From positions 1-63,453 of the IMG/VR virus record IMGVR_UViG_3300028577_000013: 63,453 nucleotides of DNA; one strand, given 5' to 3'. Shown here in pieces: positions 1 through 63,453 of the stretch. A program made the translations under genes and the position numbers. Origin of the DNA: a virus. Under the pieces are notes generated by a model, which did no database searches, was not told the origin of the DNA, and saw only the letters and a program-made list of their open reading frames with translations. Numbering within the stretch: position 1 is the stretch's first letter; every line of letters begins with the position of its first letter.

Positions 1-77
1 GCCTTCTGAAGATAGGCGGTGGCGATCATCGATAGCGCTGCGTCAATATGGACAGCGCCCTGTGTTGGTTGCGGCAT
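1..77 (-). CDS. Major capsid protein, 5' end (partial, continues at right end)
   Basis: The ATG at 75-77 (reverse strand) and the codons to base 1 are the same as the start of the major capsid gene at 62392-63387. The gene is cut here only by linearisation. It follows the cement protein gene after a leader of about 100 bases, so in the joined genome the cement and capsid genes are neighbours, as is usual for tailed phages. See the full copy for function. Confidence 0.9.
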   Translation of the reverse strand, partial: MPQPTQGAVHIDAALSMIATAYLQK

Positions 78-143
78 AGTCGTACTCCGATCTTTTCTGG
101 GAGCGCTGCCCTTCAGCAGCTATTGAGAGGGGATCGCCCGGCT
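1..143. repeat. Terminal direct repeat, left copy (same as 63311-63453)
   Basis: The first 143 bases recur at the right end of the window. They agree everywhere except base 127 (G here, T at 63437). The repeat covers the 5' end of the major capsid gene and its upstream leader. It stops exactly at the end of the left arm of a strong hairpin (arms 136-143 and 150-157). The simplest reading is that the contig is circular or circularly permuted, with a unit of about 63310 bp, and the overlap was left by the assembler. A true short direct terminal repeat is possible but less likely because of the mismatch. Confidence 0.9.
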
Positions 144-157
144 GGGATCAGCCGGGC
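136..157 (-). promoter_or_regulatory. Hairpin between cement gene and major capsid gene
   Basis: An 8-bp perfect GC stem (GCCCGGCT / AGCCGGGC) with a 6-base loop lies between the capsid start at 77 and the stop of the cement gene at 179. No T-run follows on either strand, so it is not a classical intrinsic terminator. Because transcription runs from the cement gene toward the capsid gene, it would sit in the intergenic mRNA and could stabilise or process it. The contig end falls at the end of its left arm, which suggests the hairpin hindered assembly. Confidence 0.45.
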
Positions 158-178
158 TTCCCTCGGATGGCGAAAGGC

Positions 179-550
179 TTAGGCGGTTGGGCCGGTCAGC
201 ATGACGGTGCCGAGCGTGCCGGCGGCCGCAGCTTCGAGAGCGACGCCAACCTGTACGCCGGCGCCCTTGGTGATCAGCTTGCCGCTGGCCGCCTCGACCT
301 GAAGGGCATCGCCGGCGACAACGCCTGCGGTGCCGATCTGGGCCTTCGTGATGCCGACGAAGCCGATATCCGCAGCCTGGCCGGCGAGCGGCTGGTTCTG
401 GAGGATGCCGGAAATGCCAACGGCGGCGCTGGCGAGAATGACCTGCCGGTCAGTGGTCGATTGCACCACCGCGAAGAACTGCTTCGCGGAAAGATCGGTG
501 CCGGCGACGCGCTGGCCGCCATCGTGCAGAAGAGGGCCTTCAGTGGCCAT
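179..550 (-). CDS. Capsid cement/decoration protein, DUF2190-like
   Basis: A 123-residue, small-residue-rich protein with the pattern of DUF2190 head-decoration proteins: a run on using measured defaults (VAGTDLSAKQFF), a middle with GISGILQNQP, then alternating Ala/Gly/Val strands ending in GTVML. These proteins bind the outside of the mature capsid and stabilise it. The position directly upstream of the major capsid gene and downstream of the scaffold supports the call. The start is ATG at 550. Family assignment is by recall of the fold pattern, not a search. Confidence 0.75.
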   Translation of the reverse strand: MATEGPLLHDGGQRVAGTDLSAKQFFAVVQSTTDRQVILASAAVGISGILQNQPLAGQAADIGFVGITKAQIGTAGVVAGDALQVEAASGKLITKGAGVQVGVALEAAAAGTLGTVMLTGPTA

Positions 551-616
551 GGTGAACTCCTTGGGTTTTGCTGTTTCGGAAATGGACGGCCGGGAAGCCC
601 GCGCCGCAGGCGCAGG

Positions 617-2098
617 CTAGGAGGGGCGGCCGACTTCGCTCTTGTAGAGCGCCACAGCCTCGGCCATGCCGTAAGTAGCCGGCGTCTCGTACACTTTGGC
701 GAAGGCCTGATCGATGGTCAGGCCCTTCTCGATGCCCTGGAGCTCCTTGGCCTTGGCCATGAGCTGATCGTAGCCCTTGCCGCCGGTCTGGGCGTTGGAG
801 CCGCTCTCGCCGAAAAGCTTGCCGACGCGGATCTGCTCGCGCATCGCCTTGATCTCGGTTTCGAGCTTGCCGATCGACACCGCATCGCCGGTGAAGGCCT
901 TGCGGAGCGTCTCGCCGAAATCGGCCGTGAAGCCCATGTCCGTGGCGCGCTTGGTGAAGTCGGCCACGGCGGCCGCCTCGTCGCGCTTCAGGATATCGGC
1001 CGCCTGGCTGGCGATCTTGGCGGCTTGGCTCTTGGCGAAATTGAAGCCGTTCTCGGTGGGGAAATCGGCCTTCGTGAGCACCGTGCCGTCTTCCGCCCGG
1101 AAGGCGTTGCCGGCGGCGATCGACTTGTTGATCTTCTCGACGCTCTCATCGTCATCGTCCATGGGATTGTCGGACATGTGCTTGTCGCGCTCGGCGGCCG
1201 ACATGGCCTGGAAGGCATCCTTGCCGCCCTTCGGCATCTTGGCGCCCTTCTTGCCCATGAAGTCGGCGTGCTTGTCGCTCATCTTCTCGACCTTGCCCTC
1301 GGCGCCCTTCTTCTTGTCGGCCTCTTCCTTCTCGGCCATCGCCTTCAGAACATCGGCCTCGGTCGCCGTGGCGGGGAGCCCCAGCAGTTTCTTGATCGCT
1401 TCCATGTTGTGAACTCCGTCAGCATTCTCCGCGATCCCAGCGGCCAGGGCCTTCTTCATCTCGTCGGGCATGACGCCCTTTAGATGGTCTGCAAACTGCT
1501 CGATGGTTTCCTCGATCAGCTTTTCCTTGTCGGCGGCATCGTCGCACAGGATCGAGCAGATCGATTCCCGGAGCGTGTCCGTCGCTTCCCAGAACTCCGT
1601 GTAAAAGTCCTGGCTGATTTCCTTCGCCTTCAGCGCGTCATCGAAGAGCGTCGCCTCCTCGGGATCGCCGGCGCCCACATCCTTGGCGATCGCCGCCGCA
1701 AGGGCGCTCCCATCGCCGCCCAGCTCGGGGAAGAGCTTGGCGATCGGCGCCTCGATGGCCTTGACGAAGGCGGCGCGATCGACGCGCCAGGCTTCCGGCA
1801 GCTCCAGCTTGAGCACGGCCGCGCGCTCGATGATGTGCTTCTTGATCGCCGGCCGGGCTTTGGCCTTGACCAGCTCGTAGCCCTGCACCGCGAGCGGCAG
1901 ATCGGCCGCCTTCTCGATCGGGAACATGCCGTGCGCGTCGATGCGCTTCATGTAGGCCGTCACTTCGGCCGGGACGGTCTTGGCCTTCTTGCTCAGCATG
2001 ACCTTGACGCCTTCGCCGGCGCCGCGGGTGACGCTGGAGACTTCCTTCACCACGATATTGCGAAGGATATGGTGGGCGATCTTCTTGAAGTCGATCAT
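617..2098 (-). CDS. Capsid scaffolding protein (probable)
   Basis: A 493-residue, highly charged, mostly helical protein. Residues 1-40 hold the motif VVKEVSSVTRGAGEGVKVML, which is common at the N-terminus of scaffold or protease-linked proteins of phages with XkdF-type proteases. The middle is acidic and lysine-rich (long Asp/Glu/Lys stretches) and the C-terminal third is coiled-coil-like. The position between protease and cement/capsid genes is where scaffolds lie. The start is the ATG at 2098, five bases from the protease stop behind a GGAG element. A longer in-frame extension to 2563 exists but only shadows the protease gene. Confidence 0.7.
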   Translation of the reverse strand: MIDFKKIAHHILRNIVVKEVSSVTRGAGEGVKVMLSKKAKTVPAEVTAYMKRIDAHGMFPIEKAADLPLAVQGYELVKAKARPAIKKHIIERAAVLKLELPEAWRVDRAAFVKAIEAPIAKLFPELGGDGSALAAAIAKDVGAGDPEEATLFDDALKAKEISQDFYTEFWEATDTLRESICSILCDDAADKEKLIEETIEQFADHLKGVMPDEMKKALAAGIAENADGVHNMEAIKKLLGLPATATEADVLKAMAEKEEADKKKGAEGKVEKMSDKHADFMGKKGAKMPKGGKDAFQAMSAAERDKHMSDNPMDDDDESVEKINKSIAAGNAFRAEDGTVLTKADFPTENGFNFAKSQAAKIASQAADILKRDEAAAVADFTKRATDMGFTADFGETLRKAFTGDAVSIGKLETEIKAMREQIRVGKLFGESGSNAQTGGKGYDQLMAKAKELQGIEKGLTIDQAFAKVYETPATYGMAEAVALYKSEVGRPS

Positions 2099-2100
2099 TT

Positions 2101-2994
2101 TCAGGCTCCAGCCGGGATGAGGTGGCCGGAGCCACCGATCGAGAATTCGGCGCGCTCGCCGCGCTTGTGGGCCGCCCAAACATCGGCATCGTCCACCTTG
2201 AAGCCGGTCCACCAGCCTTCCATGCCGAGGTCGATGCCGAGCGCGTCCTGCTTCTGCTTCGTGAACATCATGCTTTCGACGAGCCGGCCGACGCCAATCT
2301 GATCGTGCATGTCGCCCTGAAGGCGCGAGTTCAAAACATAGTTGTAGGCAGCGGGCTCCATTTCCTCGGGCGGAATGGCGTGGCCCTGCTTGTCGATGAT
2401 GAGCTCGCCGCCCTTGGTCATCACGGAGGCCCAGCCGAAGAGGAGCTGCTGATCCTCGACCGCCTTCGCCAGCTTGAAGGGGATCGAAATCCCCTTGAGC
2501 ACATTGGTGACGGGCTCCAAATCCTTGAAGCGGACCGAGGCGGTTGTCTCGCCATTGAGCCATTGGGCGGCGAGGCGATGATGGCCGTCGCCGATATAGT
2601 TCTTGCCGGCATGGCGCACCACCACCGGGAGCTTCGCAGCCGCAACGCCGCTATCTTGGATCGCCTTCACTTTCACCGGATCGACGCGATCCTGCATGGC
2701 ATGGAGACTATCGAGCGGCACTTCGACCTGCGGAAGCTTCTCGCTATCGGTCAGCGCGCCGAAGAAGCGCGGAACCTGATCGGGGCGAAGCGAGCCCAGG
2801 GCGTTGGGATCGTAGAGGAAGGGCGATTTCGCGGTGCTCTCATCGTGCGGCTGGAGATCGCGCTTGGCGATGCCCGTCTTCAGCTCCGTGAATGAGCGCG
2901 CCTTCTTCTTGCCCCCGTTGCCGAGGGCGGTATCGACATGCACCGAGGCCGCCGAAATGTCCTTTACGAGCTGGGCGAAAGAGCGAGCGCTCAA
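2101..2994 (-). CDS. ParB/Srx-like domain fused to XkdF-type prohead protease
   Basis: A 297-residue protein with two parts. Around residues 70-150 there is a ParB/sulfiredoxin-like segment (DPVKVKAIQDSG, then IGDGHHRLAAQW). From about residue 170 to the end the sequence follows the XkdF phage serine protease family (LLFGWASVM, Asn-Tyr-Val-Leu, GDMHDQIGVGRLVESM, EGWWTGFKVDD, FSIGGSGHL). The protease would mature the prohead by cutting scaffold and capsid proteins. I choose the TTG at 2994 because it overlaps the upstream stop (TTGA). Reading further upstream to 3072 only overlaps the preceding gene. The ParB-like part may be a peptide- or DNA-binding add-on; its role is unknown. Confidence 0.7.
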   Translation of the reverse strand: MSARSFAQLVKDISAASVHVDTALGNGGKKKARSFTELKTGIAKRDLQPHDESTAKSPFLYDPNALGSLRPDQVPRFFGALTDSEKLPQVEVPLDSLHAMQDRVDPVKVKAIQDSGVAAAKLPVVVRHAGKNYIGDGHHRLAAQWLNGETTASVRFKDLEPVTNVLKGISIPFKLAKAVEDQQLLFGWASVMTKGGELIIDKQGHAIPPEEMEPAAYNYVLNSRLQGDMHDQIGVGRLVESMMFTKQKQDALGIDLGMEGWWTGFKVDDADVWAAHKRGERAEFSIGGSGHLIPAGA

Positions 2995-3455
2995 TTCAGA
3001 ACCGAGCCGCCGATTGTGCCGGTGACATGGGCGGTGCCGGCATTGTTGGCTACCACCACCGTGACGCGCCATGTCAGCGGGAGAGGCGAATTCGCGGCCG
3101 TGTTGGCGGCAACAACCACGCCGGGGTAAACCACCATTTCGATCGTGCCGGTTCCGGTCTGCGCCGCGCCGGCGAGGAGCGTGTAATACTTGCCGCTCGC
3201 CGCATCCTTGCCCTCGATCGTCACGGTGACGGTGGCGGTGGTCATCGTGGTCAGATCGACGATGAAGATGCCGCCGCGCACCGAGCAGTTGGTTTGATCG
3301 GCGGAATGCAGCGTGGCGGCGAGCTGGGCCGTCATCGTCAAAAGCGGCGTGTCGGAATTCTTCCCCGAGCAGTTGTTGTCGGCCATCGCCGGCGAGCTGG
3401 CCAGCAGCGCGAAGGCGAACAGGAACGGGACCGCGAGGGCCTTGAGGAGGCGCAT
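2991..3455 (-). CDS. Exported protein with Sec signal peptide, unknown function, in head module
   Basis: A 154-residue protein. Residues 1-26 form a classical Sec signal peptide: Met-Arg-Leu-Leu-Lys, a hydrophobic core and an AMA cleavage site before Asp-Asn-Asn. The mature part has two Cys (NNCSG and QTNCSVRGG) and is rich in beta-forming Thr/Val, with a later repeated pattern of short strands. Both cysteines would suit an oxidising periplasm. It sits between the minor head gene and the protease, coupled to the latter by a 4-base overlap. A signal peptide in a virion assembly module is unusual. It could be a moron or a capsid-surface protein. Confidence 0.6.
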   Translation of the reverse strand: MRLLKALAVPFLFAFALLASSPAMADNNCSGKNSDTPLLTMTAQLAATLHSADQTNCSVRGGIFIVDLTTMTTATVTVTIEGKDAASGKYYTLLAGAAQTGTGTIEMVVYPGVVVAANTAANSPLPLTWRVTVVVANNAGTAHVTGTIGGSVLN

Positions 3456-3475
3456 GGGGTTTCCTTTCGGGAAAA

Positions 3476-4522
3476 CTAGAACGGGATCGCGGGAAGCTGG
3501 ATCGGCGGGAGCTGTGCCGGGCGGCGAACGCCTGGCGCCGGCGCGCCGGTGAAGGGATTGGCAGAAACCCGGGAAAGATCGGTCACATACTTTTCCGAGC
3601 AGCGGCAGTTGACATGCGCGAGCGGCGCCATGATCGGGCCGTCCGCGCTCATATAGGGCTGGAAGACAGTCACGCCCCGGGGATTGAGCAGCGGGATCGA
3701 GGCGCAGATCGGGCAGAGCCGCTCGTCGATCGTCACTTGCCAGAAGCGCGTCACTTCGCTTTCGCGGAGCCGGCCGCCGCCAACCGCCTGCACATAGGCG
3801 TCGCGGATGCCGCCCACGGCCGCCTGCAAACTTTCCTGCTGGGCGATCGTCTGCGCCCGATACATCAAGCGCCGCTCGGCCGAGGCCAGAACCAGTCGAT
3901 CGACCGTCTCCTGCTTGGCCGGCGCGCCGTCCACTATGCTGCGGACGATCGGATCGAAGCGCGGATCGCGAAGAGCCCGGACAAGGGCCTGCGGATCGCC
4001 GTTCTCCAGCATCCGCCGGTAATTCGACAAGGCCAGAGCATCGCGCGGCGTCAAGCCGATCACTTGCTTAAGCGCGCCGGCAATCTCAGCCGGATCGGCG
4101 CCCAGGCGAAGGGCCTGAAGGAGCTGCTGCCGCACCACATCGGCGGCCGGCCCGAGGATGGAGCCGATGAATGTCTGCTGTGCGCCGGCGAGCTGGGCGG
4201 CGGCGACCAAAGGATCATAGACCACCAAGCCGCCAAGGCTCCCGGCCGTCTCAGCTTCGGCCGCATCGACGAAAGTATCGGCGACCGGCTTGTAGGCCTG
4301 CTTGAGCGCGTCGGCCACGCCCGGGCCGCCGAGGATGGTGGCGAGGCCTATCGTGTTGCCGCTGGCGATCATGCCCTTGAGATCGGCATGATCGAGGGCA
4401 GTTCCAAGGGCGGCCAGGCCGGCGGCGATGGCTTTGGTGATCCGGCTTTCCCGCTGCTCGGCGATCTGGATCGCAAGATCGTCGGGCCGCTGGTAATGCT
4501 CGGCCGCGAGAAGGCTAGGCAC
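3476..4522 (-). CDS. Minor head protein, Mu gpF / SPP1 gp7-like
   Basis: A 348-residue protein. The C-terminal region has the family signature: Trp-Gln-Val-Thr-Ile-Asp-Glu-Arg-Leu-CPIC, then a Phe-rich segment, then ALAHVNCRCS, a Cys/His set thought to bind metal. The N-terminal two thirds are helical. Proteins of this family sit in the head near the portal and go with DNA ejection. The start is GTG at 4522, overlapping the portal stop at 4515-4517 by eight bases. The order portal then gpF-like protein is the standard one. Confidence 0.85.
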   Translation of the reverse strand: MPSLLAAEHYQRPDDLAIQIAEQRESRITKAIAAGLAALGTALDHADLKGMIASGNTIGLATILGGPGVADALKQAYKPVADTFVDAAEAETAGSLGGLVVYDPLVAAAQLAGAQQTFIGSILGPAADVVRQQLLQALRLGADPAEIAGALKQVIGLTPRDALALSNYRRMLENGDPQALVRALRDPRFDPIVRSIVDGAPAKQETVDRLVLASAERRLMYRAQTIAQQESLQAAVGGIRDAYVQAVGGGRLRESEVTRFWQVTIDERLCPICASIPLLNPRGVTVFQPYMSADGPIMAPLAHVNCRCSEKYVTDLSRVSANPFTGAPAPGVRRPAQLPPIQLPAIPF

Positions 4523-6158
4523 CGGAACTTTTCCTGAAGTACCCGCGGAGCTTCTTCTTCGGCCGGGCCTTCGCGATCAACCCCTGCTTCTCCATGCGGC
4601 GGAGCAGGCTGGCGCGGATCATCTTCTGAAGATCATCGCCGGCGCCCTGATCGCCGACGCCCTCAGCGCCAGCGTCGCCAGCGGCGTCGAGGATCGAGCG
4701 GGCCTGCGAGTCCTCCGAAATGTCCGGGATGCCGGCGGCGTCGCGGAGATAATTCTCCACCTCGTCATCCGGGAAGAGCCGGGCGCCCGCCTGCGACATG
4801 CGGAGGACGAAGTTGCTGAGCCCGTCCAGATCGATGCGCTGCGGCATGTCGGGCTGGAAGCGCGGCATGGTGTCGTAGCTGAAACCGTTCAGGCGCCAGA
4901 GCCGCGGCAGCAAATGATCGTTGAGCACATCGGCGTTTGACTGAAGCCAGCCCTCGATCGCCTGGAAGAAAAGATCGACCTTCGTCTCGGCGAGGTTTTG
5001 CGCGCCGCGCGAGGTATGGCCCATCGAAAGGAAGTCGGCCAGGACGCTGGTCATGATATCGAGCTTGTAGCGCTCGATACTCTTGTCGCCATCGACGGAG
5101 CCTTTGCCGGCAGTCGGCGTTACCAGCTTGAAATCATACATCGGGATATTCGTCGGCTTCCCGTCCGCATCCCGGTAAGGCGTGCTCGGCAGGAGCGCGC
5201 CCATCTGCTCATCGATCCGCACGTTGGTGACGATGCGCCGATACATGGCCATGGCCGCCTGCGCCGGCCCGGCAATCGTCTCGTCATTGCTCGCCGCGTT
5301 CTCCACCAGCTCTTGCGGGATGGTGATGACCGGGAAGCCGGAGAAGCGCTCGAACATGATCGCTTCCTGCTCTTCCATCCGCTTGGTGAAGAACCAAGGG
5401 CGATAGGCGGTGCGGAGGATCGAGTATCCCTCCGGGTTGTTCTTATGCGAGCGCGGCCGGAAGAGCAGCAGCTTCTCGATCGGAATGTCGATCAGCGGGC
5501 CGACCCATGGCTGCTGGGTCATGCCGAGGATTTCGCCATCGGTGTCGAAGAACCATTTCAGGACGGTATCCTGCCCGCGGATCGGGAGCTTGCGGATGCC
5601 GATCAGGCCGTCCTTGTACTTCGAGCGCGGGAGCTGCTTGCCGCCGGGGCCGTTGCCGGGATCGGGGCCGAGGCGGCGCTTGTAGCAAATCTCGTGCGGC
5701 GCATAGCCGTAGGGCAGCATCGAGAGCGTCTCGGTGATGAAATCGCTCCAAGTGTGGCTCATGTCCGACATAAGGCTTTCGACAAACTCGGCGCCGAATT
5801 GCGCTTCGGGTTTGTCGCTGGCGGCTTCCACCCGCCACTCGACTTGGCGCATGGATTGCTGGATCGCGAAGTTGATCGCCCCGATCGTGGGCGAGTTGTC
5901 CAGCATTTCGCGGTATGTCCGCGCGGCCTGGCGGCCGACGAGCTGGGGCAGGAATTCTTCCCGGACCCATCCGCCCCACTGGCGCAGGCCGGAAGAGCCA
6001 ACATCGGAGAACGTCATCCCGGCCGACATGACAGGGATCGGCCAGCCGCCGGAGCCGTCCATCAAGGGATCGCGCGTCGGCAGCGGCGCGTCGCCGGGCT
6101 TCGGCACCGGCGTGGGCGGGAAGGCGTCGGGATTGAGGGGGCCGGCGGGATCGCTCAT
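4515..6158 (-). CDS. Portal protein
   Basis: A 547-residue protein with the expected size and place (directly after the large terminase). It has a Pro-rich N-terminal tail of about 45 residues, then a portal core with YREMLDNSPTIGAINFAI near residue 85, a long helical wing with the segment GYSILRTAYRPWFFTKRM, and a basic C-terminus. The pattern best recalls the DUF935/Mu gp29-type portals, which pair with gpF-like minor head proteins. It would form the dodecameric ring at the packaging vertex and anchor the terminase. The start is ATG at 6158, seven bases after the terminase stop. Confidence 0.85.
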   Translation of the reverse strand: MSDPAGPLNPDAFPPTPVPKPGDAPLPTRDPLMDGSGGWPIPVMSAGMTFSDVGSSGLRQWGGWVREEFLPQLVGRQAARTYREMLDNSPTIGAINFAIQQSMRQVEWRVEAASDKPEAQFGAEFVESLMSDMSHTWSDFITETLSMLPYGYAPHEICYKRRLGPDPGNGPGGKQLPRSKYKDGLIGIRKLPIRGQDTVLKWFFDTDGEILGMTQQPWVGPLIDIPIEKLLLFRPRSHKNNPEGYSILRTAYRPWFFTKRMEEQEAIMFERFSGFPVITIPQELVENAASNDETIAGPAQAAMAMYRRIVTNVRIDEQMGALLPSTPYRDADGKPTNIPMYDFKLVTPTAGKGSVDGDKSIERYKLDIMTSVLADFLSMGHTSRGAQNLAETKVDLFFQAIEGWLQSNADVLNDHLLPRLWRLNGFSYDTMPRFQPDMPQRIDLDGLSNFVLRMSQAGARLFPDDEVENYLRDAAGIPDISEDSQARSILDAAGDAGAEGVGDQGAGDDLQKMIRASLLRRMEKQGLIAKARPKKKLRGYFRKSSGA

Positions 6159-6164
6159 CGCGCG

Positions 6165-7667
6165 TCAGCTTCCCATATCGGGGCGCGGCGCCGTCACGAT
6201 GATCGGGGCCATGATCGGCGCTGTCATTCCCTCAATCTCCAAAATATCATTGAACGCGCCCGATGCGCCGTCAACCTGATCGTCATGTGGCGCGCCGGGG
6301 AAGAGCTCCAGCTCCTCCAGAAAGGTTTCGTTCCAAGGCCCCTTCACAAGATAGACGTTTTCGCCTTCCGCTTGCACCGATAGGGGCTCGGCCCGATCAA
6401 CCTTGCTGCCCGTCTCGGGCCTGATCCGCACCTTCCAGCCCGCCAACATTTGAATGAAGGAGAGCTTCTGAGATTTGCCCGCCTGGCCCGGGTCTTGGGG
6501 AAGGCGAACGTAAACGTCTTTGCCGTCTGTCTCGGCGGTGTTCCTGATCGTGTTCGCGACCAGCTTCGCGGAACCACGGAAGCGGATCACATGCTCGATA
6601 TAGTAGGCCCCGCCGGATTTGACCATCTTCAGGCCGACCGTCCAGTCAGGATCGGTGCCCGGCGTCCGCTCGGAGGCCGCCAAATCCCAGCGGCGAACCC
6701 GGATGCCCTTCGCCGGCGCGGCGCCAACGATGGCGAAATTGCCCCGCTTGAAGAGGCCGCCTTCGCGCGGCACCGGCCGCTGCTGATACTGGCCGGCCGC
6801 GGCATAGGAGCCGAGCGTGGCCTTGTCGCGCTCGACCGCCGCCTTCGGGAAGCGGGCTGGGAAGAGCAGCTCGCCCTCCTCGGTGCGCGGATCGACGAAG
6901 CCGATTTCCGGGATCGAGCAGCGCCGGGCCAGCTCGAATTCCATCGGGCACATGAAATGAACATAGCCGCCCAGGGCGATGATCACCCCCGAAAGATCGT
7001 TGGAGTGAAGCCGCTGCATCACCACCACGATCACGGAGGCCATCGCGTCATTGACGCGGCTCGTCACCGCCTCGCGGAATGTCCGCGCCGTCTTTGCCCG
7101 ATCGGTGTCGCTCTCGGCCGTATCGACGGAATGGGGATCGTCGATGATCACGCGATCGCCGCGGCCGACCGTCATGCTGGCCATCGGCACGGCCATTCGG
7201 CCGCCGTGCATCGAATTCTCGAAGTCAGCCTCTCCGGTGCGGATCAGCGTGATTTTGTCGCCCCATAGGGCCTGATACCAAGGCGAGGCCACAAGATCGC
7301 GCATCTTGCGGGAATCGCGCGTCGCCCATTCCTCCTTGTAGGAGGCGGTGAAATATCGCAGCCCCGGCTTGCCGCCCGGGCCCCATTCCCAAGCCGGCCA
7401 GAGCACCCCGATGAGGAGGGATTTCATCATGCCCGGCGGAATGTTGATGAGCAGGCGGGTGATCTTGCCGGCCGTCACGGCTTCGAGGAGCGTGCAGATC
7501 CACCGGATATGCCAGTTATCGACGAAGGCGGTGGTGGGCTCCAGCACATGCCAGGCGCGCTTGACGAATTCGTAAAAGGTTTTGCACTCGGCGCGGATGG
7601 CCTCGGCGTTGGCCTTGGTCTTTTCTAGCTCTTCAGCCTGTAAGCGCCGGACGCGCTCGGCCTTCAA
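6165..7667 (-). CDS. Terminase large subunit (packaging ATPase/nuclease)
   Basis: About 500 residues. The ATPase has a Walker A-like loop LLINIPPGMMKS near residue 75 and a Walker B RVIIDDPH near residue 150. The C-terminal nuclease half shows RRWDLAAS and, near the end, PHDDQVDGASGAF with paired Asp residues for metal binding. The protein packs DNA into the prohead through the portal. An in-frame ATG at 7769 would add a Ser/Arg-rich stretch that shadows the small subunit, so I place the start at TTG 7667, which has a CGGAG element upstream. No other start lies close to the small-subunit stop at 7633. Confidence 0.9.
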   Translation of the reverse strand: MKAERVRRLQAEELEKTKANAEAIRAECKTFYEFVKRAWHVLEPTTAFVDNWHIRWICTLLEAVTAGKITRLLINIPPGMMKSLLIGVLWPAWEWGPGGKPGLRYFTASYKEEWATRDSRKMRDLVASPWYQALWGDKITLIRTGEADFENSMHGGRMAVPMASMTVGRGDRVIIDDPHSVDTAESDTDRAKTARTFREAVTSRVNDAMASVIVVVMQRLHSNDLSGVIIALGGYVHFMCPMEFELARRCSIPEIGFVDPRTEEGELLFPARFPKAAVERDKATLGSYAAAGQYQQRPVPREGGLFKRGNFAIVGAAPAKGIRVRRWDLAASERTPGTDPDWTVGLKMVKSGGAYYIEHVIRFRGSAKLVANTIRNTAETDGKDVYVRLPQDPGQAGKSQKLSFIQMLAGWKVRIRPETGSKVDRAEPLSVQAEGENVYLVKGPWNETFLEELELFPGAPHDDQVDGASGAFNDILEIEGMTAPIMAPIIVTAPRPDMGS

Positions 7668-8139
7668 TCGTAACGCCCACTCCGCACTTGCTGAGAAGCC
7701 ACGCGAGCTGCTCAAATTCCTTGACGGTGAGCTTGGTGAGGTCGAGGTCATTGAAAAGCGGCGCGCCATCTGCCCCGGTATGCTCGGTCCGTTCGGACCA
7801 ACCGAACTTCTTGCCTTGGGTCTTGAGGACGAAGAAGCACGCGGCCTGCTCCGGCTTCACTTCGGCTCGTATCTGGTTGCCGCCGGCGTCGAATTCCGCC
7901 TTCGCACCATACACGAAGCGGGCGGTCTGGGTAGCGGCGGCGCCGAGCAGCTTGGCCCGGCCCTGATCGATGTGCTCCCGATAGTGCTTGGTGAGCGTAT
8001 TCTCGGCGATCCCGATCGTCTTGGCGATCAGCTCCAGAGGGAGGTTGGCCAGGGCCATTCCCCGAACCTGCCCTTGGAGCTCCGGCGTCGGCTGGTGTGC
8101 CCGCTGGCGGTGCTGAGACTTGGGCTTTCGCTTGGTCAT
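7633..8139 (-). CDS. Terminase small subunit (putative)
   Basis: A 168-residue basic protein with a helix-turn-helix near residues 35-60 (LIAKTIGIAENTLTKHY), typical of DNA-recognising small terminases. The C-terminal part carries KLTVKEFEQLAWLL, which may contact the large subunit. It is directly upstream of, and overlaps, the large terminase gene, and directly follows the NusG-like gene. The call rests on HTH plus position. The start is ATG at 8139. Confidence 0.7.
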   Translation of the reverse strand: MTKRKPKSQHRQRAHQPTPELQGQVRGMALANLPLELIAKTIGIAENTLTKHYREHIDQGRAKLLGAAATQTARFVYGAKAEFDAGGNQIRAEVKPEQAACFFVLKTQGKKFGWSERTEHTGADGAPLFNDLDLTKLTVKEFEQLAWLLSKCGVGVTIEGRARPALTG

Positions 8140-8202
8140 CTATCGATCGATTTTCCGAGTGGCGGGAAGCCTGCGGCGGACCGGGTGAAAACCCCCAGCC
8201 CG

Positions 8203-8787
8203 CTAACCCATGAGCGCAATCGACTCTCGCGGAATCGAAATAGCACCTTTGCGCCCGAGCATGTCAAGCAGGATGCCGACCCGCTCCCGTCGATCGAAGG
8301 CGACGAGGCCGACCAATCCTTCGAGCGGCCCATCGATCACGCGGACGCGCGAGCCGGGTTTAAGCTGTTGTTTTTTCGGCGCGAGGAGCCGGAAGACTCC
8401 GCCAGAGGATGCCATCGCCTCCTTGAGGGCCGGAACGACCCGCGCCGGCAGGGCGAGCGGCGCCTTCGGTCGAAAGCGCCGGGCGATTTCCTCGCGGCTG
8501 GTCGGAATGCCGCTCGCTCGCTGGATGCCGAGGATCGTATGGACGCCCTTGAGCTGGAGGATTTTGGGCCAATCGTCCTCCGCATCCTCGGCGGCATCGA
8601 ATTCGGCGAAGATGTAGCTGGGATAAAGCGGCCGCTGGACGATCGACTTCCGGCGGGCGTGGCTGATTTCCCGCTCCATGAGGGGGAGGAAGCTGCCGAA
8701 GCGCTGCTCTGGGATTTCGGCGATCGCTTGGCTGACTCTGGCCTCGTTGCCGGGAACGGTCTGGACAACATACCAAGCCCGCGCCAT
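8203..8787 (-). CDS. NusG/RfaH-like transcription elongation (antitermination) factor
   Basis: A 194-residue protein with both NusG domains. The NGN domain covers about residues 4-110 (AWYVVQTVPGNEARV, then PLYPSYIFAEFD, then LKGVHTILGI) and a C-terminal KOW domain covers about 140-194 (KPGSRVRVIDGPLEGLVGLV). NusG proteins bind RNA polymerase and suppress pausing or termination. As the first gene of a 31-kb late operon and lying downstream of a leader with two intrinsic terminators, it is a strong candidate for late-gene antitermination. The start is ATG at 8787 with GAGG upstream. It is a specialised paralogue, not the host housekeeping gene. Confidence 0.85.
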   Translation of the reverse strand: MARAWYVVQTVPGNEARVSQAIAEIPEQRFGSFLPLMEREISHARRKSIVQRPLYPSYIFAEFDAAEDAEDDWPKILQLKGVHTILGIQRASGIPTSREEIARRFRPKAPLALPARVVPALKEAMASSGGVFRLLAPKKQQLKPGSRVRVIDGPLEGLVGLVAFDRRERVGILLDMLGRKGAISIPRESIALMG

Positions 8788-9106
8788 TCGTGCCTCAATC
8801 GATCAACCCCGGGCGGTTGTCGCACGGCTGGCGGCCGGCGGGCAAGTCGATCGATTGGGAAGGTGCCGGTCTTTCCCGGCTGTCAGACCGTCATCACGCT
8901 TTCTGCCGGCGCTCCGGCACCTGCCTCGGTCAGCGAGCTGGTTTCGAACCAGCAGATTAGTTGCCGGGCATTCCACCCAGCGGCGGCGATGATGGCCGCT
9001 CCACCCGCCTGCATGTCCAGGCGCGGCCCGTACCCGGGGCGCGGGGATACGATTGTCGAAAGTCTTGGCGGCCGGAGAATGCCGCGCGCCGTGGCCAGGC
9101 GCAAGC

Positions 9107-9137
9107 AAAAGGGGGCGCCCGATTGCCGAGCGCCCCC
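9107..9137 (-). terminator. Intrinsic terminator in the NusG leader (second)
   Basis: Leftward reading gives GGGGGCGC, a short interior part, GCGCCCCC and then TTTTGC. An 8-bp GC stem followed at once by a T-run is the classical intrinsic terminator shape. The plus-strand side has no T-run. It lies about 320 bases before the NusG-like start. Confidence 0.7.
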
Positions 9138-9233
9138 ACTTCTTCGCAGCCATGAGCGGGGGAAGCACCCCCCGGCGCCTTGCGGCGCAACAGCTCCTCT
9201 AACCGGGCCATCCTACTCCGCCGGCCGGAAATG

Positions 9234-9262
9234 AAAAGGCCCTGAGCATCGCCCAGGGCCTT
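9234..9262 (-). terminator. Intrinsic terminator in the NusG leader (first)
   Basis: Leftward reading gives AAGGCCCTG, loop, CAGGGCCTT and then TTTC. The 9-bp stem with following Ts is a good intrinsic terminator on the minus strand. It directly follows the two mutually exclusive hairpins at 9300-9332. Confidence 0.7.
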
Positions 9263-9299
9263 CGCTTCATTCATCGGATGCTCACGGAGAAACGGTGGA

Positions 9300-9332
9300 C
9301 CCGGGCGCATCTTTGCCCGGCATGAGGCCGGG
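9300..9332 (-). promoter_or_regulatory. Mutually exclusive hairpins (attenuator-like)
   Basis: In leftward order three segments occur: CCCGGC (9327-9332), GCCGGGC (9315-9321) and GCGCCCGGG (9300-9308). The middle one can pair with either the first or the third but not both. Together with the 4-codon ORF just upstream and a terminator just downstream, this is the arrangement of a classical attenuator. Function is inferred. Confidence 0.5.
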
Positions 9333-9341
9333 ACTTTGCTA

Positions 9342-9356
9342 TCAGCGCAGGATCAT
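9342..9356 (-). CDS. Four-codon leader ORF (Met-Ile-Leu-Arg)
   Basis: ATG ATC CTG CGC TGA lies behind AGAGGAGGCCGCC, one of the strongest ribosome-binding sites in the window. It directly precedes the alternative hairpins. A ribosome stopped or finishing here would cover or free the first hairpin arm, so a regulatory leader peptide is plausible. It could also be a remnant start; nothing in the peptide itself gives a function. Confidence 0.35.
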   Translation of the reverse strand: MILR

Positions 9357-9386
9357 GGCGGCCTCCTCTCGATCGAGGGAGCCAGC

Positions 9387-9566
9387 CTATCCGCCCAGCT
9401 CGGCAATCGCCAGATCGACGATATCCTGCCCGAAGCGGGCGATCAGGGAGCGCCGGGCCTGCCCGCCCCGGAATAGTCGCTGGATCAGGGCGATCCGGGC
9501 TGGGTAATGGGCGCGGAGCGCCGCTAGATGCCGCTCCTCCTCCAGCCATTCCCCAGAAAGCCCCAT
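9387..9566 (-). CDS. Small unknown protein, 59 residues
   Basis: The start is ATG at 9566, with a GGAG element in a correct position. The helical protein begins MGLSGEWLEEERHLAALRAH and is Arg-rich in the middle (LFRGGQARRSLIARFG). The pattern could be a small DNA-binding or regulatory protein but no family is recognised. It is the first leftward gene of the control region, divergent from the small plus-strand genes at 9737. Confidence 0.5.
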   Translation of the reverse strand: MGLSGEWLEEERHLAALRAHYPARIALIQRLFRGGQARRSLIARFGQDIVDLAIAELGG

Positions 9567-9736
9567 TTTCCGCTCCGACCGGCCCCGGCGACATAAAAGA
9601 CCGGGGGGCTGAAAGATTAACACGAAAAGGGGCCATTACCCCAAGGGTTAGTCCGGGGATTGCGACCACCGAGTAAAGACCTAGATTTTCAGGCTGAAGA
9701 GGCCCGATCCCCGGGCCTGATTCGAGAGGGCCTACC
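9567..9736. promoter_or_regulatory. Divergent intergenic control region
   Basis: A 170-base gap between the leftward gene starting at 9566 and the rightward gene starting at 9737. It must hold promoters for both directions. It is locally AT-richer around 9590-9625 and 9665-9690. A hairpin (GGCCCG / CGGGCC) lies at 9701-9717 just before the first rightward gene. I could not assign -35 and -10 boxes with confidence. Confidence 0.45.
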
Positions 9737-9916
9737 ATGCGAAAGATTTCCATCATCCTCGACGGCGGCGCCGGCGAGCTCGATCGCCGCGATATCGAAA
9801 TCCCCAGCGCGGCGACTGGCGATCAGGCGGCCGAGGCCATCCGCGCCGCTGTAATCGAGCTTGCCGATTGCTCGATCCTCACGCCGGGCGACACGATCAA
9901 GATCGAGGAGGGCTGA
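9737..9916 (+). CDS. Small unknown protein, 59 residues
   Basis: First gene of the rightward small-gene cluster. The start is ATG at 9737; the product starts MRKISIILDGGAGELD and ends TPGDTIKIEEG. It has a beta-alpha-beta look, with a central helix (GDQAAEAIRAAVIELA). No family recognised. The next gene starts three bases after the stop, so the cluster is probably one operon. Confidence 0.65.
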   Translation: MRKISIILDGGAGELDRRDIEIPSAATGDQAAEAIRAAVIELADCSILTPGDTIKIEEG

Positions 9917-9919
9917 GCC

Positions 9920-10162
9920 ATGAAGGTGCGCCTTATCCAAATGATCGACGGCCAAATGGTGAAAAGCGAATTCGACAGCGCCGGCATGGTCGCGGCGATC
10001 GAGCTTCGCGGCTTCAAGCAGCGCGGCTTCAACAACCGCTCCGGGCAAATGCGCGAAGAGCTGCGGGGCTGGGCCACATTCGAGCGCCTTTGCGGCCCGA
10101 TGTGGGATGGCGATGCCATCCGCTACGAGGACAAGGCCAGTTACGAGGCGCTTTCAACATGA
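9920..10162 (+). CDS. Small unknown protein, 80 residues
   Basis: The start is ATG at 9920. The protein has an N-terminal strand (MKVRLIQMIDGQMV) and a Trp-containing C-terminal part (LRGWATFERLCGPMWDGDAI). The C-terminus reads like phage proteins that report on gene dosage of growth media conditions in no way I can name, so I leave function open. It overlaps the next start by 4 bases (ATGA). Confidence 0.6.
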   Translation: MKVRLIQMIDGQMVKSEFDSAGMVAAIELRGFKQRGFNNRSGQMREELRGWATFERLCGPMWDGDAIRYEDKASYEALST

Positions 10163-10371
10163 GCCGCGATCTTAGCGACAAGCAATTCCGCGAGGCTTTG
10201 AAGCGGAACGACTTCGGGCGGCCGATCCTCTTTTGGTGCGAGGACAAGAAGAACCCCGGCCATTCCTACGGGATGGTGGTCGGGAAAAGCGGCAAGCTCT
10301 ACAAGCGCGAAACCATCGCGCATCTGCTGGCCAGCCGCAAAGCAACTGAGCTCGCGAAGGTGAAGCCATGA
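10159..10371 (+). CDS. Small unknown basic protein, 70 residues
   Basis: The start is ATG at 10159, coupled to the upstream stop. The product is rich in Lys/Arg and contains ILFWCEDKKNPGHSYGMVV followed by a strand-turn-strand and a helix ending LAKVKP. No family recognised. Coupled to the next gene by ATGA. Confidence 0.6.
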   Translation: MSRDLSDKQFREALKRNDFGRPILFWCEDKKNPGHSYGMVVGKSGKLYKRETIAHLLASRKATELAKVKP

Positions 10372-10577
10372 GCCAAGAGGACGCGAAAGACCTTGTGCAT
10401 CAAGCGATGGTGGAGGCCACCAACCTCCTCGATCTTCTCGTCCGCGCCAATGTGGCGAAGACGGCCAAGGAGCGCACTGAGCTCATGGCGGGAAGCTCCA
10501 GCCGCGCGAGCAGGCTGGCCGAGGCGATCTATGCCGCCGAGGAAGCCGCCGCCGGCGCCGCCGGGGTGGCCGGATGA
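10368..10577 (+). CDS. Small helical unknown protein, 69 residues
   Basis: An almost entirely helical, Ala-rich protein (MSQEDAKDLVHQAMVEATNL, then AEAIYAAEEAAAGAA). ATG at 10368 overlaps the previous stop; ATGA overlap with the next gene. It could be a small oligomeric coiled-coil protein. No family recognised. Confidence 0.6.
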   Translation: MSQEDAKDLVHQAMVEATNLLDLLVRANVAKTAKERTELMAGSSSRASRLAEAIYAAEEAAAGAAGVAG

Positions 10578-10840
10578 GCAAGCCCATCCACCCCTCCGAG
10601 CTCGATGCGCGCCAGCGGATCGCCCGCGCCCAGAGCTTCTCGGTTTATCAATACCGCTACCGGGCCCGCTACATGCGCGAAGGTTTCGGCTCGATCGCCG
10701 AGGCCGACGCCCATTCCAAAACGGTCGAAGCCGAATGGCCCGGCCGCCCGACGCTGATTTATGCGATGTGCGATGGCGTCGCTCTTCCCGTCCCTGCCGA
10801 TCTGCGCGCGGCAGCTTCCGCGCAATCCTCGAAGGAATAG
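10574..10840 (+). CDS. Small unknown protein, 88 residues
   Basis: The start is ATG at 10574. The product has a Tyr/Arg-rich stretch (FSVYQYRYRARYMREGF) and then DAHSKTVEAEWPGRPTLIYA. The pattern of strands and helices resembles many small phage early proteins, but no family is recognised. Four bases separate its stop from the next start. Confidence 0.6.
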   Translation: MSKPIHPSELDARQRIARAQSFSVYQYRYRARYMREGFGSIAEADAHSKTVEAEWPGRPTLIYAMCDGVALPVPADLRAAASAQSSKE

Positions 10841-10844
10841 CCCC

Positions 10845-11291
10845 ATGAGAAAACTGCGCTTTGAAATTGAAGTCGATCTTGATGAGCTGCCGGCGCAAGA
10901 GCGCGCCGATCTGCTTCACAATTTGGGGGGAGCTGATAGCGAGCTCGGCACGATCGCCGATATCGATATCAAGGAGCTCGGCGGCATGATCGCCTGCTCG
11001 ATCGGCTGGGCTGAGGATTCCAAGGAGGCCGAATTCTGGGCCGGCTCGGATATGTTCGCCAAGTTCGCCGGCGTCAAGCTGGTGGGCGTCCGCGATATGG
11101 GCGCGATCGCGGCCGATCCGCGCTCGGCCTGGGGAACATGCGAGGCGCATCGGAACACTCTGGCGGCGCTCAAGGCGCTCCTGGCCGCGAAGCAGCATGG
11201 CAACGGGCTGGAAGCCTGGAACAAGATCACCGAGGCGGCGGAGCGCGCGATCGAGCAATCCGAAGCGCTGCTCCCGAAGGCCACGCCATGA
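10845..11291 (+). CDS. Unknown protein, 148 residues
   Basis: The start is ATG at 10845. The N-terminus is an acidic strand-helix unit (MRKLRFEIEVDLDELPAQER). The middle has CSIGWAEDSKEAEFW, and the C-terminal half is helical (HRNTLAALKALLAAKQHG). The largest protein of this cluster next to that at 11822. No function assigned. ATGA overlap with the next gene. Confidence 0.6.
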   Translation: MRKLRFEIEVDLDELPAQERADLLHNLGGADSELGTIADIDIKELGGMIACSIGWAEDSKEAEFWAGSDMFAKFAGVKLVGVRDMGAIAADPRSAWGTCEAHRNTLAALKALLAAKQHGNGLEAWNKITEAAERAIEQSEALLPKATP

Positions 11292-11467
11292 GCCAGCTCG
11301 ACACGCTCACGCACATCGTCCAGCGCCGCGAAACCGGCGGGGGCGGCGGCCAGTGGTGGCATACCATGGCCGCCTTCGATTGCGAGCCGGCGGCGATCGC
11401 CTATCTGGAGCGGATGCGGCCGCTCACCGCGGATTATCGCATCGAGCCGATCGAGGGGGCGAAATGA
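11288..11467 (+). CDS. Small unknown protein, 59 residues
   Basis: The start is ATG at 11288. It contains a Gly-rich turn followed by QWWHTMAAFDCEPAAIAYLE, then a strand (DYRIEPIEGAK). The arrangement recalls small helper domains, but nothing specific is recognised. Coupled to both neighbours by 4-base overlaps. Confidence 0.6.
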   Translation: MSQLDTLTHIVQRRETGGGGGQWWHTMAAFDCEPAAIAYLERMRPLTADYRIEPIEGAK

Positions 11468-11688
11468 GCCAGCTCAAACTCTTCGTCTGGGACAATCCCT
11501 ATCGCATCCCTTTCGGCGGCACGGTTTGCTTCGCCGTTGCCGAAAGCGTCGAGGCCGCCAAGGCTCAGCTTAAGGTGTCGGCCGGCTATTACGCCGGCAT
11601 GGAAAGCCAAACGCCCCAGGAGAAGCTCGGCGATCCCGATCGAGTTCTCGATTTGCCGGCGGGGGAGTGGCATTCATGGAGCGAATGA
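11464..11688 (+). CDS. Small unknown protein, 74 residues
   Basis: The start is ATG at 11464. The N-terminus MSQLKLFVWDNPYRIPFGGT leads into a helix (AVAESVEAAKAQLKV) and a short tail ending WHSWSE. It resembles phage proteins that look like small RNA- or protein-binding folds but cannot be named. It overlaps the next gene by 13 bases. Confidence 0.6.
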   Translation: MSQLKLFVWDNPYRIPFGGTVCFAVAESVEAAKAQLKVSAGYYAGMESQTPQEKLGDPDRVLDLPAGEWHSWSE

Positions 11689-11825
11689 CATGGCCAGAGA
11701 AGATCGAGGCGCGAGGCACTTTCAAGATCACATACATCGATCAGAAAGCCCTTTACCGCTTGATGCGAGCGGCGGGGTGGCGCGCTCTGGACGCCTGGAA
11801 TTACGTCAAGGCGATGACGCCATGA
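11676..11825 (+). CDS. Very small basic protein, 49 residues
   Basis: The start is ATG at 11676 (a second in-frame ATG is at 11685). The product begins MERMTWPEKIEARGTF and holds ALYRLMRAAGWRALDAW near the C-terminus. It is basic and Trp-rich. The reading frame is bounded by genes that overlap on both sides, which supports it being real. No function recognised. Confidence 0.5.
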   Translation: MERMTWPEKIEARGTFKITYIDQKALYRLMRAAGWRALDAWNYVKAMTP

Positions 11826-12271
11826 CCCGCTACATCTTCCGATGCCAGAAGAAGGGCGGCTGCGGCAATGTCTGGGGCTTCGACTATGAGGAGCGCCGGG
11901 GGAAGAACTCTCCACCGACGCGCCTCTGGAAGCGGCCGAGCGATGGCGCCGAGATCCAGATCGAGCCCGCCAGCGATCAGCGCGGCGGATGCCCGAAATG
12001 CGGGATCGGCGGCGTCCTTTCCAATCGGGTGGTGGGTGTCTTCTCCCATGCCGTGGGCTGCGATGCCCGATGCCGGGAGAGCGTCACCGGCAAATGCACT
12101 TGCGCCTGCGGCGGGGCCAATCATGGCTCGGCCTATATGCCCGCCAAGAAGGAGCCGATCTGGGCTGAAACCGCTGGCAGGATCGCCGAGCTCCAAGCCG
12201 AGGGCCGCGCGATCGGCCGAGCCTTCGGCGATATGGCGGCCAAGGCTTGCGACCCAGCCGAAAAGACTTAG
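11822..12271 (+). CDS. Cys-rich, probably zinc-binding protein, 149 residues
   Basis: The start is ATG at 11822. The product has 11 cysteines in pairs: FRCQKKGGCG near the N-terminus, GGCPKCGIGG in the middle, then CDARCRES, CTCACGG. This is a zinc-ribbon-like layout of at least two sites. The C-terminal 40 residues are helical. It may bind nucleic acid or proteins. Family not recognised. It is the last gene of the first coupled group; a 30-base gap with the conserved leader motif follows. Confidence 0.6.
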   Translation: MTRYIFRCQKKGGCGNVWGFDYEERRGKNSPPTRLWKRPSDGAEIQIEPASDQRGGCPKCGIGGVLSNRVVGVFSHAVGCDARCRESVTGKCTCACGGANHGSAYMPAKKEPIWAETAGRIAELQAEGRAIGRAFGDMAAKACDPAEKT

Positions 12272-12301
12272 ACCACCAACCACAAGAGGAGACTTTGCGA
12301 A
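12272..12301 (+). promoter_or_regulatory. Conserved leader motif with extended ribosome-binding site
   Basis: The gap before the gene at 12302 reads ACCACCAACC followed by ACAAGAGGAGACTTTGCGA. The second part recurs with few changes before 12767 (+), 21840 (-), 25228 (-) and, more loosely, 29356 (-). The AAGAGGAG core is an ideal Shine-Dalgarno; the following TTTGCGA is conserved beyond what ribosome binding needs. See findings. Confidence 0.6.
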
Positions 12302-12547
12302 ATGAAATTCCTTCTTTGCAGCTTCAACGACCTATGCCACGGCGCCGGCAATCTCGGGGCCAATCGGATCGGGCTCCAGCACGTTCCATTTACCGAAGAT
12401 TCCATCATCCGCGCCGATGTGGTGGCGGTGCTCGGTTCCAACCGCGCGCTCATCCTGAAAAACAGGACAGGCCTGTTGGGCGTCGTTACCGGCGTAGCGA
12501 ATGCGGCTGAGCTCACCGCTCTGATCGAGAGCGAGGCCTCGAAATGA
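12302..12547 (+). CDS. Small unknown protein, 81 residues
   Basis: The start is ATG at 12302, behind the conserved leader motif, so it is likely well expressed. The product begins MKFLLCSFNDLCHGAGNLG, then VPFTEDSIIRADVVAVLGSN and a helix AELTALIESEASK. It is short and beta-rich. No family recognised. ATGA overlap with the next gene. Confidence 0.65.
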   Translation: MKFLLCSFNDLCHGAGNLGANRIGLQHVPFTEDSIIRADVVAVLGSNRALILKNRTGLLGVVTGVANAAELTALIESEASK

Positions 12548-12741
12548 AGCCGCTCGGCCGGCCGCCGGGACCTGGCGGCCCCTACAACCGCAAGAAGCCG
12601 AAGTCCGTCCGCGCCTGGGCGGTCATCACGGCAGACGAGAAGATCGATCCCAACCGGATCAAGCTGCGCCCGCTCTTGCTGGCGCGGAGTGTCGGCGAAG
12701 GCGAGCGCCTTCAGCGCATCATAATTTCGACCATTCCATAA
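12544..12741 (+). CDS. Small basic protein, 65 residues
   Basis: The start is ATG at 12544. The N-terminus is Pro/Gly/Lys-rich (MKPLGRPPGPGGPYNRKKPK), as in disordered nucleic-acid-binding tails; the rest has strands and Arg/Lys. It may bind DNA or RNA. No family recognised. Confidence 0.55.
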   Translation: MKPLGRPPGPGGPYNRKKPKSVRAWAVITADEKIDPNRIKLRPLLLARSVGEGERLQRIIISTIP

Positions 12742-12766
12742 CGTCAACCAAGAGGAGAACTGCGAC

Positions 12767-13180
12767 ATGACCAAAGACGAAAAAGCAAAGCCGCTCGGCA
12801 TCCCCGGCTTCCCGCCGCCGAATGCCACGCGGAAGAACGAGCTGCTCAAAGCCCGAGCCGAAAGACTGGAGCGCGAGAAGGGGCTGAAGAAGCTGGCGGC
12901 CGATGCGACGGCCAGCAGCCGAGAGCCGGGGCAGCGCGCTCAGGCGGCGATCGACGCGGCGGCCGGCAAGCTTCCAGCACCGCCCGACTTCTCGGCGCCG
13001 ACGCATGAGCGATTCCGCCCGCGCCTGGCCGAGCTCGTCAAGTTGGTGAAGGCGAAGGATATCGCCGGGCTGAAGGCTTTCGATATCAAGCCGGTCAGCA
13101 CGAGCCCGAAGGCGATGGATCGCTACCGCAATTTGGCGGTGATCGCGCTGGAAGCCAAGAAGGTGGCGGCCCATGTTTAA
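12767..13180 (+). CDS. Unknown basic/helical protein, 137 residues
   Basis: The start is ATG at 12767 behind a copy of the conserved leader (CAAGAGGAGAACTGCGAC in a slightly changed form). The N-terminal half is a charged helix (RKNELLKARAERLEREKGLK) and the C-terminal half reads LAELVKLVKAKDIAGLKAFD then a helix. The layout suggests a nucleoprotein or adaptor. No family recognised. Overlaps the next gene by 8 bases. Confidence 0.6.
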   Translation: MTKDEKAKPLGIPGFPPPNATRKNELLKARAERLEREKGLKKLAADATASSREPGQRAQAAIDAAAGKLPAPPDFSAPTHERFRPRLAELVKLVKAKDIAGLKAFDIKPVSTSPKAMDRYRNLAVIALEAKKVAAHV

Positions 13181-13352
13181 GATCGAGCTCAAAACGGACA
13201 ACGCGGCCTTCGAGGGCGATCCAGCTCAGGAAGTGATCTGGGCGCTCCAGCAAGTGTGCCAAGCGCTTCGGGCAGGCCGCGTCATCGGAAATTGCTGCGA
13301 TACCAACGGCAACAAGGTCGGAAGCTGGGAGCTCGTCGCCGATCAGGGCTGA
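13173..13352 (+). CDS. Small unknown protein, 59 residues
   Basis: The start is ATG at 13173. The product begins MFKIELKTDNAAFEGDPAQE and has a helix (VIWALQQVCQALRAG) then ends in strands (KVGSWELVADQG). This strand-helix-strand layout, starting with an acidic beta strand, is frequent among small phage proteins of alphaproteobacteria. Last gene before the terminator near 13450. Confidence 0.6.
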   Translation: MFKIELKTDNAAFEGDPAQEVIWALQQVCQALRAGRVIGNCCDTNGNKVGSWELVADQG

Positions 13353-13431
13353 GCTTGCCCTCCGCCGGCGGCGGGTGCTAATCCTTCCGGGCCGCGCGCT
13401 TCGCAAACGCTCGGCCCTCTTGAAAACGACG

Positions 13432-13468
13432 ACAAGGCCTCGGGCTCAACCCCGGGGCCTTGTTCGTT
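13432..13468 (+). terminator. Intrinsic terminator ending the rightward small-gene cluster
   Basis: ACAAGGCC and GGCCTTGT (13432-13439 and 13456-13463) form the outer 8 bp of a longer GC-rich stem, followed by TCGTTT. It lies between convergent gene sets and may also act leftward. Confidence 0.65.
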
Positions 13469-13478
13469 TCAGCGGGAT

Positions 13479-13556
13479 TTAGACCGGCTTCGAGGGGCCG
13501 TCCGGCTTCGGCAGGGGCGCGAGTTCCGGCGCCGGCTTCGGGGTGGGGGTTTTCAT
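13479..13556 (-). CDS. Pro-rich 25-residue peptide (doubtful)
   Basis: ATG at 13556 with an AAGGAA element in the right place starts a 25-codon ORF: MKTPTPKPAPELAPLPKPDG and a few more residues to a TAA. It is almost all Pro, Lys, Glu and Ala. It is the last leftward ORF before the terminator. It could be a real micropeptide or chance. Confidence 0.35.
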   Translation of the reverse strand: MKTPTPKPAPELAPLPKPDGPSKPV

Positions 13557-13634
13557 GGTAGTTCCTTCGGCCGCTTAATTGCGGCGCGAAGTGTAAACGG
13601 CTTGGGACCGGCAATGTTCCGGGCGACGCCCAGC

Positions 13635-14003
13635 TCAGGCCGGCGAGAAGACGCCCTCGCGGAGCCAGCCATGCCAACCACACCCGGCATATTTTTCCGC
13701 CGGGTTCTCTGGATTGTGTGAAAGGCAGTTGATCGAGGGATGCAGCGTGGGCTTTTCGATATTGCCATCCCAAGCCCAGACCTTGTTCTCGGGCGGCTTC
13801 TTTCCGTTGACGATCCAGATCGAGCCGCAGTTTCCATGCCCGAGCGGGCAACCGAAATTGAAGCGCCCGCGCTGGCCTGGCGCCGGCGGAGCTGCCGCGC
13901 TCTGCCCCATAGTCTCGAAACGGAACTCGCCCGGAGCTCGCGGGAATGGCGTCATCACCGGATGCCCGGGATCGAGAGCAATATGTTTTCCCTCGACGCT
14001 CAT
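13635..14003 (-). CDS. DUF6527-like protein, probable metal binder
   Basis: A 122-residue protein. The C-terminal 80 residues follow the DUF6527 pattern: FNFGCPLGHGNCGSIWI, then WAWDGNIEKPTLHPSI, then YAGCGWHGWLREG. The conserved Cys and His residues would bind zinc. DUF6527 proteins are widespread in phages and mobile elements with unknown function. The start is ATG at 14003, overlapping the stop of the upstream fusion protein by 4 bases, so it belongs to the modification cassette operon. Confidence 0.7.
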   Translation of the reverse strand: MSVEGKHIALDPGHPVMTPFPRAPGEFRFETMGQSAAAPPAPGQRGRFNFGCPLGHGNCGSIWIVNGKKPPENKVWAWDGNIEKPTLHPSINCLSHNPENPAEKYAGCGWHGWLREGVFSPA

Positions 14004-15154
14004 GCCGCGATCAGCTTCCGCAGCTCGGGCCCACAATGCACATCGACGACAAGGTGGATGCGCTCCACATCGGATGGATTGACCACCGCATGAGGCTTGC
14101 GGGTGTCGATATAGCAGAGCGTCCCTTGCGGGAAGTGGAGCTGCCATTCCCGCCCATCGAGCGCCCAGGAGCGGAAGACGCAGCGCGGATCGGTGACGAT
14201 CGGGATATGCAGCCGGGCGATCTGGCCATCCTTGGTCCCGGCCTCGGGATCGGTGATATCGCTATGGCGGGTGAGCTCGCCATTGCCGGCGGCCAGGCGC
14301 ATGAAGCGCACGCGCTGCTTCTTGCCGGGGATGCGATCGACCAGCGCCATGGTGCTGACCATGATCTGCCCGAGCGCCGTCAAGCCGCACTCGGCCTTCA
14401 TGCGCTCCGGGTTCTTGGCCTTCCAGTCTTTCGACATTTCGGAGGGCTTGATGATGAAGCTGGTATCGGATGGATCGAAGCCGGCCAGGGCGAAGCTCGT
14501 CCAGCTCTTGCGCTTGTTGTAGCTGGAATAATGCTGAGCCCACCGGCCGCTCTCGATGTGGTCGAGCTCGCGCCGCACGCCGGCGAGATCTTCGGGGCTG
14601 GCGGCGCCATCGCCGCGGAGGCTGATCACCTTGATGCCGGGCACATCGGCCGGATCGAGCTGCTCGATGACCGGCGGCGGCCCAAACCACCAAAGGCCCT
14701 TTAAGTCCGAGCTGGCGGCGATCTTCGTCATGGCGCGCCGGAAGCCCATGGTTTCGAGAAGCAGGCACAGCGCCGGGTTCTCGACATGGCCCTCCAGCCA
14801 GGCGCGCTTCGCGCCGGAGCGCTCGATCAGGGTGTTGATGATCTTCCGCTTCCCGCCAGGCGAGCCGGCGATCGAGCGGATGAAAAGATCGCCAGCCTCG
14901 ATCTTGGCGACGCGGCCGGCGAAATCGGTGTGGCTGGAGCCGATCGTATGGTGGCGAAACATGGCGATCGCTTCGAGCTTGCCGTCGATCGCCGTCCACA
15001 TGAGCTGCCCGGCCGCCCTGGCATCGGCGACGTCACGCTCTTTCGGCAGGCCGAAGGCGCCGTAGCAATGGGCTTTGAACTCGGCGCGGTAGAGCGCGGC
15101 CGCTTCCTTGAGGAAGCTCATGGGAAATCCGCGGGACCATTCCGGCGCCGTCAT
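14000..15154 (-). CDS. GNAT-like acyltransferase fused to aspartyl/asparaginyl-hydroxylase-like dioxygenase
   Basis: A 384-residue protein with two parts. Residues about 15-150 look like a GNAT domain (a phosphate-binding-like SIAGSPGGKRKIINTLIE and the typical late motif NPALCLLLETMGFRR). Residues about 260-384 look like a 2-oxoglutarate/Fe(II) dioxygenase of the aspartyl/asparaginyl beta-hydroxylase type: HSD as the HxD metal pair, RLHIPIVTD, then KPHAVVN and an Arg before HLVVD. A linker with many charged residues joins them. The neighbours (methyltransferase, PLP enzyme) suggest it acts on a DNA base or a small intermediate. Start ATG at 15154; an internal ATG at 15121 is also possible. 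Confidence 0.65.
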   Translation of the reverse strand: MTAPEWSRGFPMSFLKEAAALYRAEFKAHCYGAFGLPKERDVADARAAGQLMWTAIDGKLEAIAMFRHHTIGSSHTDFAGRVAKIEAGDLFIRSIAGSPGGKRKIINTLIERSGAKRAWLEGHVENPALCLLLETMGFRRAMTKIAASSDLKGLWWFGPPPVIEQLDPADVPGIKVISLRGDGAASPEDLAGVRRELDHIESGRWAQHYSSYNKRKSWTSFALAGFDPSDTSFIIKPSEMSKDWKAKNPERMKAECGLTALGQIMVSTMALVDRIPGKKQRVRFMRLAAGNGELTRHSDITDPEAGTKDGQIARLHIPIVTDPRCVFRSWALDGREWQLHFPQGTLCYIDTRKPHAVVNPSDVERIHLVVDVHCGPELRKLIAA

Positions 15155-15155
15155 G

Positions 15156-15365
15156 TCAGCCGATATCGATATCGGCGCGAGAGAGCATGTAGATCAAAAG
15201 GAGCAAGCAGATGAGCAGGATCGCCAAGAAGGCGACCGCGACCCATCCGGCGGTCCACCACCAATTCAGTCCGAAAACATGATGGGCCAACCAGCCGACG
15301 AAGCCGAGGAGTCCGGCGATGAGGGCCGCGCTGGTGATTTGAAATCCGAGAGTTTGCCAGTCCAT
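15156..15365 (-). CDS. Small membrane protein, two transmembrane segments
   Basis: 69 residues from ATG at 15365. Two hydrophobic segments (about residues 8-30 and 35-60) and a short acidic tail (SRADIDIG). It is placed inside the cassette between the PLP enzyme and the fusion protein. Its size would suit a holin, but the lysis genes are elsewhere, so it may anchor something at the membrane. Reading further upstream only overlaps the PLP gene. Confidence 0.55.
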   Translation of the reverse strand: MDWQTLGFQITSAALIAGLLGFVGWLAHHVFGLNWWWTAGWVAVAFLAILLICLLLLIYMLSRADIDIG

Positions 15366-15397
15366 GAGCCACGCCCCCTTGATGCCGAGGCTCAGCT

Positions 15398-16138
15398 TTA
15401 CACCGCCGGCGGCCGATCGCCCAGCACATTCCACATGAGCCGGCGGCCGCGCCCGCGCGCCATGAGCTGCTCCCATGCTTTGCGATCGTAGTTTCCGCAG
15501 CTCGGGAACGGGGAGCTGGCCGGCGTCTCCTCCGCGAAATCATAGGGGCAGGGCACCAGCTCGACGTTTGGCGGGAAGGCCTGCTTCTGATTCCGGCTGG
15601 CCAGCCCGACAGTCACGCCAAAGACCCGGCTCTGGGGGAAGGCCCGGCCGAGGCAGCGCGCCAGCATCCCCGAGCCCGTCGCGCACCAAACCTCGTCCAC
15701 CGGCCCAGCCTGAGCGGCCACCCGGGCCATGACCGCCTCGAAGGGGCTGGTGGCGCCGGGGATATCGAAGCCCAGCGGCAGGAAGAGCGCGCCAGCCTGG
15801 GCGGCATAAGACCGGGCCCGGTGCTGGACAACGCTCATGCGGCCGGCCGGGACTTGGAAGAGCGTCGCGCCATTGCGGAAGGCCGCCTTCTGGCGCCAGT
15901 GGAATTCCTTGCGCTTGGCATAAAACAGCGTGACGGCCACGCCCTTGCGGCGCCCATAGACCGAGAGCGCATAGGGCGCGCCGCCGCAAAATGGACCGCC
16001 GAAGACGATTTCCTTCGCGCCGGCGACGATGTGCGGGAGAAACCTGATCTTGGAGCCGCCGTCGAGCAAATCCTCGCGGACAACCAGCACGCCGCCATGC
16101 TCCTCGATGATCGGAGCGGCTTCGTACCACTCAGGCAT
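15398..16138 (-). CDS. PLP-dependent enzyme, fold type II (ACC deaminase/cysteine desulfhydrase-like)
   Basis: A 246-residue protein. The N-terminal motif VVREDLLDGGSKIRFL matches the place of the PLP lysine in fold-type-II enzymes such as ACC deaminase (there GGNKVRK). It is followed by a Gly-rich loop (VFGGPFCGGAPYALSVYG), a phosphate-binding-like segment CATGSGMLA and a C-terminal PSCGNYDRKAWEQ. Such enzymes eliminate or exchange groups at an amino acid's beta or gamma carbon. In this context it may process an amino acid attached to a base. It is shorter than the usual 330 residues. ATG at 16138 overlaps the stop of the upstream gene by 8 bases. Confidence 0.7.
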   Translation of the reverse strand: MPEWYEAAPIIEEHGGVLVVREDLLDGGSKIRFLPHIVAGAKEIVFGGPFCGGAPYALSVYGRRKGVAVTLFYAKRKEFHWRQKAAFRNGATLFQVPAGRMSVVQHRARSYAAQAGALFLPLGFDIPGATSPFEAVMARVAAQAGPVDEVWCATGSGMLARCLGRAFPQSRVFGVTVGLASRNQKQAFPPNVELVPCPYDFAEETPASSPFPSCGNYDRKAWEQLMARGRGRRLMWNVLGDRPPAV

Positions 16139-16508
16139 TGCCGGCGGCTTCTGCCAGCGTGAGGAAGCTGCTCGGCCGAGCATTGTCGCGCTGCCGCTCC
16201 ATCGCCAGCTTGCAACACTTTTCGAGCTGGACGAGGAGCTCCTCATGCTTGTCGATGCCGAGCTGCTCCTTCAGAGCGGCGTTCATCGCCTTGGTGCTGC
16301 GATCGATATCCTCCCGCGTCTCGCGGATGAGCTGGCGGCCGACGCCTGGCGGGAACAAGTGCTTGCACCCATCGCATTGCAGCGCCGCCGCCCAGCATCC
16401 TTCGGCCACATCGTATTCGGCGCCGAAGAGAACCTCGCCGCTGCCCTTGGTGATGACGAAATGGAGGAACGCCTTGAGGTTGGCCTTCAGCGCGGCGGTG
16501 TCAGTCAT
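16131..16508 (-). CDS. Unknown protein, 125 residues, in modification cassette
   Basis: The start is ATG at 16508 (ATGA overlap). The product is mostly helical: LKANLKAFLHFVITKGSGEV, then a CDGCKHLF pair of cysteines and a C-terminal helical half (HEELLVQLEKCCKLAMERQR). The CxxC may bind metal. No family recognised. Its place between the methyltransferase and PLP genes suggests an accessory role. Confidence 0.55.
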   Translation of the reverse strand: MTDTAALKANLKAFLHFVITKGSGEVLFGAEYDVAEGCWAAALQCDGCKHLFPPGVGRQLIRETREDIDRSTKAMNAALKEQLGIDKHEELLVQLEKCCKLAMERQRDNARPSSFLTLAEAAGNA

Positions 16509-16702
16509 GTCGTCTTCCTTAAACGCTCGGCGGCATCGGCCGCAATCACTTCCGCATCGGTCGCGAGCTGGAGCCATCCTTCGGCCACGGATGGATAGGG
16601 CGTCTCGGCGGCGCGTTGCCGGCAGCGCTCAGCCAACAGGCCCATCCGCTCTGGAATGCCAGGGAGCGCGGCGCGGGCGGCGGCGAGATCGGCTTCGATC
16701 AA
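16505..16702 (-). CDS. Small helical protein, 65 residues
   Basis: The start is TTG at 16702, overlapping the methyltransferase stop (TTGA). The product is helical and Ala/Arg-rich (IEADLAAARAALPGIPERMG then a second helix AEVIAADAAERLRK). It is coupled on both sides. Function unknown. Confidence 0.55.
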   Translation of the reverse strand: MIEADLAAARAALPGIPERMGLLAERCRQRAAETPYPSVAEGWLQLATDAEVIAADAAERLRKTT

Positions 16703-18318
16703 GTTATCTCGCCCCCGATATCCTTGGCCGTCACCTTCTCGCCGAACTCGCCCGGGGGAGCTGCTGGCTCCATGCCTTCCGGCTCGCCGAACTCGACGGG
16801 CCCGATCGCCTCGGTGGCTTTGACAGGATCGCCCTTCACGAAGATCAGAACGTCTTGATGGGTCTTTCCCAGCTTGCGGCTCGTCTCGAAGGCCCGGCCG
16901 GCGCGCATGGCGAGAGAGCCGGCGCTGGTGACGAGGATCGCATGGTTGTAGAGGCGCAGCCCGTCCTCCTCGAAGGCCCTGATCGTGTCCATGTGGAAGC
17001 CGCGGTAAAGACCCTTCTCATCGCGAAGATCGCCGACAACGAAGATGGCGAAGCGATCGTCGGCCAGAAGCTCGCAGCTCGCCTCGATGATCTTGTTGTA
17101 GGCCGCGATGAACTTCCCATATTCCATCGTGCTCAGGTCTTTGGGATCGTCGCTGTAGCGCTCGAGATCGGAATATGGCGGGCAGGAGAAGATCAGGTCG
17201 GCCGGCATTCCCTTCGCGCCCTTAGTGAGCTGACCGATCTTGAGGCTATCGCCTTTGATCCATTCGGGCGCCGGCGCCTTGCACAGCTTCTTGCCCTGGG
17301 CGCGGTTGGCGGCGATCTGCTCTTCCCGAAGATCGACGCCCATGTAGCGGCGCCCGAGCTTGCTGGCGACGATGCCGCGCACGGAGCCGCCGGCGAAGGG
17401 ATCGAGCACCAGCCCCTTGGGCGGGCAAAACCAGCGATAAGCCAGCTCGGCCAGGACCGGATCGAAGATCGAAGTGCCACCGCCTGACTCTTCGTTTTCT
17501 CCGCCAGGGCCTTGGCGATAGATGCTATTGGGACCGCCGCCGCCGGGCGTGGCATCGCGAGCCGCTGTATCGGCCTTTTTATTGCCGAACTCCTTGAGCG
17601 CCTTCTGCTCTATCGCGTCATCATCGAGGCCGTCAGTGCGGCACTTCGCAACATAAGCCACGACATTTCGGTAATGACCGGGAATGACAAGGGCGAGACG
17701 ATCTTGCAGTGACTTCTTGAGCAGGTTTCCGCCGCGGCCGACTTCGCTCTCGATCCCCAGCGCCAGCCAGGCGCGCTTCCGATCCTGCCACCAGCCTTCG
17801 CGGGCATTGAGCACGGAGAAGGGCACGGCGAAGAACTTGTCGGCGAGGTTGCCGATCGTCGGCTTGCGGCCATCGGTGGGCGCGGCCGGGGCGCCGCTGG
17901 AGAAGACATTGAGCTCGGCCAGCTCGAAGCCGGTCAGCGAAAGATCGAAGGCGGCGGTTTGCAGCTCGCCGAGCTCGGTGCGCAACAGGCCCTCGTCCCA
18001 CCCGCCGCTGAGCGTGCTCTTGTTGTCCCAAAGCCGGTAGGCCTTAACCTGATCGGAGTTCCAGCCGCGCGCCACCAGCACCGGGACTTCCTCCATCGGC
18101 GGATCGAGCTGGGAGGCGGCGAAGCGGCGATGGCCGGCGATGATCCCGCCAAGCTCATCGACGAGGATCGGATACGTCCAGCCATATTCGTCGATCGCGC
18201 GCCGGGCCGCGAGGATATCGGCCTCGCTATGGGTGCGGGCGTTCTTGGCATAGGGCTTGATGCGCTCGACGCCCCAGAGCTCGACCTTCGTCGCGGGCCA
18301 GTCCTTCGGATCGATCAT
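16699..18318 (-). CDS. ParB-like domain fused to DNA methyltransferase with SCPPY motif
   Basis: A 539-residue protein. Residues about 10-75 are a ParB-like domain (VERIKPYAKNARTHSEADI, then IIAGHRRFAAS). The C-terminal half is a class I methyltransferase: SAM motif LDPFAGGSVRG and the catalytic region LIFSCPPYSDLERYS, where amino-methyltransferases have DPPY, NPPY or SPPY. The Cys in place of Asp/Asn/Ser is notable. The middle has conserved-looking FAVPFSVLNAREGWWQDRK. It may methylate or otherwise alter a base. ATG at 18318 overlaps the upstream stop; the longer reading to 18441 shadows the preceding gene. Confidence 0.8.
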   Translation of the reverse strand: MIDPKDWPATKVELWGVERIKPYAKNARTHSEADILAARRAIDEYGWTYPILVDELGGIIAGHRRFAASQLDPPMEEVPVLVARGWNSDQVKAYRLWDNKSTLSGGWDEGLLRTELGELQTAAFDLSLTGFELAELNVFSSGAPAAPTDGRKPTIGNLADKFFAVPFSVLNAREGWWQDRKRAWLALGIESEVGRGGNLLKKSLQDRLALVIPGHYRNVVAYVAKCRTDGLDDDAIEQKALKEFGNKKADTAARDATPGGGGPNSIYRQGPGGENEESGGGTSIFDPVLAELAYRWFCPPKGLVLDPFAGGSVRGIVASKLGRRYMGVDLREEQIAANRAQGKKLCKAPAPEWIKGDSLKIGQLTKGAKGMPADLIFSCPPYSDLERYSDDPKDLSTMEYGKFIAAYNKIIEASCELLADDRFAIFVVGDLRDEKGLYRGFHMDTIRAFEEDGLRLYNHAILVTSAGSLAMRAGRAFETSRKLGKTHQDVLIFVKGDPVKATEAIGPVEFGEPEGMEPAAPPGEFGEKVTAKDIGGEIT

Positions 18319-18575
18319 GGCTCGATCCCCGGCATCTTGGCGTGGTGGGTGAAATGGTTGGCCTTGTCCGTGATGGCGGCGATGGCGATCGGCGTCACGC
18401 CATAGAGCGGGTCGTTGGCCCAGCCCGTTCCAACCCAGCAATTATTCTTCGCATCCCAGCGCAGCACGAAGGCCCAGCCTTCAGCATTGAAGCCGAGCCA
18501 TTGCCCGGGAGCGCCAGGCGGCGGGAGGCCGGGATCGATGCGATAACCGCCGGTCATCGAGCACATGCCGAGCAT
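18315..18575 (-). CDS. Small unknown protein, 86 residues
   Basis: The start is ATG at 18575. Pro/Gly-rich (GYRIDPGLPPPGAPGQWLG) with aromatic strands (GWAFVLRWDAKNNCWVGTGW). It is coupled to the methyltransferase gene by ATGA. Its family is not recognised. The longer ORF upstream is a shadow of the preceding gene. Confidence 0.55.
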   Translation of the reverse strand: MLGMCSMTGGYRIDPGLPPPGAPGQWLGFNAEGWAFVLRWDAKNNCWVGTGWANDPLYGVTPIAIAAITDKANHFTHHAKMPGIEP

Positions 18576-18577
18576 GG

Positions 18578-18826
18578 TCAGGCCTTCTTCGCTGGATATT
18601 GGATTTCGACGGGAATGCCGCGCACCCGATATTCCTCCTCCAGCGCCCGGGAGAAGGGAATGTGGCCGGCGACGCTGGAGCGATTCTCGCCCGAATAGAG
18701 CACGCACCGGGTCGCGTTGATCGGAAACCATGAAGCCCAGACTTGGCCAGTCTTCGGCGCGCGGATCACAGCCTGGATGGGCCATCCCATGATTGCGGCG
18801 ATCGTGGCGTCCGGGCTTCTGCTCAC
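18578..18826 (-). CDS. Small unknown protein, 82 residues
   Basis: The start is GTG at 18826, overlapping the upstream stop (GTGA). Contains WASWFPINATRCVLYSGENR and a C-terminal EEEYRVRGIPVEIQYPAKKA. It is beta-rich. No family recognised. Confidence 0.55.
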   Translation of the reverse strand: MSRSPDATIAAIMGWPIQAVIRAPKTGQVWASWFPINATRCVLYSGENRSSVAGHIPFSRALEEEYRVRGIPVEIQYPAKKA

Positions 18827-19203
18827 TTCGGCCTCTGGCTTGGAAGCAGCGGCGGGGTCTTTTCCTCCGGCTTCATGTCCCCGGCATATACCAAAGCGCG
18901 CATGTCGTGAAGATGGTCGCGGAGGGCCGCGACTTCCCGGCCGTGGTCAGCCCAGCCGGCGGGGCGCATCCCGTTCTCCCAAGCGCAATCGATCGCCGCC
19001 TGAAGGAAGGCGCGGGCCTCGTCGGCCTGCCCCCATCCTGAGCGGATCGCCTCGGGGCCGGGCGACATGGGCGCGATCGTCTCCATCTTGAAGCCGGCGA
19101 CGAATTCCACCGGATCGCCGAAGGAGTGCTCGCCGCCCTTGCGGATGAGAAGGCGCGAGCTGGCGTCGATCATCCGGCTATCGAGGAACATCTTCCAGCT
19201 CAT
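18823..19203 (-). CDS. Unknown protein, 126 residues
   Basis: The start is ATG at 19203. Composition is balanced. The middle has GWGQADEARAFLQAAIDCAW followed by a helix (HGREVAALRDHLHDMRALVY) and a Pro-rich tail. No family recognised. Coupled to the next gene. Confidence 0.6.
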   Translation of the reverse strand: MSWKMFLDSRMIDASSRLLIRKGGEHSFGDPVEFVAGFKMETIAPMSPGPEAIRSGWGQADEARAFLQAAIDCAWENGMRPAGWADHGREVAALRDHLHDMRALVYAGDMKPEEKTPPLLPSQRPK

Positions 19204-19216
19204 GACAGGCCCTCCG

Positions 19217-19411
19217 TTATCGCTTGGTGATTTTTAGACCGGCGGTGTTGAAAGCGCCCATCAGGGATGCGCCCGCTTCCGTCGCCGTCATGCCGAGCCG
19301 GGCCTTCATGTGCCACCATTCGGTGAAGGTGGCCTCGATAAGCTGGCGCTCCGCGTTGGCCTTTCGTGTGGCCTTCGCTGCGGCAACAGCACGTTTCATT
19401 CCTTCTCCCAT
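19217..19411 (-). CDS. Small basic helical protein, 64 residues
   Basis: The start is ATG at 19411 behind GAGGAG. The N-terminal helix is basic (MKRAVAAAKATRKANAERQL), and WWHMKARLGMTATEAGASLM follows. It may bind nucleic acid. An in-frame upstream extension to 19456 shadows the gene before it. Confidence 0.55.
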   Translation of the reverse strand: MGEGMKRAVAAAKATRKANAERQLIEATFTEWWHMKARLGMTATEAGASLMGAFNTAGLKITKR

Positions 19412-19421
19412 ATTCCGCTCC

Positions 19422-19766
19422 TCAATAACGCTGCTTGGGACGGGGATCGAAGCCAAGGGCCTTCATCCAGCCGCAGACCATTTCGCCAAAGGCGTGCATC
19501 AGCAGCAGGACCGGATAGAGCAGCCAGACCGACAGGCTCAAGCCAACCGTGATGCAAAGGTCGCCGGGGTCGCTCCAGTAGTCAAAAACAGCGTCTGCCA
19601 CAGCACACTTTGGAACACCCGGTTTGCAATAAACTGGGTGATACAAAACCGTTGACAGGTGAACTGAGAAAACCACCCAGCCGACATAAGCCAGAATGAA
19701 AAGCAGCCCGGCAATCTGTTCCGTAATCTCGCGGCGCGGTTCCCGCCCCATGTTTGAAAGTGCCAT
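19422..19766 (-). CDS. Membrane protein, 114 residues
   Basis: The start is ATG at 19766 behind AAGGAG. Two clear transmembrane segments (about residues 17-36 and 70-95) enclose a loop with a Cys pair (YCKPGVPKCAV), which could form a disulfide outside. Codon use is AT-richer than the neighbours, suggesting a separate origin. Function unknown; a superinfection or membrane-defence role is conceivable but unproven. Confidence 0.6.
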   Translation of the reverse strand: MALSNMGREPRREITEQIAGLLFILAYVGWVVFSVHLSTVLYHPVYCKPGVPKCAVADAVFDYWSDPGDLCITVGLSLSVWLLYPVLLLMHAFGEMVCGWMKALGFDPRPKQRY

Positions 19767-19777
19767 GTTTTCGCTCC

Positions 19778-19951
19778 TTAGTCCTGTTCCACAGAAACGG
19801 CGTCTTCCTTGTCCGCCAGCTTTTCCAGCATGGCGAAAACCGTCGCGTAAAGCGCTGCCAGCATTGCCTCGCCATGCTCCGGGTCAGATGAGTATTTAGC
19901 ATTATTAGTCTTTACCAAGTCTTCAAGCAGTTTGCGGTAGGTCGTGAACAT
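19778..19951 (-). CDS. Small helical protein, 57 residues
   Basis: The start is ATG at 19951 behind GGAG. The product reads MFTTYRKLLEDLVKTNNAKY, then an acidic-helical part (GEAMLAALYATVFAMLEKLA). It lies in the AT-richer island and 11 bases before the membrane protein gene. No family recognised. Confidence 0.55.
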   Translation of the reverse strand: MFTTYRKLLEDLVKTNNAKYSSDPEHGEAMLAALYATVFAMLEKLADKEDAVSVEQD

Positions 19952-19959
19952 GGTCGCTC

Positions 19960-20154
19960 CTACTTTTCAGCCGCTGCAATGGCGGCGATATGCTTCTTCC
20001 TATCTTCCTGGCCTTGAACGTTCCCAAGCTGCCACGCGGCAGTAAGTTCTGGGACTGCAAAGAGAGCGAAGCGACAGTTTGAAATGTTGGGGCCATAAAA
20101 TCCAGCATCGTGCCCGGCACGCTTGGCGCTTTCGATGCTTTCAGGATGGAACAT
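19960..20154 (-). CDS. Ribosome modulation factor-like small protein, 64 residues
   Basis: The start is ATG at 20154. The spacing of residues recalls the RMF/CrpP family: SAKRAGHDAGFYGPN, a Cys, then AAWQLGNVQGQEDR (compare G-x-x-AG-x-x-G ... C ... W-x-x-G in RMF). If right, it might bind host ribosomes or another target. The evidence is only a motif-level likeness. It lies in the AT-richer island. Confidence 0.4.
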   Translation of the reverse strand: MFHPESIESAKRAGHDAGFYGPNISNCRFALFAVPELTAAWQLGNVQGQEDRKKHIAAIAAAEK

Positions 20155-20165
20155 CTTTCGTCCGC

Positions 20166-20369
20166 CTATTCTTTCGGGAAGCATTGGATTTCGACCAGCT
20201 CGCCGGTCAGCGAGTCATCGAATTGCTCGACCTTCAGATTAAGCGCCTTGCACTTCGCGACGGCCGCGCCGACTTCTGCCGGCGTCATCGGCTTGTGGCA
20301 TCCCGCGAGGAGGAGGAGCGCGCCGATAGCAATGGCCCAGCTCGCCAGCTTTGCGCTTTTGGCGCTCAT
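20166..20369 (-). CDS. Small lipoprotein, 67 residues
   Basis: The start is ATG at 20369. The signal peptide ends in a lipobox (LLLLAGC), so the mature protein starts at Cys-23 and is membrane-anchored. The short mature part has two more cysteines. A superinfection-exclusion or spanin-like role is possible. No family recognised. Confidence 0.6.
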   Translation of the reverse strand: MSAKSAKLASWAIAIGALLLLAGCHKPMTPAEVGAAVAKCKALNLKVEQFDDSLTGELVEIQCFPKE

Positions 20370-20578
20370 ACGATCACCCCTTCGACGCGATCAAAGACTT
20401 CGATTGCCGTGCAGCCTGGCGCGAGCATGATCGCGGCGCCCATGCGCCGCGCGCCGGCAAGATCGGGGCTCCAGCCGATCACGCTCTTCTCGGCCTTCGG
20501 ATATCCGGTGGCGCGGACTTCGAACCGCTGGCCGCGATCGCCCACGTTGGTGTGCGGCTGGCCGCCGGAGTGCGTCAT
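20366..20578 (-). CDS. Small unknown protein, 70 residues
   Basis: The start is ATG at 20578; a longer reading to 20689 shadows the gene before it. The protein has a basic, strand-rich middle (RGQRFEVRATGYPKAEKSVI) and ends CTAIEVFDRVEGVIV. No family recognised. Overlaps on both sides by 4 bases. Confidence 0.55.
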   Translation of the reverse strand: MTHSGGQPHTNVGDRGQRFEVRATGYPKAEKSVIGWSPDLAGARRMGAAIMLAPGCTAIEVFDRVEGVIV

Positions 20579-20820
20579 GCGCGCCTCATTGTCCTGGCCG
20601 CCACCAGCTCGTTGCGATAGGCGACGGCGAGATGATCCCAGCGCACGGCGGCCAGCATGTGATCGTCTTTGCCGCGAGGCGCCAAGCATTGCTCAGCAAA
20701 GCCACGCTCGTTGGCGGCCGCTTGCATGGCGCCGCAGATATCGGCCTCAATTTCAGCGTCGCTGCGGATGCGCGGAGGAGCTGGCGGTTCATACCTTGGC
20801 CGCTTCGATCCGAGCCTCAT
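20575..20820 (-). CDS. Small unknown protein, 81 residues
   Basis: The start is ATG at 20820. N-terminal Arg/Pro-rich tail, then a helical core (DAEIEADICGAMQAAANERG) and HMLAAVRWDHLAVAYRNELV. No family recognised. Confidence 0.55.
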   Translation of the reverse strand: MRLGSKRPRYEPPAPPRIRSDAEIEADICGAMQAAANERGFAEQCLAPRGKDDHMLAAVRWDHLAVAYRNELVAARTMRRA

Positions 20821-21212
20821 TGCTTCGGCCCCTTCGCCGCCGCCATGTGGGCGAGATAGCCGATATACTTCGGATCATCGAGCGGGCGGCCGCCGGTGAT
20901 GGCGCGCGAGAAGTCCGGCTTCGGCTTGGCCTGCTCGATGCAGGCGCGGATCACGGCGCGCTCCATGTCTGGATTGACAAAATCGGCCGCTTTGATTTCG
21001 GCGCCATGCGCCTTGCAGACCTCGATCCCGATGAAGAGCTGGAGCGGCTCCATCTCGCTTGTCGATGCCTGCCGGTTCTTCGGCGGCACGCCATATCCCT
21101 CGAAGGGGACGAGCAGCACGATCGTGCCGGTGGCGAAGTGCTGGCAATCCTTGCGCTGGCAGCGGCGCAGCGGCGTCTCGATGCCGAGGGCAATCCGGGA
21201 GGTTTCAGTCAT
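20817..21212 (-). CDS. Unknown protein, 131 residues
   Basis: The start is ATG at 21212. The N-terminus has RRCQRKDCQH (possible metal site with a later CKAHG). The middle is a beta-rich segment (GTIVLLVPFEGYGV) and the C-terminus is helical. A zinc-containing fold is likely; function unknown. Confidence 0.55.
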   Translation of the reverse strand: MTETSRIALGIETPLRRCQRKDCQHFATGTIVLLVPFEGYGVPPKNRQASTSEMEPLQLFIGIEVCKAHGAEIKAADFVNPDMERAVIRACIEQAKPKPDFSRAITGGRPLDDPKYIGYLAHMAAAKGPKQ

Positions 21213-21472
21213 GGCTTCGGCACCAGCGCAACGATGCGGGAGCGGAAGGCGGCATCGTTGGCTATTGTCTCGACGAGCTGGTCGAGCTGGCGCTGGAGCA
21301 TGGCGGTGGATTGGCGCGCCCTGGCATAGAACTCAGCCTCGGCGCTGGGATGGCCGAGGAGCGCCGCCGGCACGATGAAGGCCTCGGCGATCTTCTGGCG
21401 CATGTGGGCCATCGATTCGTTGAGGCTATCGAGCGCCGGCCCACCACCGATCAATTCGACCGTGATGGTCAT
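21209..21472 (-). CDS. Small helical protein, 87 residues
   Basis: The start is ATG at 21472, coupled to the upstream gene. Mostly helical (SLNESMAHMRQKIAEAF, then QSTAMLQRQLDQLVETIAND), perhaps a small coiled-coil protein. No family recognised. Confidence 0.55.
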   Translation of the reverse strand: MTITVELIGGGPALDSLNESMAHMRQKIAEAFIVPAALLGHPSAEAEFYARARQSTAMLQRQLDQLVETIANDAAFRSRIVALVPKP

Positions 21473-21840
21473 GATCCGCGCGCCGCTTTGCGGGCCAGCA
21501 TCATCGCCTTGCCGAGCATGATGCCGGCGGAGCGCACGCCTTGCGCCATTTTGGATCGCACGCGGGCGGCCTTCTGGGCCTTGCGGTTGCGCGCGGCCTC
21601 AGCGGCCGCTTGGCGCTCACGATAGCCGCCAGAACTACCGCGGCCGCCTAGGCGGAGGAATGGCCGGCCGAAGCCGTGCTCCTTGCGCCAACGGGCGCCG
21701 ATCACTTCGATCATGCTTTTGCCGTGGTTGCGCCGATCGATATCATTTTCGAGCTCAGCGATCACGCAAGGGGCGATGACACTGCGAAGCTGCTCGATCG
21801 GCGCGCCCTTGGCATGAAGGCGGAAGGCTTTGTTGGACAT
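21469..21840 (-). CDS. Basic protein, 123 residues, behind conserved leader motif
   Basis: The start is ATG at 21840, directly after a copy of the leader motif (TTCAAGAGGAGTTCTGCGAA), which decides the start over a longer reading to 21981. The C-terminal half is strongly basic (RERQAAAEAARNRKAQKAAR), suggesting nucleic-acid binding. The N-terminal half has PIEQLRSVIAPCVIAELEND. No family recognised. Confidence 0.6.
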   Translation of the reverse strand: MSNKAFRLHAKGAPIEQLRSVIAPCVIAELENDIDRRNHGKSMIEVIGARWRKEHGFGRPFLRLGGRGSSGGYRERQAAAEAARNRKAQKAARVRSKMAQGVRSAGIMLGKAMMLARKAARGS

Positions 21841-21874
21841 TTCGCAGAACTCCTCTTGAAAACGGAAGGCTCGA

Positions 21875-22408
21875 TCAGGCGGCTTTGAGCTCCGAAGTGC
21901 GGGCATCGTAGGCCGCTGCCCAGAGCGGGAGAAGATCGCCGGCGTTCTTGGCGTTGGCCAGGGCGCCGCGGATATCCACATCGAGCTGGGCGAGCTGCTC
22001 GGCCGAGGCGCTCTTGGATTCCTCGATCGTCTTTTCGAGCAGGGCTTCGTTCAGATCGCCCTCGGCGTCTTCATCGGCCGTCACTTCCCGATCGCTGCCT
22101 GTCTTCTCGCCGGCGTTGTGCTCGGTGGTCTGCACGCGAGCCCCCGCCCGATCCTGCCGCTGCTGCTGCGGGTCTCTCCGCTGCTGATCGGTCAGCTCCA
22201 GCTCATCCTTGACTTCGGCGAAGCGGGCGACATTGGGCGGATCGCACGCGCGATAGGTGCGCACCGCCGGCGGGTCCAGGCCTGCCGCTGGCTCCAGCGT
22301 GAAGAGGCGGCCGTTGACATGGACGGCGGCGTGGGGATGGCCATCGTTCTCGATATCGTAATTTCCGGCATCTTTGCCGGCGGCGTCGATGAGGCGGATG
22401 CGCTTCAT
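21875..22408 (-). CDS. Acidic unknown protein, 177 residues
   Basis: The start is ATG at 22408. N-terminal beta unit (MKRIRLIDAAGKDAGNYDIE), a middle of low complexity rich in Gln, Arg, Asp and Glu, and an acidic helical C-terminus (AQLDVDIRGALANAKNAGDL). The acidic, disordered middle is unlike its basic neighbours. Function unknown. Directly upstream of the leader-motif gene. Confidence 0.55.
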   Translation of the reverse strand: MKRIRLIDAAGKDAGNYDIENDGHPHAAVHVNGRLFTLEPAAGLDPPAVRTYRACDPPNVARFAEVKDELELTDQQRRDPQQQRQDRAGARVQTTEHNAGEKTGSDREVTADEDAEGDLNEALLEKTIEESKSASAEQLAQLDVDIRGALANAKNAGDLLPLWAAAYDARTSELKAA

Positions 22409-22719
22409 GGGAGAATCTCCGGGTAGAGGGTTGGCCCTAACGAAACAGCCGGGCGAAGCATATCCATCGGCGCCGGGTGTTTGGCAAGGGGGAGGCGATA
22501 GTCGCCGCGCCCCAGCGACACAAAATCGGCCATGATCGATTGATTGATGGCGTACTCGATATCCGCCAAGATTTGCTCAGGAGTGGCGTCAACCCAAGGT
22601 TCGCCCAGCAGAAACCCGGGCCCGACAGACCAGCTTGCGGTGGTGCTTTCGGCCAGGACGATCGGCGCGACCGCCGCGCTGGCCAGCATCCCGGCAAGGA
22701 AGCCGCGCCGCGTGGTCAT
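22405..22719 (-). CDS. Exported protein with twin-arginine signal, 104 residues
   Basis: The start is ATG at 22719. The N-terminus MTTRRGFLAGMLASAAVA fits the Tat signal pattern (S/T-R-R-x-F-L plus a moderately hydrophobic core) followed by an ALA-like cleavage region. Tat exports folded proteins, often with cofactors. The mature part has aromatic residues and no obvious cofactor motif. A phage-encoded Tat substrate is unusual. Confidence 0.55.
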   Translation of the reverse strand: MTTRRGFLAGMLASAAVAPIVLAESTTASWSVGPGFLLGEPWVDATPEQILADIEYAINQSIMADFVSLGRGDYRLPLAKHPAPMDMLRPAVSLGPTLYPEILP

Positions 22720-22964
22720 GCGCCGCCCTGGCCATCGGCCAAGCGATTGGGCGTGAGCCGATCCTCAGCTCGCAGCTTCATCGGCTTCTCGAAGCGATAG
22801 GCCCAGCCACAGACCTTGCGGCCGCCGCCCTCGGTGAAGGCGACGAGGGGATGATCGATGCAGTAGGTTTCGCCGTCGAAGAGCACGGCGCGCGGCGGCG
22901 CATCGAGGCGGAGGAAGCCGAACTCGGCGACGGTTTGCTGGCCGTCGAAGAGGATCACTCGCAT
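22716..22964 (-). CDS. Small unknown protein, 82 residues
   Basis: The start is ATG at 22964. Beta-rich (RVILFDGQQTVAEFGFLRLD, then VLFDGETYCIDHPLVAF). Ends in a polar tail. It is coupled to the Tat-signal protein by 4 bases. No family recognised. Confidence 0.55.
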   Translation of the reverse strand: MRVILFDGQQTVAEFGFLRLDAPPRAVLFDGETYCIDHPLVAFTEGGGRKVCGWAYRFEKPMKLRAEDRLTPNRLADGQGGA

Positions 22965-23140
22965 CGGCTGAGGTTCCTGCGCTCGCGGTGGGTTTCATTG
23001 CTGATCGCGCCGCTCATCGATCGGCATGGGCGGCCAGGCTCAGCGGCGCAAAGCGGGCAATCGATCGACCGCTCGCGCTGGAGCGAGGCGGTGACGGGCC
23101 GGCCGGGCGGCTTCGGGCGCGGATGGGCGAGCTCGCTCAT
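22955..23140 (-). CDS. Small phage zinc-finger protein, 61 residues
   Basis: The start is ATG at 23140. The C-terminal part has CPLCAAEPGRPC, then a His and Arg pattern (ETHRERR), which is the small phage-type zinc finger seen in many tailed phages. It may bind DNA or another protein. The longer reading frame through this region is a shadow of the upstream gene. Confidence 0.6.
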   Translation of the reverse strand: MSELAHPRPKPPGRPVTASLQRERSIDCPLCAAEPGRPCRSMSGAISNETHRERRNLSRCE

Positions 23141-23523
23141 GCCGTGATCTTTTTCTGAGCGCTGCCGGGGAGCGCGCGGATGCGCGCTGCGATTTCGTCT
23201 GCTGTCTCGCAGGCATACTCCTTTGCGGTGCGCTCGCCTTCGCGGCCATAGGCGTCGCAGAGCTTCGCAGCTTCCTCCAGCGCCGCCTCGCGCGTCGGCT
23301 TCCTGATCTGATCGAGCGCGTCCTCCAGCGTGTCGTGCTTGATGACGCACGCCGGCTTCCGCATTGGGTTGCCTAGCGGAACAGGCTGGCCGCCGAAGAC
23401 ACACTCGTTGGGATTGGCGACCGCCAGCCTCCGGGCATCTTCGCCATCGGTGAAAAGACCGATGCAGACGAAATCTTCGGCGGCCGTCTGCCATTGCCAA
23501 ACCGAAATCAAAGGCAAGTTCAT
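23137..23523 (-). CDS. Unknown protein, 128 residues
   Basis: The start is ATG at 23523. N-terminal strands (PLISVWQWQTAAEDFVCIG), then a helical C-terminal half with TREAALEEAAKLCDAYGREG. Phage ea59-type small proteins have a similar helix, but I do not recognise the family. Coupled on both sides. Confidence 0.55.
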   Translation of the reverse strand: MNLPLISVWQWQTAAEDFVCIGLFTDGEDARRLAVANPNECVFGGQPVPLGNPMRKPACVIKHDTLEDALDQIRKPTREAALEEAAKLCDAYGREGERTAKEYACETADEIAARIRALPGSAQKKITA

Positions 23524-23843
23524 GCCGCCCTCCGTGCGCGCTCGCCGGCGAAAGCCTTGGCGGCCGTCTCGTAGAAAACCCGGACGCTGAAGGGCGCGTG
23601 GGGCGAAAGCTTCAGGCGCTCGCCCATGATGCGGCCCTCGGCCTCGTTGAGCTCATCGCCGGTCAAATCCGGGAGCGGCTTGGCGCAATCCCCAGCCCAG
23701 ACGCGGAAGCCATCGGCCAGATCGTCATCGATCGCGCGGAGGAACTGGCGGGCGAGCACCGCCTCATCCCGATCGGGATCGCGCCCGGGCATATCCAGCA
23801 CGCGGCCGGCGATGAAGATCGCCCTTTCGCGCTCGTCGCTCAT
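23520..23843 (-). CDS. Unknown acidic/helical protein, 107 residues
   Basis: The start is ATG at 23843. Highly charged helical protein (MSDERERAIFIAGRVLDMPG, then DEAVLARQFLRAIDDDLADG). No family recognised. ATGA overlap on both sides, so it belongs to the long coupled operon. Confidence 0.55.
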   Translation of the reverse strand: MSDERERAIFIAGRVLDMPGRDPDRDEAVLARQFLRAIDDDLADGFRVWAGDCAKPLPDLTGDELNEAEGRIMGERLKLSPHAPFSVRVFYETAAKAFAGERARRAA

Positions 23844-24334
23844 GACTTGGCCTTTCGATTGGCTTGCTCCGCCAGCGCCCAGGCGGCGCCGCGAGCAAAG
23901 GCATCGGCGGCGATGAGACGGCCGAGCTCCCCAGCTCGATCGAGCGCTCGCCGGATTTCGGGATCGCGGGCATAGGCGTCGAAGGCCTCATGCGGGCCGC
24001 GCCGGCGCCCTTCGACGAGGAAGTGATACTGATCGCGGAAGAACTGGCGAGCGTGCGACATAGCTTTGCCGGCCGAGTCGCATGTCTTGCATCCGTCCGG
24101 GATATGATCGGAGCCGATCGCCAGCACAGCGTCGGCGGCTTGCGCCAGGCCGGCGGTGTTGAAGAACCCGAAGACGCGGCCCTCCCATTCCAGCCCATCC
24201 GCATCGTCGAGCGCCGGCAGGATCACCAGCACCGCGCCCTTCATGGTCAGGCCGTGGTCGCTGGCGATCATCGCCGCCAGCTCGTTGACGAGGCGGCCGT
24301 GGCCGTGCTCGCAATCTTGGCGATCGACGCTCAT
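23840..24334 (-). CDS. Unknown protein, 164 residues
   Basis: The start is ATG at 24334. It has a possible metal site at the N-terminus (Cys-8, His-10, His-12), a central CKTC and helical segments. The middle reads LVILPALDDADGLEWEGRVF. No family recognised. Confidence 0.55.
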   Translation of the reverse strand: MSVDRQDCEHGHGRLVNELAAMIASDHGLTMKGAVLVILPALDDADGLEWEGRVFGFFNTAGLAQAADAVLAIGSDHIPDGCKTCDSAGKAMSHARQFFRDQYHFLVEGRRRGPHEAFDAYARDPEIRRALDRAGELGRLIAADAFARGAAWALAEQANRKAKS

Positions 24335-24573
24335 AACGCGGCCTTCGCGATCGCCGCGCGGGCTTCCAGCATGGCCATCGCATCGATGTAGGCGATGCCG
24401 GCGCGCTGCTCAGGCGTGGCGAGGCCTTCGTCGAAGCAATCCCGCGCGTGAATTCCCGCCAGCGCTTGCCCCGCGAAATAGTCGAGGAGCGACATGCCGT
24501 GCCAGCCCTCGTCCTTCAGGCTCACATCAGGGTGAAGCGGAAACGCCGGGCCGCCAGCCTTCGCGCCGCTCAT
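24331..24573 (-). CDS. Small unknown protein, 80 residues
   Basis: The start is ATG at 24573, overlapping the upstream stop by 4 bases; a longer reading to 24636 shadows that gene. It contains GPAFPLHPDVSLKDEGWHGM then a helical half (SLLDYFAGQALAGIHARDCF), a pattern common in phage proteins of this type (compare 'GMSLRDYFA' motifs). Function unknown, though the motif itself is widespread in phages of Proteobacteria. Confidence 0.6.
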   Translation of the reverse strand: MSGAKAGGPAFPLHPDVSLKDEGWHGMSLLDYFAGQALAGIHARDCFDEGLATPEQRAGIAYIDAMAMLEARAAIAKAAL

Positions 24574-24812
24574 GCTGGCCTCCGTGCCGTCAGCATGGCG
24601 CGAAGCCAGCCGCAAAGATGGAAGATGGCCTGCCATAAGCTGAAGATCGCCGTGATGCTGCCGACGAAGAACCGAGCGACGCCGAGCGGGCTGAGCACGC
24701 CGGGCGGCTCGATCGCGCCGGGAGCCCAGCTCGCCGCAACACTCGCGAGCGCGATGAATAGCAGCGCCAGCTCAAGCCGGTCCACGATTTCGTAGCGGTT
24801 GGGCGCTCTCAT
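24570..24812 (-). CDS. Small membrane protein, 80 residues
   Basis: The start is ATG at 24812. Two hydrophobic segments (about residues 12-30 and 42-68) separated by a Pro/Gly loop, with a basic C-terminal tail. It lacks holin context. Function unknown. Confidence 0.55.
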   Translation of the reverse strand: MRAPNRYEIVDRLELALLFIALASVAASWAPGAIEPPGVLSPLGVARFFVGSITAIFSLWQAIFHLCGWLRAMLTARRPA

Positions 24813-25228
24813 GACGCGCTCGCTTCCGCCGCCAGGCGCCGGTTCTGGGCCACTTGCCGGATCGCGCGCACCAGCCCCACCGTGATTTCCGGCTGCACCA
24901 GCGTGTCGGGCTTCACATCGTCGATATCGCTCGACATGAGCCCGAGGCCTTCGCCGCCGCCGTCGAATTCATGGAGAATCCAGCGCAGCAAGTAGGCCGT
25001 CTCCTCGCCGCATGTGCAGGGCCCGAGCTTTTCGGCGAGCTCGCAGCCCACATCGTGCTTGACGCCGGCGAGAGGCCGATCCTCCCGCGTCTCGGCGTAT
25101 TGGTGGGCGCGCGTCGTGGCCAGCGGGCCGGTGAAGGACGTCACCATTTCGTTGCGGCCGAGAATACTCTCGACCACCCGCCACTCCTTGCCGTCCGCGG
25201 ATTGAAGAATTTCCAGTTTGCCAGTCAT
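24809..25228 (-). CDS. Unknown protein, 139 residues, behind conserved leader motif
   Basis: The start is ATG at 25228, directly after the motif ATCAAGAGGAGACTTTGCGAC, which decides the start over a longer reading to 25276. It contains KLEILQSADGKEWRVVESIL at the N-terminus, then ATTRAHQYAETREDRP, a CTCG pair and a helical C-terminus. No family recognised. It heads the coupled small-gene operon that runs to the modification cassette. Confidence 0.6.
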   Translation of the reverse strand: MTGKLEILQSADGKEWRVVESILGRNEMVTSFTGPLATTRAHQYAETREDRPLAGVKHDVGCELAEKLGPCTCGEETAYLLRWILHEFDGGGEGLGLMSSDIDDVKPDTLVQPEITVGLVRAIRQVAQNRRLAAEASAS

Positions 25229-25260
25229 GTCGCAAAGTCTCCTCTTGATGGTTAATGGAT
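25229..25260 (-). promoter_or_regulatory. Conserved leader motif copy (minus strand)
   Basis: Leftward reading gives AACCATCAAGAGGAGACTTTGCGAC before the ATG at 25228. It matches the copy before 12302 almost base for base in the CAAGAGGAGACTTTGCGA part. It marks a new start of translation and probably of transcription after the DUF1376 gene group. Confidence 0.6.
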
Positions 25261-25285
25261 CGTTAAGCCTTCTCAAAAATCGCGG

Positions 25286-25636
25286 CTATCCTGCCCCGCC
25301 CTCTTCAGAATGAAAAGCCGCCAGTTCGGCCTCCGAAAATGGCTGGAAAATCCAAGGTTGCGAGCCGAGCGGCGCCTGGGCGTCGCAAAGCCCGACAATT
25401 TCGCCATCCCGGATCGCGAGCGACGGCTCAAGGCCGGATACCCAGCGGGACAGGAGAGCCCGCGCCAGCCTGGCTTGACGGCGCGCTCGGCGCAAATGCG
25501 CGGCCTCGATCATTTCCGCCAGCTCGCCCAGGGGAAGCGGCTCAAAGACCGGACAGTCGGAATAGCGGAAAGGCAGCTCCAGCTTTTTATGCACCGCAAG
25601 CTCAGGGGCGGCCGGGCCGGGCCGGTCGATCGTCAT
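25286..25636 (-). CDS. Unknown protein, 116 residues
   Basis: The start is ATG at 25636 (ATGA overlap with the DUF1376 gene); a GTG at 25645 is also in frame. Acidic/helical with IRDGEIVGLCDAQAPLGSQP near the C-terminus. Its coupling to the replication gene suggests a replication-linked role but no family is recognised. Confidence 0.55.
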   Translation of the reverse strand: MTIDRPGPAAPELAVHKKLELPFRYSDCPVFEPLPLGELAEMIEAAHLRRARRQARLARALLSRWVSGLEPSLAIRDGEIVGLCDAQAPLGSQPWIFQPFSEAELAAFHSEEGGAG

Positions 25637-26673
25637 GAGCCCCACCCGGGCGGAGGCGGATCAGTCTTCAGCGGCATCCGCAGCTTCTTCCGGTCCTGAT
25701 TTCGGCTGAGCCGGGGCTGCTCGTCCAGCAGCACCTTGGGATAAGCGCAATCGGGCTCGTCGGGGTTTGGGCCGCCATCGAGGGGCCAGATGCCGTGCTT
25801 CCGCCAGCTATAGACCGAGAGGCGCATACTCCAGAGGCGATCGGCGTCGAATACCCCCGGTTGTGCGGTCGATGGCACTCGCGCTTTGACGGCGGCATGG
25901 AGCCAGCTCAGCCAGTCGGCGGGTTGGTTGTGCTCGGCGGTCTCGATGGCGGCGCGGAGGATGGCAGGATCATCGCCGAGGGCCTTGAGCCATTTGCCGA
26001 TGACGGGGCGGAGCTGCTGGCCGGTCTTTCCGGTGTTCGAATGCAGGGCGAAGAGGCCCTCGTTAAACAGCCAAGTCCGATCGTCGGGCGAGGGGGTGAT
26101 GGGTGGGAGAATGACTTCGCCTTGCGGCGCTGGAGGCGCCGGTTCCGAAGGAACCGCCGTACTTACTTTCTTCTTTCTCTCTTCTCTATCCCTGTCCCTG
26201 TCTATTGCTAAAGGGTCGCTAAGGCCCGGCTTTGGGGTGGCTTTAGCCCTGCCATGATCCGTTTTTTGCTTATGTTCCCATAACTTAGCGGCGCCTTTTT
26301 TGCCGTTATCGCTCGCGGTGCGCTTTTCGGCCCATGCGGAGAGCACCAGCTCAGCGATCACGCGGTGGTAAAGGCGCCCATCGGAGCACCGAATCCAGCC
26401 GTGAAGAGCGCGCTCGCGCACCAGCGCCCAGGCGGCGGCGGGGAGCTCAGCCAGGCGGGCGAGCTGGGCGTCGCCGGCGGGCAGCGAGCCGGCGGGCACC
26501 TGATCGTAGGACTTGAGCCAGAGCGTCACCCCCGCCCGCCACTCGTCGCCGTTGGCGAGGGCATGGAATTCCGACCCGAAGAGCCGGGCCCGATATAAGG
26601 GGGTGAAGCCGAAGGCGCGAAGATCGACGCCGGGCGGGACAAAAGGCTCAGGGGGATCGATTAGATCAGCCAT
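25633..26673 (-). CDS. DUF1376-like replication protein (initiator or helicase loader)
   Basis: A 346-residue protein. The N-terminal 120 residues follow the DUF1376/YdaU pattern (FTPLYRARLFGSEFHALANG, then GWIRCSDGRLYHRVIAE, then NGKKGAAKLWEH). DUF1376 proteins stand in place of initiator/DnaC-type loaders next to DnaB genes in phages. A disordered linker coded by a polypurine tract (26162-26202) joins to a C-terminal domain with LRAAIETAEHNQPADWLSWL. The gene lies 111 bases downstream of the DnaB-like helicase gene. Start ATG at 26673. Confidence 0.7.
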   Translation of the reverse strand: MADLIDPPEPFVPPGVDLRAFGFTPLYRARLFGSEFHALANGDEWRAGVTLWLKSYDQVPAGSLPAGDAQLARLAELPAAAWALVRERALHGWIRCSDGRLYHRVIAELVLSAWAEKRTASDNGKKGAAKLWEHKQKTDHGRAKATPKPGLSDPLAIDRDRDREERKKKVSTAVPSEPAPPAPQGEVILPPITPSPDDRTWLFNEGLFALHSNTGKTGQQLRPVIGKWLKALGDDPAILRAAIETAEHNQPADWLSWLHAAVKARVPSTAQPGVFDADRLWSMRLSVYSWRKHGIWPLDGGPNPDEPDCAYPKVLLDEQPRLSRNQDRKKLRMPLKTDPPPPGWGS

Positions 26674-26788
26674 GGCGTGCCCCTCCTATGGGCGGTGCGC
26701 CGGCGGCGGCCCCGGATAGGAGCCGGGCGAAGGGATGCCTCCCACCGCCGCCGGTGCCAAACCCTTTAAGCTGATTCGCGGCGATCAT
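26666..26788 (-). CDS. Short coupled ORF, 40 residues (doubtful)
   Basis: ATG at 26788 overlaps the helicase stop (ATGA), and the stop at 26666 lies just inside the next gene. The product MIAANQLKGFGTGGGRHPF plus a Gly/Ala/Pro-rich tail has no recognisable features. It fills the only gap in this coupled region, which is a reason to keep it as a candidate. Confidence 0.35.
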   Translation of the reverse strand: MIAANQLKGFGTGGGGRHPFARLLSGAAAGAPPIGGARHG

Positions 26789-28284
26789 GGGCCGCCGCCC
26801 TGCATTTGGCGCCACAAGCTCATTTCCGCCTGCTCAGGCTTCGGCTCCAAGTCGCTGAATTGGGTGTACTTTTCCTCGAAGTTGACGATCGCCGACCCGA
26901 TCGCGCCCATGCGCTGCTTGGCGGCGAAGATTTCCGCCTTCCCTTCGTGCTTTTCGACCGCGGCGTCGTGCTTGCCCTTCTCCTCGCCGCTGGCGCGCTC
27001 GCCCGGGGGATTTCGATTGAGGTAGTAGATTTCCCGGTGAATGAACCAGACCGCGTCGGCGTTCTGCTCGATCGCCGCCGAGCCATAAAGATCGGTCAGC
27101 ACCGGCCGATTGCTGTGCCGCTTGTTGGCATCGCGATTGACATGGGACACCAGCGCGATCGCGATATTGAACTCGGTCGCCATGTCCTTCAAATCACTGG
27201 TGATCTGCTGGATTTGATCCTTCTCATCGTCGCGCGGATTCTTGGGCTTGACGAAGCGAAGATGATCGATCCCGACGAGCGAGACGCCGCGCTTCGATCG
27301 ACGGCGCCTGGCCTGGACGCGGGCGCGCATCTGGGCCACGGAAAGCCGGCGCGAGCCGTCCACTTGATAGGGCAGCTCGGGGAATTGGCTGGCGGCCAGG
27401 GCGAGGCGCTCCATTTCCTTCGGGCTGGTGCGGCCCCGGCGCATGATATCGGACGGCACCTTGGCGATCATCGCCAGCTCGCGGGTCGCGACTTGCTGGG
27501 CCATCATTTCCAGCGAGAAGAACATCGCCTCCTCCGGCATGGGCGCGCCGGCCTCCAGAGCTTCGATCGATGCGTTGGCCATGAGAATGTGCTGGAGAAG
27601 GCTGGTTTTACCCATGTTGGGCGCGCCGCCGAGAATGGTCAGGTCGCCGCGGTACAGGCCGCCCAGCTTCTCGTCGACAAGCCAGAGCCCGGAAGTCAGG
27701 CAAACCCCCGCCGGCTGGTTCATCGCATCCTCCGCCTGCTGGGCGGCCTGCTGGACGGCTTCGCGGATCGGGATCGATACGACGCTGCGCTGGGAGCCTT
27801 GGCTGGCCTCGAAGAGCTGCTCGGCCGCCCGATCGGCGATCTCTTGCGCCTTCGTCTCCAGCGGCGGGTTGTAGGCTTCCTCGATCGCGATTTCGGCCGC
27901 GCGGATGATCGATCGCCGGATGGCCAGATCCCGGAGAATGTCGCAAAAGTCCCGTATGTTCGGGAGCGCCGGCGCCGCCTTCCGCAGCGCATCGAGGTAG
28001 GGCTGGCCGCCGACTTCCATGATGCCGGGATCGGCCTTCATGGCGGCGTGAAGGGTCAGCGCCGTGATCTTGCGGTCCTGCGCCGCCAGCTCGCCGATCG
28101 TCTTGTAGATGCGGCCATGGAGGGGATCGTAAAAGTGCTCCGGCTGGAGCAGCTCGACCGCCCGCCAATAGCTGTTGCCGTCCTGAAGGAAGGAGCCGAG
28201 GAGGGCCTGCTCGACGTCGATATCATAGGGCACATGCTCGTAGGCCTTGGGCCCGGCCGGCTCGTCGCGCGGATCGCCGCTCAT
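26785..28284 (-). CDS. dnaB: DnaB-like replicative helicase
   Basis: A 499-residue protein. The N-terminal domain (YDIDVEQALLGSFLQD) and C-terminal RecA-fold domain have the DnaB motifs: Walker A GGAPNMGKTS near residue 235, then FFSLEMMAQQ, Walker B-like VSLVGIDHL, and NIAIALVSHVNRDANKR with LYGSAAIEQNADAV for the late motifs. It unwinds DNA at the fork as a hexamer. It lies with the DUF1376 protein, which would load it. Start ATG at 28284. Confidence 0.9.
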   Translation of the reverse strand: MSGDPRDEPAGPKAYEHVPYDIDVEQALLGSFLQDGNSYWRAVELLQPEHFYDPLHGRIYKTIGELAAQDRKITALTLHAAMKADPGIMEVGGQPYLDALRKAAPALPNIRDFCDILRDLAIRRSIIRAAEIAIEEAYNPPLETKAQEIADRAAEQLFEASQGSQRSVVSIPIREAVQQAAQQAEDAMNQPAGVCLTSGLWLVDEKLGGLYRGDLTILGGAPNMGKTSLLQHILMANASIEALEAGAPMPEEAMFFSLEMMAQQVATRELAMIAKVPSDIMRRGRTSPKEMERLALAASQFPELPYQVDGSRRLSVAQMRARVQARRRRSKRGVSLVGIDHLRFVKPKNPRDDEKDQIQQITSDLKDMATEFNIAIALVSHVNRDANKRHSNRPVLTDLYGSAAIEQNADAVWFIHREIYYLNRNPPGERASGEEKGKHDAAVEKHEGKAEIFAAKQRMGAIGSAIVNFEEKYTQFSDLEPKPEQAEMSLWRQMQGGGP

Positions 28285-28484
28285 TGGCCGCGCTCCCGCT
28301 TCTCAGCCGCCAGCTTCTCTTGATGATAGGTCTGCATTCGCGCCCGGAATTCCTCTTCGGGCGTGCGCTCGATGATGTGCGGGAAATGGCCCCGATCCTG
28401 CTGGTGGCGCGCCAAATCCTCGGGCGTCCGAAATTGCTTCGGGCACATCGGGCAGCGCGGGCCCTGGCCATGCTTATTCGCCAT
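28281..28484 (-). CDS. Small C2H2 zinc-finger protein, 67 residues
   Basis: The start is ATG at 28484. Residues 11-33 form a classical C2H2 finger: CPMCPKQFRTPEDLARH then QQDRGH. The rest is a charged helix (EEEFRARMQTYHQEKLAAEK). Such proteins are found beside phage replication genes and probably bind DNA. The longer upstream reading is a shadow. Confidence 0.7.
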   Translation of the reverse strand: MANKHGQGPRCPMCPKQFRTPEDLARHQQDRGHFPHIIERTPEEEFRARMQTYHQEKLAAEKRERGQ

Positions 28485-28650
28485 GTTTAGGCCGCCTGTA
28501 TCGCCCGAGGTCTGGATCAAACACGCGGCCGCTTTCCTTCTGCTCGGGCTGCTCCGGCGCATCGCCCAGGATTTGATCGATCGAGCGCGGCCGCCGGCGG
28601 TGAGCGTGAAACTCTTCCGCCGCTTTCTTCAGGCCGGGAGGGAGAGCCAT
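28474..28650 (-). CDS. Small unknown protein, 58 residues
   Basis: The start is ATG at 28650, overlapping the upstream methyltransferase stop. Contains LPPGLKKAAEEFHAHRRRPR then SIDQILGDAPEQPEQKE. Basic then acidic. No family recognised. Overlaps the zinc-finger gene by 11 bases. Confidence 0.55.
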   Translation of the reverse strand: MALPPGLKKAAEEFHAHRRRPRSIDQILGDAPEQPEQKESGRVFDPDLGRYRRPKHGE

Positions 28651-29267
28651 CACGGCCAGTCCGTCTTGCGATCGAGCGCGGCGCGGCAGGGCGGAATCCA
28701 GGCCAGCCGGGGCTCGCCGCGGGCGCGCTGTTCCCAGACGAGCCAGCAATAGCTCGTCGCCGTCGAAGCCTTGCGATCGAGGCGCCCCTTCACCATCGCG
28801 ACGCGCTCGACGAATTGGGCCATGACGCTGGGCGGCCGCCGGCGGAAGAGCCGCTCATACCGGCCGCTGCTCTCGATGAAGACGCTGCGGACGAGGATGG
28901 CGACGCCTTCTTCGGCCAGCTCCAGGCCTCGATCGACGAATTCCTCGGCCAGGCGGAAGGGCGGGTTGGTGATTATCCAATCGACGCGCCCACACCAATC
29001 GGGCGTGAAGCGCTGAAGGAAATCATGGATCGGCGTCTCGCCGTAATCGTGCACATCGCTCGATCGGACAGAGCGCATATATTCGGCCATGGGCCGCGCC
29101 ATCGCGCCATCGCCGCAGGCCGGGTCCCAGCCGACCTCAGCATGGCGGGGGCCGATCACATGCTCGAAGAGAGCGCGCGTCGCCCAGGGTGGGGTGGGAA
29201 AGAAGTCGAGAGAATCGTTCGGTTCCGAACGCTGGGCCATTACCGCATGGGAACGGTTCTGGCTCAT
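28650..29267 (-). CDS. DNA N6-adenine methyltransferase-like protein (NPPF motif)
   Basis: A 205-residue protein. Motif DFFPTPPWATRALFEHVI near residue 20, then DPACGDGAMARPM as SAM motif I, and IITNPPFRLAEEFV as the catalytic NPPF. This order is that of small phage adenine methyltransferases, which can block host restriction or mark phage DNA. A DxxG-like SAM site and no target-recognition domain are visible. ATG at 29267 overlaps the small upstream ORF by 4 bases. Confidence 0.75.
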   Translation of the reverse strand: MSQNRSHAVMAQRSEPNDSLDFFPTPPWATRALFEHVIGPRHAEVGWDPACGDGAMARPMAEYMRSVRSSDVHDYGETPIHDFLQRFTPDWCGRVDWIITNPPFRLAEEFVDRGLELAEEGVAILVRSVFIESSGRYERLFRRRPPSVMAQFVERVAMVKGRLDRKASTATSYCWLVWEQRARGEPRLAWIPPCRAALDRKTDWP

Positions 29268-29356
29268 CCGGCTCGCCGCCCGAGCGGCAAGGGGGCTGCG
29301 GCGGCTTCCGCAAGCTGTGTGGGGGCCGGTAGGCCCTGACCGTTAAGGATTGGCAT
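29264..29356 (-). CDS. Short leader ORF, 30 residues, behind conserved motif
   Basis: ATG at 29356 comes directly after the motif ACCAAGAGGCAGTTTGCGAAA and ends in an ATGA overlap with the methyltransferase. The peptide MPILNGQGLPAPTQLAEAA plus an Ala/Gly/Arg-rich tail is not recognised. The strong leader and the coupling suggest it is translated, perhaps only to carry ribosomes to the next start. Confidence 0.45.
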   Translation of the reverse strand: MPILNGQGLPAPTQLAEAAAAPLPLGRRAG

Positions 29357-29419
29357 TTTCGCAAACTGCCTCTTGGTGGTGGACGGTTCGCTGATTCGCG
29401 GCAGGCGTGGCAAGCGGAA

Positions 29420-29917
29420 TCACCCGGCCAGGATGCCCGATCGGCGGTAATGCTTGGCGATCCCGAAGTCCCAGATGCCGCCGGCCTCGGCCGCATTATG
29501 GTCCTGATAGGTGTAGCCGAGCTGATCGCAGCGCTTCATCGCCCCGCGCTTCCCCTCTTCGGTGGAGACGCGGGCGGTGCCGAGGAAATGGCGGCGCCAG
29601 ATGCCGCACTCGACTGTTTCGACGGAGGCCCCAGCTCGGCAGGCGGCCTCGCGCGCCACGGCTTGGAGGCTTATCAGGAGGAACGCGCTGTAGGCACTAT
29701 GCTCGGAGTCGACCACTTGCATGGCGGCCTCGATGAGGACGCGCTCGATCTTTTCAAATCGGCATGTCATGGCCACCCATTCGCGGAGGCCGACGAGCGC
29801 GCGATCGAGGTTGAGCTGGCCTTCGGGCAGCTTCACCACGGCCGTGCGCGGGCGGGGCGCATCGGCCCCGCCCCACGCTGCGCCGGTTGTCAGGCTTATA
29901 TCCAGCGCGAGAAGCAT
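29420..29917 (-). CDS. RuvC-like Holliday junction resolvase
   Basis: A 165-residue protein. The acidic residues of the RuvC/RNase H fold are in place: LALDISLTTG (first Asp), VLIEAAMQ (Glu) and YQDHNAAEAGGIWDF (late Asp pair). It would resolve branched DNA before packaging or in recombination with Bet. Start ATG at 29917, overlapping the stop of the upstream gene (TAATG). Confidence 0.8.
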   Translation of the reverse strand: MLLALDISLTTGAAWGGADAPRPRTAVVKLPEGQLNLDRALVGLREWVAMTCRFEKIERVLIEAAMQVVDSEHSAYSAFLLISLQAVAREAACRAGASVETVECGIWRRHFLGTARVSTEEGKRGAMKRCDQLGYTYQDHNAAEAGGIWDFGIAKHYRRSGILAG

Positions 29918-30525
29918 TACTGCGTCGCGGTGCCGGCCGGCCTGGCCGCGGCCGCTTCGCCCGGGCTTTGCGCCATGGCTTTGCGGATTTCCTCGGCGCT
30001 CAGATTCTCGGCGCCGGGCGCCATCGAGGCGTTGACGAAGCGATATTCGTCCAGATAGGCCTCGGCCGCCGCCGAACCTTCAGCGAAGCGGCATTCCGGG
30101 GCTTTGCCCTGCCGGGCGGCGATGCGCGCTTCGGCTCTCGCCTGGGCGATATCATCGTCAAACATGGCGTCGAAGACGTTGAGCTGGAAGGGCGCGCCGA
30201 TCGCCTTGAGGCCGACGCCGAAGGATTCCAGATAATGCCGGGCCGAAATCGGGTCGCCGTCTTGGAGGTGCATCAAATCCTTGAGCAGCTCCTTGGAAAT
30301 CATTTCGGCGGCCGCGGCCTCATAGGCTTTCGAGACGCTGGCCTTCATGTCCTTGAGCTTCTTCTCCCAGGCGCGCACGTTGGAAAGATGGTGCTCGATG
30401 CGCGGCCCCTCGGGGAGCTTCATCTGCTTCGACGGGCCGACTTTCGTCTCGACCGTCTCGTCTTGCGTTGGGGCTTTGGCGCGCCGGGCGCCTTGCTTCT
30501 TCCTTGATCCTTTGGATTTCGCCAC
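29917..30525 (-). CDS. Charged helical protein, 202 residues, possibly DNA-binding
   Basis: The start is GTG at 30525 behind AGGAGG. The N-terminus is basic (MAKSKGSRKKQGARRAKAP), followed by a long helical middle with NVRAWEKKLKDMKASVSKAY. Its place upstream of RuvC recalls GapR/DUF2312-like proteins with a helical nucleic-acid-binding core, but the resemblance is weak. Function otherwise unknown. First large gene of the leftward early operon. Confidence 0.5.
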   Translation of the reverse strand: MAKSKGSRKKQGARRAKAPTQDETVETKVGPSKQMKLPEGPRIEHHLSNVRAWEKKLKDMKASVSKAYEAAAAEMISKELLKDLMHLQDGDPISARHYLESFGVGLKAIGAPFQLNVFDAMFDDDIAQARAEARIAARQGKAPECRFAEGSAAAEAYLDEYRFVNASMAPGAENLSAEEIRKAMAQSPGEAAAARPAGTATQ

Positions 30526-30582
30526 TCGGGCCTCCTGATTGCGTTGCGGAACGCTGAGGAGACACCGGCGTGGTGGAAATTG

Positions 30583-30810
30583 CTACCGGGCGCCGGTGTA
30601 TTTTTCGCCCTGCTTGGCGCACCAGCCCCGAAGGATATCGGCCTCCCGGACCCGCTTCTTCGACCACGCCATGATCTTCAGGATCGTTTCGGGCATGGGG
30701 TATCGACTCCCCGTCTCGGCGGTGTGGAAGGCGGCCGGCGATATTTTTGCCTGAAAAGCGGCGGTTTCTTGGGAAATCCCAAGCTTCAATCGATAGGAGC
30801 GCAGGTTCAT
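30583..30810 (-). CDS. XRE-family helix-turn-helix regulator
   Basis: A 75-residue protein with an XRE/Cro-type HTH: LRSYRLKLGISQETAAFQAK then ISPAAFHTAETGSRYP. It probably controls the divergent promoter region at 30811-30941. ATG at 30810 has AAGG upstream; ATG at 30828 adds six residues. It is divergent from the rightward operon starting at 30942, the typical layout of a phage early switch. It lacks the C-terminal peptidase domain of CI repressors, so it is a Cro-like or small regulator. Confidence 0.75.
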   Translation of the reverse strand: MNLRSYRLKLGISQETAAFQAKISPAAFHTAETGSRYPMPETILKIMAWSKKRVREADILRGWCAKQGEKYTGAR

Positions 30811-30941
30811 GGCGCCCTTATCCAGCATCCGCCGGGCCCCTTCAAGCTGAAAAGCTCGCCTTGCTACCTCTCCCGGGCTTGGCCATATTCGGCGCCGGTC
30901 AAGGGGCGAATCTCCGCCCCGGTACTTTTGAGAGGCAAGCC
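30811..30941. promoter_or_regulatory. Divergent early control region
   Basis: The 131-base gap between the XRE regulator (leftward) and the first rightward gene. It must hold the switch promoters. An inverted repeat GGGGCG-AATCTC-CGCCCC at 30903-30920 is a candidate operator or RNA hairpin. A rightward promoter is proposed separately. Confidence 0.55.
30861..30889 (+). promoter_or_regulatory. Candidate sigma-70-like promoter for the rightward operon
   Basis: TTGCTA (30861-30866), then 17 bases, then CATATT (30884-30889). The boxes deviate from consensus but the spacing is ideal and they lie 50 bases before the first rightward gene. Prediction by eye only. Confidence 0.4.
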
Positions 30942-31097
30942 ATGCGACACCCGATCACCCGCCGCCCCCTGAATTGGCGGTGGCCAATGCGGCTCCCCTT
31001 CAAGAACCCCGACGAAATGTGGTGGACGCTGACGAGCTGGGCGGTCGCCGCCATTCTCATCGCCTTCGGCTTCATCATCATCCACTCGCCAGGCTGA
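30942..31097 (+). CDS. Small membrane protein, 51 residues
   Basis: The start is ATG at 30942 with GAGAGG upstream. A basic N-terminus (MRHPITRRPLNWRWPMRLP) precedes one transmembrane segment (about residues 28-46). First gene of the rightward operon. Function unknown; such proteins are often exclusion or early-lysis factors. Confidence 0.55.
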   Translation: MRHPITRRPLNWRWPMRLPFKNPDEMWWTLTSWAVAAILIAFGFIIIHSPG

Positions 31098-31099
31098 GC

Positions 31100-31567
31100 G
31101 TGTCGCCCACGCTCCGCCAGCCGACGCCGGCCGCCGCCGCATATCGGTGGTATGCCGCCGCGCTCAGCGCGAAGCCGGGCGATGATGCGCGGGCCTTCGA
31201 TGAAGACGAGCCGCAGCCCGGGTTCTATAAGCGCCGGTTCAATCGGGAAGGCGTCTTCGTTCCGGCGAGGATCTGGCTGATCCAATATGTCGCCGATGGG
31301 GAGCTGATCGCTCCTGAGCTGATCGCCTGCGAAATCGGCGGCGATCGCTTCGATCCTCGTCACGCGGAGGGCCCTTTCGGCCTGCCGCTATGGTGCGTGC
31401 TGGCGGAGAACCCCATCACGAAAGCAGAATATGACCACATGATGCGCGTCCGGGCATGGGCGAAGACATTCCGCCCCGATCAGCCTGAAGCCGCGCCGAT
31501 GAAATCCGTGGATTTGTTCACGGTTAAACCGCCCACATGGGGCAAACGCAGCAAGAGGAAGCCATGA
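31100..31567 (+). CDS. Unknown protein, 155 residues
   Basis: The start is taken as GTG at 31100, three bases after the upstream stop. The N-terminal region has AAYRWYAAALSAKPGDDARA and the middle GVFVPARIWLIQYVADGELI. The C-terminus is basic. No family recognised. It precedes the coiled-coil and Bet genes, so a role in early DNA metabolism is possible. ATGA overlap with the next gene. Confidence 0.55.
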   Translation: MSPTLRQPTPAAAAYRWYAAALSAKPGDDARAFDEDEPQPGFYKRRFNREGVFVPARIWLIQYVADGELIAPELIACEIGGDRFDPRHAEGPFGLPLWCVLAENPITKAEYDHMMRVRAWAKTFRPDQPEAAPMKSVDLFTVKPPTWGKRSKRKP

Positions 31568-32694
31568 GCGAAGCACACGAAATCCCCCCGACCGTCGATA
31601 GCGCCATCAAGAAGGCGGTGCTCGGCGACAATTCCAGCAATGTGCCGGAAGATTTCCGCATCACCGTCACGCCGCCCGAGGACATTACGCCCTATCTCGG
31701 CCGGCAATATGCCGATATCACCACCCGCTTCGCTGAGCTCTCCGCCTCGGCCGAGGCGATGCCCGACACCATCGAGAACGATATCGAATCCGGGAAGGCC
31801 GGCGACTTGGTGAAGGAAATCCGCCTCTGGGACAAGAAGGCGGATGGCGCACGCTCGATCGAGAAGGAGCCATTCCAGAAGGGCGGCGCGACGGTGGACT
31901 CCTTCTTTAAGAACATGACCGAGAAGCTGGAGAAGGCGAAGAAGCGCGTTCTCGAAGTGCAGACCACCTATCTCAACAAGAAGAAGGACGAGGAGCGCCG
32001 CCGGCTTGAGGCCGAGGCCCTGAAGAAGCGCGAGGCTGAGGAAAAGGCGCGCGTCGAAGCCGCCCAGGCCGAGGAGCGCAAGCGTGTGGCAGAAGAAGCC
32101 CGCGTCGCCGCTGAGGCCGCCGCCACCGAGGCCCGCGAAAACAAGGACGAGCTTGAGCAAGGGCGCCTCGATGCCGAGACCGCGCTGGCCAACGCCAAGC
32201 TCAAGAAGGCCATCGCTCGGCGGGATCGTGACGAGGATGCCTTCAGTGCCGCCTCTGTTGAGGTCACCAACGCCATCGCCAGTCTCGCCGACGCCAAGGA
32301 GCGTCTGCGGGGCGCGCGTGAGGCTCAGCGCGTGGCCCTGGCCGATGCGGAGAAGAAGGCCAAGGAGCTGCGCACAGCCACCACCGCCGCGAACAATGCC
32401 GGTGACACCGCTGAGCGCGAAGGCGCCGGCGCGGCCAAGATCGAGAAGAAGCTGGAGAAGGCCAGCGACGGCGATCTTTCCCGCACTCGCGGCGAGCATG
32501 GCAGCGTCAACACGCTCGCAAGGCATTGGGAGGCGACGATCGTCGATATGCAGCTCGTTCACGAGAACGTCGCGCTCATCATCGGCCTGATCGATCCCGA
32601 TGTGATCCAAGTCGCCGTCAATAAGCGCATGAGGGCCGGCAACCGCGATGTGCCCGGCGTCACCTACGAAGAAGTCTCAGACGCCCGTTCCTAA
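31564..32694 (+). CDS. Long coiled-coil protein, 376 residues, partner gene of Bet
   Basis: The start is ATG at 31564. Residues about 100-290 are an almost unbroken coiled coil rich in Ala, Glu, Lys and Arg (for example KKREAEEKARVEAAQAEERK). N-terminal and C-terminal globular ends are short; the C-terminus has HVWEATIVDMQLV-like segments. Similar coiled-coil proteins occur next to RecT/Bet genes in many phages. Function unknown; a structural partner of the recombinase is inferred from position. Confidence 0.6.
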   Translation: MSEAHEIPPTVDSAIKKAVLGDNSSNVPEDFRITVTPPEDITPYLGRQYADITTRFAELSASAEAMPDTIENDIESGKAGDLVKEIRLWDKKADGARSIEKEPFQKGGATVDSFFKNMTEKLEKAKKRVLEVQTTYLNKKKDEERRRLEAEALKKREAEEKARVEAAQAEERKRVAEEARVAAEAAATEARENKDELEQGRLDAETALANAKLKKAIARRDRDEDAFSAASVEVTNAIASLADAKERLRGAREAQRVALADAEKKAKELRTATTAANNAGDTAEREGAGAAKIEKKLEKASDGDLSRTRGEHGSVNTLARHWEATIVDMQLVHENVALIIGLIDPDVIQVAVNKRMRAGNRDVPGVTYEEVSDARS

Positions 32695-32722
32695 TCCACC
32701 AACCCCCGAAAGGATTTTCAGC
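32695..32722 (+). promoter_or_regulatory. Leader with CCACCAACC motif before bet
   Basis: The 28-base gap reads TCCACCAACCCCCGAAAGGA and then a short spacer to the ATG. CCACCAACC recurs before 12302, 34103 and 35605. The following GAAAGGA is the ribosome-binding site. Confidence 0.45.
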
Positions 32723-34069
32723 ATGAATACCCAAACCGCAAAGCCGTCGCAGACCGCAGAGCAAGCCCAGCCCGCTCAGCCGCTGGCGGTCGCCGGCACC
32801 GGGAAAGCCGTCGCGCGCATCGCGCCGGCGCGCCTTCCCTATCATCCGGCGATCGAGGGCACCTTCGGCGTCGATCGCAGCCAATGGCGAGCGCTGACCG
32901 ATAGTATCTTCCCGATGGCCAAGACCACGGAAGCGGTCATCTTGGCGCTCTCCTACTGCAAGGCCCGCCACCTCGATATTATGAAGAAGCCGGTCCATAT
33001 CGTGCCGATGTGGAACAGCGAGCTCAAGAAGGAGGTCGAGACTGTTTGGCCTGCCATCACCGAGCATCGCATCACGGCGCACCGCACCGGCCAATATGCC
33101 GGCACCGATGCGACGCTCTTCGGCGAGCAGAAGACGAAGCACTTCGAGGCCAAGGTCCAGTCGGGAAAGAACGCCGGCAAAATCTATAAGGCCGATGTGA
33201 CGTTTCCAGAATGGGCTCAGGTAACGGTCTATCGCCTTGTCGCTGGCCAGCGCTGCGCCTTCCCGGGGCCGCGGGTTTACTTCGAGGAATTCTTCGGCAT
33301 GACGGCCGGCCTGCCGGTGCCGAATTCCCGCTGGGCGCGCTCGCCCTCGCAAATGCTGGAGAAGTGCGCCGAGGCCGGCGCGCTCCGCAAAGCCTTCACC
33401 GAGGAAATCGGCGCCGATCCGATCGCCGAGGAAATGGAAGGCCGGATCATCGATCAAGTGCTCTCGCAAATGAAGAAGGCGCGCCCCAACCAGCCGCTCA
33501 ACACTTCGGCGCATTTCGTGCCGGAGAACGAAGTGGTCGACTCCAGCGCTGAGGCGGCGGCCGAGGATGGCGAAGCGGCTGAAGAAGGCCACGATCCCGA
33601 AACCGGCGAAGTGGTCGAGGAAGGCTCGGCCGCCACGGCGGAAGCCGCCAAGCCCGATCGCGGCGCCGACTGGCTGGCGGCCCGGATCGCCTCGATCGCC
33701 GGCGTCACCGATCGCGCTCTGCTGGCCCAGAAGGACAAGGCGGTGCGCGAAGTGATCGCCAACGAAGAGCGGCCCGATCTTCTCCCGAAATGGGAAGAGG
33801 CGCTCAAGGCCGCGCTCGATGCGCTGCCGGCGGAGACGGTCAAGGCGGCCGAGGCTCCGAAGGGCGAGACGAAGGCGCTCAGCGCGGCCGATCAGGAATA
33901 CGAGGACTGGAAGGCCGATCAATACGCGCTGCTCAAGAACGCCAAGCTCACGCGGACGGTCGATGATCTTCAGGAGCTCACCGTCAAAGAGCTCCGCGAG
34001 GCTGATCGTCCTGCCTACGTCGAGGCCTGCAACGCCAAGGCGAAAGAGCTGCTGAGCGGCAAGAAGTAA
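32723..34069 (+). CDS. bet: Phage recombination protein Bet (RecT family)
   Basis: A 448-residue protein. The core (about residues 40-230) follows RecT/Bet: WRALTDSIFPMAKTTEAVIL, LDIMKKPVHIVPMW, then YRLVAGQRCAFPGPRVYFEE and CAEAGALRKAFTEEIG. It anneals single strands and stimulates recombination. The C-terminal 180 residues are a long acidic tail (Glu/Asp/Ala-rich), longer than usual. No cognate exonuclease is visible nearby. Start ATG at 32723. Confidence 0.85.
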   Translation: MNTQTAKPSQTAEQAQPAQPLAVAGTGKAVARIAPARLPYHPAIEGTFGVDRSQWRALTDSIFPMAKTTEAVILALSYCKARHLDIMKKPVHIVPMWNSELKKEVETVWPAITEHRITAHRTGQYAGTDATLFGEQKTKHFEAKVQSGKNAGKIYKADVTFPEWAQVTVYRLVAGQRCAFPGPRVYFEEFFGMTAGLPVPNSRWARSPSQMLEKCAEAGALRKAFTEEIGADPIAEEMEGRIIDQVLSQMKKARPNQPLNTSAHFVPENEVVDSSAEAAAEDGEAAEEGHDPETGEVVEEGSAATAEAAKPDRGADWLAARIASIAGVTDRALLAQKDKAVREVIANEERPDLLPKWEEALKAALDALPAETVKAAEAPKGETKALSAADQEYEDWKADQYALLKNAKLTRTVDDLQELTVKELREADRPAYVEACNAKAKELLSGKK

Positions 34070-34102
34070 ACCCACCAACCAATCCTCAAGAGGAATTCCA
34101 TC

Positions 34103-35563
34103 ATGCAATCAATTCAGAATGTCGCCCTCGACAAGCTCCGCTTCGGCCATGAATTCAAAGGCGGCTCGCTTAATGTCCGGCAATCCGGCCGCGATGATGT
34201 TGACGCCCTGATCGCTTCCATCAAGGCCGAGGGGCTGCTCCAGCCTCTCGCCTCATGGGAGCGTGAAGGCGTTTTCTATATCTTAGACGGCAACCGCCGC
34301 CTGGCCGCGCTGAAAAAGATCGGCAAGCCAGTGCCGGAGAATTGGCTGCATGTCATCGAGGCCGACAGTATCGAAGACGCCCAGGCGAAGAGCTTGGCGG
34401 CCAACATCATGGCCGTGCCGCTCGATCCGGTTGACCGCTTCGAGGCCTTCGCCTCTCTCCAGCCGAAGTTCACCGCCGAGCAGATCGCGGCGCGATATGG
34501 CACCACGAAGAAGCTGGTCGAGCGCAGCCTCATCCTCGCAAAGCTCTCGCCGACGATCAGGACGGCGCTCCGCAAAAACGAGCTCGATTACGAGGCCGCC
34601 TGCGCCTTCACCATCGAGCCCGATCCGAAGCGCCAGGAGGCCATCTTCAAGAAGCTGAAGGCGCGCGGAAACTGGTGCCTGCGTCGCTATGATATCCGCG
34701 AGGCAATCACCGGCGATCAGGATGATATCGCCGGCATGTTGAAATTCGTCGGCGCCGCGGCCGCCAAGGAGGCGGGCGTGACGGAAGTGGACGATCTATT
34801 CGCCGAAAAGGGCGACGCGCCCAAAGTGGTGCAGAATGTCGGCGCGCTGGAGAAGCTCGTCCAGGCGAAGATCAGCAGCACGAAGAGCAAGCTGCTGGCC
34901 GAGGGCTGGGGCAGCGTGGTGATGGAAGACAGCCTCGAATATGGCTGGGAGCGTTGGGCCCGCTCGCCGGCAGCAAAGGGCGCCGATCGCAAGAAGCTCA
35001 TGGTGGTGCTGGAGCTCAAAGGCGGAGTTCTCAAGCAGCATCTGGGCCTCCATAAATCGAAGCAGCGCGTCGCCGTCGAGCAGAAGGCCGAGAAGAAGAA
35101 GGCCAGCCCGAACGCGCTGAGCAATGCGCTCAAGGAGCGGCTGGAGTACGTTCTCATCAAGGCCACCCGCACGGCGATCTTGAACGAGAGCTGGAAAGAC
35201 CCCCGGGCGGCCATCTTCACCGCGATCGTCGCTGCGGATATTGACCGCCATCGCTTCATCCAGCAGATGCCAACCTATTTGGGCTCGAAGCTGGCCAGCA
35301 TCCGGGACTCAATATCGGCCGATGTGATGAAGGCGGCGCTGCTCAAGCACTTCGATCCGAAGGACTACTTCCCGCGCGCCCCCAAGGGCGTGGTGCTGAA
35401 GGCGATCGCGGAATCCCTTGTCCAGGCCCCGGCCGATCTGAAAACGAAAACCAAGGCCGTGATCTGGAAATTCGCCATCGCCCATGTCGGCAAGACCGAA
35501 TGGTTGCCGCCTGAGCTGCGCACCGCCCACTATGCCGCCAAGAAGGGCGCGAAGAAGCGCTGA
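34103..35563 (+). CDS. ParB-like protein, 486 residues
   Basis: The start is ATG at 34103, behind CCACCAACC and CAAGAGGAATTC. Residues about 5-100 are a ParB N-terminal domain: LNVRQSGRDDVDALIASIKA, then FYILDGNRRLAALKKIG. A helix-turn-helix part follows (FTAEQIAARYGTTKKLVERS). The C-terminal 250 residues are helical and not recognised. ParB domains bind or hydrolyse CTP and act as DNA clamps. No ParA gene is seen, so it may not be for partition. It could regulate transcription or replication. Confidence 0.7.
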   Translation: MQSIQNVALDKLRFGHEFKGGSLNVRQSGRDDVDALIASIKAEGLLQPLASWEREGVFYILDGNRRLAALKKIGKPVPENWLHVIEADSIEDAQAKSLAANIMAVPLDPVDRFEAFASLQPKFTAEQIAARYGTTKKLVERSLILAKLSPTIRTALRKNELDYEAACAFTIEPDPKRQEAIFKKLKARGNWCLRRYDIREAITGDQDDIAGMLKFVGAAAAKEAGVTEVDDLFAEKGDAPKVVQNVGALEKLVQAKISSTKSKLLAEGWGSVVMEDSLEYGWERWARSPAAKGADRKKLMVVLELKGGVLKQHLGLHKSKQRVAVEQKAEKKKASPNALSNALKERLEYVLIKATRTAILNESWKDPRAAIFTAIVAADIDRHRFIQQMPTYLGSKLASIRDSISADVMKAALLKHFDPKDYFPRAPKGVVLKAIAESLVQAPADLKTKTKAVIWKFAIAHVGKTEWLPPELRTAHYAAKKGAKKR

Positions 35564-35604
35564 TTGATCCCTCCATCATTTCCACCAACCGAAAGGACTT
35601 CACC

Positions 35605-35973
35605 ATGAAACGCTTTTCCATCCTCGCCGCCTGCCTCCTGCTCTCCGGCTGCGTCGGCTCTCCCGCTCAGAACTACGTCCCGGCGATCGATCTTCAGGGC
35701 GTCGATATGAGCCGCTACCAAGCCGACTTGAAGGATTGTCAGGGCTACGGCGCGACCCATGATCCGGCCAGGGCGGCGGCGAACAGCGCCATCGCCGGCG
35801 CGATTGTCGGCGCTCTCCTCGGCGCCGCGATCGGGGGCGGCCGCATGGTCGCGACTGGCGCGGCGATCGGCGGCACGGAAGCCGGCGCCGCCGGCGGAGT
35901 GCGGGCGGCCGAGACAGCCCAGCTCGTAGTTCAACGCTGCATGGCCGGCCGCGGCTACCGCGTGTTGGATTAG
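35605..35973 (+). CDS. Lipoprotein with glycine-zipper segment, 122 residues
   Basis: The start is ATG at 35605. The signal peptide ends with a lipobox (LLLSGC). The middle has a long Gly/Ala zipper (AIAGAIVGALLGAAIGGGRM, then ATGAAIGGTEAGAAGG) as found in glycine-zipper membrane proteins. Two cysteines in the mature part may bond (DCQGY and QRCMAG). It may insert in the envelope. Superinfection exclusion is possible. It sits between ParB-like and ATPase genes. Confidence 0.7.
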   Translation: MKRFSILAACLLLSGCVGSPAQNYVPAIDLQGVDMSRYQADLKDCQGYGATHDPARAAANSAIAGAIVGALLGAAIGGGRMVATGAAIGGTEAGAAGGVRAAETAQLVVQRCMAGRGYRVLD

Positions 35974-35976
35974 GCC

Positions 35977-37830
35977 ATGAGCAAAACGGCGATCCCGGAC
36001 GAGGCCCTCGACGATCGGCTGGGCTTCGTCGGCACCAGCGGCAGCGGCAAAACCTACGGCGCGAAGGGGCGCGTCGAGCGCCTCCTCAAGCTGGGCCATC
36101 GGGCGGTGATCGTCGATGCTCTCGATGTGTGGTGGGGGCTTCGCCTTTCGCCGGATGGCAAGAAGGCCGGCTTCGATGTGGCGGTGCTGGGCGGCAAGCA
36201 CGGCGACATGCCGATCAACGAGCATTCGGGCGCCCTGATCGGCGAGGCGGTGGCCACCAGCTCGGAGAGCTGCATCGTCTCGCTCGGCGGGATGAAGACG
36301 CAGGCGGCCAGGCAGCGCTTCATGCTGGCCTTCCTCGACGCCGTTTATGAGCACACCGATCCCGATCGCGGCGATCCCTATCATTTCGTGGTGGATGAGG
36401 CCGATCTTTGGGCGCCGCAAAAGCCCATGGGGAATGAAGCGATGCTCTGCCACTTGATGGAGGAGATCGTGCGGCGCGGCCGCGTGAAGGGCTTCATCCC
36501 TTGGGTGATTACCCAGCGGCCGGCGGTCATTAACAAAAACGTGCTGAGCATGGTGGACGGGCTTATCGCCTTGAAGCTGACCAGCTCGCAGGATCGCGAC
36601 GCGCTCTGGGCGTGGGTCGAGGGCCAGGGCGATCGGCAGGAGGGAAAGGCGATGATCGCCCAGCTCCCGGCGCTCCAGCGCGGCGAAGGCATCATCTGGA
36701 TACCCAGTCGCCACATTCTGAAGACGGCGCAATTCCCGGAGAATTCGACCTTCGATAGCTCGCGCACCCCGAAGCGGGGCGAGAAGAAGATCGACGCCAA
36801 GCTCCAGCCGCTCAATATCGAGGCGCTGAAATCCCGGCTCGTCACCGTCGAGCAGGAGGCGAAGGCGAACGATCCCAAGTCCCTCAAGATCAGGATCGCC
36901 GAGCTGGAGCGCGAACTGGCGAAGGCGTCCATCCCGAAGGGCGGCTTAAAGGAAATCGATCATGGCATGATCTTTGCCGCCGCCCAGGAGGCGCGCGCGA
37001 TCGGCCGGGAGGAAGGCTTCCTCGTCGGCCACCATGTCGGCGCCGGACTGGCTGGAGTGGTCGGCAAGTGGATGCGCGAGAGCATCAAGGGGATCGGCGA
37101 TCAGCTCAACGGCCGGCTGGACGAAGGGATCGCGCTCGCCCAGGCGCAAGAGTTTACCGAGGAGCAGGCAGGCTTTGCCGGTGTCGGCGGCGAGGCGGTG
37201 CTCAAGAAGCTCAGGAAGGGCCTGATCGTCGAGAAGGGCAGCGAGCGGGCGAAGCTCTTGTCGGCCGCTCCAGCCGCGCCGGCTCCGCGCGCCGCTACCG
37301 ACCGGATGCCGCTCCCGGTCCGGGCCGCCCCGCCGCCCGCCGCCATCGATCCCGAGCTCGGCCGGGCAAAGCAGGCGATCCTCGATGCTCTGGCATGGTG
37401 GGAAAGCATCGGCCGCCACGCGATCGATAGAGTGGTGCTGGCCTTCCTGATCGGCGTTTCCAACAAGAGCTCAGGGCATCAAAACAACCTCGGCGCCCTC
37501 CGCACCGCCGGCCTGATCGAATATCCCCCAGGCGGCGGCATGGCGGAGCTCACGCCGGCGGGCCGGGCCAAGGCCAACCCGCCCGAGGCGGTGCTGGATT
37601 CCGCCGCCCTCCAGCAGCGCATCCTCGGCAAGCTCAACCCGCCCATGCGCGCGATCGTCGAGCTGCTCCTCGATGGCCGCGAGCGATCGAAGGATGAGCT
37701 GGCCGAAGAGCTGGGCGTCTCGGCGAAATCCAGCGGCCACCAAAACAATCTCGGCTCACTTCGCACCATGGGCTTCATCACCTATCCCAAAGCCGGATCG
37801 GTGGTGATCGGCTCTTCCATGTTTATCTGA
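35977..37830 (+). CDS. HerA/FtsK-like ATPase with duplicated C-terminal domain
   Basis: A 617-residue protein. Walker A GFVGTSGSGKTYGAKGRVER near residue 20 and Walker B YHFVVDEADLWAPQ near residue 140, then GFIPWVITQRP, place it with HerA/DUF87-type DNA-translocating ATPases. A coiled-coil region (about 285-330) follows. The C-terminus carries two copies of a winged-helix-like unit with the shared core SSGHQNNLGALRT / SSGHQNNLGSLRT. It may pump or remodel DNA. No NurA nuclease partner is seen. Start ATG at 35977, three bases after the lipoprotein gene. Confidence 0.75.
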   Translation: MSKTAIPDEALDDRLGFVGTSGSGKTYGAKGRVERLLKLGHRAVIVDALDVWWGLRLSPDGKKAGFDVAVLGGKHGDMPINEHSGALIGEAVATSSESCIVSLGGMKTQAARQRFMLAFLDAVYEHTDPDRGDPYHFVVDEADLWAPQKPMGNEAMLCHLMEEIVRRGRVKGFIPWVITQRPAVINKNVLSMVDGLIALKLTSSQDRDALWAWVEGQGDRQEGKAMIAQLPALQRGEGIIWIPSRHILKTAQFPENSTFDSSRTPKRGEKKIDAKLQPLNIEALKSRLVTVEQEAKANDPKSLKIRIAELERELAKASIPKGGLKEIDHGMIFAAAQEARAIGREEGFLVGHHVGAGLAGVVGKWMRESIKGIGDQLNGRLDEGIALAQAQEFTEEQAGFAGVGGEAVLKKLRKGLIVEKGSERAKLLSAAPAAPAPRAATDRMPLPVRAAPPPAAIDPELGRAKQAILDALAWWESIGRHAIDRVVLAFLIGVSNKSSGHQNNLGALRTAGLIEYPPGGGMAELTPAGRAKANPPEAVLDSAALQQRILGKLNPPMRAIVELLLDGRERSKDELAEELGVSAKSSGHQNNLGSLRTMGFITYPKAGSVVIGSSMFI

Positions 37831-37840
37831 GGAGGAAAGC

Positions 37841-38209
37841 ATGACACCCAATCGACAAAGACAGGCGCACGAATATCTTGAGCTCAAGCAGCGCGGCTTC
37901 TCTTTCGCCGAGGTCGCCGCGATGAAGGGCCTCACGCCGGCAGCGGTGACAGGCTGTGTCGCCGAGCTCAGGGCTGAGCTCAAGCGCATCCATGGCCCCC
38001 AGCATCTTGTCGCCCATAACGCGGCGCTTTCGGTGCGGGCCCGGTGGATTCTCCGCAATGTCGGGGTCGCCTCGCTCTTCGATCTTCCCAGCCTCCAGCC
38101 ATCGCCGGAGGCCTATCTCATGCGGACGCCATGCTGCGGCGGCAAAACCGTCAAGGAGATAATGGCCGCCCGGGCTGCGGTGGTGGCAGGGATGAAGGCG
38201 GCGGAATGA
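37841..38209 (+). CDS. Helix-turn-helix protein, 122 residues
   Basis: The start is ATG at 37841 behind GAGGA. Residues about 15-45 look like an HTH (LKQRGFSFAEVAAMKGLTPA). The C-terminal part has RARWILRNVGVASLFDLPSL and TPCCGGKTVKEIMAARA, an RNA polymerase alpha C-terminal-like helix-hairpin pattern. It may regulate transcription. Coupled to the next gene. Confidence 0.55.
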   Translation: MTPNRQRQAHEYLELKQRGFSFAEVAAMKGLTPAAVTGCVAELRAELKRIHGPQHLVAHNAALSVRARWILRNVGVASLFDLPSLQPSPEAYLMRTPCCGGKTVKEIMAARAAVVAGMKAAE

Positions 38210-38397
38210 AGCCGGTCAAGCACAGCGAGATTTGCGCGCGGTGCGGCAAAGCCCGGCAAGTGATCTGGCATGGGCGCTATACTGCGTCGGAATTCTACCC
38301 GCCTGGCGCTTGCACCCAGACAGACCAATGCGAGCGGGAAATGCTGGCGGCCGCGAAGAAGATCGAAAAATCAAGAGGAGAGAAGAATGCGAGTTGA
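38206..38397 (+). CDS. Small Cys-rich protein, 63 residues
   Basis: The start is ATG at 38206 (ATGA overlap). Contains CARCGKARQVIWHGR and ACTQTDQCE, forming a likely zinc site. The C-terminal tail is basic. It overlaps the methyltransferase gene by 11 bases. Function unknown. Confidence 0.55.
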   Translation: MKPVKHSEICARCGKARQVIWHGRYTASEFYPPGACTQTDQCEREMLAAAKKIEKSRGEKNAS

Positions 38398-39139
38398 AAC
38401 AGATGTGATGCTGGTGCTGGAGCGGTCGGGCACGCATGGGAACGAGCTGCACTTGCCGCCAGAGAAGCTCGATCGGCCGATGTATGAGCGCGTCGCCAAG
38501 GTGATCGAGGCCTGCGGCGGCAAATGGAACCGAAAAGCGAAAGCCCACCTGTTCGACGGGCCGGCGGTCGATGCGATCGATGCGGTGCTCTTGAACGGCG
38601 AAGTCGCGAAGCCGCAGGATTTTGGCTTCTTCGAGACGCCGCCCGAGTTGGTGGTGCGCGTGATGTACGAGGCGCAAATCAGCGAGGGCATGGAAGTGCT
38701 GGAGCCCTCGGCCGGCACCGGCCGCCTAGCAGATGCGGCGCGCGATGTTGGCGCTAATGTCCTGTGCGTCGAGCTCCAGCAAAAGAATTGCGAGGCGCTC
38801 CGGGCCAAGAAGCATCACTTCATCCCCACCACGGATTTCCTCACCTTCGAGCGGCCGATCCTGCCGGCGCGCTTCGATCGCGTGGTGATGAACCCGCCCT
38901 TCGCGCGCTCGGCCGATGTGAAGCACATCTTGCACGCCTATTCGATGCTCAAGCCAGGCGGCCGTCTGGTGTCGATCGCCGGCGCCGGCGTCCTCTTCCG
39001 GCAGGACCGGCTATATCAGGAGCTCCGCCAGCTCGCGGCCGCGCACGGCTCGATGGAGCCGCTCCCGGAGGGCAGCTTCAAGAGCGCCGGCACGATGGTG
39101 AATACGGCGCTGGTGATTCTCGATGCCGATCCGGCCTGA
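38387..39139 (+). CDS. DNA methyltransferase, class I, NPPF motif, 250 residues
   Basis: The start is ATG at 38387 behind CAAGAGGAG. The N-terminal 80 residues are a small domain (ACGGKWNRKAKAHLFDG). Then come the methyltransferase motifs: FFETPPELVVRVMYEAQ, LEPSAGTGRLADAARD and FDRVVMNPPFARSADVKHI. This is the N6-adenine/strain-protection type found in many phages. It likely methylates adenine; specificity is not visible. Confidence 0.8.
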   Translation: MRVETDVMLVLERSGTHGNELHLPPEKLDRPMYERVAKVIEACGGKWNRKAKAHLFDGPAVDAIDAVLLNGEVAKPQDFGFFETPPELVVRVMYEAQISEGMEVLEPSAGTGRLADAARDVGANVLCVELQQKNCEALRAKKHHFIPTTDFLTFERPILPARFDRVVMNPPFARSADVKHILHAYSMLKPGGRLVSIAGAGVLFRQDRLYQELRQLAAAHGSMEPLPEGSFKSAGTMVNTALVILDADPA

Positions 39140-39554
39140 GAACGCAGCGCGCTACCCAAAGGACTGGCCGGAAATCAGCCGGCGGGTGCGCGATGCCGCC
39201 GGCAACAAGTGCGAATGGTGCGGCGTGCCGAACGGCGAGCTCGGCGGCCGCCTTCCTTCCGGGACATGGTGCCGCGCTGCCGGCTGGGATCATCCTGCCG
39301 ATCGGCCGGTCGAGGGCGGAAGCCACCCATGCCATGCCCCCGGCTCGGACAAGTGCGTGATGCTGAGGATTGTCCGCATTGTGTTGACCGTCGCCCATCT
39401 GGATCACCAGCCCGAGAATTGCGATCGTGCGAACCTGAAGGCGCTCTGTCAGCGCTGCCATAATAGCTACGACATGCCGCACCGCCGCGCCGGCATCGAA
39501 GAACGGGCTCGGGTCGGCCGGGCGCTCGGCGATCTATTCGAGGAGAAGCCTTGA
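39123..39554 (+). CDS. HNH endonuclease-like protein
   Basis: A 143-residue protein. Zinc-binding NKCEWCGVPN near the N-terminus and the HNH core LTVAHLDHQPENCDRANLKA followed by LCQRCHNSYD. Phage HNH proteins nick DNA and may act with terminase or as free nucleases. Here it is far from the terminase genes and follows a methyltransferase gene by overlapping it by 17 bases, so a restriction-like or homing-like role should be considered. Start ATG at 39123. Confidence 0.75.
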   Translation: MPIRPENAARYPKDWPEISRRVRDAAGNKCEWCGVPNGELGGRLPSGTWCRAAGWDHPADRPVEGGSHPCHAPGSDKCVMLRIVRIVLTVAHLDHQPENCDRANLKALCQRCHNSYDMPHRRAGIEERARVGRALGDLFEEKP

Positions 39555-39790
39555 TGCAACGGGCCGATCTCTTCCCAACGGCGCCGCGCTTCTACAAAAA
39601 GCGGCGCGGCGTTCTGGGCCATGTGATTGACGCGGGCAATGGCTGCGGCGGCGCCGAGCCCGGCCGGAACATTTGGGCTCGGTTGCGGTGCAGACGCGGG
39701 CACGAATGGGAAGTATTTTCAGGCCATACCGTCACCGAACTCAAGCGCGGCATTCCGTGCCCGACATGCAATGAGGAGAAGAGCGAATGA
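39554..39790 (+). CDS. Small zinc-binding protein, 78 residues
   Basis: The start is ATG at 39554 (TTG at 39551 is also possible). The C-terminal part has ARLRCRRGHEWEVFSGH then GIPCPTCNEE, a C-x-x-x-H...CxxC zinc site similar to small treble-clef-like domains. It adjoins the HNH gene and may support it. Confidence 0.55.
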   Translation: MQRADLFPTAPRFYKKRRGVLGHVIDAGNGCGGAEPGRNIWARLRCRRGHEWEVFSGHTVTELKRGIPCPTCNEEKSE

Positions 39791-40188
39791 TGAAGTCGCT
39801 GGCAGAGCACACCGCGGCCGTCGCCGCCTTCCTCGCCGAGCTGGCCGAGACGATGGGGGTGGATCTGGAGCCCGAAGGCGAGAAGATCAGCGTCGCCGAA
39901 ATGTGCCAGCTCATCCTCGGCCGCGCCCGCGCCGATCGGGAGGCCGCCGTGGTGATATGCCCGCTGCGCCTCCAGCTCGTCGATCCGGGGAGCCTGAGCT
40001 GCCGCCATCAAGCCGGCACCACGCCGGCGTCTAATTTCGGAATGGTCGAATTCCTATTCGCTGGCCGCGACGCGCTCGATCGGGCGGATGCCCTGCACGA
40101 TGCGCTGCTGGCCCTCATCGCTTTCGTCGATCCCGCCAGGCCCGGGCCCGATGATCACCGCAACCGGCCGATCGAGAGGAAGACATGA
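39787..40188 (+). CDS. Unknown protein, 133 residues
   Basis: The start is ATG at 39787. N-terminal helix (KSLAEHTAAVAAFLAELAET), an acidic middle (SVAEMCQLILGRARADREAA) and a Pro/Asp-rich end. No family recognised. Coupled to both neighbours. Confidence 0.55.
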   Translation: MMKSLAEHTAAVAAFLAELAETMGVDLEPEGEKISVAEMCQLILGRARADREAAVVICPLRLQLVDPGSLSCRHQAGTTPASNFGMVEFLFAGRDALDRADALHDALLALIAFVDPARPGPDDHRNRPIERKT

Positions 40189-40694
40189 CGAAGAAAGCCA
40201 CCGCACGGCTCAGCGCCGCCGCATCCGCCAAGCTGCTAGAAGAAGTCGAAGAATGGCGCCGCGAAGCAAAGGCCAGCGATCAACAAGTCACCCGCCGGAC
40301 TGAAGAGCTGCTCCAAGCCCAGCAGCGCATCCGGGATATGGGGAAGGAGCTCGACGAGGCGCGCGGCAAGATCACCGAGCGCGAGAAGGATTTGATGGGC
40401 GATCTGCAATCGAAGGAGCGGGCGGTCAACAAGCTCAAATCGAAGCTGTTCTCCTGCCTTCAGGAGCTGTGGGCGACGAAAGGCTATCTCGCCCGGGTGG
40501 CCGAGGACGATGCGATCCGGGAGCTGGGGCCTTCAGCGCCGGCGCCCGTCTCGGAGGCCCGGCTTCCACCCCCGGCGCCAGTCAGCCGGCGCATGGGCCC
40601 GGGCTTCCTTGCCCCGGAGGAGCCCGCCCCGGTCGATCCCCATGCTTTCGGCCGGGATCAGCGCCCTCCGCCCACGCCTTGGTTCAATCTCTGA
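40185..40694 (+). CDS. Coiled-coil protein with Pro-rich tail, 169 residues
   Basis: The start is ATG at 40185. Residues about 10-110 form a coiled coil (LEEVEEWRREAKASDQQVTR, then DEARGKITEREKDLM). The last 50 residues are Pro/Ala-rich and probably disordered. Function unknown. Confidence 0.6.
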   Translation: MTKKATARLSAAASAKLLEEVEEWRREAKASDQQVTRRTEELLQAQQRIRDMGKELDEARGKITEREKDLMGDLQSKERAVNKLKSKLFSCLQELWATKGYLARVAEDDAIRELGPSAPAPVSEARLPPPAPVSRRMGPGFLAPEEPAPVDPHAFGRDQRPPPTPWFNL

Positions 40695-40865
40695 GGCCAG
40701 CGCCTCACAGCCACGGCGATCCCCCTGCTCCGGCAACGGTGCAGGGGGCCCGGCCCAGCCGGCCGCTGTAGCCCCTCCCTAGAGCCAGGTCCCTGATCGA
40801 CCGGAACCGGCCCGGCCGGGGGGCGTTCCTTCTGATCGATTTCCCGCGAAAAGAAGGATTTCCCC
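40695..40865 (+). promoter_or_regulatory. Intergenic region with hairpin before the DUF3309 gene
   Basis: A 171-base gap. It has an 8-bp hairpin CCCCCTGC / GCAGGGGG at 40721-40748 with no T-run, then GC-rich sequence and ribosome-binding-site-like AAGGA near the next start. It may separate the operon from the two terminal genes with their own promoter. No clear promoter boxes seen. Confidence 0.4.
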
Positions 40866-41021
40866 ATGCTCGGCCCGATCCTGCTCGTCTTGCTTGTTCT
40901 CGCCCTGATCGGCGCTTGGCCTTCCTGGCCGCATTCCGCCGGCTGGGGATACGGCCCCTCCGGCGGCCTGGGCCTTCTCCTGATCGTTCTGCTGGTGCTG
41001 CTATTCGCCGGCCGCCTCTGA
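40866..41021 (+). CDS. DUF3309 family small membrane protein
   Basis: A 51-residue protein that follows the DUF3309 pattern closely: MLGPILLVLLVLALIGAWPS, then HSAGWGYGPSGGLG and a second hydrophobic segment ending AGRL. DUF3309 proteins are small double-hydrophobic proteins common in Alphaproteobacteria; function unknown. Its presence supports an alphaproteobacterial host and it looks like a host-derived moron. Start ATG at 40866. Confidence 0.85.
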   Translation: MLGPILLVLLVLALIGAWPSWPHSAGWGYGPSGGLGLLLIVLLVLLFAGRL

Positions 41022-41124
41022 GGCTTGTCCCGATCGATTGACCGTGCGACCAATCGATTCGCGGGTGCCGAGACGGGCGGCCTCGGCCCGCCCCTGATCC
41101 AGCCGCCAGCAGCAAGGGCATCCC

Positions 41125-41331
41125 ATGAGCGGCCAGCAGACCGGCAAAGTGAAGTTTTTCAACGAGGCGAAGGCCTTCGGTTTCATCGCCCCCGATGGCG
41201 GCGGGAAGGATATCTTCGTGCACAAGACCGGTCTCGGCCGGGGCGTCGTTCTCACCGAAGGCCAGAAGGTGAGCTTCCGGACCGAGAGCGATCAGAAGGG
41301 CGTCAAGGCGGTTGACGTCGAGCTGGGCTGA
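41125..41331 (+). CDS. Cold-shock domain protein (CspA-like)
   Basis: A 68-residue protein with a complete cold-shock domain: RNP1-like GKVKFFNEAKAFGFIAPDGG and RNP2-like DIFVHKTGL, then GQKVSFRTESDQKG. It binds single-stranded nucleic acid and may act as an RNA chaperone or antiterminator. Last gene of the rightward operon, directly before strong hairpins. Probably acquired from a host. Start ATG at 41125. Confidence 0.9.
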   Translation: MSGQQTGKVKFFNEAKAFGFIAPDGGGKDIFVHKTGLGRGVVLTEGQKVSFRTESDQKGVKAVDVELG

Positions 41332-41340
41332 AAAGAAAAA

Positions 41341-41366
41341 GGCGGCCGGGGATTAAGCCGGCCGCC
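41341..41366 (+). terminator. Hairpin after the cold-shock gene
   Basis: GGCGGCCGG and CCGGCCGCC form a 9-bp perfect stem with an 8-base loop, nine bases after the stop. No T-run follows, so it may act with the stronger terminator at 41461 or protect the 3' end of the mRNA. Confidence 0.45.
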
Positions 41367-41460
41367 AGTTAAGGGAGGAAACGCCCAGGAAGGGCGGCGG
41401 CTTCGCAATCAAGGATCGCAATACCGCGCGGGAGTTCTCTACCACATCGCCGGAAAGAAA

Positions 41461-41488
41461 AAAGGCCCCGAGCTGATCGGGGCCTTTT
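41461..41488. terminator. Strong bidirectional intrinsic terminator
   Basis: AAAGGCCCC and GGGGCCTTTT form a 9-bp stem. The plus strand ends in TTTT; the minus strand continues into TTTTTTC. It lies between the rightward operon and the end of the late operon (stop at 41511) and would end both. Confidence 0.85.
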
Positions 41489-41510
41489 GAGTTTCGAGCA
41501 TGGAGGAGTG

Positions 41511-41960
41511 CTAGGGACACGACTGAAGTGGATACTGAAGCCCGGCCGACACCCTCATATAGCTGACCTGAAGGTCGCTGATTTGCGCCGATATACTTTC
41601 AGCCAAAGGGGTATTGTTGGCGCGCCGAGCGGAACACTCCGTCGCGTGCATCCCGATAATCTGCCCGGCGATGATCGTCGCCTTTAGATCGTTGGTGTCA
41701 GCGCGCATCGCCGTCTTCATTTCAGCAATGCTCGCCTCGGCAGTTTTGAAGCGGGCGTTTACATCGGCCGCCTGGGCGAAGCCCATAAAACCGAAGGTGT
41801 TGAGGAAGCCCCACATCGCCGCCGCCTGAAGCATCGCCAGGCCATAGCCGCAGACGATCGAGTAGGCCACTGTGGTGCGCCAGCGATACTCCGGCGTCGG
41901 GGCGCCATCCTCCGGCGGCTTCAGAGCCGCGGCGACGTCTTTGATGAAATCGGTCGGCAT
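41511..41960 (-). CDS. Membrane protein, 149 residues, last late gene
   Basis: The start is ATG at 41960. One hydrophobic stretch (about residues 32-58), then a helical region (VNARFKTAEASIAEMKTAMR) and a tail with a cysteine at each end. In the lysis region it might be a spanin-like or holin-related protein. No family recognised. Confidence 0.5.
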   Translation of the reverse strand: MPTDFIKDVAAALKPPEDGAPTPEYRWRTTVAYSIVCGYGLAMLQAAAMWGFLNTFGFMGFAQAADVNARFKTAEASIAEMKTAMRADTNDLKATIIAGQIIGMHATECSARRANNTPLAESISAQISDLQVSYMRVSAGLQYPLQSCP

Positions 41961-41972
41961 GGCGATCGATCC

Positions 41973-42308
41973 TTATTTGATGAAACTGTGGAAGAGGGAA
42001 ATGGCTGCGAAGATCATCGCGGCGGCCCCAACGATCCAGCCCCAGCCATCGCTAATCCCGCGGCCGCGCCCTTCTCTCTGATCGCTGTTGGAAGTCACCC
42101 GCGAAAGGCGGTCGTTTATGGCGGCGGTGATCCCGCTGGAGGCATTCTCAGCTTTGAGATTGGCTTCCTTCGCGGCGGCGAGAGCGGCGTCAACGGCTTT
42201 GCCGTTGTCTTCAAATCGCTGCGAATGGCGCTTGTCTACCGCCTCGATCTTTTCTTCGAGGCGGAGGACGATCTGGTCGATGAGTTCGCGCGAATGGCGC
42301 TTCGACAA
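41973..42308 (-). CDS. Small membrane-anchored coiled-coil protein, 111 residues
   Basis: The start is TTG at 42308, with GGAG upstream; no ATG is in frame. Coiled-coil N-terminal part (LEEKIEAVDKRHSQRFEDNG, then KAVDAALAAAKEANLKAENA) and a C-terminal transmembrane segment (about residues 88-108). This layout (helix then single C-terminal anchor) is common in phage lysis-cassette proteins. Function inferred only. Confidence 0.5.
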   Translation of the reverse strand: MSKRHSRELIDQIVLRLEEKIEAVDKRHSQRFEDNGKAVDAALAAAKEANLKAENASSGITAAINDRLSRVTSNSDQREGRGRGISDGWGWIVGAAAMIFAAISLFHSFIK

Positions 42309-42331
42309 GACCGTCTCTCCATGGGTAGCAT

Positions 42332-42658
42332 TTAAGAGGTTGCGGCGGCCGCCTGCTTGGCCTTGATATCGGCCATGAGAGTTTCGTAGGCCGATTCCTC
42401 GCCCACCGCATAGGCGTCGAGCTCGGTCTGCGTCGGCGGCGTGCTGCTCTGGAACTGAGCGTAGAGCTTCTCGGCCTCCGGGATGCCGGCCTCGATGCCC
42501 TGGGCGATCTTCACGCCGATGGCGATCGCGGCGCCGGAGCCGGGGAAGGCGACGCCAAGCACCGTCTCAAGGACGGGCAGCGCGTCGGAAAGAACGGAGA
42601 CGGCTTGGTCGAGCTCGGAGGGGGCCGCGGCGGCGGCCTGGGTGGCGGGATCGCTCAA
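42332..42658 (-). CDS. Unknown protein, 108 residues, lysis region
   Basis: The start is TTG at 42658 overlapping the upstream stop (TTGA). Ala-rich helical protein with a weakly hydrophobic middle (LGVAFPGSGAAIAIGVKIA). It may be a small membrane-associated partner in lysis. No family recognised. Confidence 0.45.
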   Translation of the reverse strand: MSDPATQAAAAAPSELDQAVSVLSDALPVLETVLGVAFPGSGAAIAIGVKIAQGIEAGIPEAEKLYAQFQSSTPPTQTELDAYAVGEESAYETLMADIKAKQAAAATS

Positions 42659-43041
42659 TGGGAAACTCCTTGCAAGGTGGCGTAGCTGTTGTAAGCGGCG
42701 AGCGCCTCGTTGAAGGCGGCCAGCGCGATCGCGGTCAGCGCGCTATTGCCGGAGCTGTTCGCCTGCTCGGCCTTGACGAGGGCGTTGTGGACGGCCGGCA
42801 CCAGCACGCTCAGCTCGGAGAGCACCGCCGGGCTGGGGTTGCCGTTCTTGACATAGAGATCGAGCGCCTTCTCGGCGAGCGTTGTGGCCTGGGCGGCTTC
42901 GGCGACCGTCTTCGCCTGCGTCGGCGATGCGCCGCTGGTGGCGACCACCACATCGGAGACGGCGCTGCTGAACCATGTGCAGCCGGAAAGAGAGAACGCG
43001 GCGGCGAGGGCCAGGCCGGCGACGAGGGTCTTGAGGCGCAT
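42655..43041 (-). CDS. Lipoprotein, 128 residues, lysis region
   Basis: The start is ATG at 43041. The signal peptide ends with the lipobox LSGC. The mature part is helical and Ala-rich (AEAAQATTLAEKALDLYVK, then ALTAIALAAFNEALAAYNS). A lipoprotein downstream of the endolysin could be an outer-membrane spanin, but it is longer than most o-spanins. Phage lipoproteins of this type are common in alphaproteobacterial phages. Confidence 0.6.
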   Translation of the reverse strand: MRLKTLVAGLALAAAFSLSGCTWFSSAVSDVVVATSGASPTQAKTVAEAAQATTLAEKALDLYVKNGNPSPAVLSELSVLVPAVHNALVKAEQANSSGNSALTAIALAAFNEALAAYNSYATLQGVSH

Positions 43042-43050
43042 GGGGACTCC

Positions 43051-43302
43051 TTAGAGCTTGGCCGCTGCCGAGGGCGTGACGGTCGTGGTGTAGAAGGTCT
43101 TGGCGATGATGGTCGACAGGCCGCCGATGATGGTGATGGCGATCGTCGCGTCATGTGCATAAGGCGCCGGCAGGAAAGGGGCGACCTGATTGAGCAGCTC
43201 GTTTGCCGAGACGAGGAAGGCGGTCGCGCCGGCGAGCCAGTTGACCTTCGAGGCCCAGGCTGACTTGACGGTGACGGTGACTGGCTGGCCGCTTGAGCTC
43301 AT
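43051..43302 (-). CDS. Putative holin, 83 residues
   Basis: The start is ATG at 43302. Two hydrophobic segments (about residues 22-42 and 50-70) around a short loop. It lies directly after the endolysin gene and has the SKVNWLAGATAF pattern seen in small phage holins and holin-like membrane proteins. It would make membrane lesions to release endolysin. Confidence 0.6.
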   Translation of the reverse strand: MSSSGQPVTVTVKSAWASKVNWLAGATAFLVSANELLNQVAPFLPAPYAHDATIAITIIGGLSTIIAKTFYTTTVTPSAAAKL

Positions 43303-43355
43303 CGATCGATCCCCTTCGATTCCTTCGGCAAGCTACGTCCGGGGATGGCTCCGGG

Positions 43356-43883
43356 TCAATGCCCGTCAACAGACCAGTGCGGCGCGTCGGCCGGCAGCTT
43401 TATGACGCCGAAGCTGGCCCCGATCGGCCAAAGATCGGCCTGGGCGGCGCAGGAATGAACGATCCCGCGCGCATCGGCCACCCGGATGGAGCCCTTCCAT
43501 GAAACCGTCATGTCGATCGCCTGCCGCTTGGTGTGCTGGCTTACGAGCGCGGCAGGATAGGCGATCCCATACCCCTCCTTCATGGCGGTGGCCGCCAGCC
43601 TGGCGCCGGTGTAATCGCCGGCATGGGTCCAGTCGATATCGACGCCGGCGAGCACAGGCACATCGGCCGGCTGCACTTCGCCGCTGGCGATCATGCAGCA
43701 CCAGTGCATGAGGAAGGCCCGCTCGCTCGGCCGCCATGTCGCCCCGATCGAGATGGCGGCGCCGGCGCCCTCCAGCGACGCGATGAAGGAACGGACGCTA
43801 TTCTGGAAGGGCTGGGCCAGATCCTCGATCGCCGCGCTGCCGGGGAAGCGAGGGCACCATTGCGGTCCTGAGAATTCCAGCAT
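43356..43883 (-). CDS. Endolysin, M15-type peptidase (VanY/L-Ala-D-Glu endopeptidase-like)
   Basis: A 175-residue protein. M15 metal-binding motifs: SIGATWRPSERAFLM, then VSQHTKRQAIDMTVSW (the SxHxxxxAxD motif) and PADAPHWSVDG (the final HW). It would cut peptidoglycan cross-links. It has no signal peptide, so it needs the downstream holin. Start ATG at 43883, directly after the tail hub gene. Confidence 0.8.
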   Translation of the reverse strand: MLEFSGPQWCPRFPGSAAIEDLAQPFQNSVRSFIASLEGAGAAISIGATWRPSERAFLMHWCCMIASGEVQPADVPVLAGVDIDWTHAGDYTGARLAATAMKEGYGIAYPAALVSQHTKRQAIDMTVSWKGSIRVADARGIVHSCAAQADLWPIGASFGVIKLPADAPHWSVDGH

Positions 43884-43892
43884 GTCGCGCTC

Positions 43893-46800
43893 CTAGTTAT
43901 AGATGAAGGTGGCGGTGGCCACGCCGCCGTCGCCGGGGACGTTACCAGAACCGCCGCCGCCATCGGCGCCGCCGCCGCCCGAGCCGCTCCCTGATCCGCC
44001 GCCGGCGCCAACGCTGCCAACGCCACCGGGTGTGCCGGCTGCGCCGCCAGTCTGCACCGAGCCAGTCGGCACGGCCGTGCCGGTTTGCGTCGCTGTCCCG
44101 CCGGCGCCAAAGCCGGCCGCCACGGCGCCAACGCCGCCATGGCTGGTCAGCGTGAGCGTGCCGGCATGGATCGGGCCCGTCACGGTCGAAACGACGCCGC
44201 TGGTCCCGGTGGTATTGGTGCCCAGAGCGCCCGGCCCGGCCGCGCCCAGGGACCAATTCAAGCTGCCCCCATTATCGAAAGCCGGCGTGAGCGGATAGGT
44301 GACGTCATTGAGGCCGCCTTCGCCAGAGCCGCCGCCCCATGTGGTGCCATCGCCGCAGGCGCCGGCGGCGCCGGAGCCCTGAAGAAGTATCTGCACGGAA
44401 GTCGCGCCGGCGGGAATGGTGTCGGTTCCGGTGAGAGCTGCTCCCCCAACCGCGCCCATATAGCTCCGCGTGACAGGGAAGGCGGGCGTGCCGCCGCTGA
44501 TATTCAGGTTGAAGGTGGCGAGGTTGCCGAGCTGGAAGGAAATGTCCTGAGCGGCGATGACGAAATCCCAATTCCCGGGCCCGACCGCGGCCGTGGTGGC
44601 GGCGGTGGTGCGGCTGGCCGTGCTCAGCAGCGTGAAGCCGGTCGGGAAGACATTGCCGTGCGGCCCATAATAGATGTTGTAGCCGCGCACCGAATTGAAG
44701 GGCAGATCAATCCAAGTCAGGTTGACCACGTTGCCGCTCTGCGTCGCGCCGAAGCCGGAGACGGCTGGGAGCTTCGGGGGCGCGCCCAGGGTGATCGTAT
44801 AGGGCGAAACATCGCTCAGGCTTTGCAGGCCGCCGCCGCGATTGTTGATCGCCAAGATTTTGAAATACATCGTCTGCCCGACCTGATCGGGCGTGAAGGG
44901 GATGCGGCCGAGGAGGGCGTCGATCTTGACGAAGGGATCGCCGGTCAGATGGCCGACGATCGCCGAGCCCTGCTGGCCGCGCCGCAAATAGGTTGTGAGG
45001 TCGTAATGGTTCGCCGAGGTCAGCGTCGCCGTCGAATAGCTGACATACTCGAGCCCGGCCGCGCCGCCCACCATGCAGACGGTGTTGCCCTGATCCGCGT
45101 CGGTATTGCTCCCGCTCCCCAGCTCGCCCGCGCTCTGGGCGAGATTGACGGAGAGCGTGTTGACGCCATCGGGATCGGCGCCGGCCGGGAAATTGGCCGT
45201 GAGGAGGCCCATGGTGGTGGCGCCATTCACGGAGTCGATCAGCTTGTAGGGGCCGCCGGAATCGCTGGCGCCCCAGATTTGCGCGCCGCCGAAGATCGCC
45301 GGGCTGCTCCCGGAAATCGCCACGCCCATTTCGAGGCCTTGGTTGGTGGCCAGCGCCGGCGGAATGGCGAAGACGATCGGATCATTCACATCGCCCGGGT
45401 CCACATCAAAGTCCGGATCGAAGCCGCTGCCTGGCTTGAGCGTGAACTGCGCCGGCAGGCCCGCGCTATCGACGAAAATCTCGGCGGTGCAATCGAAGCC
45501 GCCATCATCGCGCTCGTCGATCTGGGTCAGCCGCACCGGAATGCGGGTGATGCCGGGGAAGTTCGGATCGGTGACAGTCTCGAAATCCATCGGGTCGAAA
45601 AGGACATATCGCGGATCGACGGAGAATTTGGCGGTGTTGCTGATCGCCTCGTCTTGGAGCTGGAGGAAGGCGCTGGTGTTGGCCGCATTGAGGTCGCAAA
45701 ACATCTGCGCCGAAGCGGTGCCCTGCGGCGAGCGCTCCCCATATTGCTGGCGATGGGCCATATCGAAGGCGGTGGCCTCCGCCGGCGCGTACTGATTGGC
45801 GCGATCGAGGCAATCGAGGCGAAAGGTGTTGACCTGATCGAGGATGTTCTTGCGGCTGATCTGGACCGGATCGTTGCCCGTCTCGATAAAATCGTCATAT
45901 CCAAGATCGAAGTCGGGCGCGGTGTCGGGCGTGAAAGTGTAGCCATTCGCGGTCAGGGCATTGACGCTGCGCGGGATGAACTGGATCACGCCTGAGGACT
46001 CGACCACATCGGCATAGGTGTTCGTGACAATCTCGTCGATCATCGAGCTCGCATTGGTCTGCGAGCTATAGGCGGGGGAAATCCAGAGCCCCAGCGCCAG
46101 CGATGAGTTCTGATATTTGGTCAGCGCGACGATCGAGGCATATCGGACATGTGGGTGCGTGCCGGAGAGCGAGCTGTGGAAGGTATATTCGCCCGTTGTC
46201 TCGTTGAAGGCATACTCGGTGGCGGCCGCCGGCACGCCGGCGACGCATGTCAGGAGGGCGCCCGCGGCGTTGGTGGCATTGATGTTGAAAAGGAAGTTCG
46301 GGACCGTCACCTTGTAGGGCGCGCCCGGCACTGTCACGGCATCATTGACGGTCGCCACATCGCCCACATCGCCGGCCTGAAGGCCAGCGCCCTCGATCGG
46401 ATCGGTGAGCAGGAAGGCGACGATCAGGCTGGGATCGGCATCGCCGCCATTCTGGCATCCGTTGCCGCCATAGGTGCCCGGCGCGCTGCCGGCGAATATC
46501 CAGCCGCCCTCGAAATTGTAGCTCGGGATATTGGCCGAAGTGCCGAGATTGGCGTCGGGCACGCCCAGATAGGCGATCCCGCTGTAGCCGATCGCCTCGG
46601 TCGGATGGTTGGAGACGAGGAAGCTCCAGGGCGATTGCCCGATCAGCCCGTCGAATAGGCTGAAGGGCGCGTAGCCAGCTTGGAGGGTCTGGGAAATCCA
46701 AGTGTTGTAGATGTTCGCGATCCCGCTCGGGCCGCCTGAGCTGAGCCCGTAAGCGAAGCTGGCGAGATACTGCGTTTGTGATCCAGCGCCGCCGCCCTTG

Positions 46801-47018
46801 CCGCCGCCGCCGATGATGCCGCCCTTGCCGCCGCCGCTGCTGGGATTGTTGACGGTGATGGATTTAAAATCACCATACCAAAGCAGATTGCCCGCCTGGC
46901 GCGATGTGCCGAAATAAAGCGGGATGCAAATGCCATAGACCGAAGACTGGATCGGCATCTTCGTGAGCGTTGGCGGCGCGGTGGTTTTGAGGCTGGTCCC
47001 AGCTCCGAAGAACGCCAT
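43893..47018 (-). CDS. Tail hub/tip protein with FN3 and Gly-rich C-terminus
   Basis: A 1041-residue protein at the end of the tail-tip block. The N-terminal part (SSVYGICIPLYFGTSRQAGN) and the middle read like phage central tail hub/baseplate proteins (tip attachment protein family). A fibronectin-III-like part occurs near residue 760-850 (AVSGFGATQSGNVVNLTWI). The last 150 residues are very Gly-rich with a final Thr/Phe strand, typical of exposed receptor-binding domains. It would form the tail tip and host-binding surface. Start ATG at 47018. Confidence 0.75.
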   Translation of the reverse strand: MAFFGAGTSLKTTAPPTLTKMPIQSSVYGICIPLYFGTSRQAGNLLWYGDFKSITVNNPSSGGGKGGIIGGGGKGGGAGSQTQYLASFAYGLSSGGPSGIANIYNTWISQTLQAGYAPFSLFDGLIGQSPWSFLVSNHPTEAIGYSGIAYLGVPDANLGTSANIPSYNFEGGWIFAGSAPGTYGGNGCQNGGDADPSLIVAFLLTDPIEGAGLQAGDVGDVATVNDAVTVPGAPYKVTVPNFLFNINATNAAGALLTCVAGVPAAATEYAFNETTGEYTFHSSLSGTHPHVRYASIVALTKYQNSSLALGLWISPAYSSQTNASSMIDEIVTNTYADVVESSGVIQFIPRSVNALTANGYTFTPDTAPDFDLGYDDFIETGNDPVQISRKNILDQVNTFRLDCLDRANQYAPAEATAFDMAHRQQYGERSPQGTASAQMFCDLNAANTSAFLQLQDEAISNTAKFSVDPRYVLFDPMDFETVTDPNFPGITRIPVRLTQIDERDDGGFDCTAEIFVDSAGLPAQFTLKPGSGFDPDFDVDPGDVNDPIVFAIPPALATNQGLEMGVAISGSSPAIFGGAQIWGASDSGGPYKLIDSVNGATTMGLLTANFPAGADPDGVNTLSVNLAQSAGELGSGSNTDADQGNTVCMVGGAAGLEYVSYSTATLTSANHYDLTTYLRRGQQGSAIVGHLTGDPFVKIDALLGRIPFTPDQVGQTMYFKILAINNRGGGLQSLSDVSPYTITLGAPPKLPAVSGFGATQSGNVVNLTWIDLPFNSVRGYNIYYGPHGNVFPTGFTLLSTASRTTAATTAAVGPGNWDFVIAAQDISFQLGNLATFNLNISGGTPAFPVTRSYMGAVGGAALTGTDTIPAGATSVQILLQGSGAAGACGDGTTWGGGSGEGGLNDVTYPLTPAFDNGGSLNWSLGAAGPGALGTNTTGTSGVVSTVTGPIHAGTLTLTSHGGVGAVAAGFGAGGTATQTGTAVPTGSVQTGGAAGTPGGVGSVGAGGGSGSGSGGGGADGGGGSGNVPGDGGVATATFIYN

Positions 47019-47019
47019 C

Positions 47020-47526
47020 TTATGTCCACCCCTTGAGGGCGAAGAAGCGCCGCGGCCGTGGCTGATTGCGGAGCGCCCTTATCTCAAAGACGCTGTTCAG
47101 ATAGCCGGCTCTGTCCGCATCCTCGAAGCTGACCGGCCGGGCGGTATAGGCATGGAGGACGCGGGGCCATTCGACCACGATCGCGCCATGGGAGAATGTC
47201 CAGCCCATCCGCCAGAGCACAAGATCGCCGGGCTTGACGGCGCGCTCCGGCGGGGCGGCAACCTCGTCGCAATATCGCAGGATCGCGTTCATGTAGAGCT
47301 CGGCCTCGGCTTCCTTGCCGGGCTCCGGCTTGTTCATGTGCCAGTCTTTTGAATAGTGCGGCAGCTTGGCGATCGGCGGGATCAGCCCAGCGTTCTCGAA
47401 GGCACCGACGAGGAATGTCAGGCAATCGGCGCCGGCGCCCTTAACGCGCGCCTCCGGGTGATAGGGCGTGCCCTGCCATTCGATCGCCTCGGCGACCAGC
47501 TTCGCGCGCTCCAGCTCCTCGGTCAT
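47020..47526 (-). CDS. NlpC/P60-family tail tip peptidase
   Basis: A 168-residue protein. The catalytic Cys lies in GAGADCLTFLVGAFENAGL and the His in GWTFSHGAIVV, the NlpC/P60 arrangement. It corresponds to the lambda gpK C-terminal domain or GTA tail peptidase and would open peptidoglycan during DNA entry. Start ATG at 47526; the longer reading shadows the upstream gene. Order DUF2460, DUF2163, NlpC, hub is the one of gene transfer agents. Confidence 0.85.
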   Translation of the reverse strand: MTEELERAKLVAEAIEWQGTPYHPEARVKGAGADCLTFLVGAFENAGLIPPIAKLPHYSKDWHMNKPEPGKEAEAELYMNAILRYCDEVAAPPERAVKPGDLVLWRMGWTFSHGAIVVEWPRVLHAYTARPVSFEDADRAGYLNSVFEIRALRNQPRPRRFFALKGWT

Positions 47527-48434
47527 ACGCCCACCACCGGCTGAGGGATGAAGGGCTGTCCGCGATAGCGCAGCGCGACATTCGTGGCGTTGTAGAATTT
47601 CGGGCACCCGTTGACGCCGGTCAGGGATTTATCGCAGCCCTGATAAAGCGTGAAAGTGTCGCCGACGCCCAGCGCGCCAGGCAGCGGGTTCAAAAGCGTG
47701 ATGTTGGCATTCGCGCCGGCGCCGCATGTCCGCACCGTGCGCTTATTCCCGTTCAAGGCTCCGCTGGTGATCAGCACCATCCCGAGATTGTAGAGCCCGG
47801 CCGGCGCGTTGCCGGCGACATTGGCCGCCACGATCTTGTTCGGCGTGCAGCCGGCGGCGGCCGCGCAATTCTCCTTAAAGGCGTTGATGTTCACGCCGCA
47901 GGCGGTGTCGCCCAGATTGTTCAAGCACCCCGACTCATAGACATTCCGCGGGAGCTGCTGGTTGAGGAGCTGCTTCTTGCTGTTGACGGTGAAGGTGACG
48001 AAGGACTGGCCGATCGGATCGGGCTGGGCGATCAGGCCGATGAATTTGCGGATCAGGCCGACGCGGGTATCGCCATAAGTCGGCATGTTGGCCTGAAGGA
48101 GCTGGACCTTCGCGCCGTCGAATATCCCCTCATAGCAGGCTTGGAGGAAAGGCAGCGAGCCGATCATGGCGGCGCCGGGAATCACATCGAATGTCAGCGT
48201 GTCCACTTCGGTGCCGACGCGCCAAGAGCACTTCGCCTTGCTCCCGCTCCGATCGAAATATGGCCCCGTTTGCCCGCCGGCGGAATAGAGCTCGCCATCG
48301 CCGGTCACATCGACGTCGCCATTGGTGTAGAGCAGCCGCCCGCCGCCGTTGGCCAGATCGATCTTCCAAAGATCGACTTGGAAATAGCGCCGGGTGGCGA
48401 AGAGGGTGAGGAGCTCCGGGCTGACTGGCTTCAT
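47523..48434 (-). CDS. Tail protein, DUF2163/phage BR0599 family
   Basis: A 303-residue protein. The N-terminal half (ATRRYFQVDLWKIDLANGG, then TFDVIPGAAM) and Cys-rich C-terminal half (ESGCLNNLGDTACGVNINAF, YQGCDKSLTGVNGCPKFYN) fit DUF2163 joined to the BR0599 domain. It builds the tail tip with DUF2460 and the hub, as in gene transfer agents. Start ATG at 48434. Confidence 0.85.
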   Translation of the reverse strand: MKPVSPELLTLFATRRYFQVDLWKIDLANGGGRLLYTNGDVDVTGDGELYSAGGQTGPYFDRSGSKAKCSWRVGTEVDTLTFDVIPGAAMIGSLPFLQACYEGIFDGAKVQLLQANMPTYGDTRVGLIRKFIGLIAQPDPIGQSFVTFTVNSKKQLLNQQLPRNVYESGCLNNLGDTACGVNINAFKENCAAAAGCTPNKIVAANVAGNAPAGLYNLGMVLITSGALNGNKRTVRTCGAGANANITLLNPLPGALGVGDTFTLYQGCDKSLTGVNGCPKFYNATNVALRYRGQPFIPQPVVGV

Positions 48435-48640
48435 CCGGCGAGCTTCTCGTCTTTGGCGATGCTGGAGAGGATGGCCGGCGTCTCGATCGAGCAATCCTCG
48501 CCGAAGAAGGCCAGGATGCCGCCCGGCTTGCCGAAGGCCTTCCCGATGAGCCGGCGCGCCTCGATGACAGTCGGCGCCGCGACGCGGGCGCTTACGAGCT
48601 GCCGATCCTTGTCCGTGCAGTTGAAAATCCAAAGCTTCAT
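48431..48640 (-). CDS. Small unknown protein between tail tip genes, 69 residues
   Basis: The start is ATG at 48640. Strand-helix-strand-helix product (MKLWIFNCTDKDRQLVSARV, then TVIEARRLIGKAFGKPG). ATGA overlap on both sides. Probably a minor tail-assembly factor but no family is recognised. Confidence 0.55.
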   Translation of the reverse strand: MKLWIFNCTDKDRQLVSARVAAPTVIEARRLIGKAFGKPGGILAFFGEDCSIETPAILSSIAKDEKLAG

Positions 48641-49275
48641 TTCAGGCTCGTGAAGGTTTGCTTGTCCAGCTTGTAGATATTCTGCCCGAAGCGGCCGAAG
48701 TCCATCGTGTCATCGTCGAAGGAGCAGGGGAAGTAGTAGCTGAAGTCAGCGGTGATCGGCAACGCGGCCGCCGGCACATGGCCGGCGAGGAAGGTGACGA
48801 GGCCCGGCGTCCCTGAGCTCCAATCCGTCACCGAATAGTCCACCCCCTGCGTCTTCAGGACGGCGTTCACATAGAGGTTGAAAGTGGCGCCGAGGTTGGG
48901 CGCGAGGATCGGCGCCGTCGCGCCGCCCGATGTGCGCTGGAGCTGATAGGTGGTGGCCAGCAGCCCGCTGGTGTTGGCGATCGCCTGGCCGACTACGACA
49001 TTGTCGTTCGGGTCTTGGAAGAGGAAGGAATCGAAGGCGCCCTTGAGCTTCTCGAAGAAGCCGCGGAGCTGCTCCAGCTCGGTGAAGGTGCTCGGCCCGA
49101 ACAGGCCTGTGCGGAGGAAGTTGAAAGTAACCGTCCACTGATACAGCGGCGACGCCCATTGCGCGATCGAGACGATCTTGCCGCTGACCGCCTTCGGCTT
49201 GCGGGTCGAGAACATCGAGGTCCGGTCGATCGTAATGTCGCGGCCCTTGAGGGTCGGGAAAACGGTGGTGCTCAT
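48637..49275 (-). CDS. Tail protein, DUF2460 family
   Basis: A 212-residue protein matching DUF2460 in size and pattern (VFPTLKGRDITIDRTSMF, then QLRGFFEKLKGAFDSFLFQD). It is a distal tail protein found in gene transfer agents and related siphophages. It follows the tape measure gene as expected. Start ATG at 49275. Confidence 0.85.
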   Translation of the reverse strand: MSTTVFPTLKGRDITIDRTSMFSTRKPKAVSGKIVSIAQWASPLYQWTVTFNFLRTGLFGPSTFTELEQLRGFFEKLKGAFDSFLFQDPNDNVVVGQAIANTSGLLATTYQLQRTSGGATAPILAPNLGATFNLYVNAVLKTQGVDYSVTDWSSGTPGLVTFLAGHVPAAALPITADFSYYFPCSFDDDTMDFGRFGQNIYKLDKQTFTSLK

Positions 49276-51755
49276 GACGCCATCGCCTTCATCGCCCGGG
49301 AGCCGTTCCGCATCTTGCCGGCCAGCATCCCAACCAGCGTGTCGGCATGATCCTCCAGCTTGCCGGCGAAGCTGGCGCTGTCGAGCGTCTCCGCATGAAC
49401 ATGGGCGTGCAGGTTGTAGGTATCCCCGCCGCCGCCACCACCGCCCCCGCCGCTTTCGAAGAAGTCGCGCATGGGATCGGCGATGTTGCGCGGCATGACG
49501 CTCTCCTCCTCATGGAGGTTATAGAGGCCGCCGCCGCCGACATTGTAGGAGCCGCCCTGGGCGGAAGTCAGCACATCGAAAGCCGAGACGGCCGTGAAGG
49601 CCACGCCGGCGGCGATCGGCGCGAGGATGGGGCCGACGATCGGGATGCCGACCACGGCGGAATAGGCACCCGCCGCCGCCTTGTAGGCATCATTGAGGAT
49701 CGAGGCGCTTCCCGACGCCACATCGGCGGCCGCGCCGGCGGCATGGGCCGCTTCCTTCGTGGCCAGGCGCGCGGCCTCGCCGGCAGCGGTGGCGCCCGTC
49801 TTCTGGCCTTCGGTGAGCAGATGGACGAGGAGGCCGCCCTTCGCCGTCATTTCATCCGAATTGAGGCCGAGCTGATTGTAGAGAACCTTGGCGGTGTAAT
49901 ACTCCAGATCCGAGGCAATCTCGTCCTCGACTTCCCGCTGGGCGAACTGCGCCAGCGATTGCGTGAGGTTGCCGCGGCCGGAGAAGATGCCCTGCACAAG
50001 CTGGCGCTCGGCCGAAGTGATGGTGTTGACCATCGACTTATAATCGGCCGTCCGCTTGTTGAGCTCCTTGTTGTTATCGTCTGTTTCCTGCCGGCCGAGC
50101 GCCGCAAGCTCGGCGTGCTCGCGAGCCTTGATTTCCGCGATCTGATTTTCGGCCTTGTCGGCCGCCACCACATCAGTCTCGTTGGCGAGCAGATCGGCAT
50201 TGACGGCCAGAATGTCGAGGTCGGCCATTTCCTCGACGAGCTTCTCCTCGATTTTGAGCTTCTGCTGCGCGGTGATTTCATGGGCGGCAACCTCGCGATC
50301 GAGGTCTTGTTTCTTGGCCTCCAGCCCGATCTTGGAAATCGCGATCGTGCTCGCCAAATCCTGCCGGCGGATGGCGTCTTCCTGCTCCCCCTCATGCTTG
50401 AGCTCGGCGATGAGCTTCTCGCCCTTTTCCTTGCTGGTACGCGCCTCGTCGTTCATTTCCAGAACGGCGATTTCGAGCTCCTCGGCCGCCAAGCGGCGGC
50501 GCTCGGCGAGGGTTTTCGCGTTGGCCGTCGCGTCGATCTTGTTGAGCTCTTCGGAGAGCTTCTGGGCGGCGGCAAGGAATGGCGAGGCGTCCTGGCCGGA
50601 TAGCTGGGCCGCGGCAGCATTGGCCTGCTGCTGGATTAACTCCTTTTGGAGCGTCTGCTGTTCGGTGAGCTTGTCGTTGATCTTCGCGGCCGCTTCTAGC
50701 TGGGCCTTATAACCAGCGGCCGCCTCCTGCTGGCCCTGCGTTGCCTCATCCTTGCGGATCTGCGCTAGGCGTTGCTCGGCCGCCTCTAGCTGGTTAAGAA
50801 GCGCGAGCTGTGTCTGCCCGGATGATGGTCCGATCCCGACAGTGGCGAGCTCAGCTTTGATCGATTTTATGTTCTGGAGTTCGTCATAGACCTTGTCGCC
50901 CAGCGACTTTTCATAGGTGCCGGTATTCTGGAAGAGGTCTTTCAGAATTTCCGAGACGGCCTTCGCTTGCTGGCCCGTCTCGATCAAGTTCTGGATGTTC
51001 TGAAACTGCTGCGGCTGTAGATTGAGCAGCTCCCGGTCGAGCTTCTCGAAGCCCTCCATGTTGAGATTGGTCAGGCTCTCGCTCAGCTTGCCGACCGCCT
51101 CCGGGCCTTCCTTGCCGTAAAGGCGGATAAAGGCGGGAAGAAGCTGCTCTGTTTCGGCAGCGAGCGTCGCGCTGATATCGGCGTGGGTGGCGATGAAGTG
51201 CTCGAAGGCGTTCGCGGCGTCCTTCGTCACCCCGGGCATCTGCCGCATCAAATCAAGATTGAGCGCAACCTCTTCCTTGGAGAATGTCGCGCCCCGGCCA
51301 GTCAGCTCGAAGCCACTGGCTAGATTGTCGAGGTTTTTCTTTGCCTCTAGCGACTCATAAATCAGGTAGCCGATACCACCGACGAGCGCGAGCGTGGCCG
51401 CGCCAGCGATCAGCATGGCCGAGGAGGCGCCGGTCAGCGCCTGCACTTCGATCATCAAGGAGCCGGGGATGCGGGAGAGGCGGCCGGAGAGCGCTTCGTG
51501 GGCGATAACCATCGCCTCGGTGACGGCGCGGTTCTTCCCCATGTGGCCGCTTGCCACTTCGGCCGCGTCGCCGACTTCCTGAATTGCCGGCGCGACTTTC
51601 TGGGCGGCGACGGCGCCGGCCGTGAGCTTGGCGCCCCAAGCCTCGGCCGCGACATTCATCGCATTGATTTCATCCGTCGCCGCAGCGGTGCTCGCCGCCA
51701 GGCTGGGATCGATCGTGCCGGTAATCCTGACTTCAACCGTTCCGCCGGATGACAT
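49272..51755 (-). CDS. Tail tape measure protein
   Basis: An 827-residue protein. Hydrophobic segments occur near residues 115-135 (MLIAGAATLALVGGIGYLIY) and 720-755 (VVGIPIVGPILAPIAAGVAF), and long helical stretches lie between, with Gly-rich C-terminal part. It sits after the frameshifted chaperones and before DUF2460. At about 0.15 nm per residue, the tail would be about 120 nm long, so a siphovirus is expected. Start ATG at 51755. Confidence 0.85.
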   Translation of the reverse strand: MSSGGTVEVRITGTIDPSLAASTAAATDEINAMNVAAEAWGAKLTAGAVAAQKVAPAIQEVGDAAEVASGHMGKNRAVTEAMVIAHEALSGRLSRIPGSLMIEVQALTGASSAMLIAGAATLALVGGIGYLIYESLEAKKNLDNLASGFELTGRGATFSKEEVALNLDLMRQMPGVTKDAANAFEHFIATHADISATLAAETEQLLPAFIRLYGKEGPEAVGKLSESLTNLNMEGFEKLDRELLNLQPQQFQNIQNLIETGQQAKAVSEILKDLFQNTGTYEKSLGDKVYDELQNIKSIKAELATVGIGPSSGQTQLALLNQLEAAEQRLAQIRKDEATQGQQEAAAGYKAQLEAAAKINDKLTEQQTLQKELIQQQANAAAAQLSGQDASPFLAAAQKLSEELNKIDATANAKTLAERRRLAAEELEIAVLEMNDEARTSKEKGEKLIAELKHEGEQEDAIRRQDLASTIAISKIGLEAKKQDLDREVAAHEITAQQKLKIEEKLVEEMADLDILAVNADLLANETDVVAADKAENQIAEIKAREHAELAALGRQETDDNNKELNKRTADYKSMVNTITSAERQLVQGIFSGRGNLTQSLAQFAQREVEDEIASDLEYYTAKVLYNQLGLNSDEMTAKGGLLVHLLTEGQKTGATAAGEAARLATKEAAHAAGAAADVASGSASILNDAYKAAAGAYSAVVGIPIVGPILAPIAAGVAFTAVSAFDVLTSAQGGSYNVGGGGLYNLHEEESVMPRNIADPMRDFFESGGGGGGGGGDTYNLHAHVHAETLDSASFAGKLEDHADTLVGMLAGKMRNGSRAMKAMAS

Positions 51756-52037
51756 TTATTCCTCAAACTCTGGGAGTGTTGCAGCCTCGGGGATTTGGGG
51801 CTCTGGCTCAGGCTCGGTGCTTGGGCGACGCCAGCCAAGGCGCGCCTCGAAATACATCGCGAGGAAATACTCGGGCGGCGGGTCTTGGGCGAGAACCTTT
51901 CGCTGAGCTCGCAGGCGCCGCATCGTCAGAGCGTCTTCCCAATAATCCGGCGTGCAGCCGAAATATCGGCAGGATCGGGCGATGATCGCGTCCCAATCCC
52001 ACTCAGGCTCTAAGCGACGGGCGCGGGCACTTCCCCC
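51756..52037 (-). CDS. Tail assembly chaperone, -1 frameshift extension (GT-like)
   Basis: The -1 frame relative to the chaperone gene is open from well inside it to 51756. It encodes a credible protein after the overlap: LEPEWDWDAIIARSCRYFGC, then YWEDALTMRRLRAQRKVLAQ and YFLAMYFEARLGW. No good start is visible for it alone. As in lambda G and GT, it is probably made as a fusion by ribosomal frameshift. It ends at the tape measure start. The coordinate 52037 marks only where the shift might happen. Confidence 0.65.
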   Translation of the reverse strand, partial: GGSARARRLEPEWDWDAIIARSCRYFGCTPDYWEDALTMRRLRAQRKVLAQDPPPEYFLAMYFEARLGWRRPSTEPEPEPQIPEAATLPEFEE

Positions 52038-52447
52038 GGCTCTTCGCCCTCCTGGGGCGCGTCGCCGTCTTTGGGCGCATCTGGCGCCTTCCTCGGCACC
52101 AGCACGAAGAGGCCGGATTGCCGGCGCACGATCAGGAAGGCGGCGAAGAGCTGGGAGTCCTTGGGCTTCAGCTCGTCGAAGGCCTCGCGGGTGAGCTCGG
52201 GCTCGGCGCGGGTCAGGCCCCAGAATACCACATCGAGCATATCGCCATACATTGCGTCCGGCATGTGGACGAAGCGATAGCCGGCGGTCTGCCCTTCCTT
52301 CGTCTCGGCGTTGGTGCCGTCGAGAAAATCGGTGATGGCGATGATCTTCGCCCGCACATTCCTGAGCTGCTTGGCGCCCAGCTCGGGGAGTTGCCATTCG
52401 CGGCCGCCATAAATGACGGGTAAAACTTCCTCTTGCTGCTCACTCAT
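52010..52447 (-). CDS. Tail assembly chaperone (G-like)
   Basis: A 145-residue protein directly upstream of the tape measure and of the -1 extension. It contains LPVIYGGREWQLPELGAKQL at the N-terminus, a helical middle (LDVVFWGLTRAEPELTREAF) and a Pro/Glu/Ala-rich C-terminus where the shift site lies. G-like chaperones bind the tape measure before tail tube assembly. ATG at 52447 overlaps the upstream stop. Confidence 0.7.
   Translation of the reverse strand: MSEQQEEVLPVIYGGREWQLPELGAKQLRNVRAKIIAITDFLDGTNAETKEGQTAGYRFVHMPDAMYGDMLDVVFWGLTRAEPELTREAFDELKPKDSQLFAAFLIVRRQSGLFVLVPRKAPDAPKDGDAPQEGEEPGEVPAPVA
52031..52037 (-). promoter_or_regulatory. Candidate -1 frameshift site
   Basis: On the coding strand GGGGGAA occurs with the zero-frame codons G GGG GAA, seven codons before the TAG of the G-like gene. 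A tRNA-Gly in the P site could slip back one base and still pair. The heptamer is not a perfect X-XXY-YYZ, so the site is tentative. Confidence 0.4.
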
Positions 52448-52797
52448 TGAAAAGCTCGGACCTTTCGGGCCGCCTCCTTGGCTTCGGGAACGCTCGCGAC
52501 TCCTTGTACCCCAACCTTTGGGATTATCAAGGAACTGTCGAGGTACTTATCCCCGAGCCGCGTGAGCGCCTCCAGAAGAGCGTGGCGGTTAAGCGCGATA
52601 TCGATCGGCGTCTCGTAGCGGAGCGGCGGCTGCATCCGGCGGAAGCGATATTCCGCGATCTTCTTGCCGACGAAGGCGATCGCGGCGCGGGCCTCCAGCT
52701 CCGAAAGCGAAAACGCCACCATGATATCCGCGATCGGGACACCATTGATGGCGTTTTCAAAGACGAGCCGGCGCATCGCGCCGGTGATGACGGCCAC
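52444..52797 (-). CDS. Unknown protein between tail tube and chaperone genes, 117 residues
   Basis: The start is taken as GTG at 52797 (ATG at 52776 also possible). The product is helical: LVFENAINGVPIADIMVAFS, LSELEARAAIAFVGKKIAEY, then a helix and a stretch ending EAKEAARKVRAF. It lies where minor tail-assembly factors lie. No family recognised. Confidence 0.55.
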   Translation of the reverse strand: MAVITGAMRRLVFENAINGVPIADIMVAFSLSELEARAAIAFVGKKIAEYRFRRMQPPLRYETPIDIALNRHALLEALTRLGDKYLDSSLIIPKVGVQGVASVPEAKEAARKVRAFQ

Positions 52798-52801
52798 GGC
52801 T

Positions 52802-53554
52802 TTATGCCGCTTCGGCGAAGGACATGGTGCCGAGCTGGCCGGTGGTATCGACGGCCGACATGAAGCCAAAGGTCGGCTTGGTGTAATCGTCCAGCTTGGT
52901 GGCCAGGCCGGTATCCGTCGCGATGTTGTTGTTGAGGGTGAGCACGGACTGTTCCGTTCCCCAAACGAACTGCATCACGGCGGTGAAGTTGCCGATCTTT
53001 CCCATCGGCTGATTGGTGATCGTCACCAGCTCGCCCGGGGTGGCCACCGTGTATTGATAGCTGATCGCCACCGGCGTGTTGGCATCGGCCGCCGCGAAGG
53101 TATAGGTGCCGGCAGCGACCGAATACTGGCCAGTGACGGGGCCCGCGGCGACGCGGACCATCATCAAGCCAGTGGTCAGATTGCGGACGCCGAGGTTGAC
53201 GGTCCATGTGCCGGCATTCGTCACCGCCACGGTATAGGGGCCAGCGCCCGGGATGGCCTGAAGCTCGCTGTTGGCGATATTGATCTGGCCAGCCACGCCC
53301 GTCACGCCGAAGAGAAGATCGGCGAACATGCGGGCATTGAGCGTGCCCATCGTCACCTTGCCGGAGATTTCCATCGTGCCAGAGCAAACATCCTCGGCGA
53401 GCTGGTTTTCGCCGAAGAGCGACTTGCCCGAGCGCTTGAAGTCGATCGATTGATCCTGCGGCACGGAGAAGCGCGTCGGCGTCGGCACCACCACGTTGTT
53501 GATGCCGAAGAAGCGCCCGGCGGCGAAGGCCTTCTGGCCATTAACTGCGGTCAT
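52802..53554 (-). CDS. Major tail protein
   Basis: A 250-residue protein of mostly beta structure, in the standard place between tail-completion and chaperone genes. The N-terminal part has FFGINNVVVPTPTRFSVPQ and a central Ig-like segment (GQYSVAAGTYTFAAADANTP). It would form the tail tube. The C-terminal part ends with GTMSFAEAA. Start ATG at 53554. Confidence 0.75.
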   Translation of the reverse strand: MTAVNGQKAFAAGRFFGINNVVVPTPTRFSVPQDQSIDFKRSGKSLFGENQLAEDVCSGTMEISGKVTMGTLNARMFADLLFGVTGVAGQINIANSELQAIPGAGPYTVAVTNAGTWTVNLGVRNLTTGLMMVRVAAGPVTGQYSVAAGTYTFAAADANTPVAISYQYTVATPGELVTITNQPMGKIGNFTAVMQFVWGTEQSVLTLNNNIATDTGLATKLDDYTKPTFGFMSAVDTTGQLGTMSFAEAA

Positions 53555-53597
53555 GATTTCAAATCCTCTTCAAGTTGGAACGGGTTGCGGGCGGCCT

Positions 53598-53771
53598 TTA
53601 GGACTTCGGGGCCAGGAGAGCCTTGAGCTTCTCCTTCGCCGTGAAGGCCTGATTGTAGGTTTCGGTGTTCTGGGCGATCGGCCCGTTGGAGAAGCTGGCC
53701 AGAAACCACGCATCGATCTGCGCCGCGGTTGTCGGGGCGGCGGCGGTCTGGGTGTCGGTATCGTTCGGCAT
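53598..53771 (-). CDS. Small unknown protein upstream of major tail protein, 57 residues
   Basis: The start is ATG at 53771. The product begins MPNDTDTQTAAAPTTAAQI and contains DAWFLASFSNGPIAQNTETY then a helix (KEKLKALLAPKS). It lies within the tail operon with small gaps on both sides. No family recognised. Confidence 0.5.
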   Translation of the reverse strand: MPNDTDTQTAAAPTTAAQIDAWFLASFSNGPIAQNTETYNQAFTAKEKLKALLAPKS

Positions 53772-53781
53772 GGCTCAGCTC

Positions 53782-54264
53782 CTAGCTGTTGGGAAGGATG
53801 ATTTCGACGGGAAGATAATACGCCGACTGGCGCTGGTCTGTCTTGGTGGAATTGTCGCCGTGATCCTTGGCGGCTGTGCCCTTGACCACGACGCGGGTGA
53901 CGAGGCCGCCGAGCGTCTGCTCATCATCCTGCGGATTTGGCGGCAGGAGCGCCGCCTCGACGGCATCGGCCAGCGGATTGAGAATGGTGGAGCCAGGCAC
54001 ATCGGGCGGGTGGGTCGCGCCGATGATGAAGATCGTTGTCCACTTCTTCGAGCTGAGGCTGGTGCCTTGAAACAGCGTCTCCTCATTCCACTCGTACATC
54101 ATCAAGATCGGCTGATCGGCCGGATCGATGCGCTGGACTTCCTTGATGGTCCGCGTCACCAGCCGGAAGGGCTTGGGGGCCAGGAGCTTTCCCTGCGGCA
54201 AGCCCTGAAGCGGGAGCACCAGCTTGAATAGGGCCTGATAAATGGCCTCGCGCGGCGCCGTCAT
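53782..54264 (-). CDS. Tail terminator/completion protein (putative)
   Basis: A 160-residue protein located between the HK97 gp10-like gene and the major tail gene. It has the beta-sheet and helix mix of tail terminators (FKLVLPLQGLPQGKLLAPK, then WTTIFIIGATHPPDVPGSTI, then LGGLVTRVVVKGTA). It would cap the tail tube. Named by position and size. Start ATG at 54264. Confidence 0.65.
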   Translation of the reverse strand: MTAPREAIYQALFKLVLPLQGLPQGKLLAPKPFRLVTRTIKEVQRIDPADQPILMMYEWNEETLFQGTSLSSKKWTTIFIIGATHPPDVPGSTILNPLADAVEAALLPPNPQDDEQTLGGLVTRVVVKGTAAKDHGDNSTKTDQRQSAYYLPVEIILPNS

Positions 54265-54265
54265 T

Positions 54266-54793
54266 TTATCGAGTCCCCAGCGATGAGCCCAGAATTACGT
54301 CATCGACGATCGCGCGCATCCCGTTATTGAACGGGCCGAGCTGGCGGGCGAGCGCAAAGCGCATGTAAGGGTGCTCCGGGATCGGGATCGGGTGCGGCTT
54401 GGTCTTGCGGGTAAAGACCATCGTGCCTTGCTGGATGCCGCCTGAGAAGCCCCCGCCATTGCCGACGAAGAAAGCCTGAAACTTGTCGGAGCCGGGGTGC
54501 TGGATAACGCCCCCCTCCTCCTGAATTCTGGCGTAGGGAATGGCGATGCCATCGATCCAAACGACGCCGCTGATCCGGCCGGCCGTCTCTTCCTGCATTT
54601 GAGCCTGGACGGCGTTATACATCGGCCCTTCGCCGGTGCGGAACATCGAGAGGATGTTGGACTTCACGCCATCGCGGAGGGCGAGCGTTTGGTCGGCTAT
54701 GAAGCCGCGCATCCGGGTTTGTATTTCCGGCGCCAATCCCATGAGGTTGACCATCGCCTCGCGCGCACCGATGAGAACCGCCCGGATCGGCAT
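54266..54793 (-). CDS. HK97 gp10-like tail-completion protein (putative)
   Basis: A 175-residue protein. N-terminal helical region (MVNLMGLAPEIQTRMRGFIA) and EHPYMRFALARQLGPFNNG near the C-terminus, the 'HPFLRPA'-like motif of gp10 proteins. It joins head and tail between the connector and terminator. Start ATG at 54793. Confidence 0.7.
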   Translation of the reverse strand: MPIRAVLIGAREAMVNLMGLAPEIQTRMRGFIADQTLALRDGVKSNILSMFRTGEGPMYNAVQAQMQEETAGRISGVVWIDGIAIPYARIQEEGGVIQHPGSDKFQAFFVGNGGGFSGGIQQGTMVFTRKTKPHPIPIPEHPYMRFALARQLGPFNNGMRAIVDDVILGSSLGTR

Positions 54794-55635
54794 TAGATCG
54801 GCGGCGTCTCGTTGCCCGATTGCGACACCGGGATTTCGTTATCGTCCATGCCGATATTGAACTGCGGCGTGACGCGATCGGGATTGAGCTCCTGAAGGAG
54901 CTTGTCCGACTGGCTGATCCCGCCGGCATAGGGCATCGCGCCGGCGCCGGTGAGGAGCGCCTGATTGTCATACTCGATCGCCGCCTGCCGATAGGCGCGG
55001 GACCGGGCGCTGAGCGTGGTGCGGAGGTCGCGATCGACGGTATCGGCTTCCCGGGCGAACTTGGCGGCCAGGCTCCGGCAGAGCACGGCGGCGGCGCCAT
55101 AGGAGGAGGAGCGAAGATTGATCGCGTGCAGGATTTCCGGGTCCGTGAACTGCTGATCCTTATAAACCGTGTCGCCGATCAGGAAGCGCACGCTGTCCTT
55201 GGCGCACAGGCGCGGATCGCCGGAATAAGTCCAGAGCGGCGACTGGCGCACCGAAAGGCGGCCGATCTGGCTGGTGGCCACCTGATCGTCCAGCGTCGTG
55301 AGCCGGATCGAGTAGATGTAGAAGGCCATGAGCGCGGCCGTCTCAGCCGCGGTCAGGATGAGCTTGAACTGGCCAGAGCTGCCATCGCCAACCACCGTGA
55401 TGCCGTCGCCGACCGTCTTGGTGATGACGGCGGCGCTTTGAAGATCGCGCTGGATCGTGAAGGCGATGCCGAGGGTCGAAAGATTGACGGGCTCGGGCGG
55501 ATCATCGCCGTTCTGGACGGTGAAGAAGAAGCAAACGGAGTCGCCGGTAAAGAAGTTGATATCGGCTTCCGTCACCGCGACGAGGAGCCCCGCGGAGTTC
55601 TGGAAGAAGAAAAAGAAGATCGGGCCGGTTGCCAT
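54793..55635 (-). CDS. Head-tail connector protein with extra N-terminal domain
   Basis: A 280-residue protein. The C-terminal part (about 140-260) follows head-tail connector proteins: DPRLCAKDSVRFLIGDTVYK, then FTDPEILHAINLRSSSYGAA and an all-helical remainder. The N-terminal 130 residues are beta-rich, beginning with MATGPIFFFFFQN (six Phe in a row), and are not usual for connectors. They recall a small virion domain. This looks like a fusion. Start ATG at 55635. Confidence 0.65.
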   Translation of the reverse strand: MATGPIFFFFFQNSAGLLVAVTEADINFFTGDSVCFFFTVQNGDDPPEPVNLSTLGIAFTIQRDLQSAAVITKTVGDGITVVGDGSSGQFKLILTAAETAALMAFYIYSIRLTTLDDQVATSQIGRLSVRQSPLWTYSGDPRLCAKDSVRFLIGDTVYKDQQFTDPEILHAINLRSSSYGAAAVLCRSLAAKFAREADTVDRDLRTTLSARSRAYRQAAIEYDNQALLTGAGAMPYAGGISQSDKLLQELNPDRVTPQFNIGMDDNEIPVSQSGNETPPI

Positions 55636-56094
55636 TTAGGCGAAGAAGCCGGCCGCGAAGTGGCCAGTTGCGATCGTGCTGAAAAGCTGGATGGCCCCGA
55701 GATAGGCGGGCGAGCCGCCATCGTCCCACTTGCCGCCGGGATAGTCCTGAGCCCCGGCCGGCTCCAGCCACACCACCGCGCCGCCGTCGAATGTCAGCCT
55801 CAGAGGGGCCACATCGAGGTTCTGCACATAGCGGCGCTTGGCGGTCGGCTGGTCAGGAAGCGTCGCTGCCCCGGCAACGAGAGCGCCTGATCCATCCACT
55901 GTGCCAGCCGTTGCGGTGGCCGGGCTGAAAGAGACCGGCAGGCGGTAGCCTGGCGCATCATCGACCACAACCTCGGAGCCATCCGGCCCCCACGCCATGA
56001 GGTTGATGACGGAATAAACGCTGCCGGCGACGCGGGCCCAGAATGTCGGGCCCGTTCCGATTTGTGCGCCAGCTTCAACGCCTGTTTTCGGCAT
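55636..56094 (-). CDS. Unknown beta-rich protein, 152 residues (structural?)
   Basis: The start is ATG at 56094, and the stop abuts the connector gene. Beta-rich product with GPTFWARVAGSVYSVINLMA and LRLTFDGGAVVWLEPAGAQD. It is flanked by the fibre and connector genes and is probably a virion or head-surface protein. No family recognised. Confidence 0.5.
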   Translation of the reverse strand: MPKTGVEAGAQIGTGPTFWARVAGSVYSVINLMAWGPDGSEVVVDDAPGYRLPVSFSPATATAGTVDGSGALVAGAATLPDQPTAKRRYVQNLDVAPLRLTFDGGAVVWLEPAGAQDYPGGKWDDGGSPAYLGAIQLFSTIATGHFAAGFFA

Positions 56095-56109
56095 GGGGAA
56101 AGGCTCCTG

Positions 56110-59100
56110 TTAGCTGGCTTTGCGGAGGGTGGCGTGGATCGGCTGAGGATTGTCGTTCGCAGCCTTCATCTTGAGCACGATGGCCGTCAAGGCCTCGACC
56201 TTGGCGCTGAGCTGGGCGCTCGCCTTGAGCTGGCCCTGGAGCTGGGCGATCTGCGCGCCCTGCTTCTTGACCGTCGCCTCCAGCGCCGTGATCCGGCCGT
56301 CCTCGACCGCCTTAAGCGAGTAGAGGTCTTTGACGCCCCAGAGAGCGAGGAAAGCGAACGGCTCAGAGGCGGCGTGCCATAGGTCGTTCTTTTCCTGCGG
56401 GGGGGTAACGGCCCATCTTAGAGCCGCCGGCAGTGACGTATAAGCCTGCTGTGCGAAGACGCCAAAACGACGCTCGGAAGGTCCGGTTTTTTGTATGTTC
56501 TGGTAGCGGTCGAACTCCGAAAGGTCGAGCGCTGCAATAGATTTGCGATACTCAGATTGATCCATTGCGCGCCTGATCTTTGTCCGAGCGTCAGAGATCG
56601 TCCCGTAGGTTCCGGTGATGTTGAAGGTTGATCCGGTCTGAGTAGCCTCAAGAACGGCGGCGCCACCGCCCTCGTAGAGCTTCCAAAAATTGTTGCCGGT
56701 GCCCTGATAGAAAACATACGTTCCGTCAGAGATACCAAAGGCGTATTGGCCTCCCGTAACGTAGAGTTTGTTTGTTGGGGTCGGAAAGGTCGTGGCGCCG
56801 ATCAAAACACCGCCCGATGAATAAATTGTCCCCGCGCCAGTATTCGTCGTGCCGCCGACGAGGAAGCTGCCGTCAGTGCCAAGGTGAACCTTCTCGAAGC
56901 CATTGATATATAGCTTGATCGGTGCGGCAACATTTGTGCCAATCCCAATTCCATTCGTCCCCGTCGTTTGGATAGAGAGGCTGTCAACGATATTCAGTCC
57001 TGTGCCGCCGCTGCCCGTACCCCAATGAACCATATAGCTGTCTGTTGAGCCATTGTTGGCATGGAAACCAGCGTAGGCATTTGCGCCTGAACTTGTATTT
57101 ATGGTTTTAAATTCGGTCGCAGCAGTTTGGTTGATCGTCTGTGTTACCAAACCGCTGAAGGTTGCCGCCGGCGCTGCGATAGTGCCAGTGAATGTTGCCG
57201 CCCCCGACGAGAAAGAACCGTCTGCACCACCCGCGCCGTAAACCTTTAGATTGTAAGATGTTTGCGAAGCCGGCGCGCCTCCAATACTGACCGTCGAATT
57301 ACCGCCATTCGGGTTCCACAAGATCGTGGTGTAGCCGCCATTGCCTTTCAGGATATTGTTGTCAAATTCTACTTGACCGCTAAACGTCGCCGCCGCCGCC
57401 GTCAGCGTCCCGGTAGTGGTCGGGCTGGCCGAGAACATGAAATTGCCGGTGCCCGTCGCTCCCGTGCTGGTCACACCCTCGAACGTGGTGTGGCCGGTGA
57501 CCGAAAGGGTGCCACCCAGCTTGGTTGCGCCGGCACCGACCCAAAGCGCATAGGGGTTGGTGATTGTGACGCTGCCGGCGGCGAGCGGCGCGTTGTCGAT
57601 ATAGAGCGAGGCCGCGCTGTCGATCGTGACGGCCGAGCCATCGGTGATCGTCGGCTGATAGATCGAGAACTTGTTGAAGCCCTTCGCCGTGGTGATGTGC
57701 GTGGTGCCGGTGACGGTGGTGGTCGCGCCGGTAACGTCCACATCATCGAGCGTGGCCGAGGCGGATGAGGCGATCGAGCTGGAGGCATTCGCCACCATCT
57801 GGGCCGTGCCGGTCAGGATGCCGGAGAAGTTGGCGGTCGCGGCGGTGAGTGTGCCCGTCAAAGTCTGATTGGCGGAGAAGAGCAGGTTGCCCGTTCCGCT
57901 GGCGCCGGTCGGGGTGACGCCCTCGATCGTGGCATGGCCGGTGATATTCGGCGCATTGATGGTGGGCGTGGTCAGCGAGCCGTTGGTCGCGAAGACGAGG
58001 TTGCCGGTGCCGGTCTTGCCGGAGGCCACCGCCGTGTAGAAATCCGCGCCCGCCCCGCTGTTGAGGAAGGTCGCCATCCCCGCCGCCAGGCTGGAGACGC
58101 AGGAGCTGATCGAGCAGGCGGTGGCGTTAGTCAGGGTCAGCGAGGAGGGCGTGCCGCCCGCGCCATTGAACAGCACCGGGGCGCCGGCCGAGCCGACATT
58201 GACCGCGAGCGCGGTCCCCACGCCGGTGCCGAGCCCTGTCAGGCCGCCGATCGGAAGGCCCGTCGCATTGGTCAGCGTGATCGAGGCCGGCGTGCCATAG
58301 GCGTTCGCGCCGCTGAAGGTCAGGGCGCCGGCGAGCGTCGAGCTGGAGGCGCCCAGCGCGATCGTGGTCGAGCCGATCGTGACGCTGGAATTGGTCAGCG
58401 ACGCGTTGGCGATATTGCTGAGCGTGTTGCTGGAGCCGCTAATCGCCTTATTGGTCAGCGTCTGCGATCCGGTCAGCGTGGCGACGGTGCTGTCGATCGC
58501 GAACTGATTGGCGGAGAGCGTGAGGCCGGTGCCGGCGCTGTATTCGTTGACTCCCGCGATCTGGCCGAAGGTGATGTTTGTGACGCCGACCGTGATCGCG
58601 CTGGTGTTGGTATTCGTCCAGGCGGAGTTCTTCCAGAGCGTGCCGTTCTGGATGAAATAGGTCGAGGAGAGGATCTGCACCCCGGTGGTTGAGTCGGCGC
58701 AGCGCGTCCAGGCGCCGGCCGCCGAGACATAGCAGCCGTTGGTGGTCTGATCGGTTTCCGCCATGGCCAGCACGCGGCTGGCGCTGGTGAGCTGGCCGTC
58801 GATCGTCTGCTCGCCCGAGAGCGTGATGTTGGCCGTGGTGCGGACGAAAACCGCCTGCTTCCACTGGATGCCATTGAGGGCGTTGGTGACGAAATTATAA
58901 ACCGCGCTCTGAGTGGGGATGCGCGTCGCGCTCTGGGCCGCCAGCGCCGGATCATTGTCCACCACATTGGCCGCGAACATGGCCGTGGTCAGATTGGTGA
59001 TCGAATTGTTGCTGGCGTTGATGCCCTTGTTGGTGAGCGTCTGGGAGCCCGAAAGCGTCGCCAGCGTCGCCACATCGCTCAGATCGGCCGAGGAGAGCAC

Positions 59101-60228
59101 CACGGCGCCGGTCCGGCCGGCGACGGTGGTCACATTGGCGGTCAGCGCGCCGCCGGAGAAGCCCAGCCCGGCGCCCACGGTGACGTTGGAATTCCCGCCC
59201 GCCCCGTTGCCATAAAGGATCGAGGAGCCGGAAGTGGCCGGGTCATAATCGACCCCGGCCGTGGTGTTGGAGAAGCCGCCCGCGCCGTTGCCCTTCAGGA
59301 TGGCCGAGCCGGAGGTCGCCGGGGCGTAGTCCGTGCCGCTGAGGGCGGCGGAGACGGTGCCGGCGGTTGCCTTGAGCAGGCCGGTCAGGCTGGCCGCGCC
59401 GCCCTGGGCGGCCGCCAAGTGCCCGCTGGTGATGTTGGAGGCGTTGGTGGTGTCCGTGGTCGCCGAGGCGGCCAAGCCGCTCACATCGCTCGCGGCGGGC
59501 TGGGCCTGAGCGACCGAGCCGTCCGTCCCGATTTGGGTAAGGAATTGATGGGAGACGGCCGCGAGGCTCTTGACGCCGCCCAGCGTGGTGGCGGCCGGGT
59601 TCGGCAAACGGGCGGCCGGGACCGTGCCGCTGGCCAGCGCCGAGGCGTTGAGGCTGGTCAGGGCGGCGCCGCTCAGGGCCGGGATATTGACCAGCGTGGT
59701 CGCGATCGAGCCGGCCGATGTGGTGACGTCGCCGGTCAGCGCCGGGAAGCGGGCGGCCGGGACCGTGCCGGTGATCAGATCGGTCGCCGAGCCGCTGGTG
59801 GCGATCGCCGCGAGCGTGGCGGCGCAGCCGGTGCTGCTGTCCGAAAGATCGGCGCAAGCGGGGCGCGCCTGGCCGACGCTGCCATCGGCCGTGAGGATCG
59901 AGGTCAGGAAGTTGTGCGAGACGGCCGCCTTGGAGAAGACGCCGCCAAGGCTGGCGACGCCCGGCAGGGGCAGGCGCGCGGCGGGCACGGTGCCGGTGGA
60001 AAGATCGGAGGCGCTCCCGCTCGTCGCGATCGGCGCCAAGCCCGACACATCGCCGGCCGCAAGGCTGATCGATCCGCCCAGCGCAACGGCATGGGTGGAG
60101 ATCGTGATTTGCGGGTTGGCGATGAAGCTGTTCGGGACCGGGACCGGGATGGCCTGCTTCAGGCCGGCCGAGCTGGCCGGGAGGGCCAGCGCCAGCAGCG
60201 CGAGTGCCGGGATGAGGAGCTTTTTCAT
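56110..60228 (-). CDS. Large fibre/spike protein with S74 intramolecular chaperone and signal-like N-terminus
   Basis: About 1372 residues. The N-terminus MKKLLIPALALLALALPASS looks like a Sec signal peptide. The long middle is made of beta-type repeats with TGTVPAARL/F, LTGSQTLTNK and similar units. The end is a peptidase S74 (intramolecular chaperone auto-processing) domain, beginning near GTISDARTKIRRAMD and with RFGVFAQQAY; it trims itself after trimer folding. It would be a receptor-binding or capsid fibre. Start at ATG 60228 (60237 also possible). Its position between capsid and connector genes is unusual. The C-terminal third is locally AT-richer. Confidence 0.8.
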   Translation of the reverse strand: MKKLLIPALALLALALPASSAGLKQAIPVPVPNSFIANPQITISTHAVALGGSISLAAGDVSGLAPIATSGSASDLSTGTVPAARLPLPGVASLGGVFSKAAVSHNFLTSILTADGSVGQARPACADLSDSSTGCAATLAAIATSGSATDLITGTVPAARFPALTGDVTTSAGSIATTLVNIPALSGAALTSLNASALASGTVPAARLPNPAATTLGGVKSLAAVSHQFLTQIGTDGSVAQAQPAASDVSGLAASATTDTTNASNITSGHLAAAQGGAASLTGLLKATAGTVSAALSGTDYAPATSGSAILKGNGAGGFSNTTAGVDYDPATSGSSILYGNGAGGNSNVTVGAGLGFSGGALTANVTTVAGRTGAVVLSSADLSDVATLATLSGSQTLTNKGINASNNSITNLTTAMFAANVVDNDPALAAQSATRIPTQSAVYNFVTNALNGIQWKQAVFVRTTANITLSGEQTIDGQLTSASRVLAMAETDQTTNGCYVSAAGAWTRCADSTTGVQILSSTYFIQNGTLWKNSAWTNTNTSAITVGVTNITFGQIAGVNEYSAGTGLTLSANQFAIDSTVATLTGSQTLTNKAISGSSNTLSNIANASLTNSSVTIGSTTIALGASSSTLAGALTFSGANAYGTPASITLTNATGLPIGGLTGLGTGVGTALAVNVGSAGAPVLFNGAGGTPSSLTLTNATACSISSCVSSLAAGMATFLNSGAGADFYTAVASGKTGTGNLVFATNGSLTTPTINAPNITGHATIEGVTPTGASGTGNLLFSANQTLTGTLTAATANFSGILTGTAQMVANASSSIASSASATLDDVDVTGATTTVTGTTHITTAKGFNKFSIYQPTITDGSAVTIDSAASLYIDNAPLAAGSVTITNPYALWVGAGATKLGGTLSVTGHTTFEGVTSTGATGTGNFMFSASPTTTGTLTAAAATFSGQVEFDNNILKGNGGYTTILWNPNGGNSTVSIGGAPASQTSYNLKVYGAGGADGSFSSGAATFTGTIAAPAATFSGLVTQTINQTAATEFKTINTSSGANAYAGFHANNGSTDSYMVHWGTGSGGTGLNIVDSLSIQTTGTNGIGIGTNVAAPIKLYINGFEKVHLGTDGSFLVGGTTNTGAGTIYSSGGVLIGATTFPTPTNKLYVTGGQYAFGISDGTYVFYQGTGNNFWKLYEGGGAAVLEATQTGSTFNITGTYGTISDARTKIRRAMDQSEYRKSIAALDLSEFDRYQNIQKTGPSERRFGVFAQQAYTSLPAALRWAVTPPQEKNDLWHAASEPFAFLALWGVKDLYSLKAVEDGRITALEATVKKQGAQIAQLQGQLKASAQLSAKVEALTAIVLKMKAANDNPQPIHATLRKAS

Positions 60229-60230
60229 GT

Positions 60231-60701
60231 TTACCATTTCGCAAAGCCGGTGACGATCGGCGCGCCGGCGATGCAATAGATCGCCCCGCTATAGCCGGTG
60301 AAATCGTAGGAGCTGCCCTGAGGGATCGGGAAGCCGGTGCCGGTGGTGACGCCCGAGGTCTTGCCCCAATAAACGACGCCGGTCGCCAGATTGTTGATGA
60401 GCTCGCGATGGATCGCGGCCGTGTCGCCATTGGCTACCAGTGTGGCCGATGTGCCGCAGCTTATCTGCGTCGGGGCGGTGGAATCGTTGCTCGTCTGTGG
60501 AGTGATCCAAACCGGCAAGCCGGTGGCGCCGCACGCGCCCGCCGTGAAGTTCGGGCTCGATGCCGGGTTGTAGCAATAGAGGATCGAGCGGCCGGGCGGC
60601 CACGCCGTGGTGAGCGGAATGCTCGCCGGCTGCGCCATCGCCGGGATGGTCGCGCCCAGGATGAGGAGGGCGGCCACGAAGAAGCTGCGGAAGGATTTCA
60701 T
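60231..60701 (-). CDS. Exported protein with signal peptide, 156 residues
   Basis: The start is ATG at 60701. Residues 1-23 form a signal peptide (FFVAALLILGATIPAMAQ with AMA cleavage site). The mature part is beta-rich and has four Cys, which would suit a periplasmic disulfide protein. It is directly upstream of the large fibre gene. A virion surface protein or an exported accessory protein is possible. No family recognised. Confidence 0.55.
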   Translation of the reverse strand: MKSFRSFFVAALLILGATIPAMAQPASIPLTTAWPPGRSILYCYNPASSPNFTAGACGATGLPVWITPQTSNDSTAPTQISCGTSATLVANGDTAAIHRELINNLATGVVYWGKTSGVTTGTGFPIPQGSSYDFTGYSGAIYCIAGAPIVTGFAKW

Positions 60702-60765
60702 GCGGAGTATCTCCGGGAAGCTGAGCTGCCGCCGACCCGCGAGGGCCGGCGGCGAGCTGGGAGGC

Positions 60766-61794
60766 TTAGAGCTCGAAGGCCGAGACGCTCAAGTTCGCCA
60801 GGCCGATATGCGAGGCGTTGGCGACCGCCTTCGCCGCCAAATCGTACCAATAGGCGGTGCCGAGCGTAAGCCCGGTCACAACCACCTGCATCGAGAACGG
60901 CGTGAACACATCGGCGGCAACGACCGTCGCCGGGTTGGTGTATTCGAGAATGTTGCCAACCTGCGTTCCGGCGAGCGCCGCATTGCTGCCCGGCGCGGCG
61001 CCGGTTCCATACGAGAGCTGCGCCAGAATGCCGTCGCCGGCGGTGGTGACCGAGCTGATAAGATTGCCCGAGATCATCAAAACCACCTTGCCCGACTTGT
61101 TCGGGGTGATGGCGCCGGCAATGCCCTGCATCGTGAAGGCCGCGGTGCTGTTGGGCGCGGTCGGATTGGCCGGCTGCGCCTGATAAGTGGCAGCGGCCGA
61201 GGCGATCGTGGCGTTCCATTTGCCGGCGACCGTGCTCCAGAGAACGACCGTCTGACCCGGGGCCAGCCAATAGGCGGTGGCGGTGGCGACGCCGTTGATG
61301 GTGTCGTTGACAGCGCCATAGACGGCGCAGCCTGCCGCGCCATTGTTGGTGATGACAGCAACGCCACCACCACCAGCCGGCGGAGCGAGAACGCTATCCA
61401 GCGCCGTCGCGCAAACCGAAATGGTGTTGATGTTGGCCACAAGCGGGAGAGCGGCCGCCTTCGTGCCGCCGGCATGAGCGGTCAGCGCATCGGCAGAGGA
61501 GAACACCACATTGCCGCCAGCGGCCTCGAAGATCGTCCAAGTCGGCGACACGCTGGTGTTCGTGTTCATGTAGAGCTTCTTGTTGGTCGTATCGACCAGC
61601 AGATCGCCCGGGAGCGCGATGCCGAAGAGCGTGCCCGCGCCGCCGTTAACCGGCGCGCCGGCATTGCTCCAGACATTCGGCATCTGAATGTTGGTGCCGC
61701 CGGCGTTGATCCAGATTGCGCTCGTCGAGAGCAGCAAGAGCTTGGCTTTGATTTTGCCCTTGAAGCGTTGCATTACGCCTGAATTGGAAGCCAT
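60766..61794 (-). CDS. Probable capsid/virion surface protein, 342 residues
   Basis: The start is ATG at 61794 with GGAGA upstream. A beta-rich protein with LPGDLLVDTTNKKLYMNTNT, repeated Thr/Gly/Asn turns and a C-terminal Ig-like part (MQVVVTGLTLGTAYWYDLAA). It sits directly after the capsid gene region and resembles head-fibre or tail-fibre proteins. The N-terminal 25 residues include a basic stretch and hydrophobic segment (KGKIKAKLLLLSTSAIWI). Function is inferred only. Confidence 0.55.
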   Translation of the reverse strand: MASNSGVMQRFKGKIKAKLLLLSTSAIWINAGGTNIQMPNVWSNAGAPVNGGAGTLFGIALPGDLLVDTTNKKLYMNTNTSVSPTWTIFEAAGGNVVFSSADALTAHAGGTKAAALPLVANINTISVCATALDSVLAPPAGGGGVAVITNNGAAGCAVYGAVNDTINGVATATAYWLAPGQTVVLWSTVAGKWNATIASAAATYQAQPANPTAPNSTAAFTMQGIAGAITPNKSGKVVLMISGNLISSVTTAGDGILAQLSYGTGAAPGSNAALAGTQVGNILEYTNPATVVAADVFTPFSMQVVVTGLTLGTAYWYDLAAKAVANASHIGLANLSVSAFEL

Positions 61795-61850
61795 TGAAAT
61801 CTCCTTTTGTCGTTGGAATTGTGGTTGTTGAGGGAGAGCGAAGTGGCGCT

Positions 61851-62312
61851 TTACTTCCCCGGCGCCGGCGGAGTGCGGCCCGCGCACAGGGCGTGGGCTT
61901 CTTCCTTGTTGAGCGGCGCCGGATTGAGGCGCAGCCCTTCGATTACATCATACCGGCCGAGGCCAGTGTGGATCGCATAGCGGAAGCCAGCAGCGCCGCC
62001 CTGGGCGAGCTGCTTCTCCAGCTCGGCGCAGCGGGCGAGAGCGGCCGCAAGCTGGGCGCTCCCATCGGCGCCGCCGGGCCGCATCGAGGTCAGCCGGATA
62101 TAACCGGCGCTTTCGAGTTCGCGGCGGTTCTTCATCCGCAGGAGAACGTCGCTCGGGATATAGCGGCCGACGCGGGCGCGGGCGGTGTTGCCCGGCTGGC
62201 GGCAATCATCCGGTGCATAGACCGGGAGCTCGAAGGATTTGCAGATCAGCGCGCCGGCGACTTGGGCGGCGGGGATTGGCGCGGGGGTAGCGCGTTGGTT
62301 GCGGTTGGCCAT
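61851..62312 (-). CDS. Unknown protein downstream of the major capsid gene, 153 residues
   Basis: The start is ATG at 62312. Contains LICKSFELPVYAPDDCRQPG and RELESAGYIRLTSMRPGGAD, then a helical C-terminal half (LAAALARCAELEKQLAQGGA). It is probably a small head-completion or head-associated protein. No family recognised. Confidence 0.5.
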   Translation of the reverse strand: MANRNQRATPAPIPAAQVAGALICKSFELPVYAPDDCRQPGNTARARVGRYIPSDVLLRMKNRRELESAGYIRLTSMRPGGADGSAQLAAALARCAELEKQLAQGGAAGFRYAIHTGLGRYDVIEGLRLNPAPLNKEEAHALCAGRTPPAPGK

Positions 62313-62391
62313 TGGTTCGTCCTCTTGCGATCGGAAAGAAAAGGAGGGCAAGGGCGCAGCAGCTCAGCCGCCGCGCCCCGCCTGCCCCGGC

Positions 62392-63387
62392 TTAGTTGTT
62401 GGTGATGTTGTAGAAGAAGAAGCCCAGATCGGAGCCGACGAGCTTCATGTCGAAGCTCATTTCGGTTTCGATGCGGACCGTGCCCAGGCCGCGCAGCGGC
62501 ACCGGGATATTGCTCACGCGGACGCCCATGTTGTTGAGGCCGGTGAAGCCCGCCCATGGGAAGACATACCCCGCGCTCGGCACCATCAAGCCAGGCGCCG
62601 GCGCCGCATAAGCGAGCAGGGCATGGTTGCCGGTGACGAAGGAGAAGCTGTCAGCGGCGCCTTCCGCGGCGGAATTGTAAACCGCCTTGGAGACAACGAC
62701 CTTCTCCACATCGAAGGCCTCGGCGAGGAGCTGCGGGGTGATTTTGCCCGCATAGGCCGGCGAGGTGTACTTGATGCGATCGATCACCAGCGGGTGCTTC
62801 TTCAAGGCCTTATAGACCTTGTAGCCGAGCACCAGCACATTCGGCTCCATGCCGGTATTTTCCAGCACCACAGTCTGGGCGTCGGAAATATCGGTGAAGG
62901 GATCGCCGTCCGCATCATTGTTCCAATAGGTGCGGGTGGTGGTGCCGTTGCCATTGGCCGCGCCGGCGACTTCGTTCGCCCACAGGCCGGTGGTGAAGTA
63001 CTTCGTGACGAAGATGCGGTCCTTCTTGATGAGCATCTTCTGCATGAGCATCCGGGTCGCCCCGATTTCCGGCTCGACGGCCGGATCGGCATTGCGGCGC
63101 ATCTGCTCGCCGATATCCTGATGGAGCGCATAAACCGCCGCCAGATAGGAATCGGTGTCGAGGTTGTAGCCAGTGCCAGCCGACTCGGTGGCATCCGCGC
63201 GCTGCTGGGCTTCATCGCGGAAGAAGTCGCCCTTGCGATACCGGAAGTATTTGTCGGACTGGTGCTGGACGGGCACCGGCGGGAAAACCACATCGGCGAT
63301 GTAGGAGTCCGCCTTCTGAAGATAGGCGGTGGCGATCATCGATAGCGCTGCGTCAATATGGACAGCGCCCTGTGTTGGTTGCGGCAT
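62392..63387 (-). CDS. Major capsid protein (HK97-like fold expected)
   Basis: A 331-residue protein. It begins AALSMIATAYLQKADSYIAD and has VVFPPVPVQHQSDKYFRYRK and RADATESAGTGYNLDTDSY in the N-terminal part, as in major capsid proteins paired with DUF2190 cement proteins. The C-terminal part (PLRGLGTVRIETEMSFDMKL) is typical. In the joined genome it is directly downstream of the cement gene. The start ATG at 63387 lies inside the terminal repeat, so the gene is also partly present at 1-77. Confidence 0.85.
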   Translation of the reverse strand: MPQPTQGAVHIDAALSMIATAYLQKADSYIADVVFPPVPVQHQSDKYFRYRKGDFFRDEAQQRADATESAGTGYNLDTDSYLAAVYALHQDIGEQMRRNADPAVEPEIGATRMLMQKMLIKKDRIFVTKYFTTGLWANEVAGAANGNGTTTRTYWNNDADGDPFTDISDAQTVVLENTGMEPNVLVLGYKVYKALKKHPLVIDRIKYTSPAYAGKITPQLLAEAFDVEKVVVSKAVYNSAAEGAADSFSFVTGNHALLAYAAPAPGLMVPSAGYVFPWAGFTGLNNMGVRVSNIPVPLRGLGTVRIETEMSFDMKLVGSDLGFFFYNITNN

Positions 63388-63453
63388 AGTCGTACTCCGA
63401 TCTTTTCTGGGAGCGCTGCCCTTCAGCAGCTATTGATAGGGGATCGCCCGGCT
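63311..63453. repeat. Terminal direct repeat, right copy (same as 1-143)
   Basis: Matches bases 1-143 with one mismatch (63437 T against 127 G). Joining the ends makes a single circle or permuted unit of about 63310 bp with an intact major capsid gene and an unbroken late operon. A terminally redundant headful or a circular intermediate are both possible. Confidence 0.9.

Follow-up and report, generated by a model that had tools for sequence, protein, structure and literature searches.

What might a phage make with a DNA-methyltransferase-like protein, a PLP enzyme and an acyltransferase-hydroxylase fusion encoded side by side? The question is raised by positions 13635-18318 of IMG/VR record IMGVR_UViG_3300028577_000013, which we analyzed over its full 63,453 nt (hereafter, the window) and for which no near-identical phage DNA was found. 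A preliminary description had placed a candidate base-modification cassette at these positions and suggested that it builds a hypermodified base. The cassette is real: all of its named genes lie on the minus strand at the coordinates first given. Its features are as follows.

16699..18318, minus strand: fusion of a ParB-type N-terminal domain with a DNA-methyltransferase-fold domain, 539 aa, the core enzyme of the cassette
17374..17403, minus strand: SAM-binding motif I of the core enzyme, DPFAGGSVRG, aa 306-315, 'R-type', from the alignment of relatives
17173..17187, minus strand: catalytic motif IV of the core enzyme, SCPPY, aa 378-382, conserved in the family, with Cys where ordinary N-methyltransferases have D/N/S
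16505..16702, minus strand: 65-aa ORF between the methyltransferase and PLP genes, no relatives found
16131..16508, minus strand: 125-aa ORF, no relatives found
15398..16138, minus strand: fold-type-II PLP enzyme, 246 aa, with a GGSK Lys at aa 30, a GSG phosphate loop at aa 155-157 and a YDxKAW motif
15156..15365, minus strand: 69-aa hydrophobic (membrane) protein, not conserved in relatives
14000..15154, minus strand: fusion of a GNAT-fold N-acyltransferase domain with a 2OG-Fe(II) hydroxylase, 384 aa, of the Asp/Asn-hydroxylase / cis-4-proline-hydroxylase kind
13635..14003, minus strand: DUF6527 protein, 4 Cys (PF20137, 8.7e-10)

Neighboring genes overlap at 16702/16699, 16508/16505, 16138/16131 and 14003/14000, the last being the start of the DUF6527 gene over the stop of the GNAT-hydroxylase gene; the membrane-protein and GNAT-hydroxylase genes abut (15156/15154). 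For the latter, a start at 15154 agrees better with the alignment of relatives than one at 15121. We ruled out the two small ORFs and the membrane protein as cassette members for want of conservation in relatives.

Enzymes of the cassette

The ParB-methyltransferase (MTase) matches PF01555 at 3.4e-11 and PHROG 498 at 2.6e-119; its N-terminus matches PHROG 15396 at 4e-43, with PF02195 reaching only 0.015, under the cut-off. Relatives of the MTase domain in the PDB are N4/N6 DNA methyltransferases (2zie, CcrM), and by homology we infer that it would act at N6 of A or N4 of C. Motifs I and IV of class I N6/N4 MTases are both present, and both depart from the consensus. We discarded CPPY as a marker of PLP partnership, because MTases without a partner and those linked to a decarboxylase share it with the PLP-linked ones. 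Among R-type MTases sampled in genomes, about two-thirds (53/80) have neither a PLP enzyme nor a decarboxylase, so these could simply methylate. The family frequently adjoins terminase genes and in prophages often stands alone there.

The PLP enzyme matches PHROG 7093 at 6.6e-32 and PALP at 1.7e-8, its 34.6 bits falling just below a 35-bit cut-off that its relative in Mae-JY30 exceeds. The Schiff-base K30 and G155-S156-G157 are invariant across 39 relatives. We know of no fold-II PLP enzyme that acts on nucleic acids.

A scan of viral sequences with the GNAT-hydroxylase as a single sequence gave no matches, and relatives were found only with alignments. Its hydroxylase half matches Asp_Arg_Hydrox PF05118 at 4.4e-10, with the iron ligands H297xD299...H355 and the 2OG-binding R365 intact and invariant in 19 relatives (H286, D288, H344 and R354 in 373-aa numbering). 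Its nearest relatives act on amino acids, such as L-proline cis-4-hydroxylase 4p7w (6.8e-7 by sequence, 8.9e-11 by fold). The GNAT half is unseen by Pfam; the best 50 PDB matches of its structural model (pLDDT 95) are mostly GNAT acetyltransferases, with E from 1.8e-6, and the nearest by fold (Ard1, RimI and phosphinothricin N-acetyltransferases) acetylate alpha-amines. The loop after strand 4, which in GNATs is the acyl-CoA pyrophosphate loop Q/RxxGxG/A, is poorly conserved in the alignment of relatives.

One genetic unit across viral loci

The preliminary description proposed a search for co-occurrence of four enzyme families in other phages. Many other viral loci do carry MTase, PLP enzyme and GNAT-hydroxylase together, which excludes chance association; DUF6527, found in 0 of 13 related records, was dropped as a conserved member. 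When we chose 80 viral loci by the GNAT-hydroxylase alone, 79 had partners: MTase and/or PLP enzyme in 77, with ADDT or TET undetected, and Tet_JBP plus ADDT in the other 2. Conversely, among loci selected by the PLP enzyme, the MTase lay alongside it in 72 of the 73 where an MTase was found, and at least 44 of those 72 lacked the GNAT domain. Some loci (for example, L309, L274, L276 and L284) pair MTase and GNAT-hydroxylase without PLP.

The genes are also physically joined. In the Erythrobacter phages R6L (L003) and ZS04 (L004) and in Pam4 (L089), a PLP domain interrupts the MTase between profile positions 70 and 71; at another locus (L304) the GNAT-hydroxylase is fused to the MTase ahead of its position 72; and a single ORF, L287, runs in the order ParB, one half of the MTase, PLP, GNAT, hydroxylase and the other half of the MTase. 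PLP and MTase distances correlate across loci (Mantel r 0.56, with 0/2000 permutations as high), and the corresponding test of MTase against hydroxylase is weak (52/2000 as high). About 20 gains or losses of the PLP enzyme are counted among MTases with an unchanged DPFAGGSVR. MTase, PLP enzyme and GNAT-hydroxylase thus form one genetic unit, fused in relatives or inserted into the same MTase loop. Together with the operon of phage LilMcDreamy described below, the co-occurrence in 79/80 loci and the fusions and insertions into the MTase strongly support the earlier idea of a hypermodified base.

A sister clade linked to AdoMet decarboxylase

In a sister clade of the MTase, an AdoMet decarboxylase is adjacent in 72/80 loci, with SpeD counted from HMM matches. 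Motif I there reads FDCFAGD(S/T)VF instead of DPFAGGSVR: the otherwise invariant Arg of SVR has become F, and an Asp has been gained. This F-type set was chosen partly by that motif, and decarboxylase adjacency was no selection criterion. Replacement of the Arg in the presence of a decarboxylase is expected if the Arg holds the carboxylate of SAM, its putative role. The motif change and the decarboxylase coincide in a single clade, and their covariation therefore counts as one event and one observation.

The SpeD of Croceibacter phage P2559S, encoded directly downstream of a sister ParB-MTase, is a bona fide AdoMet decarboxylase, as proven in E. coli delta-speD, which it complements (PMC9992855). 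An arginine/ornithine decarboxylase role, raised for phage SpeD by PMC10407285, is therefore rejected for P2559S. Other phage SpeDs, putative AdoMet decarboxylases, retain ESH..HTFPE and the catalytic Cys. The decarboxylase link and what it implies for the MTase did not figure in the preliminary description.

A proposed route to a modified base

We propose, at a probability of about 0.5, that the cassette is a phage factory for DNA-base hypermodification built on the ParB-MTase scaffold, and we infer its chemistry as transfer of an acp arm from SAM followed by tailoring. The CPPY 'methyltransferase' would flip out its base and transfer the 3-amino-3-carboxypropyl (acp) arm of SAM, not methyl; the sister clade, supplied by the phage AdoMet decarboxylase, would transfer 3-aminopropyl. 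The PLP enzyme could then engage the amino-acid end of the acp group on DNA as an aldimine and decarboxylate, epimerize or deaminate it, while the hydroxylase may oxidize a carbon of the side chain and the amine of the adduct may be acylated by the GNAT domain. The final product would shield phage DNA from host nucleases. Because loci with MTase and GNAT-hydroxylase exist without PLP, the MTase product should itself carry an amine or amino acid, and action of the PLP enzyme after transfer fits its repeated gain and loss on MTases whose motif I is unchanged. The amino-acid substrates of the nearest hydroxylases, the alpha-amine targets of the nearest GNATs and the ADDT preceding the GNAT-hydroxylase in LilMcDreamy likewise favor an amino-acid adduct, and transfer of the SAM arm is favored by the decarboxylase neighbors of the sister clade and the accompanying change in motif I. 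Against acp transfer, the nearest solved MTase relatives are ordinary N6/N4 methyltransferases.

We found no description in the literature of such a combination of genes or of this route to modified DNA. A slightly more tentative claim is that the cassette represents a novel class of DNA modification: an MTase-fold enzyme would alkylate bases, using the amino-acid arm of SAM, and interchangeable PLP, GNAT and hydroxylase modules in one loop would tailor the adduct. If so, L287 would be an assembly-line enzyme for DNA bases.

Alternative explanations

SAM might instead be altered before transfer, with the PLP enzyme acting on SAM or making an electrophile and the MTase passing the altered arm to the base. 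There are PLP enzymes that act on the carboxypropyl arm of SAM, SbzP of altemicidin biosynthesis being one, and the fold matches of the GNAT half include SbzI, the GNAT partner of SbzP. The PLP enzyme also takes the neighborhood place that AdoMet decarboxylase holds in the sister clade, and its insertion site adjoins the SAM-binding half of the MTase. However, MTases that use SAM altered beforehand should show a changed donor site, like those linked to the decarboxylase, whereas DPFAGGSVR is the same in PLP-linked and partnerless MTases while PLP comes and goes. As the GNAT-hydroxylase is found without PLP as well, we consider this order of events unlikely.

Less likely still, the MTase could be an ordinary DNA methyltransferase that merely travels with a PLP enzyme and a GNAT-hydroxylase making a separate small molecule or DNA mark. 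Its place among N4/N6 MTases and its frequent solitary position beside terminase genes in prophages would suit such a role. Harder to reconcile with it are L287, whose one ORF encodes four domains, the repeated use of a single MTase loop as insertion site, and the correlated PLP and MTase distances; in addition, the AdoMet decarboxylase of the sister clade makes a poor methyl donor.

The preliminary description had also drawn on thymine hypermodification. In a pathway of the ViI/M6 kind, an amino acid on 5-hydroxymethyl-dU made elsewhere would be tailored by the PLP enzyme and GNAT; Lee and Weigele reportedly count PLP decarboxylases and acetyltransferases among the tailoring enzymes known there. 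The Mycobacterium phage LilMcDreamy provides a link: the same GNAT-hydroxylase gene follows ADDT (2.7e-12) in an operon with a Tet_JBP-like gene. For its gp2, named 'Queuine tRNA-ribosyltransferase', 7-deazaguanine chemistry was ruled out, since Pfam matches Tet_JBP weakly (0.0022) and gp3 is ADDT. The analogy is not supported in the window, which lacks ADDT, Tet_JBP and any ThyA-family gene: PF18724, PF12851 and PF00303 were not found in the record, possibly a fragment, with LilMcDreamy as the positive control in which the first two matched; PF18723 was searched in the record without a positive control. Given also the 77 of 80 GNAT-hydroxylase loci with MTase and/or PLP, this route is improbable here.

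Mom has a GNAT fold, and the GNAT domain could by analogy make the primary adenine modification, with the other enzymes acting afterwards. The fold is indeed shared, through a model-based match, but the earlier comparison does not extend to sequence or profile similarity (hhalign probability 0.3% against Mu Mom), and the MTase-PLP core often occurs without GNAT, which makes such a role very improbable. That the cassette acts on RNA, protein or host DNA instead of its putative target, the virion genome, is the least probable reading of all: the core belongs to the DNA MTases, has a ParB-type domain and often adjoins terminase genes.

Discussion

Like the thymidine hypermodification operons of ViI and M6 (hmdU kinase, ADDT, PLP, acetyltransferase), the proposed acp route would yield amino-acid-derived DNA adducts with interchangeable tailoring enzymes, PLP and GNAT included, and the GNAT-hydroxylase family is common to this cassette and the LilMcDreamy Tet_JBP-ADDT operon. 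Unlike them, the window has no ADDT or 5-hydroxymethyl source, and its entry enzyme is a ParB-MTase-fold protein into which tailoring domains are inserted. With orphan phage N6/N4 DNA MTases (PHROG 498; PF01555) the family shares fold, SAM-binding motifs and proximity to terminase genes in prophages; it differs in having CPPY rather than [DNS]PP[YF] at motif IV, DPFAGGSVR or FDCFAGDSVF as motif I ahead of motif IV, and PLP, GNAT-hydroxylase or AdoMet decarboxylase partners. Mom likewise brings a GNAT fold to phage DNA modification, whereas here that fold is fused to a 2OG-Fe hydroxylase in an MTase-PLP context. Iyer et al. 2013 are said to have predicted computationally phage modifications 'using modified SAM derivatives', a general chemistry of this type; they are not known to have covered the GNAT-hydroxylase.

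The cassette family extends over hundreds of viral contigs and the cultured phages Vincenzo, R6L, ZS04, Mae-JY30, Pam4, P2559S and ZRG1. Of these, Vincenzo carries the MTase-PLP pair, and P2559S and ZRG1 the MTase-SpeD pair. The SpeD of P2559S was published as part of polyamine metabolism (PMC9992855); here it is tied to a DNA-MTase-fold enzyme with an altered SAM site. If the proposed acp chemistry is right, it could account for the pairing of an AdoMet decarboxylase with a DNA-MTase-like gene in such phages, and would provide DNA-alkylating enzymes for setting amines at sequences of choice. It would also represent a second, independent way of equipping DNA with amino-acid chemistry, with SAM in place of a hydroxymethyl base as the starting point.

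Gene content of the cassette

In the 63,453-base virus record, the named cassette genes lie on the minus strand between 18318 and 13635, as the preliminary description had them, with starts and stops that overlap or abut.

Genes of the cassette
18318-13635, minus: whole block, in the order ParB-methyltransferase fusion (MTase), two small ORFs, PLP enzyme, small membrane protein, GNAT-hydroxylase fusion, DUF6527 protein
16699-18318, minus: MTase, 539 aa; methyltransferase and ParB-type domains recognised by Pfam and PHROGs
15398-16138, minus: PLP enzyme, 246 aa; PALP recognised by Pfam and PHROGs
14000-15154, minus: GNAT-hydroxylase, 384 aa, with 15154 the better start; Asp_Arg_Hydrox recognised by Pfam and PHROGs
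Last gene of the block, minus: DUF6527 protein, recognised by Pfam and PHROGs

All 39 aligned relatives of the PLP enzyme retain its lysine and phosphate loop, and all 19 of the GNAT-hydroxylase retain the HxD...H iron ligands and 2OG arginine. The GNAT half of this fusion has no Pfam match. Structure models of the whole fusion (pLDDT 92.9) and of its first 160 residues alone (pLDDT 95) were compared with known folds: Ard1, RimI and phosphinothricin acetyltransferases are among the GNAT N-acetyltransferases that match the N-terminal half, and for the C-terminal half the matches are L-proline cis-4-hydroxylase (8.9e-11), AspH and beta-hydroxylases from a nucleoside-antibiotic pathway. The modelled folds thus settle the halves as GNAT and hydroxylase, respectively. 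The GNAT-hydroxylase gene of one relative (L014:1061-2980, plus strand) encodes about 240 extra, intein-like residues inside the conserved HYSSYNKR motif, starting CVEVSQRV and ending SHN ahead of SSYNKR.

Elsewhere in the window are two more genes that resemble DNA methyltransferases and another ParB-like protein, which has HTH_ParB (28650-29240, 38387-39139 and 34103-35563). A NusG-like transcription antiterminator (8203-8787; PHROG 6386) is encoded a short distance upstream of the genes for a small terminase-like protein and terminase.

MTase, PLP enzyme and GNAT-hydroxylase form one unit

Of the 474 relatives that the PLP alignment picked up in IMG/VR, 80 were kept. An MTase was found at 73 of these loci; at 72 it adjoins the PLP enzyme, and 25 of those 72 also hold the GNAT-hydroxylase. 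A separate scan from the GNAT-hydroxylase only (146 relatives, 80 kept) found MTase and PLP enzyme together at 57 loci, MTase only at 14, PLP enzyme only at 6, a Tet_JBP oxygenase with an amino acid:DNA transferase (ADDT) at 2 and no partner at 1, a contig end; the sets, each capped at 80, share relatives, and some contigs are counted twice through overlapping fetches. Loci with all three genes keep them on a single strand in 75 of 75 cases, 60 in the order MTase, GNAT-hydroxylase, PLP enzyme, a count in which overlapping fetches of one contig enter more than once. These three genes are one unit. The expected co-occurrence of the cassette families elsewhere holds for them but not for DUF6527, which, like the small ORFs, was not found with the cassette at other loci. 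In genomes sampled by MTase alone, 26 of 80 loci have an adjacent PLP enzyme, so the MTase can also exist without it, often beside terminase genes.

In the PLP alignment (window 15398-16138, L009-L041 versus L043-L088), GNAT-hydroxylase-linked enzymes mostly read GGPFCGGAP and the others ATPAEGGAQ-like; this substrate loop seems to track GNAT-hydroxylase presence, with L060 an exception. Another small MTase-like protein, marked by an SLPD motif and possibly a further tailoring enzyme or partner subunit, recurs beside the MTase with catalytic motif CPPY: in HCTV-2 (gp12, L091:5141-5782) and, downstream of the GNAT-hydroxylase, in L270, L274, L276 and L268.

Gene fusions show that the MTase, PLP, GNAT and hydroxylase activities belong together. 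Erythrobacter phages R6L and ZS04 carry the PLP domain within the MTase domain, between its motif I and CPPY halves (profile positions 70 and 71), and Pam4 has the same insertion with a more distant PLP domain. At this point in L304, whose contig starts inside the GNAT domain, the second MTase half is fused directly behind the GNAT-hydroxylase; L285 and L292 are ParB-MTase-GNAT-hydroxylase fusions. L287:3928-7752 (plus strand; IMGVR_UViG_3300023199_000205) is a natural single-chain form of the cassette, one open frame of 1275 codons ordered ParB, MTase first half, PLP, GNAT, hydroxylase, MTase second half, with catalytic motifs in place. Such fusions suggest that the tailoring domains act on what the MTase holds.

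An amino-acid arm as the proposed transferred group

MTase homologues in cultured phages have two kinds of partner. In Pam4, Vincenzo (gp2, ACC-deaminase/D-cysteine-desulfhydrase family, 1.8e-11) and Mae-JY30 (serine/threonine-dehydratase-like, 6.6e-9) the partner is a PLP enzyme, with two likenesses among its members. Croceibacter phage P2559S and Pseudomonas phage ZRG1 (TIGR03330, 2.1e-24) have AdoMet decarboxylase in this role. Among 80 loci found with the decarboxylase-type MTase, the decarboxylase directly adjoins it in 72 and a PLP enzyme occurs in none. Both types keep CPPY, apart from one SPPY among those listed. Motif I reads DPFAGGSVR with a PLP enzyme or no partner and FDCFAGD(S/T)VF with a decarboxylase, a covariation amounting to one evolutionary event; in the MTase tree, which has many weak branches, the decarboxylase type has a single origin, and about 20 gains or losses of the PLP enzyme fall on the DPFAGGSVR type. 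Judging by how motif I is known to be arranged, the SVR arginine may bind the SAM carboxylate. L153, L155 and L156 carry both ParB-MTase types (DPFAGGSVR and FDCFAGDSVF) plus AdoMet decarboxylase, two related systems side by side, and ZRG1 has an Nmad5-family putative nucleotide modification gene (L095:9837-10436) about 4 kb from its ParB-MTase/decarboxylase pair.

The donor in aminopropyl transfer is decarboxylated SAM. The P2559S decarboxylase is proven to make it (PMC9992855). Given both points, the simplest reading of the partner genes is that this MTase family would move the amino-acid arm of SAM, not its methyl.

The GNAT-hydroxylase itself is paired with three kinds of upstream enzyme: MTase with PLP enzyme, MTase alone (L309, L310, L270, L274, L276, L284, L291 and L298), and Tet_JBP with ADDT, in Mycobacterium phage LilMcDreamy and contigs. 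What they would share is a base that bears an amine or amino acid. LilMcDreamy gp2 (L005, NC_051582.1, 855-2665), annotated as queuine tRNA-ribosyltransferase, weakly matches Tet_JBP oxygenases and gp3 is an ADDT, probably a misannotated hypermodification operon. Neither a GNAT nor a proline-hydroxylase relative can use a methyl group as substrate; the 3-amino-3-carboxypropyl (acp) arm is an alpha-amino acid, which suits GNAT, hydroxylase and PLP enzyme alike. We propose that the MTase would attach acp to a base and that the other three activities would act on the adduct.

Relation to known systems

In thymidine hypermodification, amino acids are put on DNA and then sculpted by interchangeable enzymes. 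The proposed cassette chemistry resembles this, but none of the defining genes of that pathway is in the window (the record may be a fragment), and the initial analogy to it is not supported; nor, on comparison, is the cassette Mom, the other analogy drawn. Our literature search found no description of the MTase, PLP and GNAT-hydroxylase combination. Iyer et al. 2013 reportedly predicted, in general terms, modifications from modified SAM derivatives. The general idea of amino-acid-tailored DNA is already known, and there is a real chance that the first step of this cassette, as read from its genes, is new chemistry for DNA.
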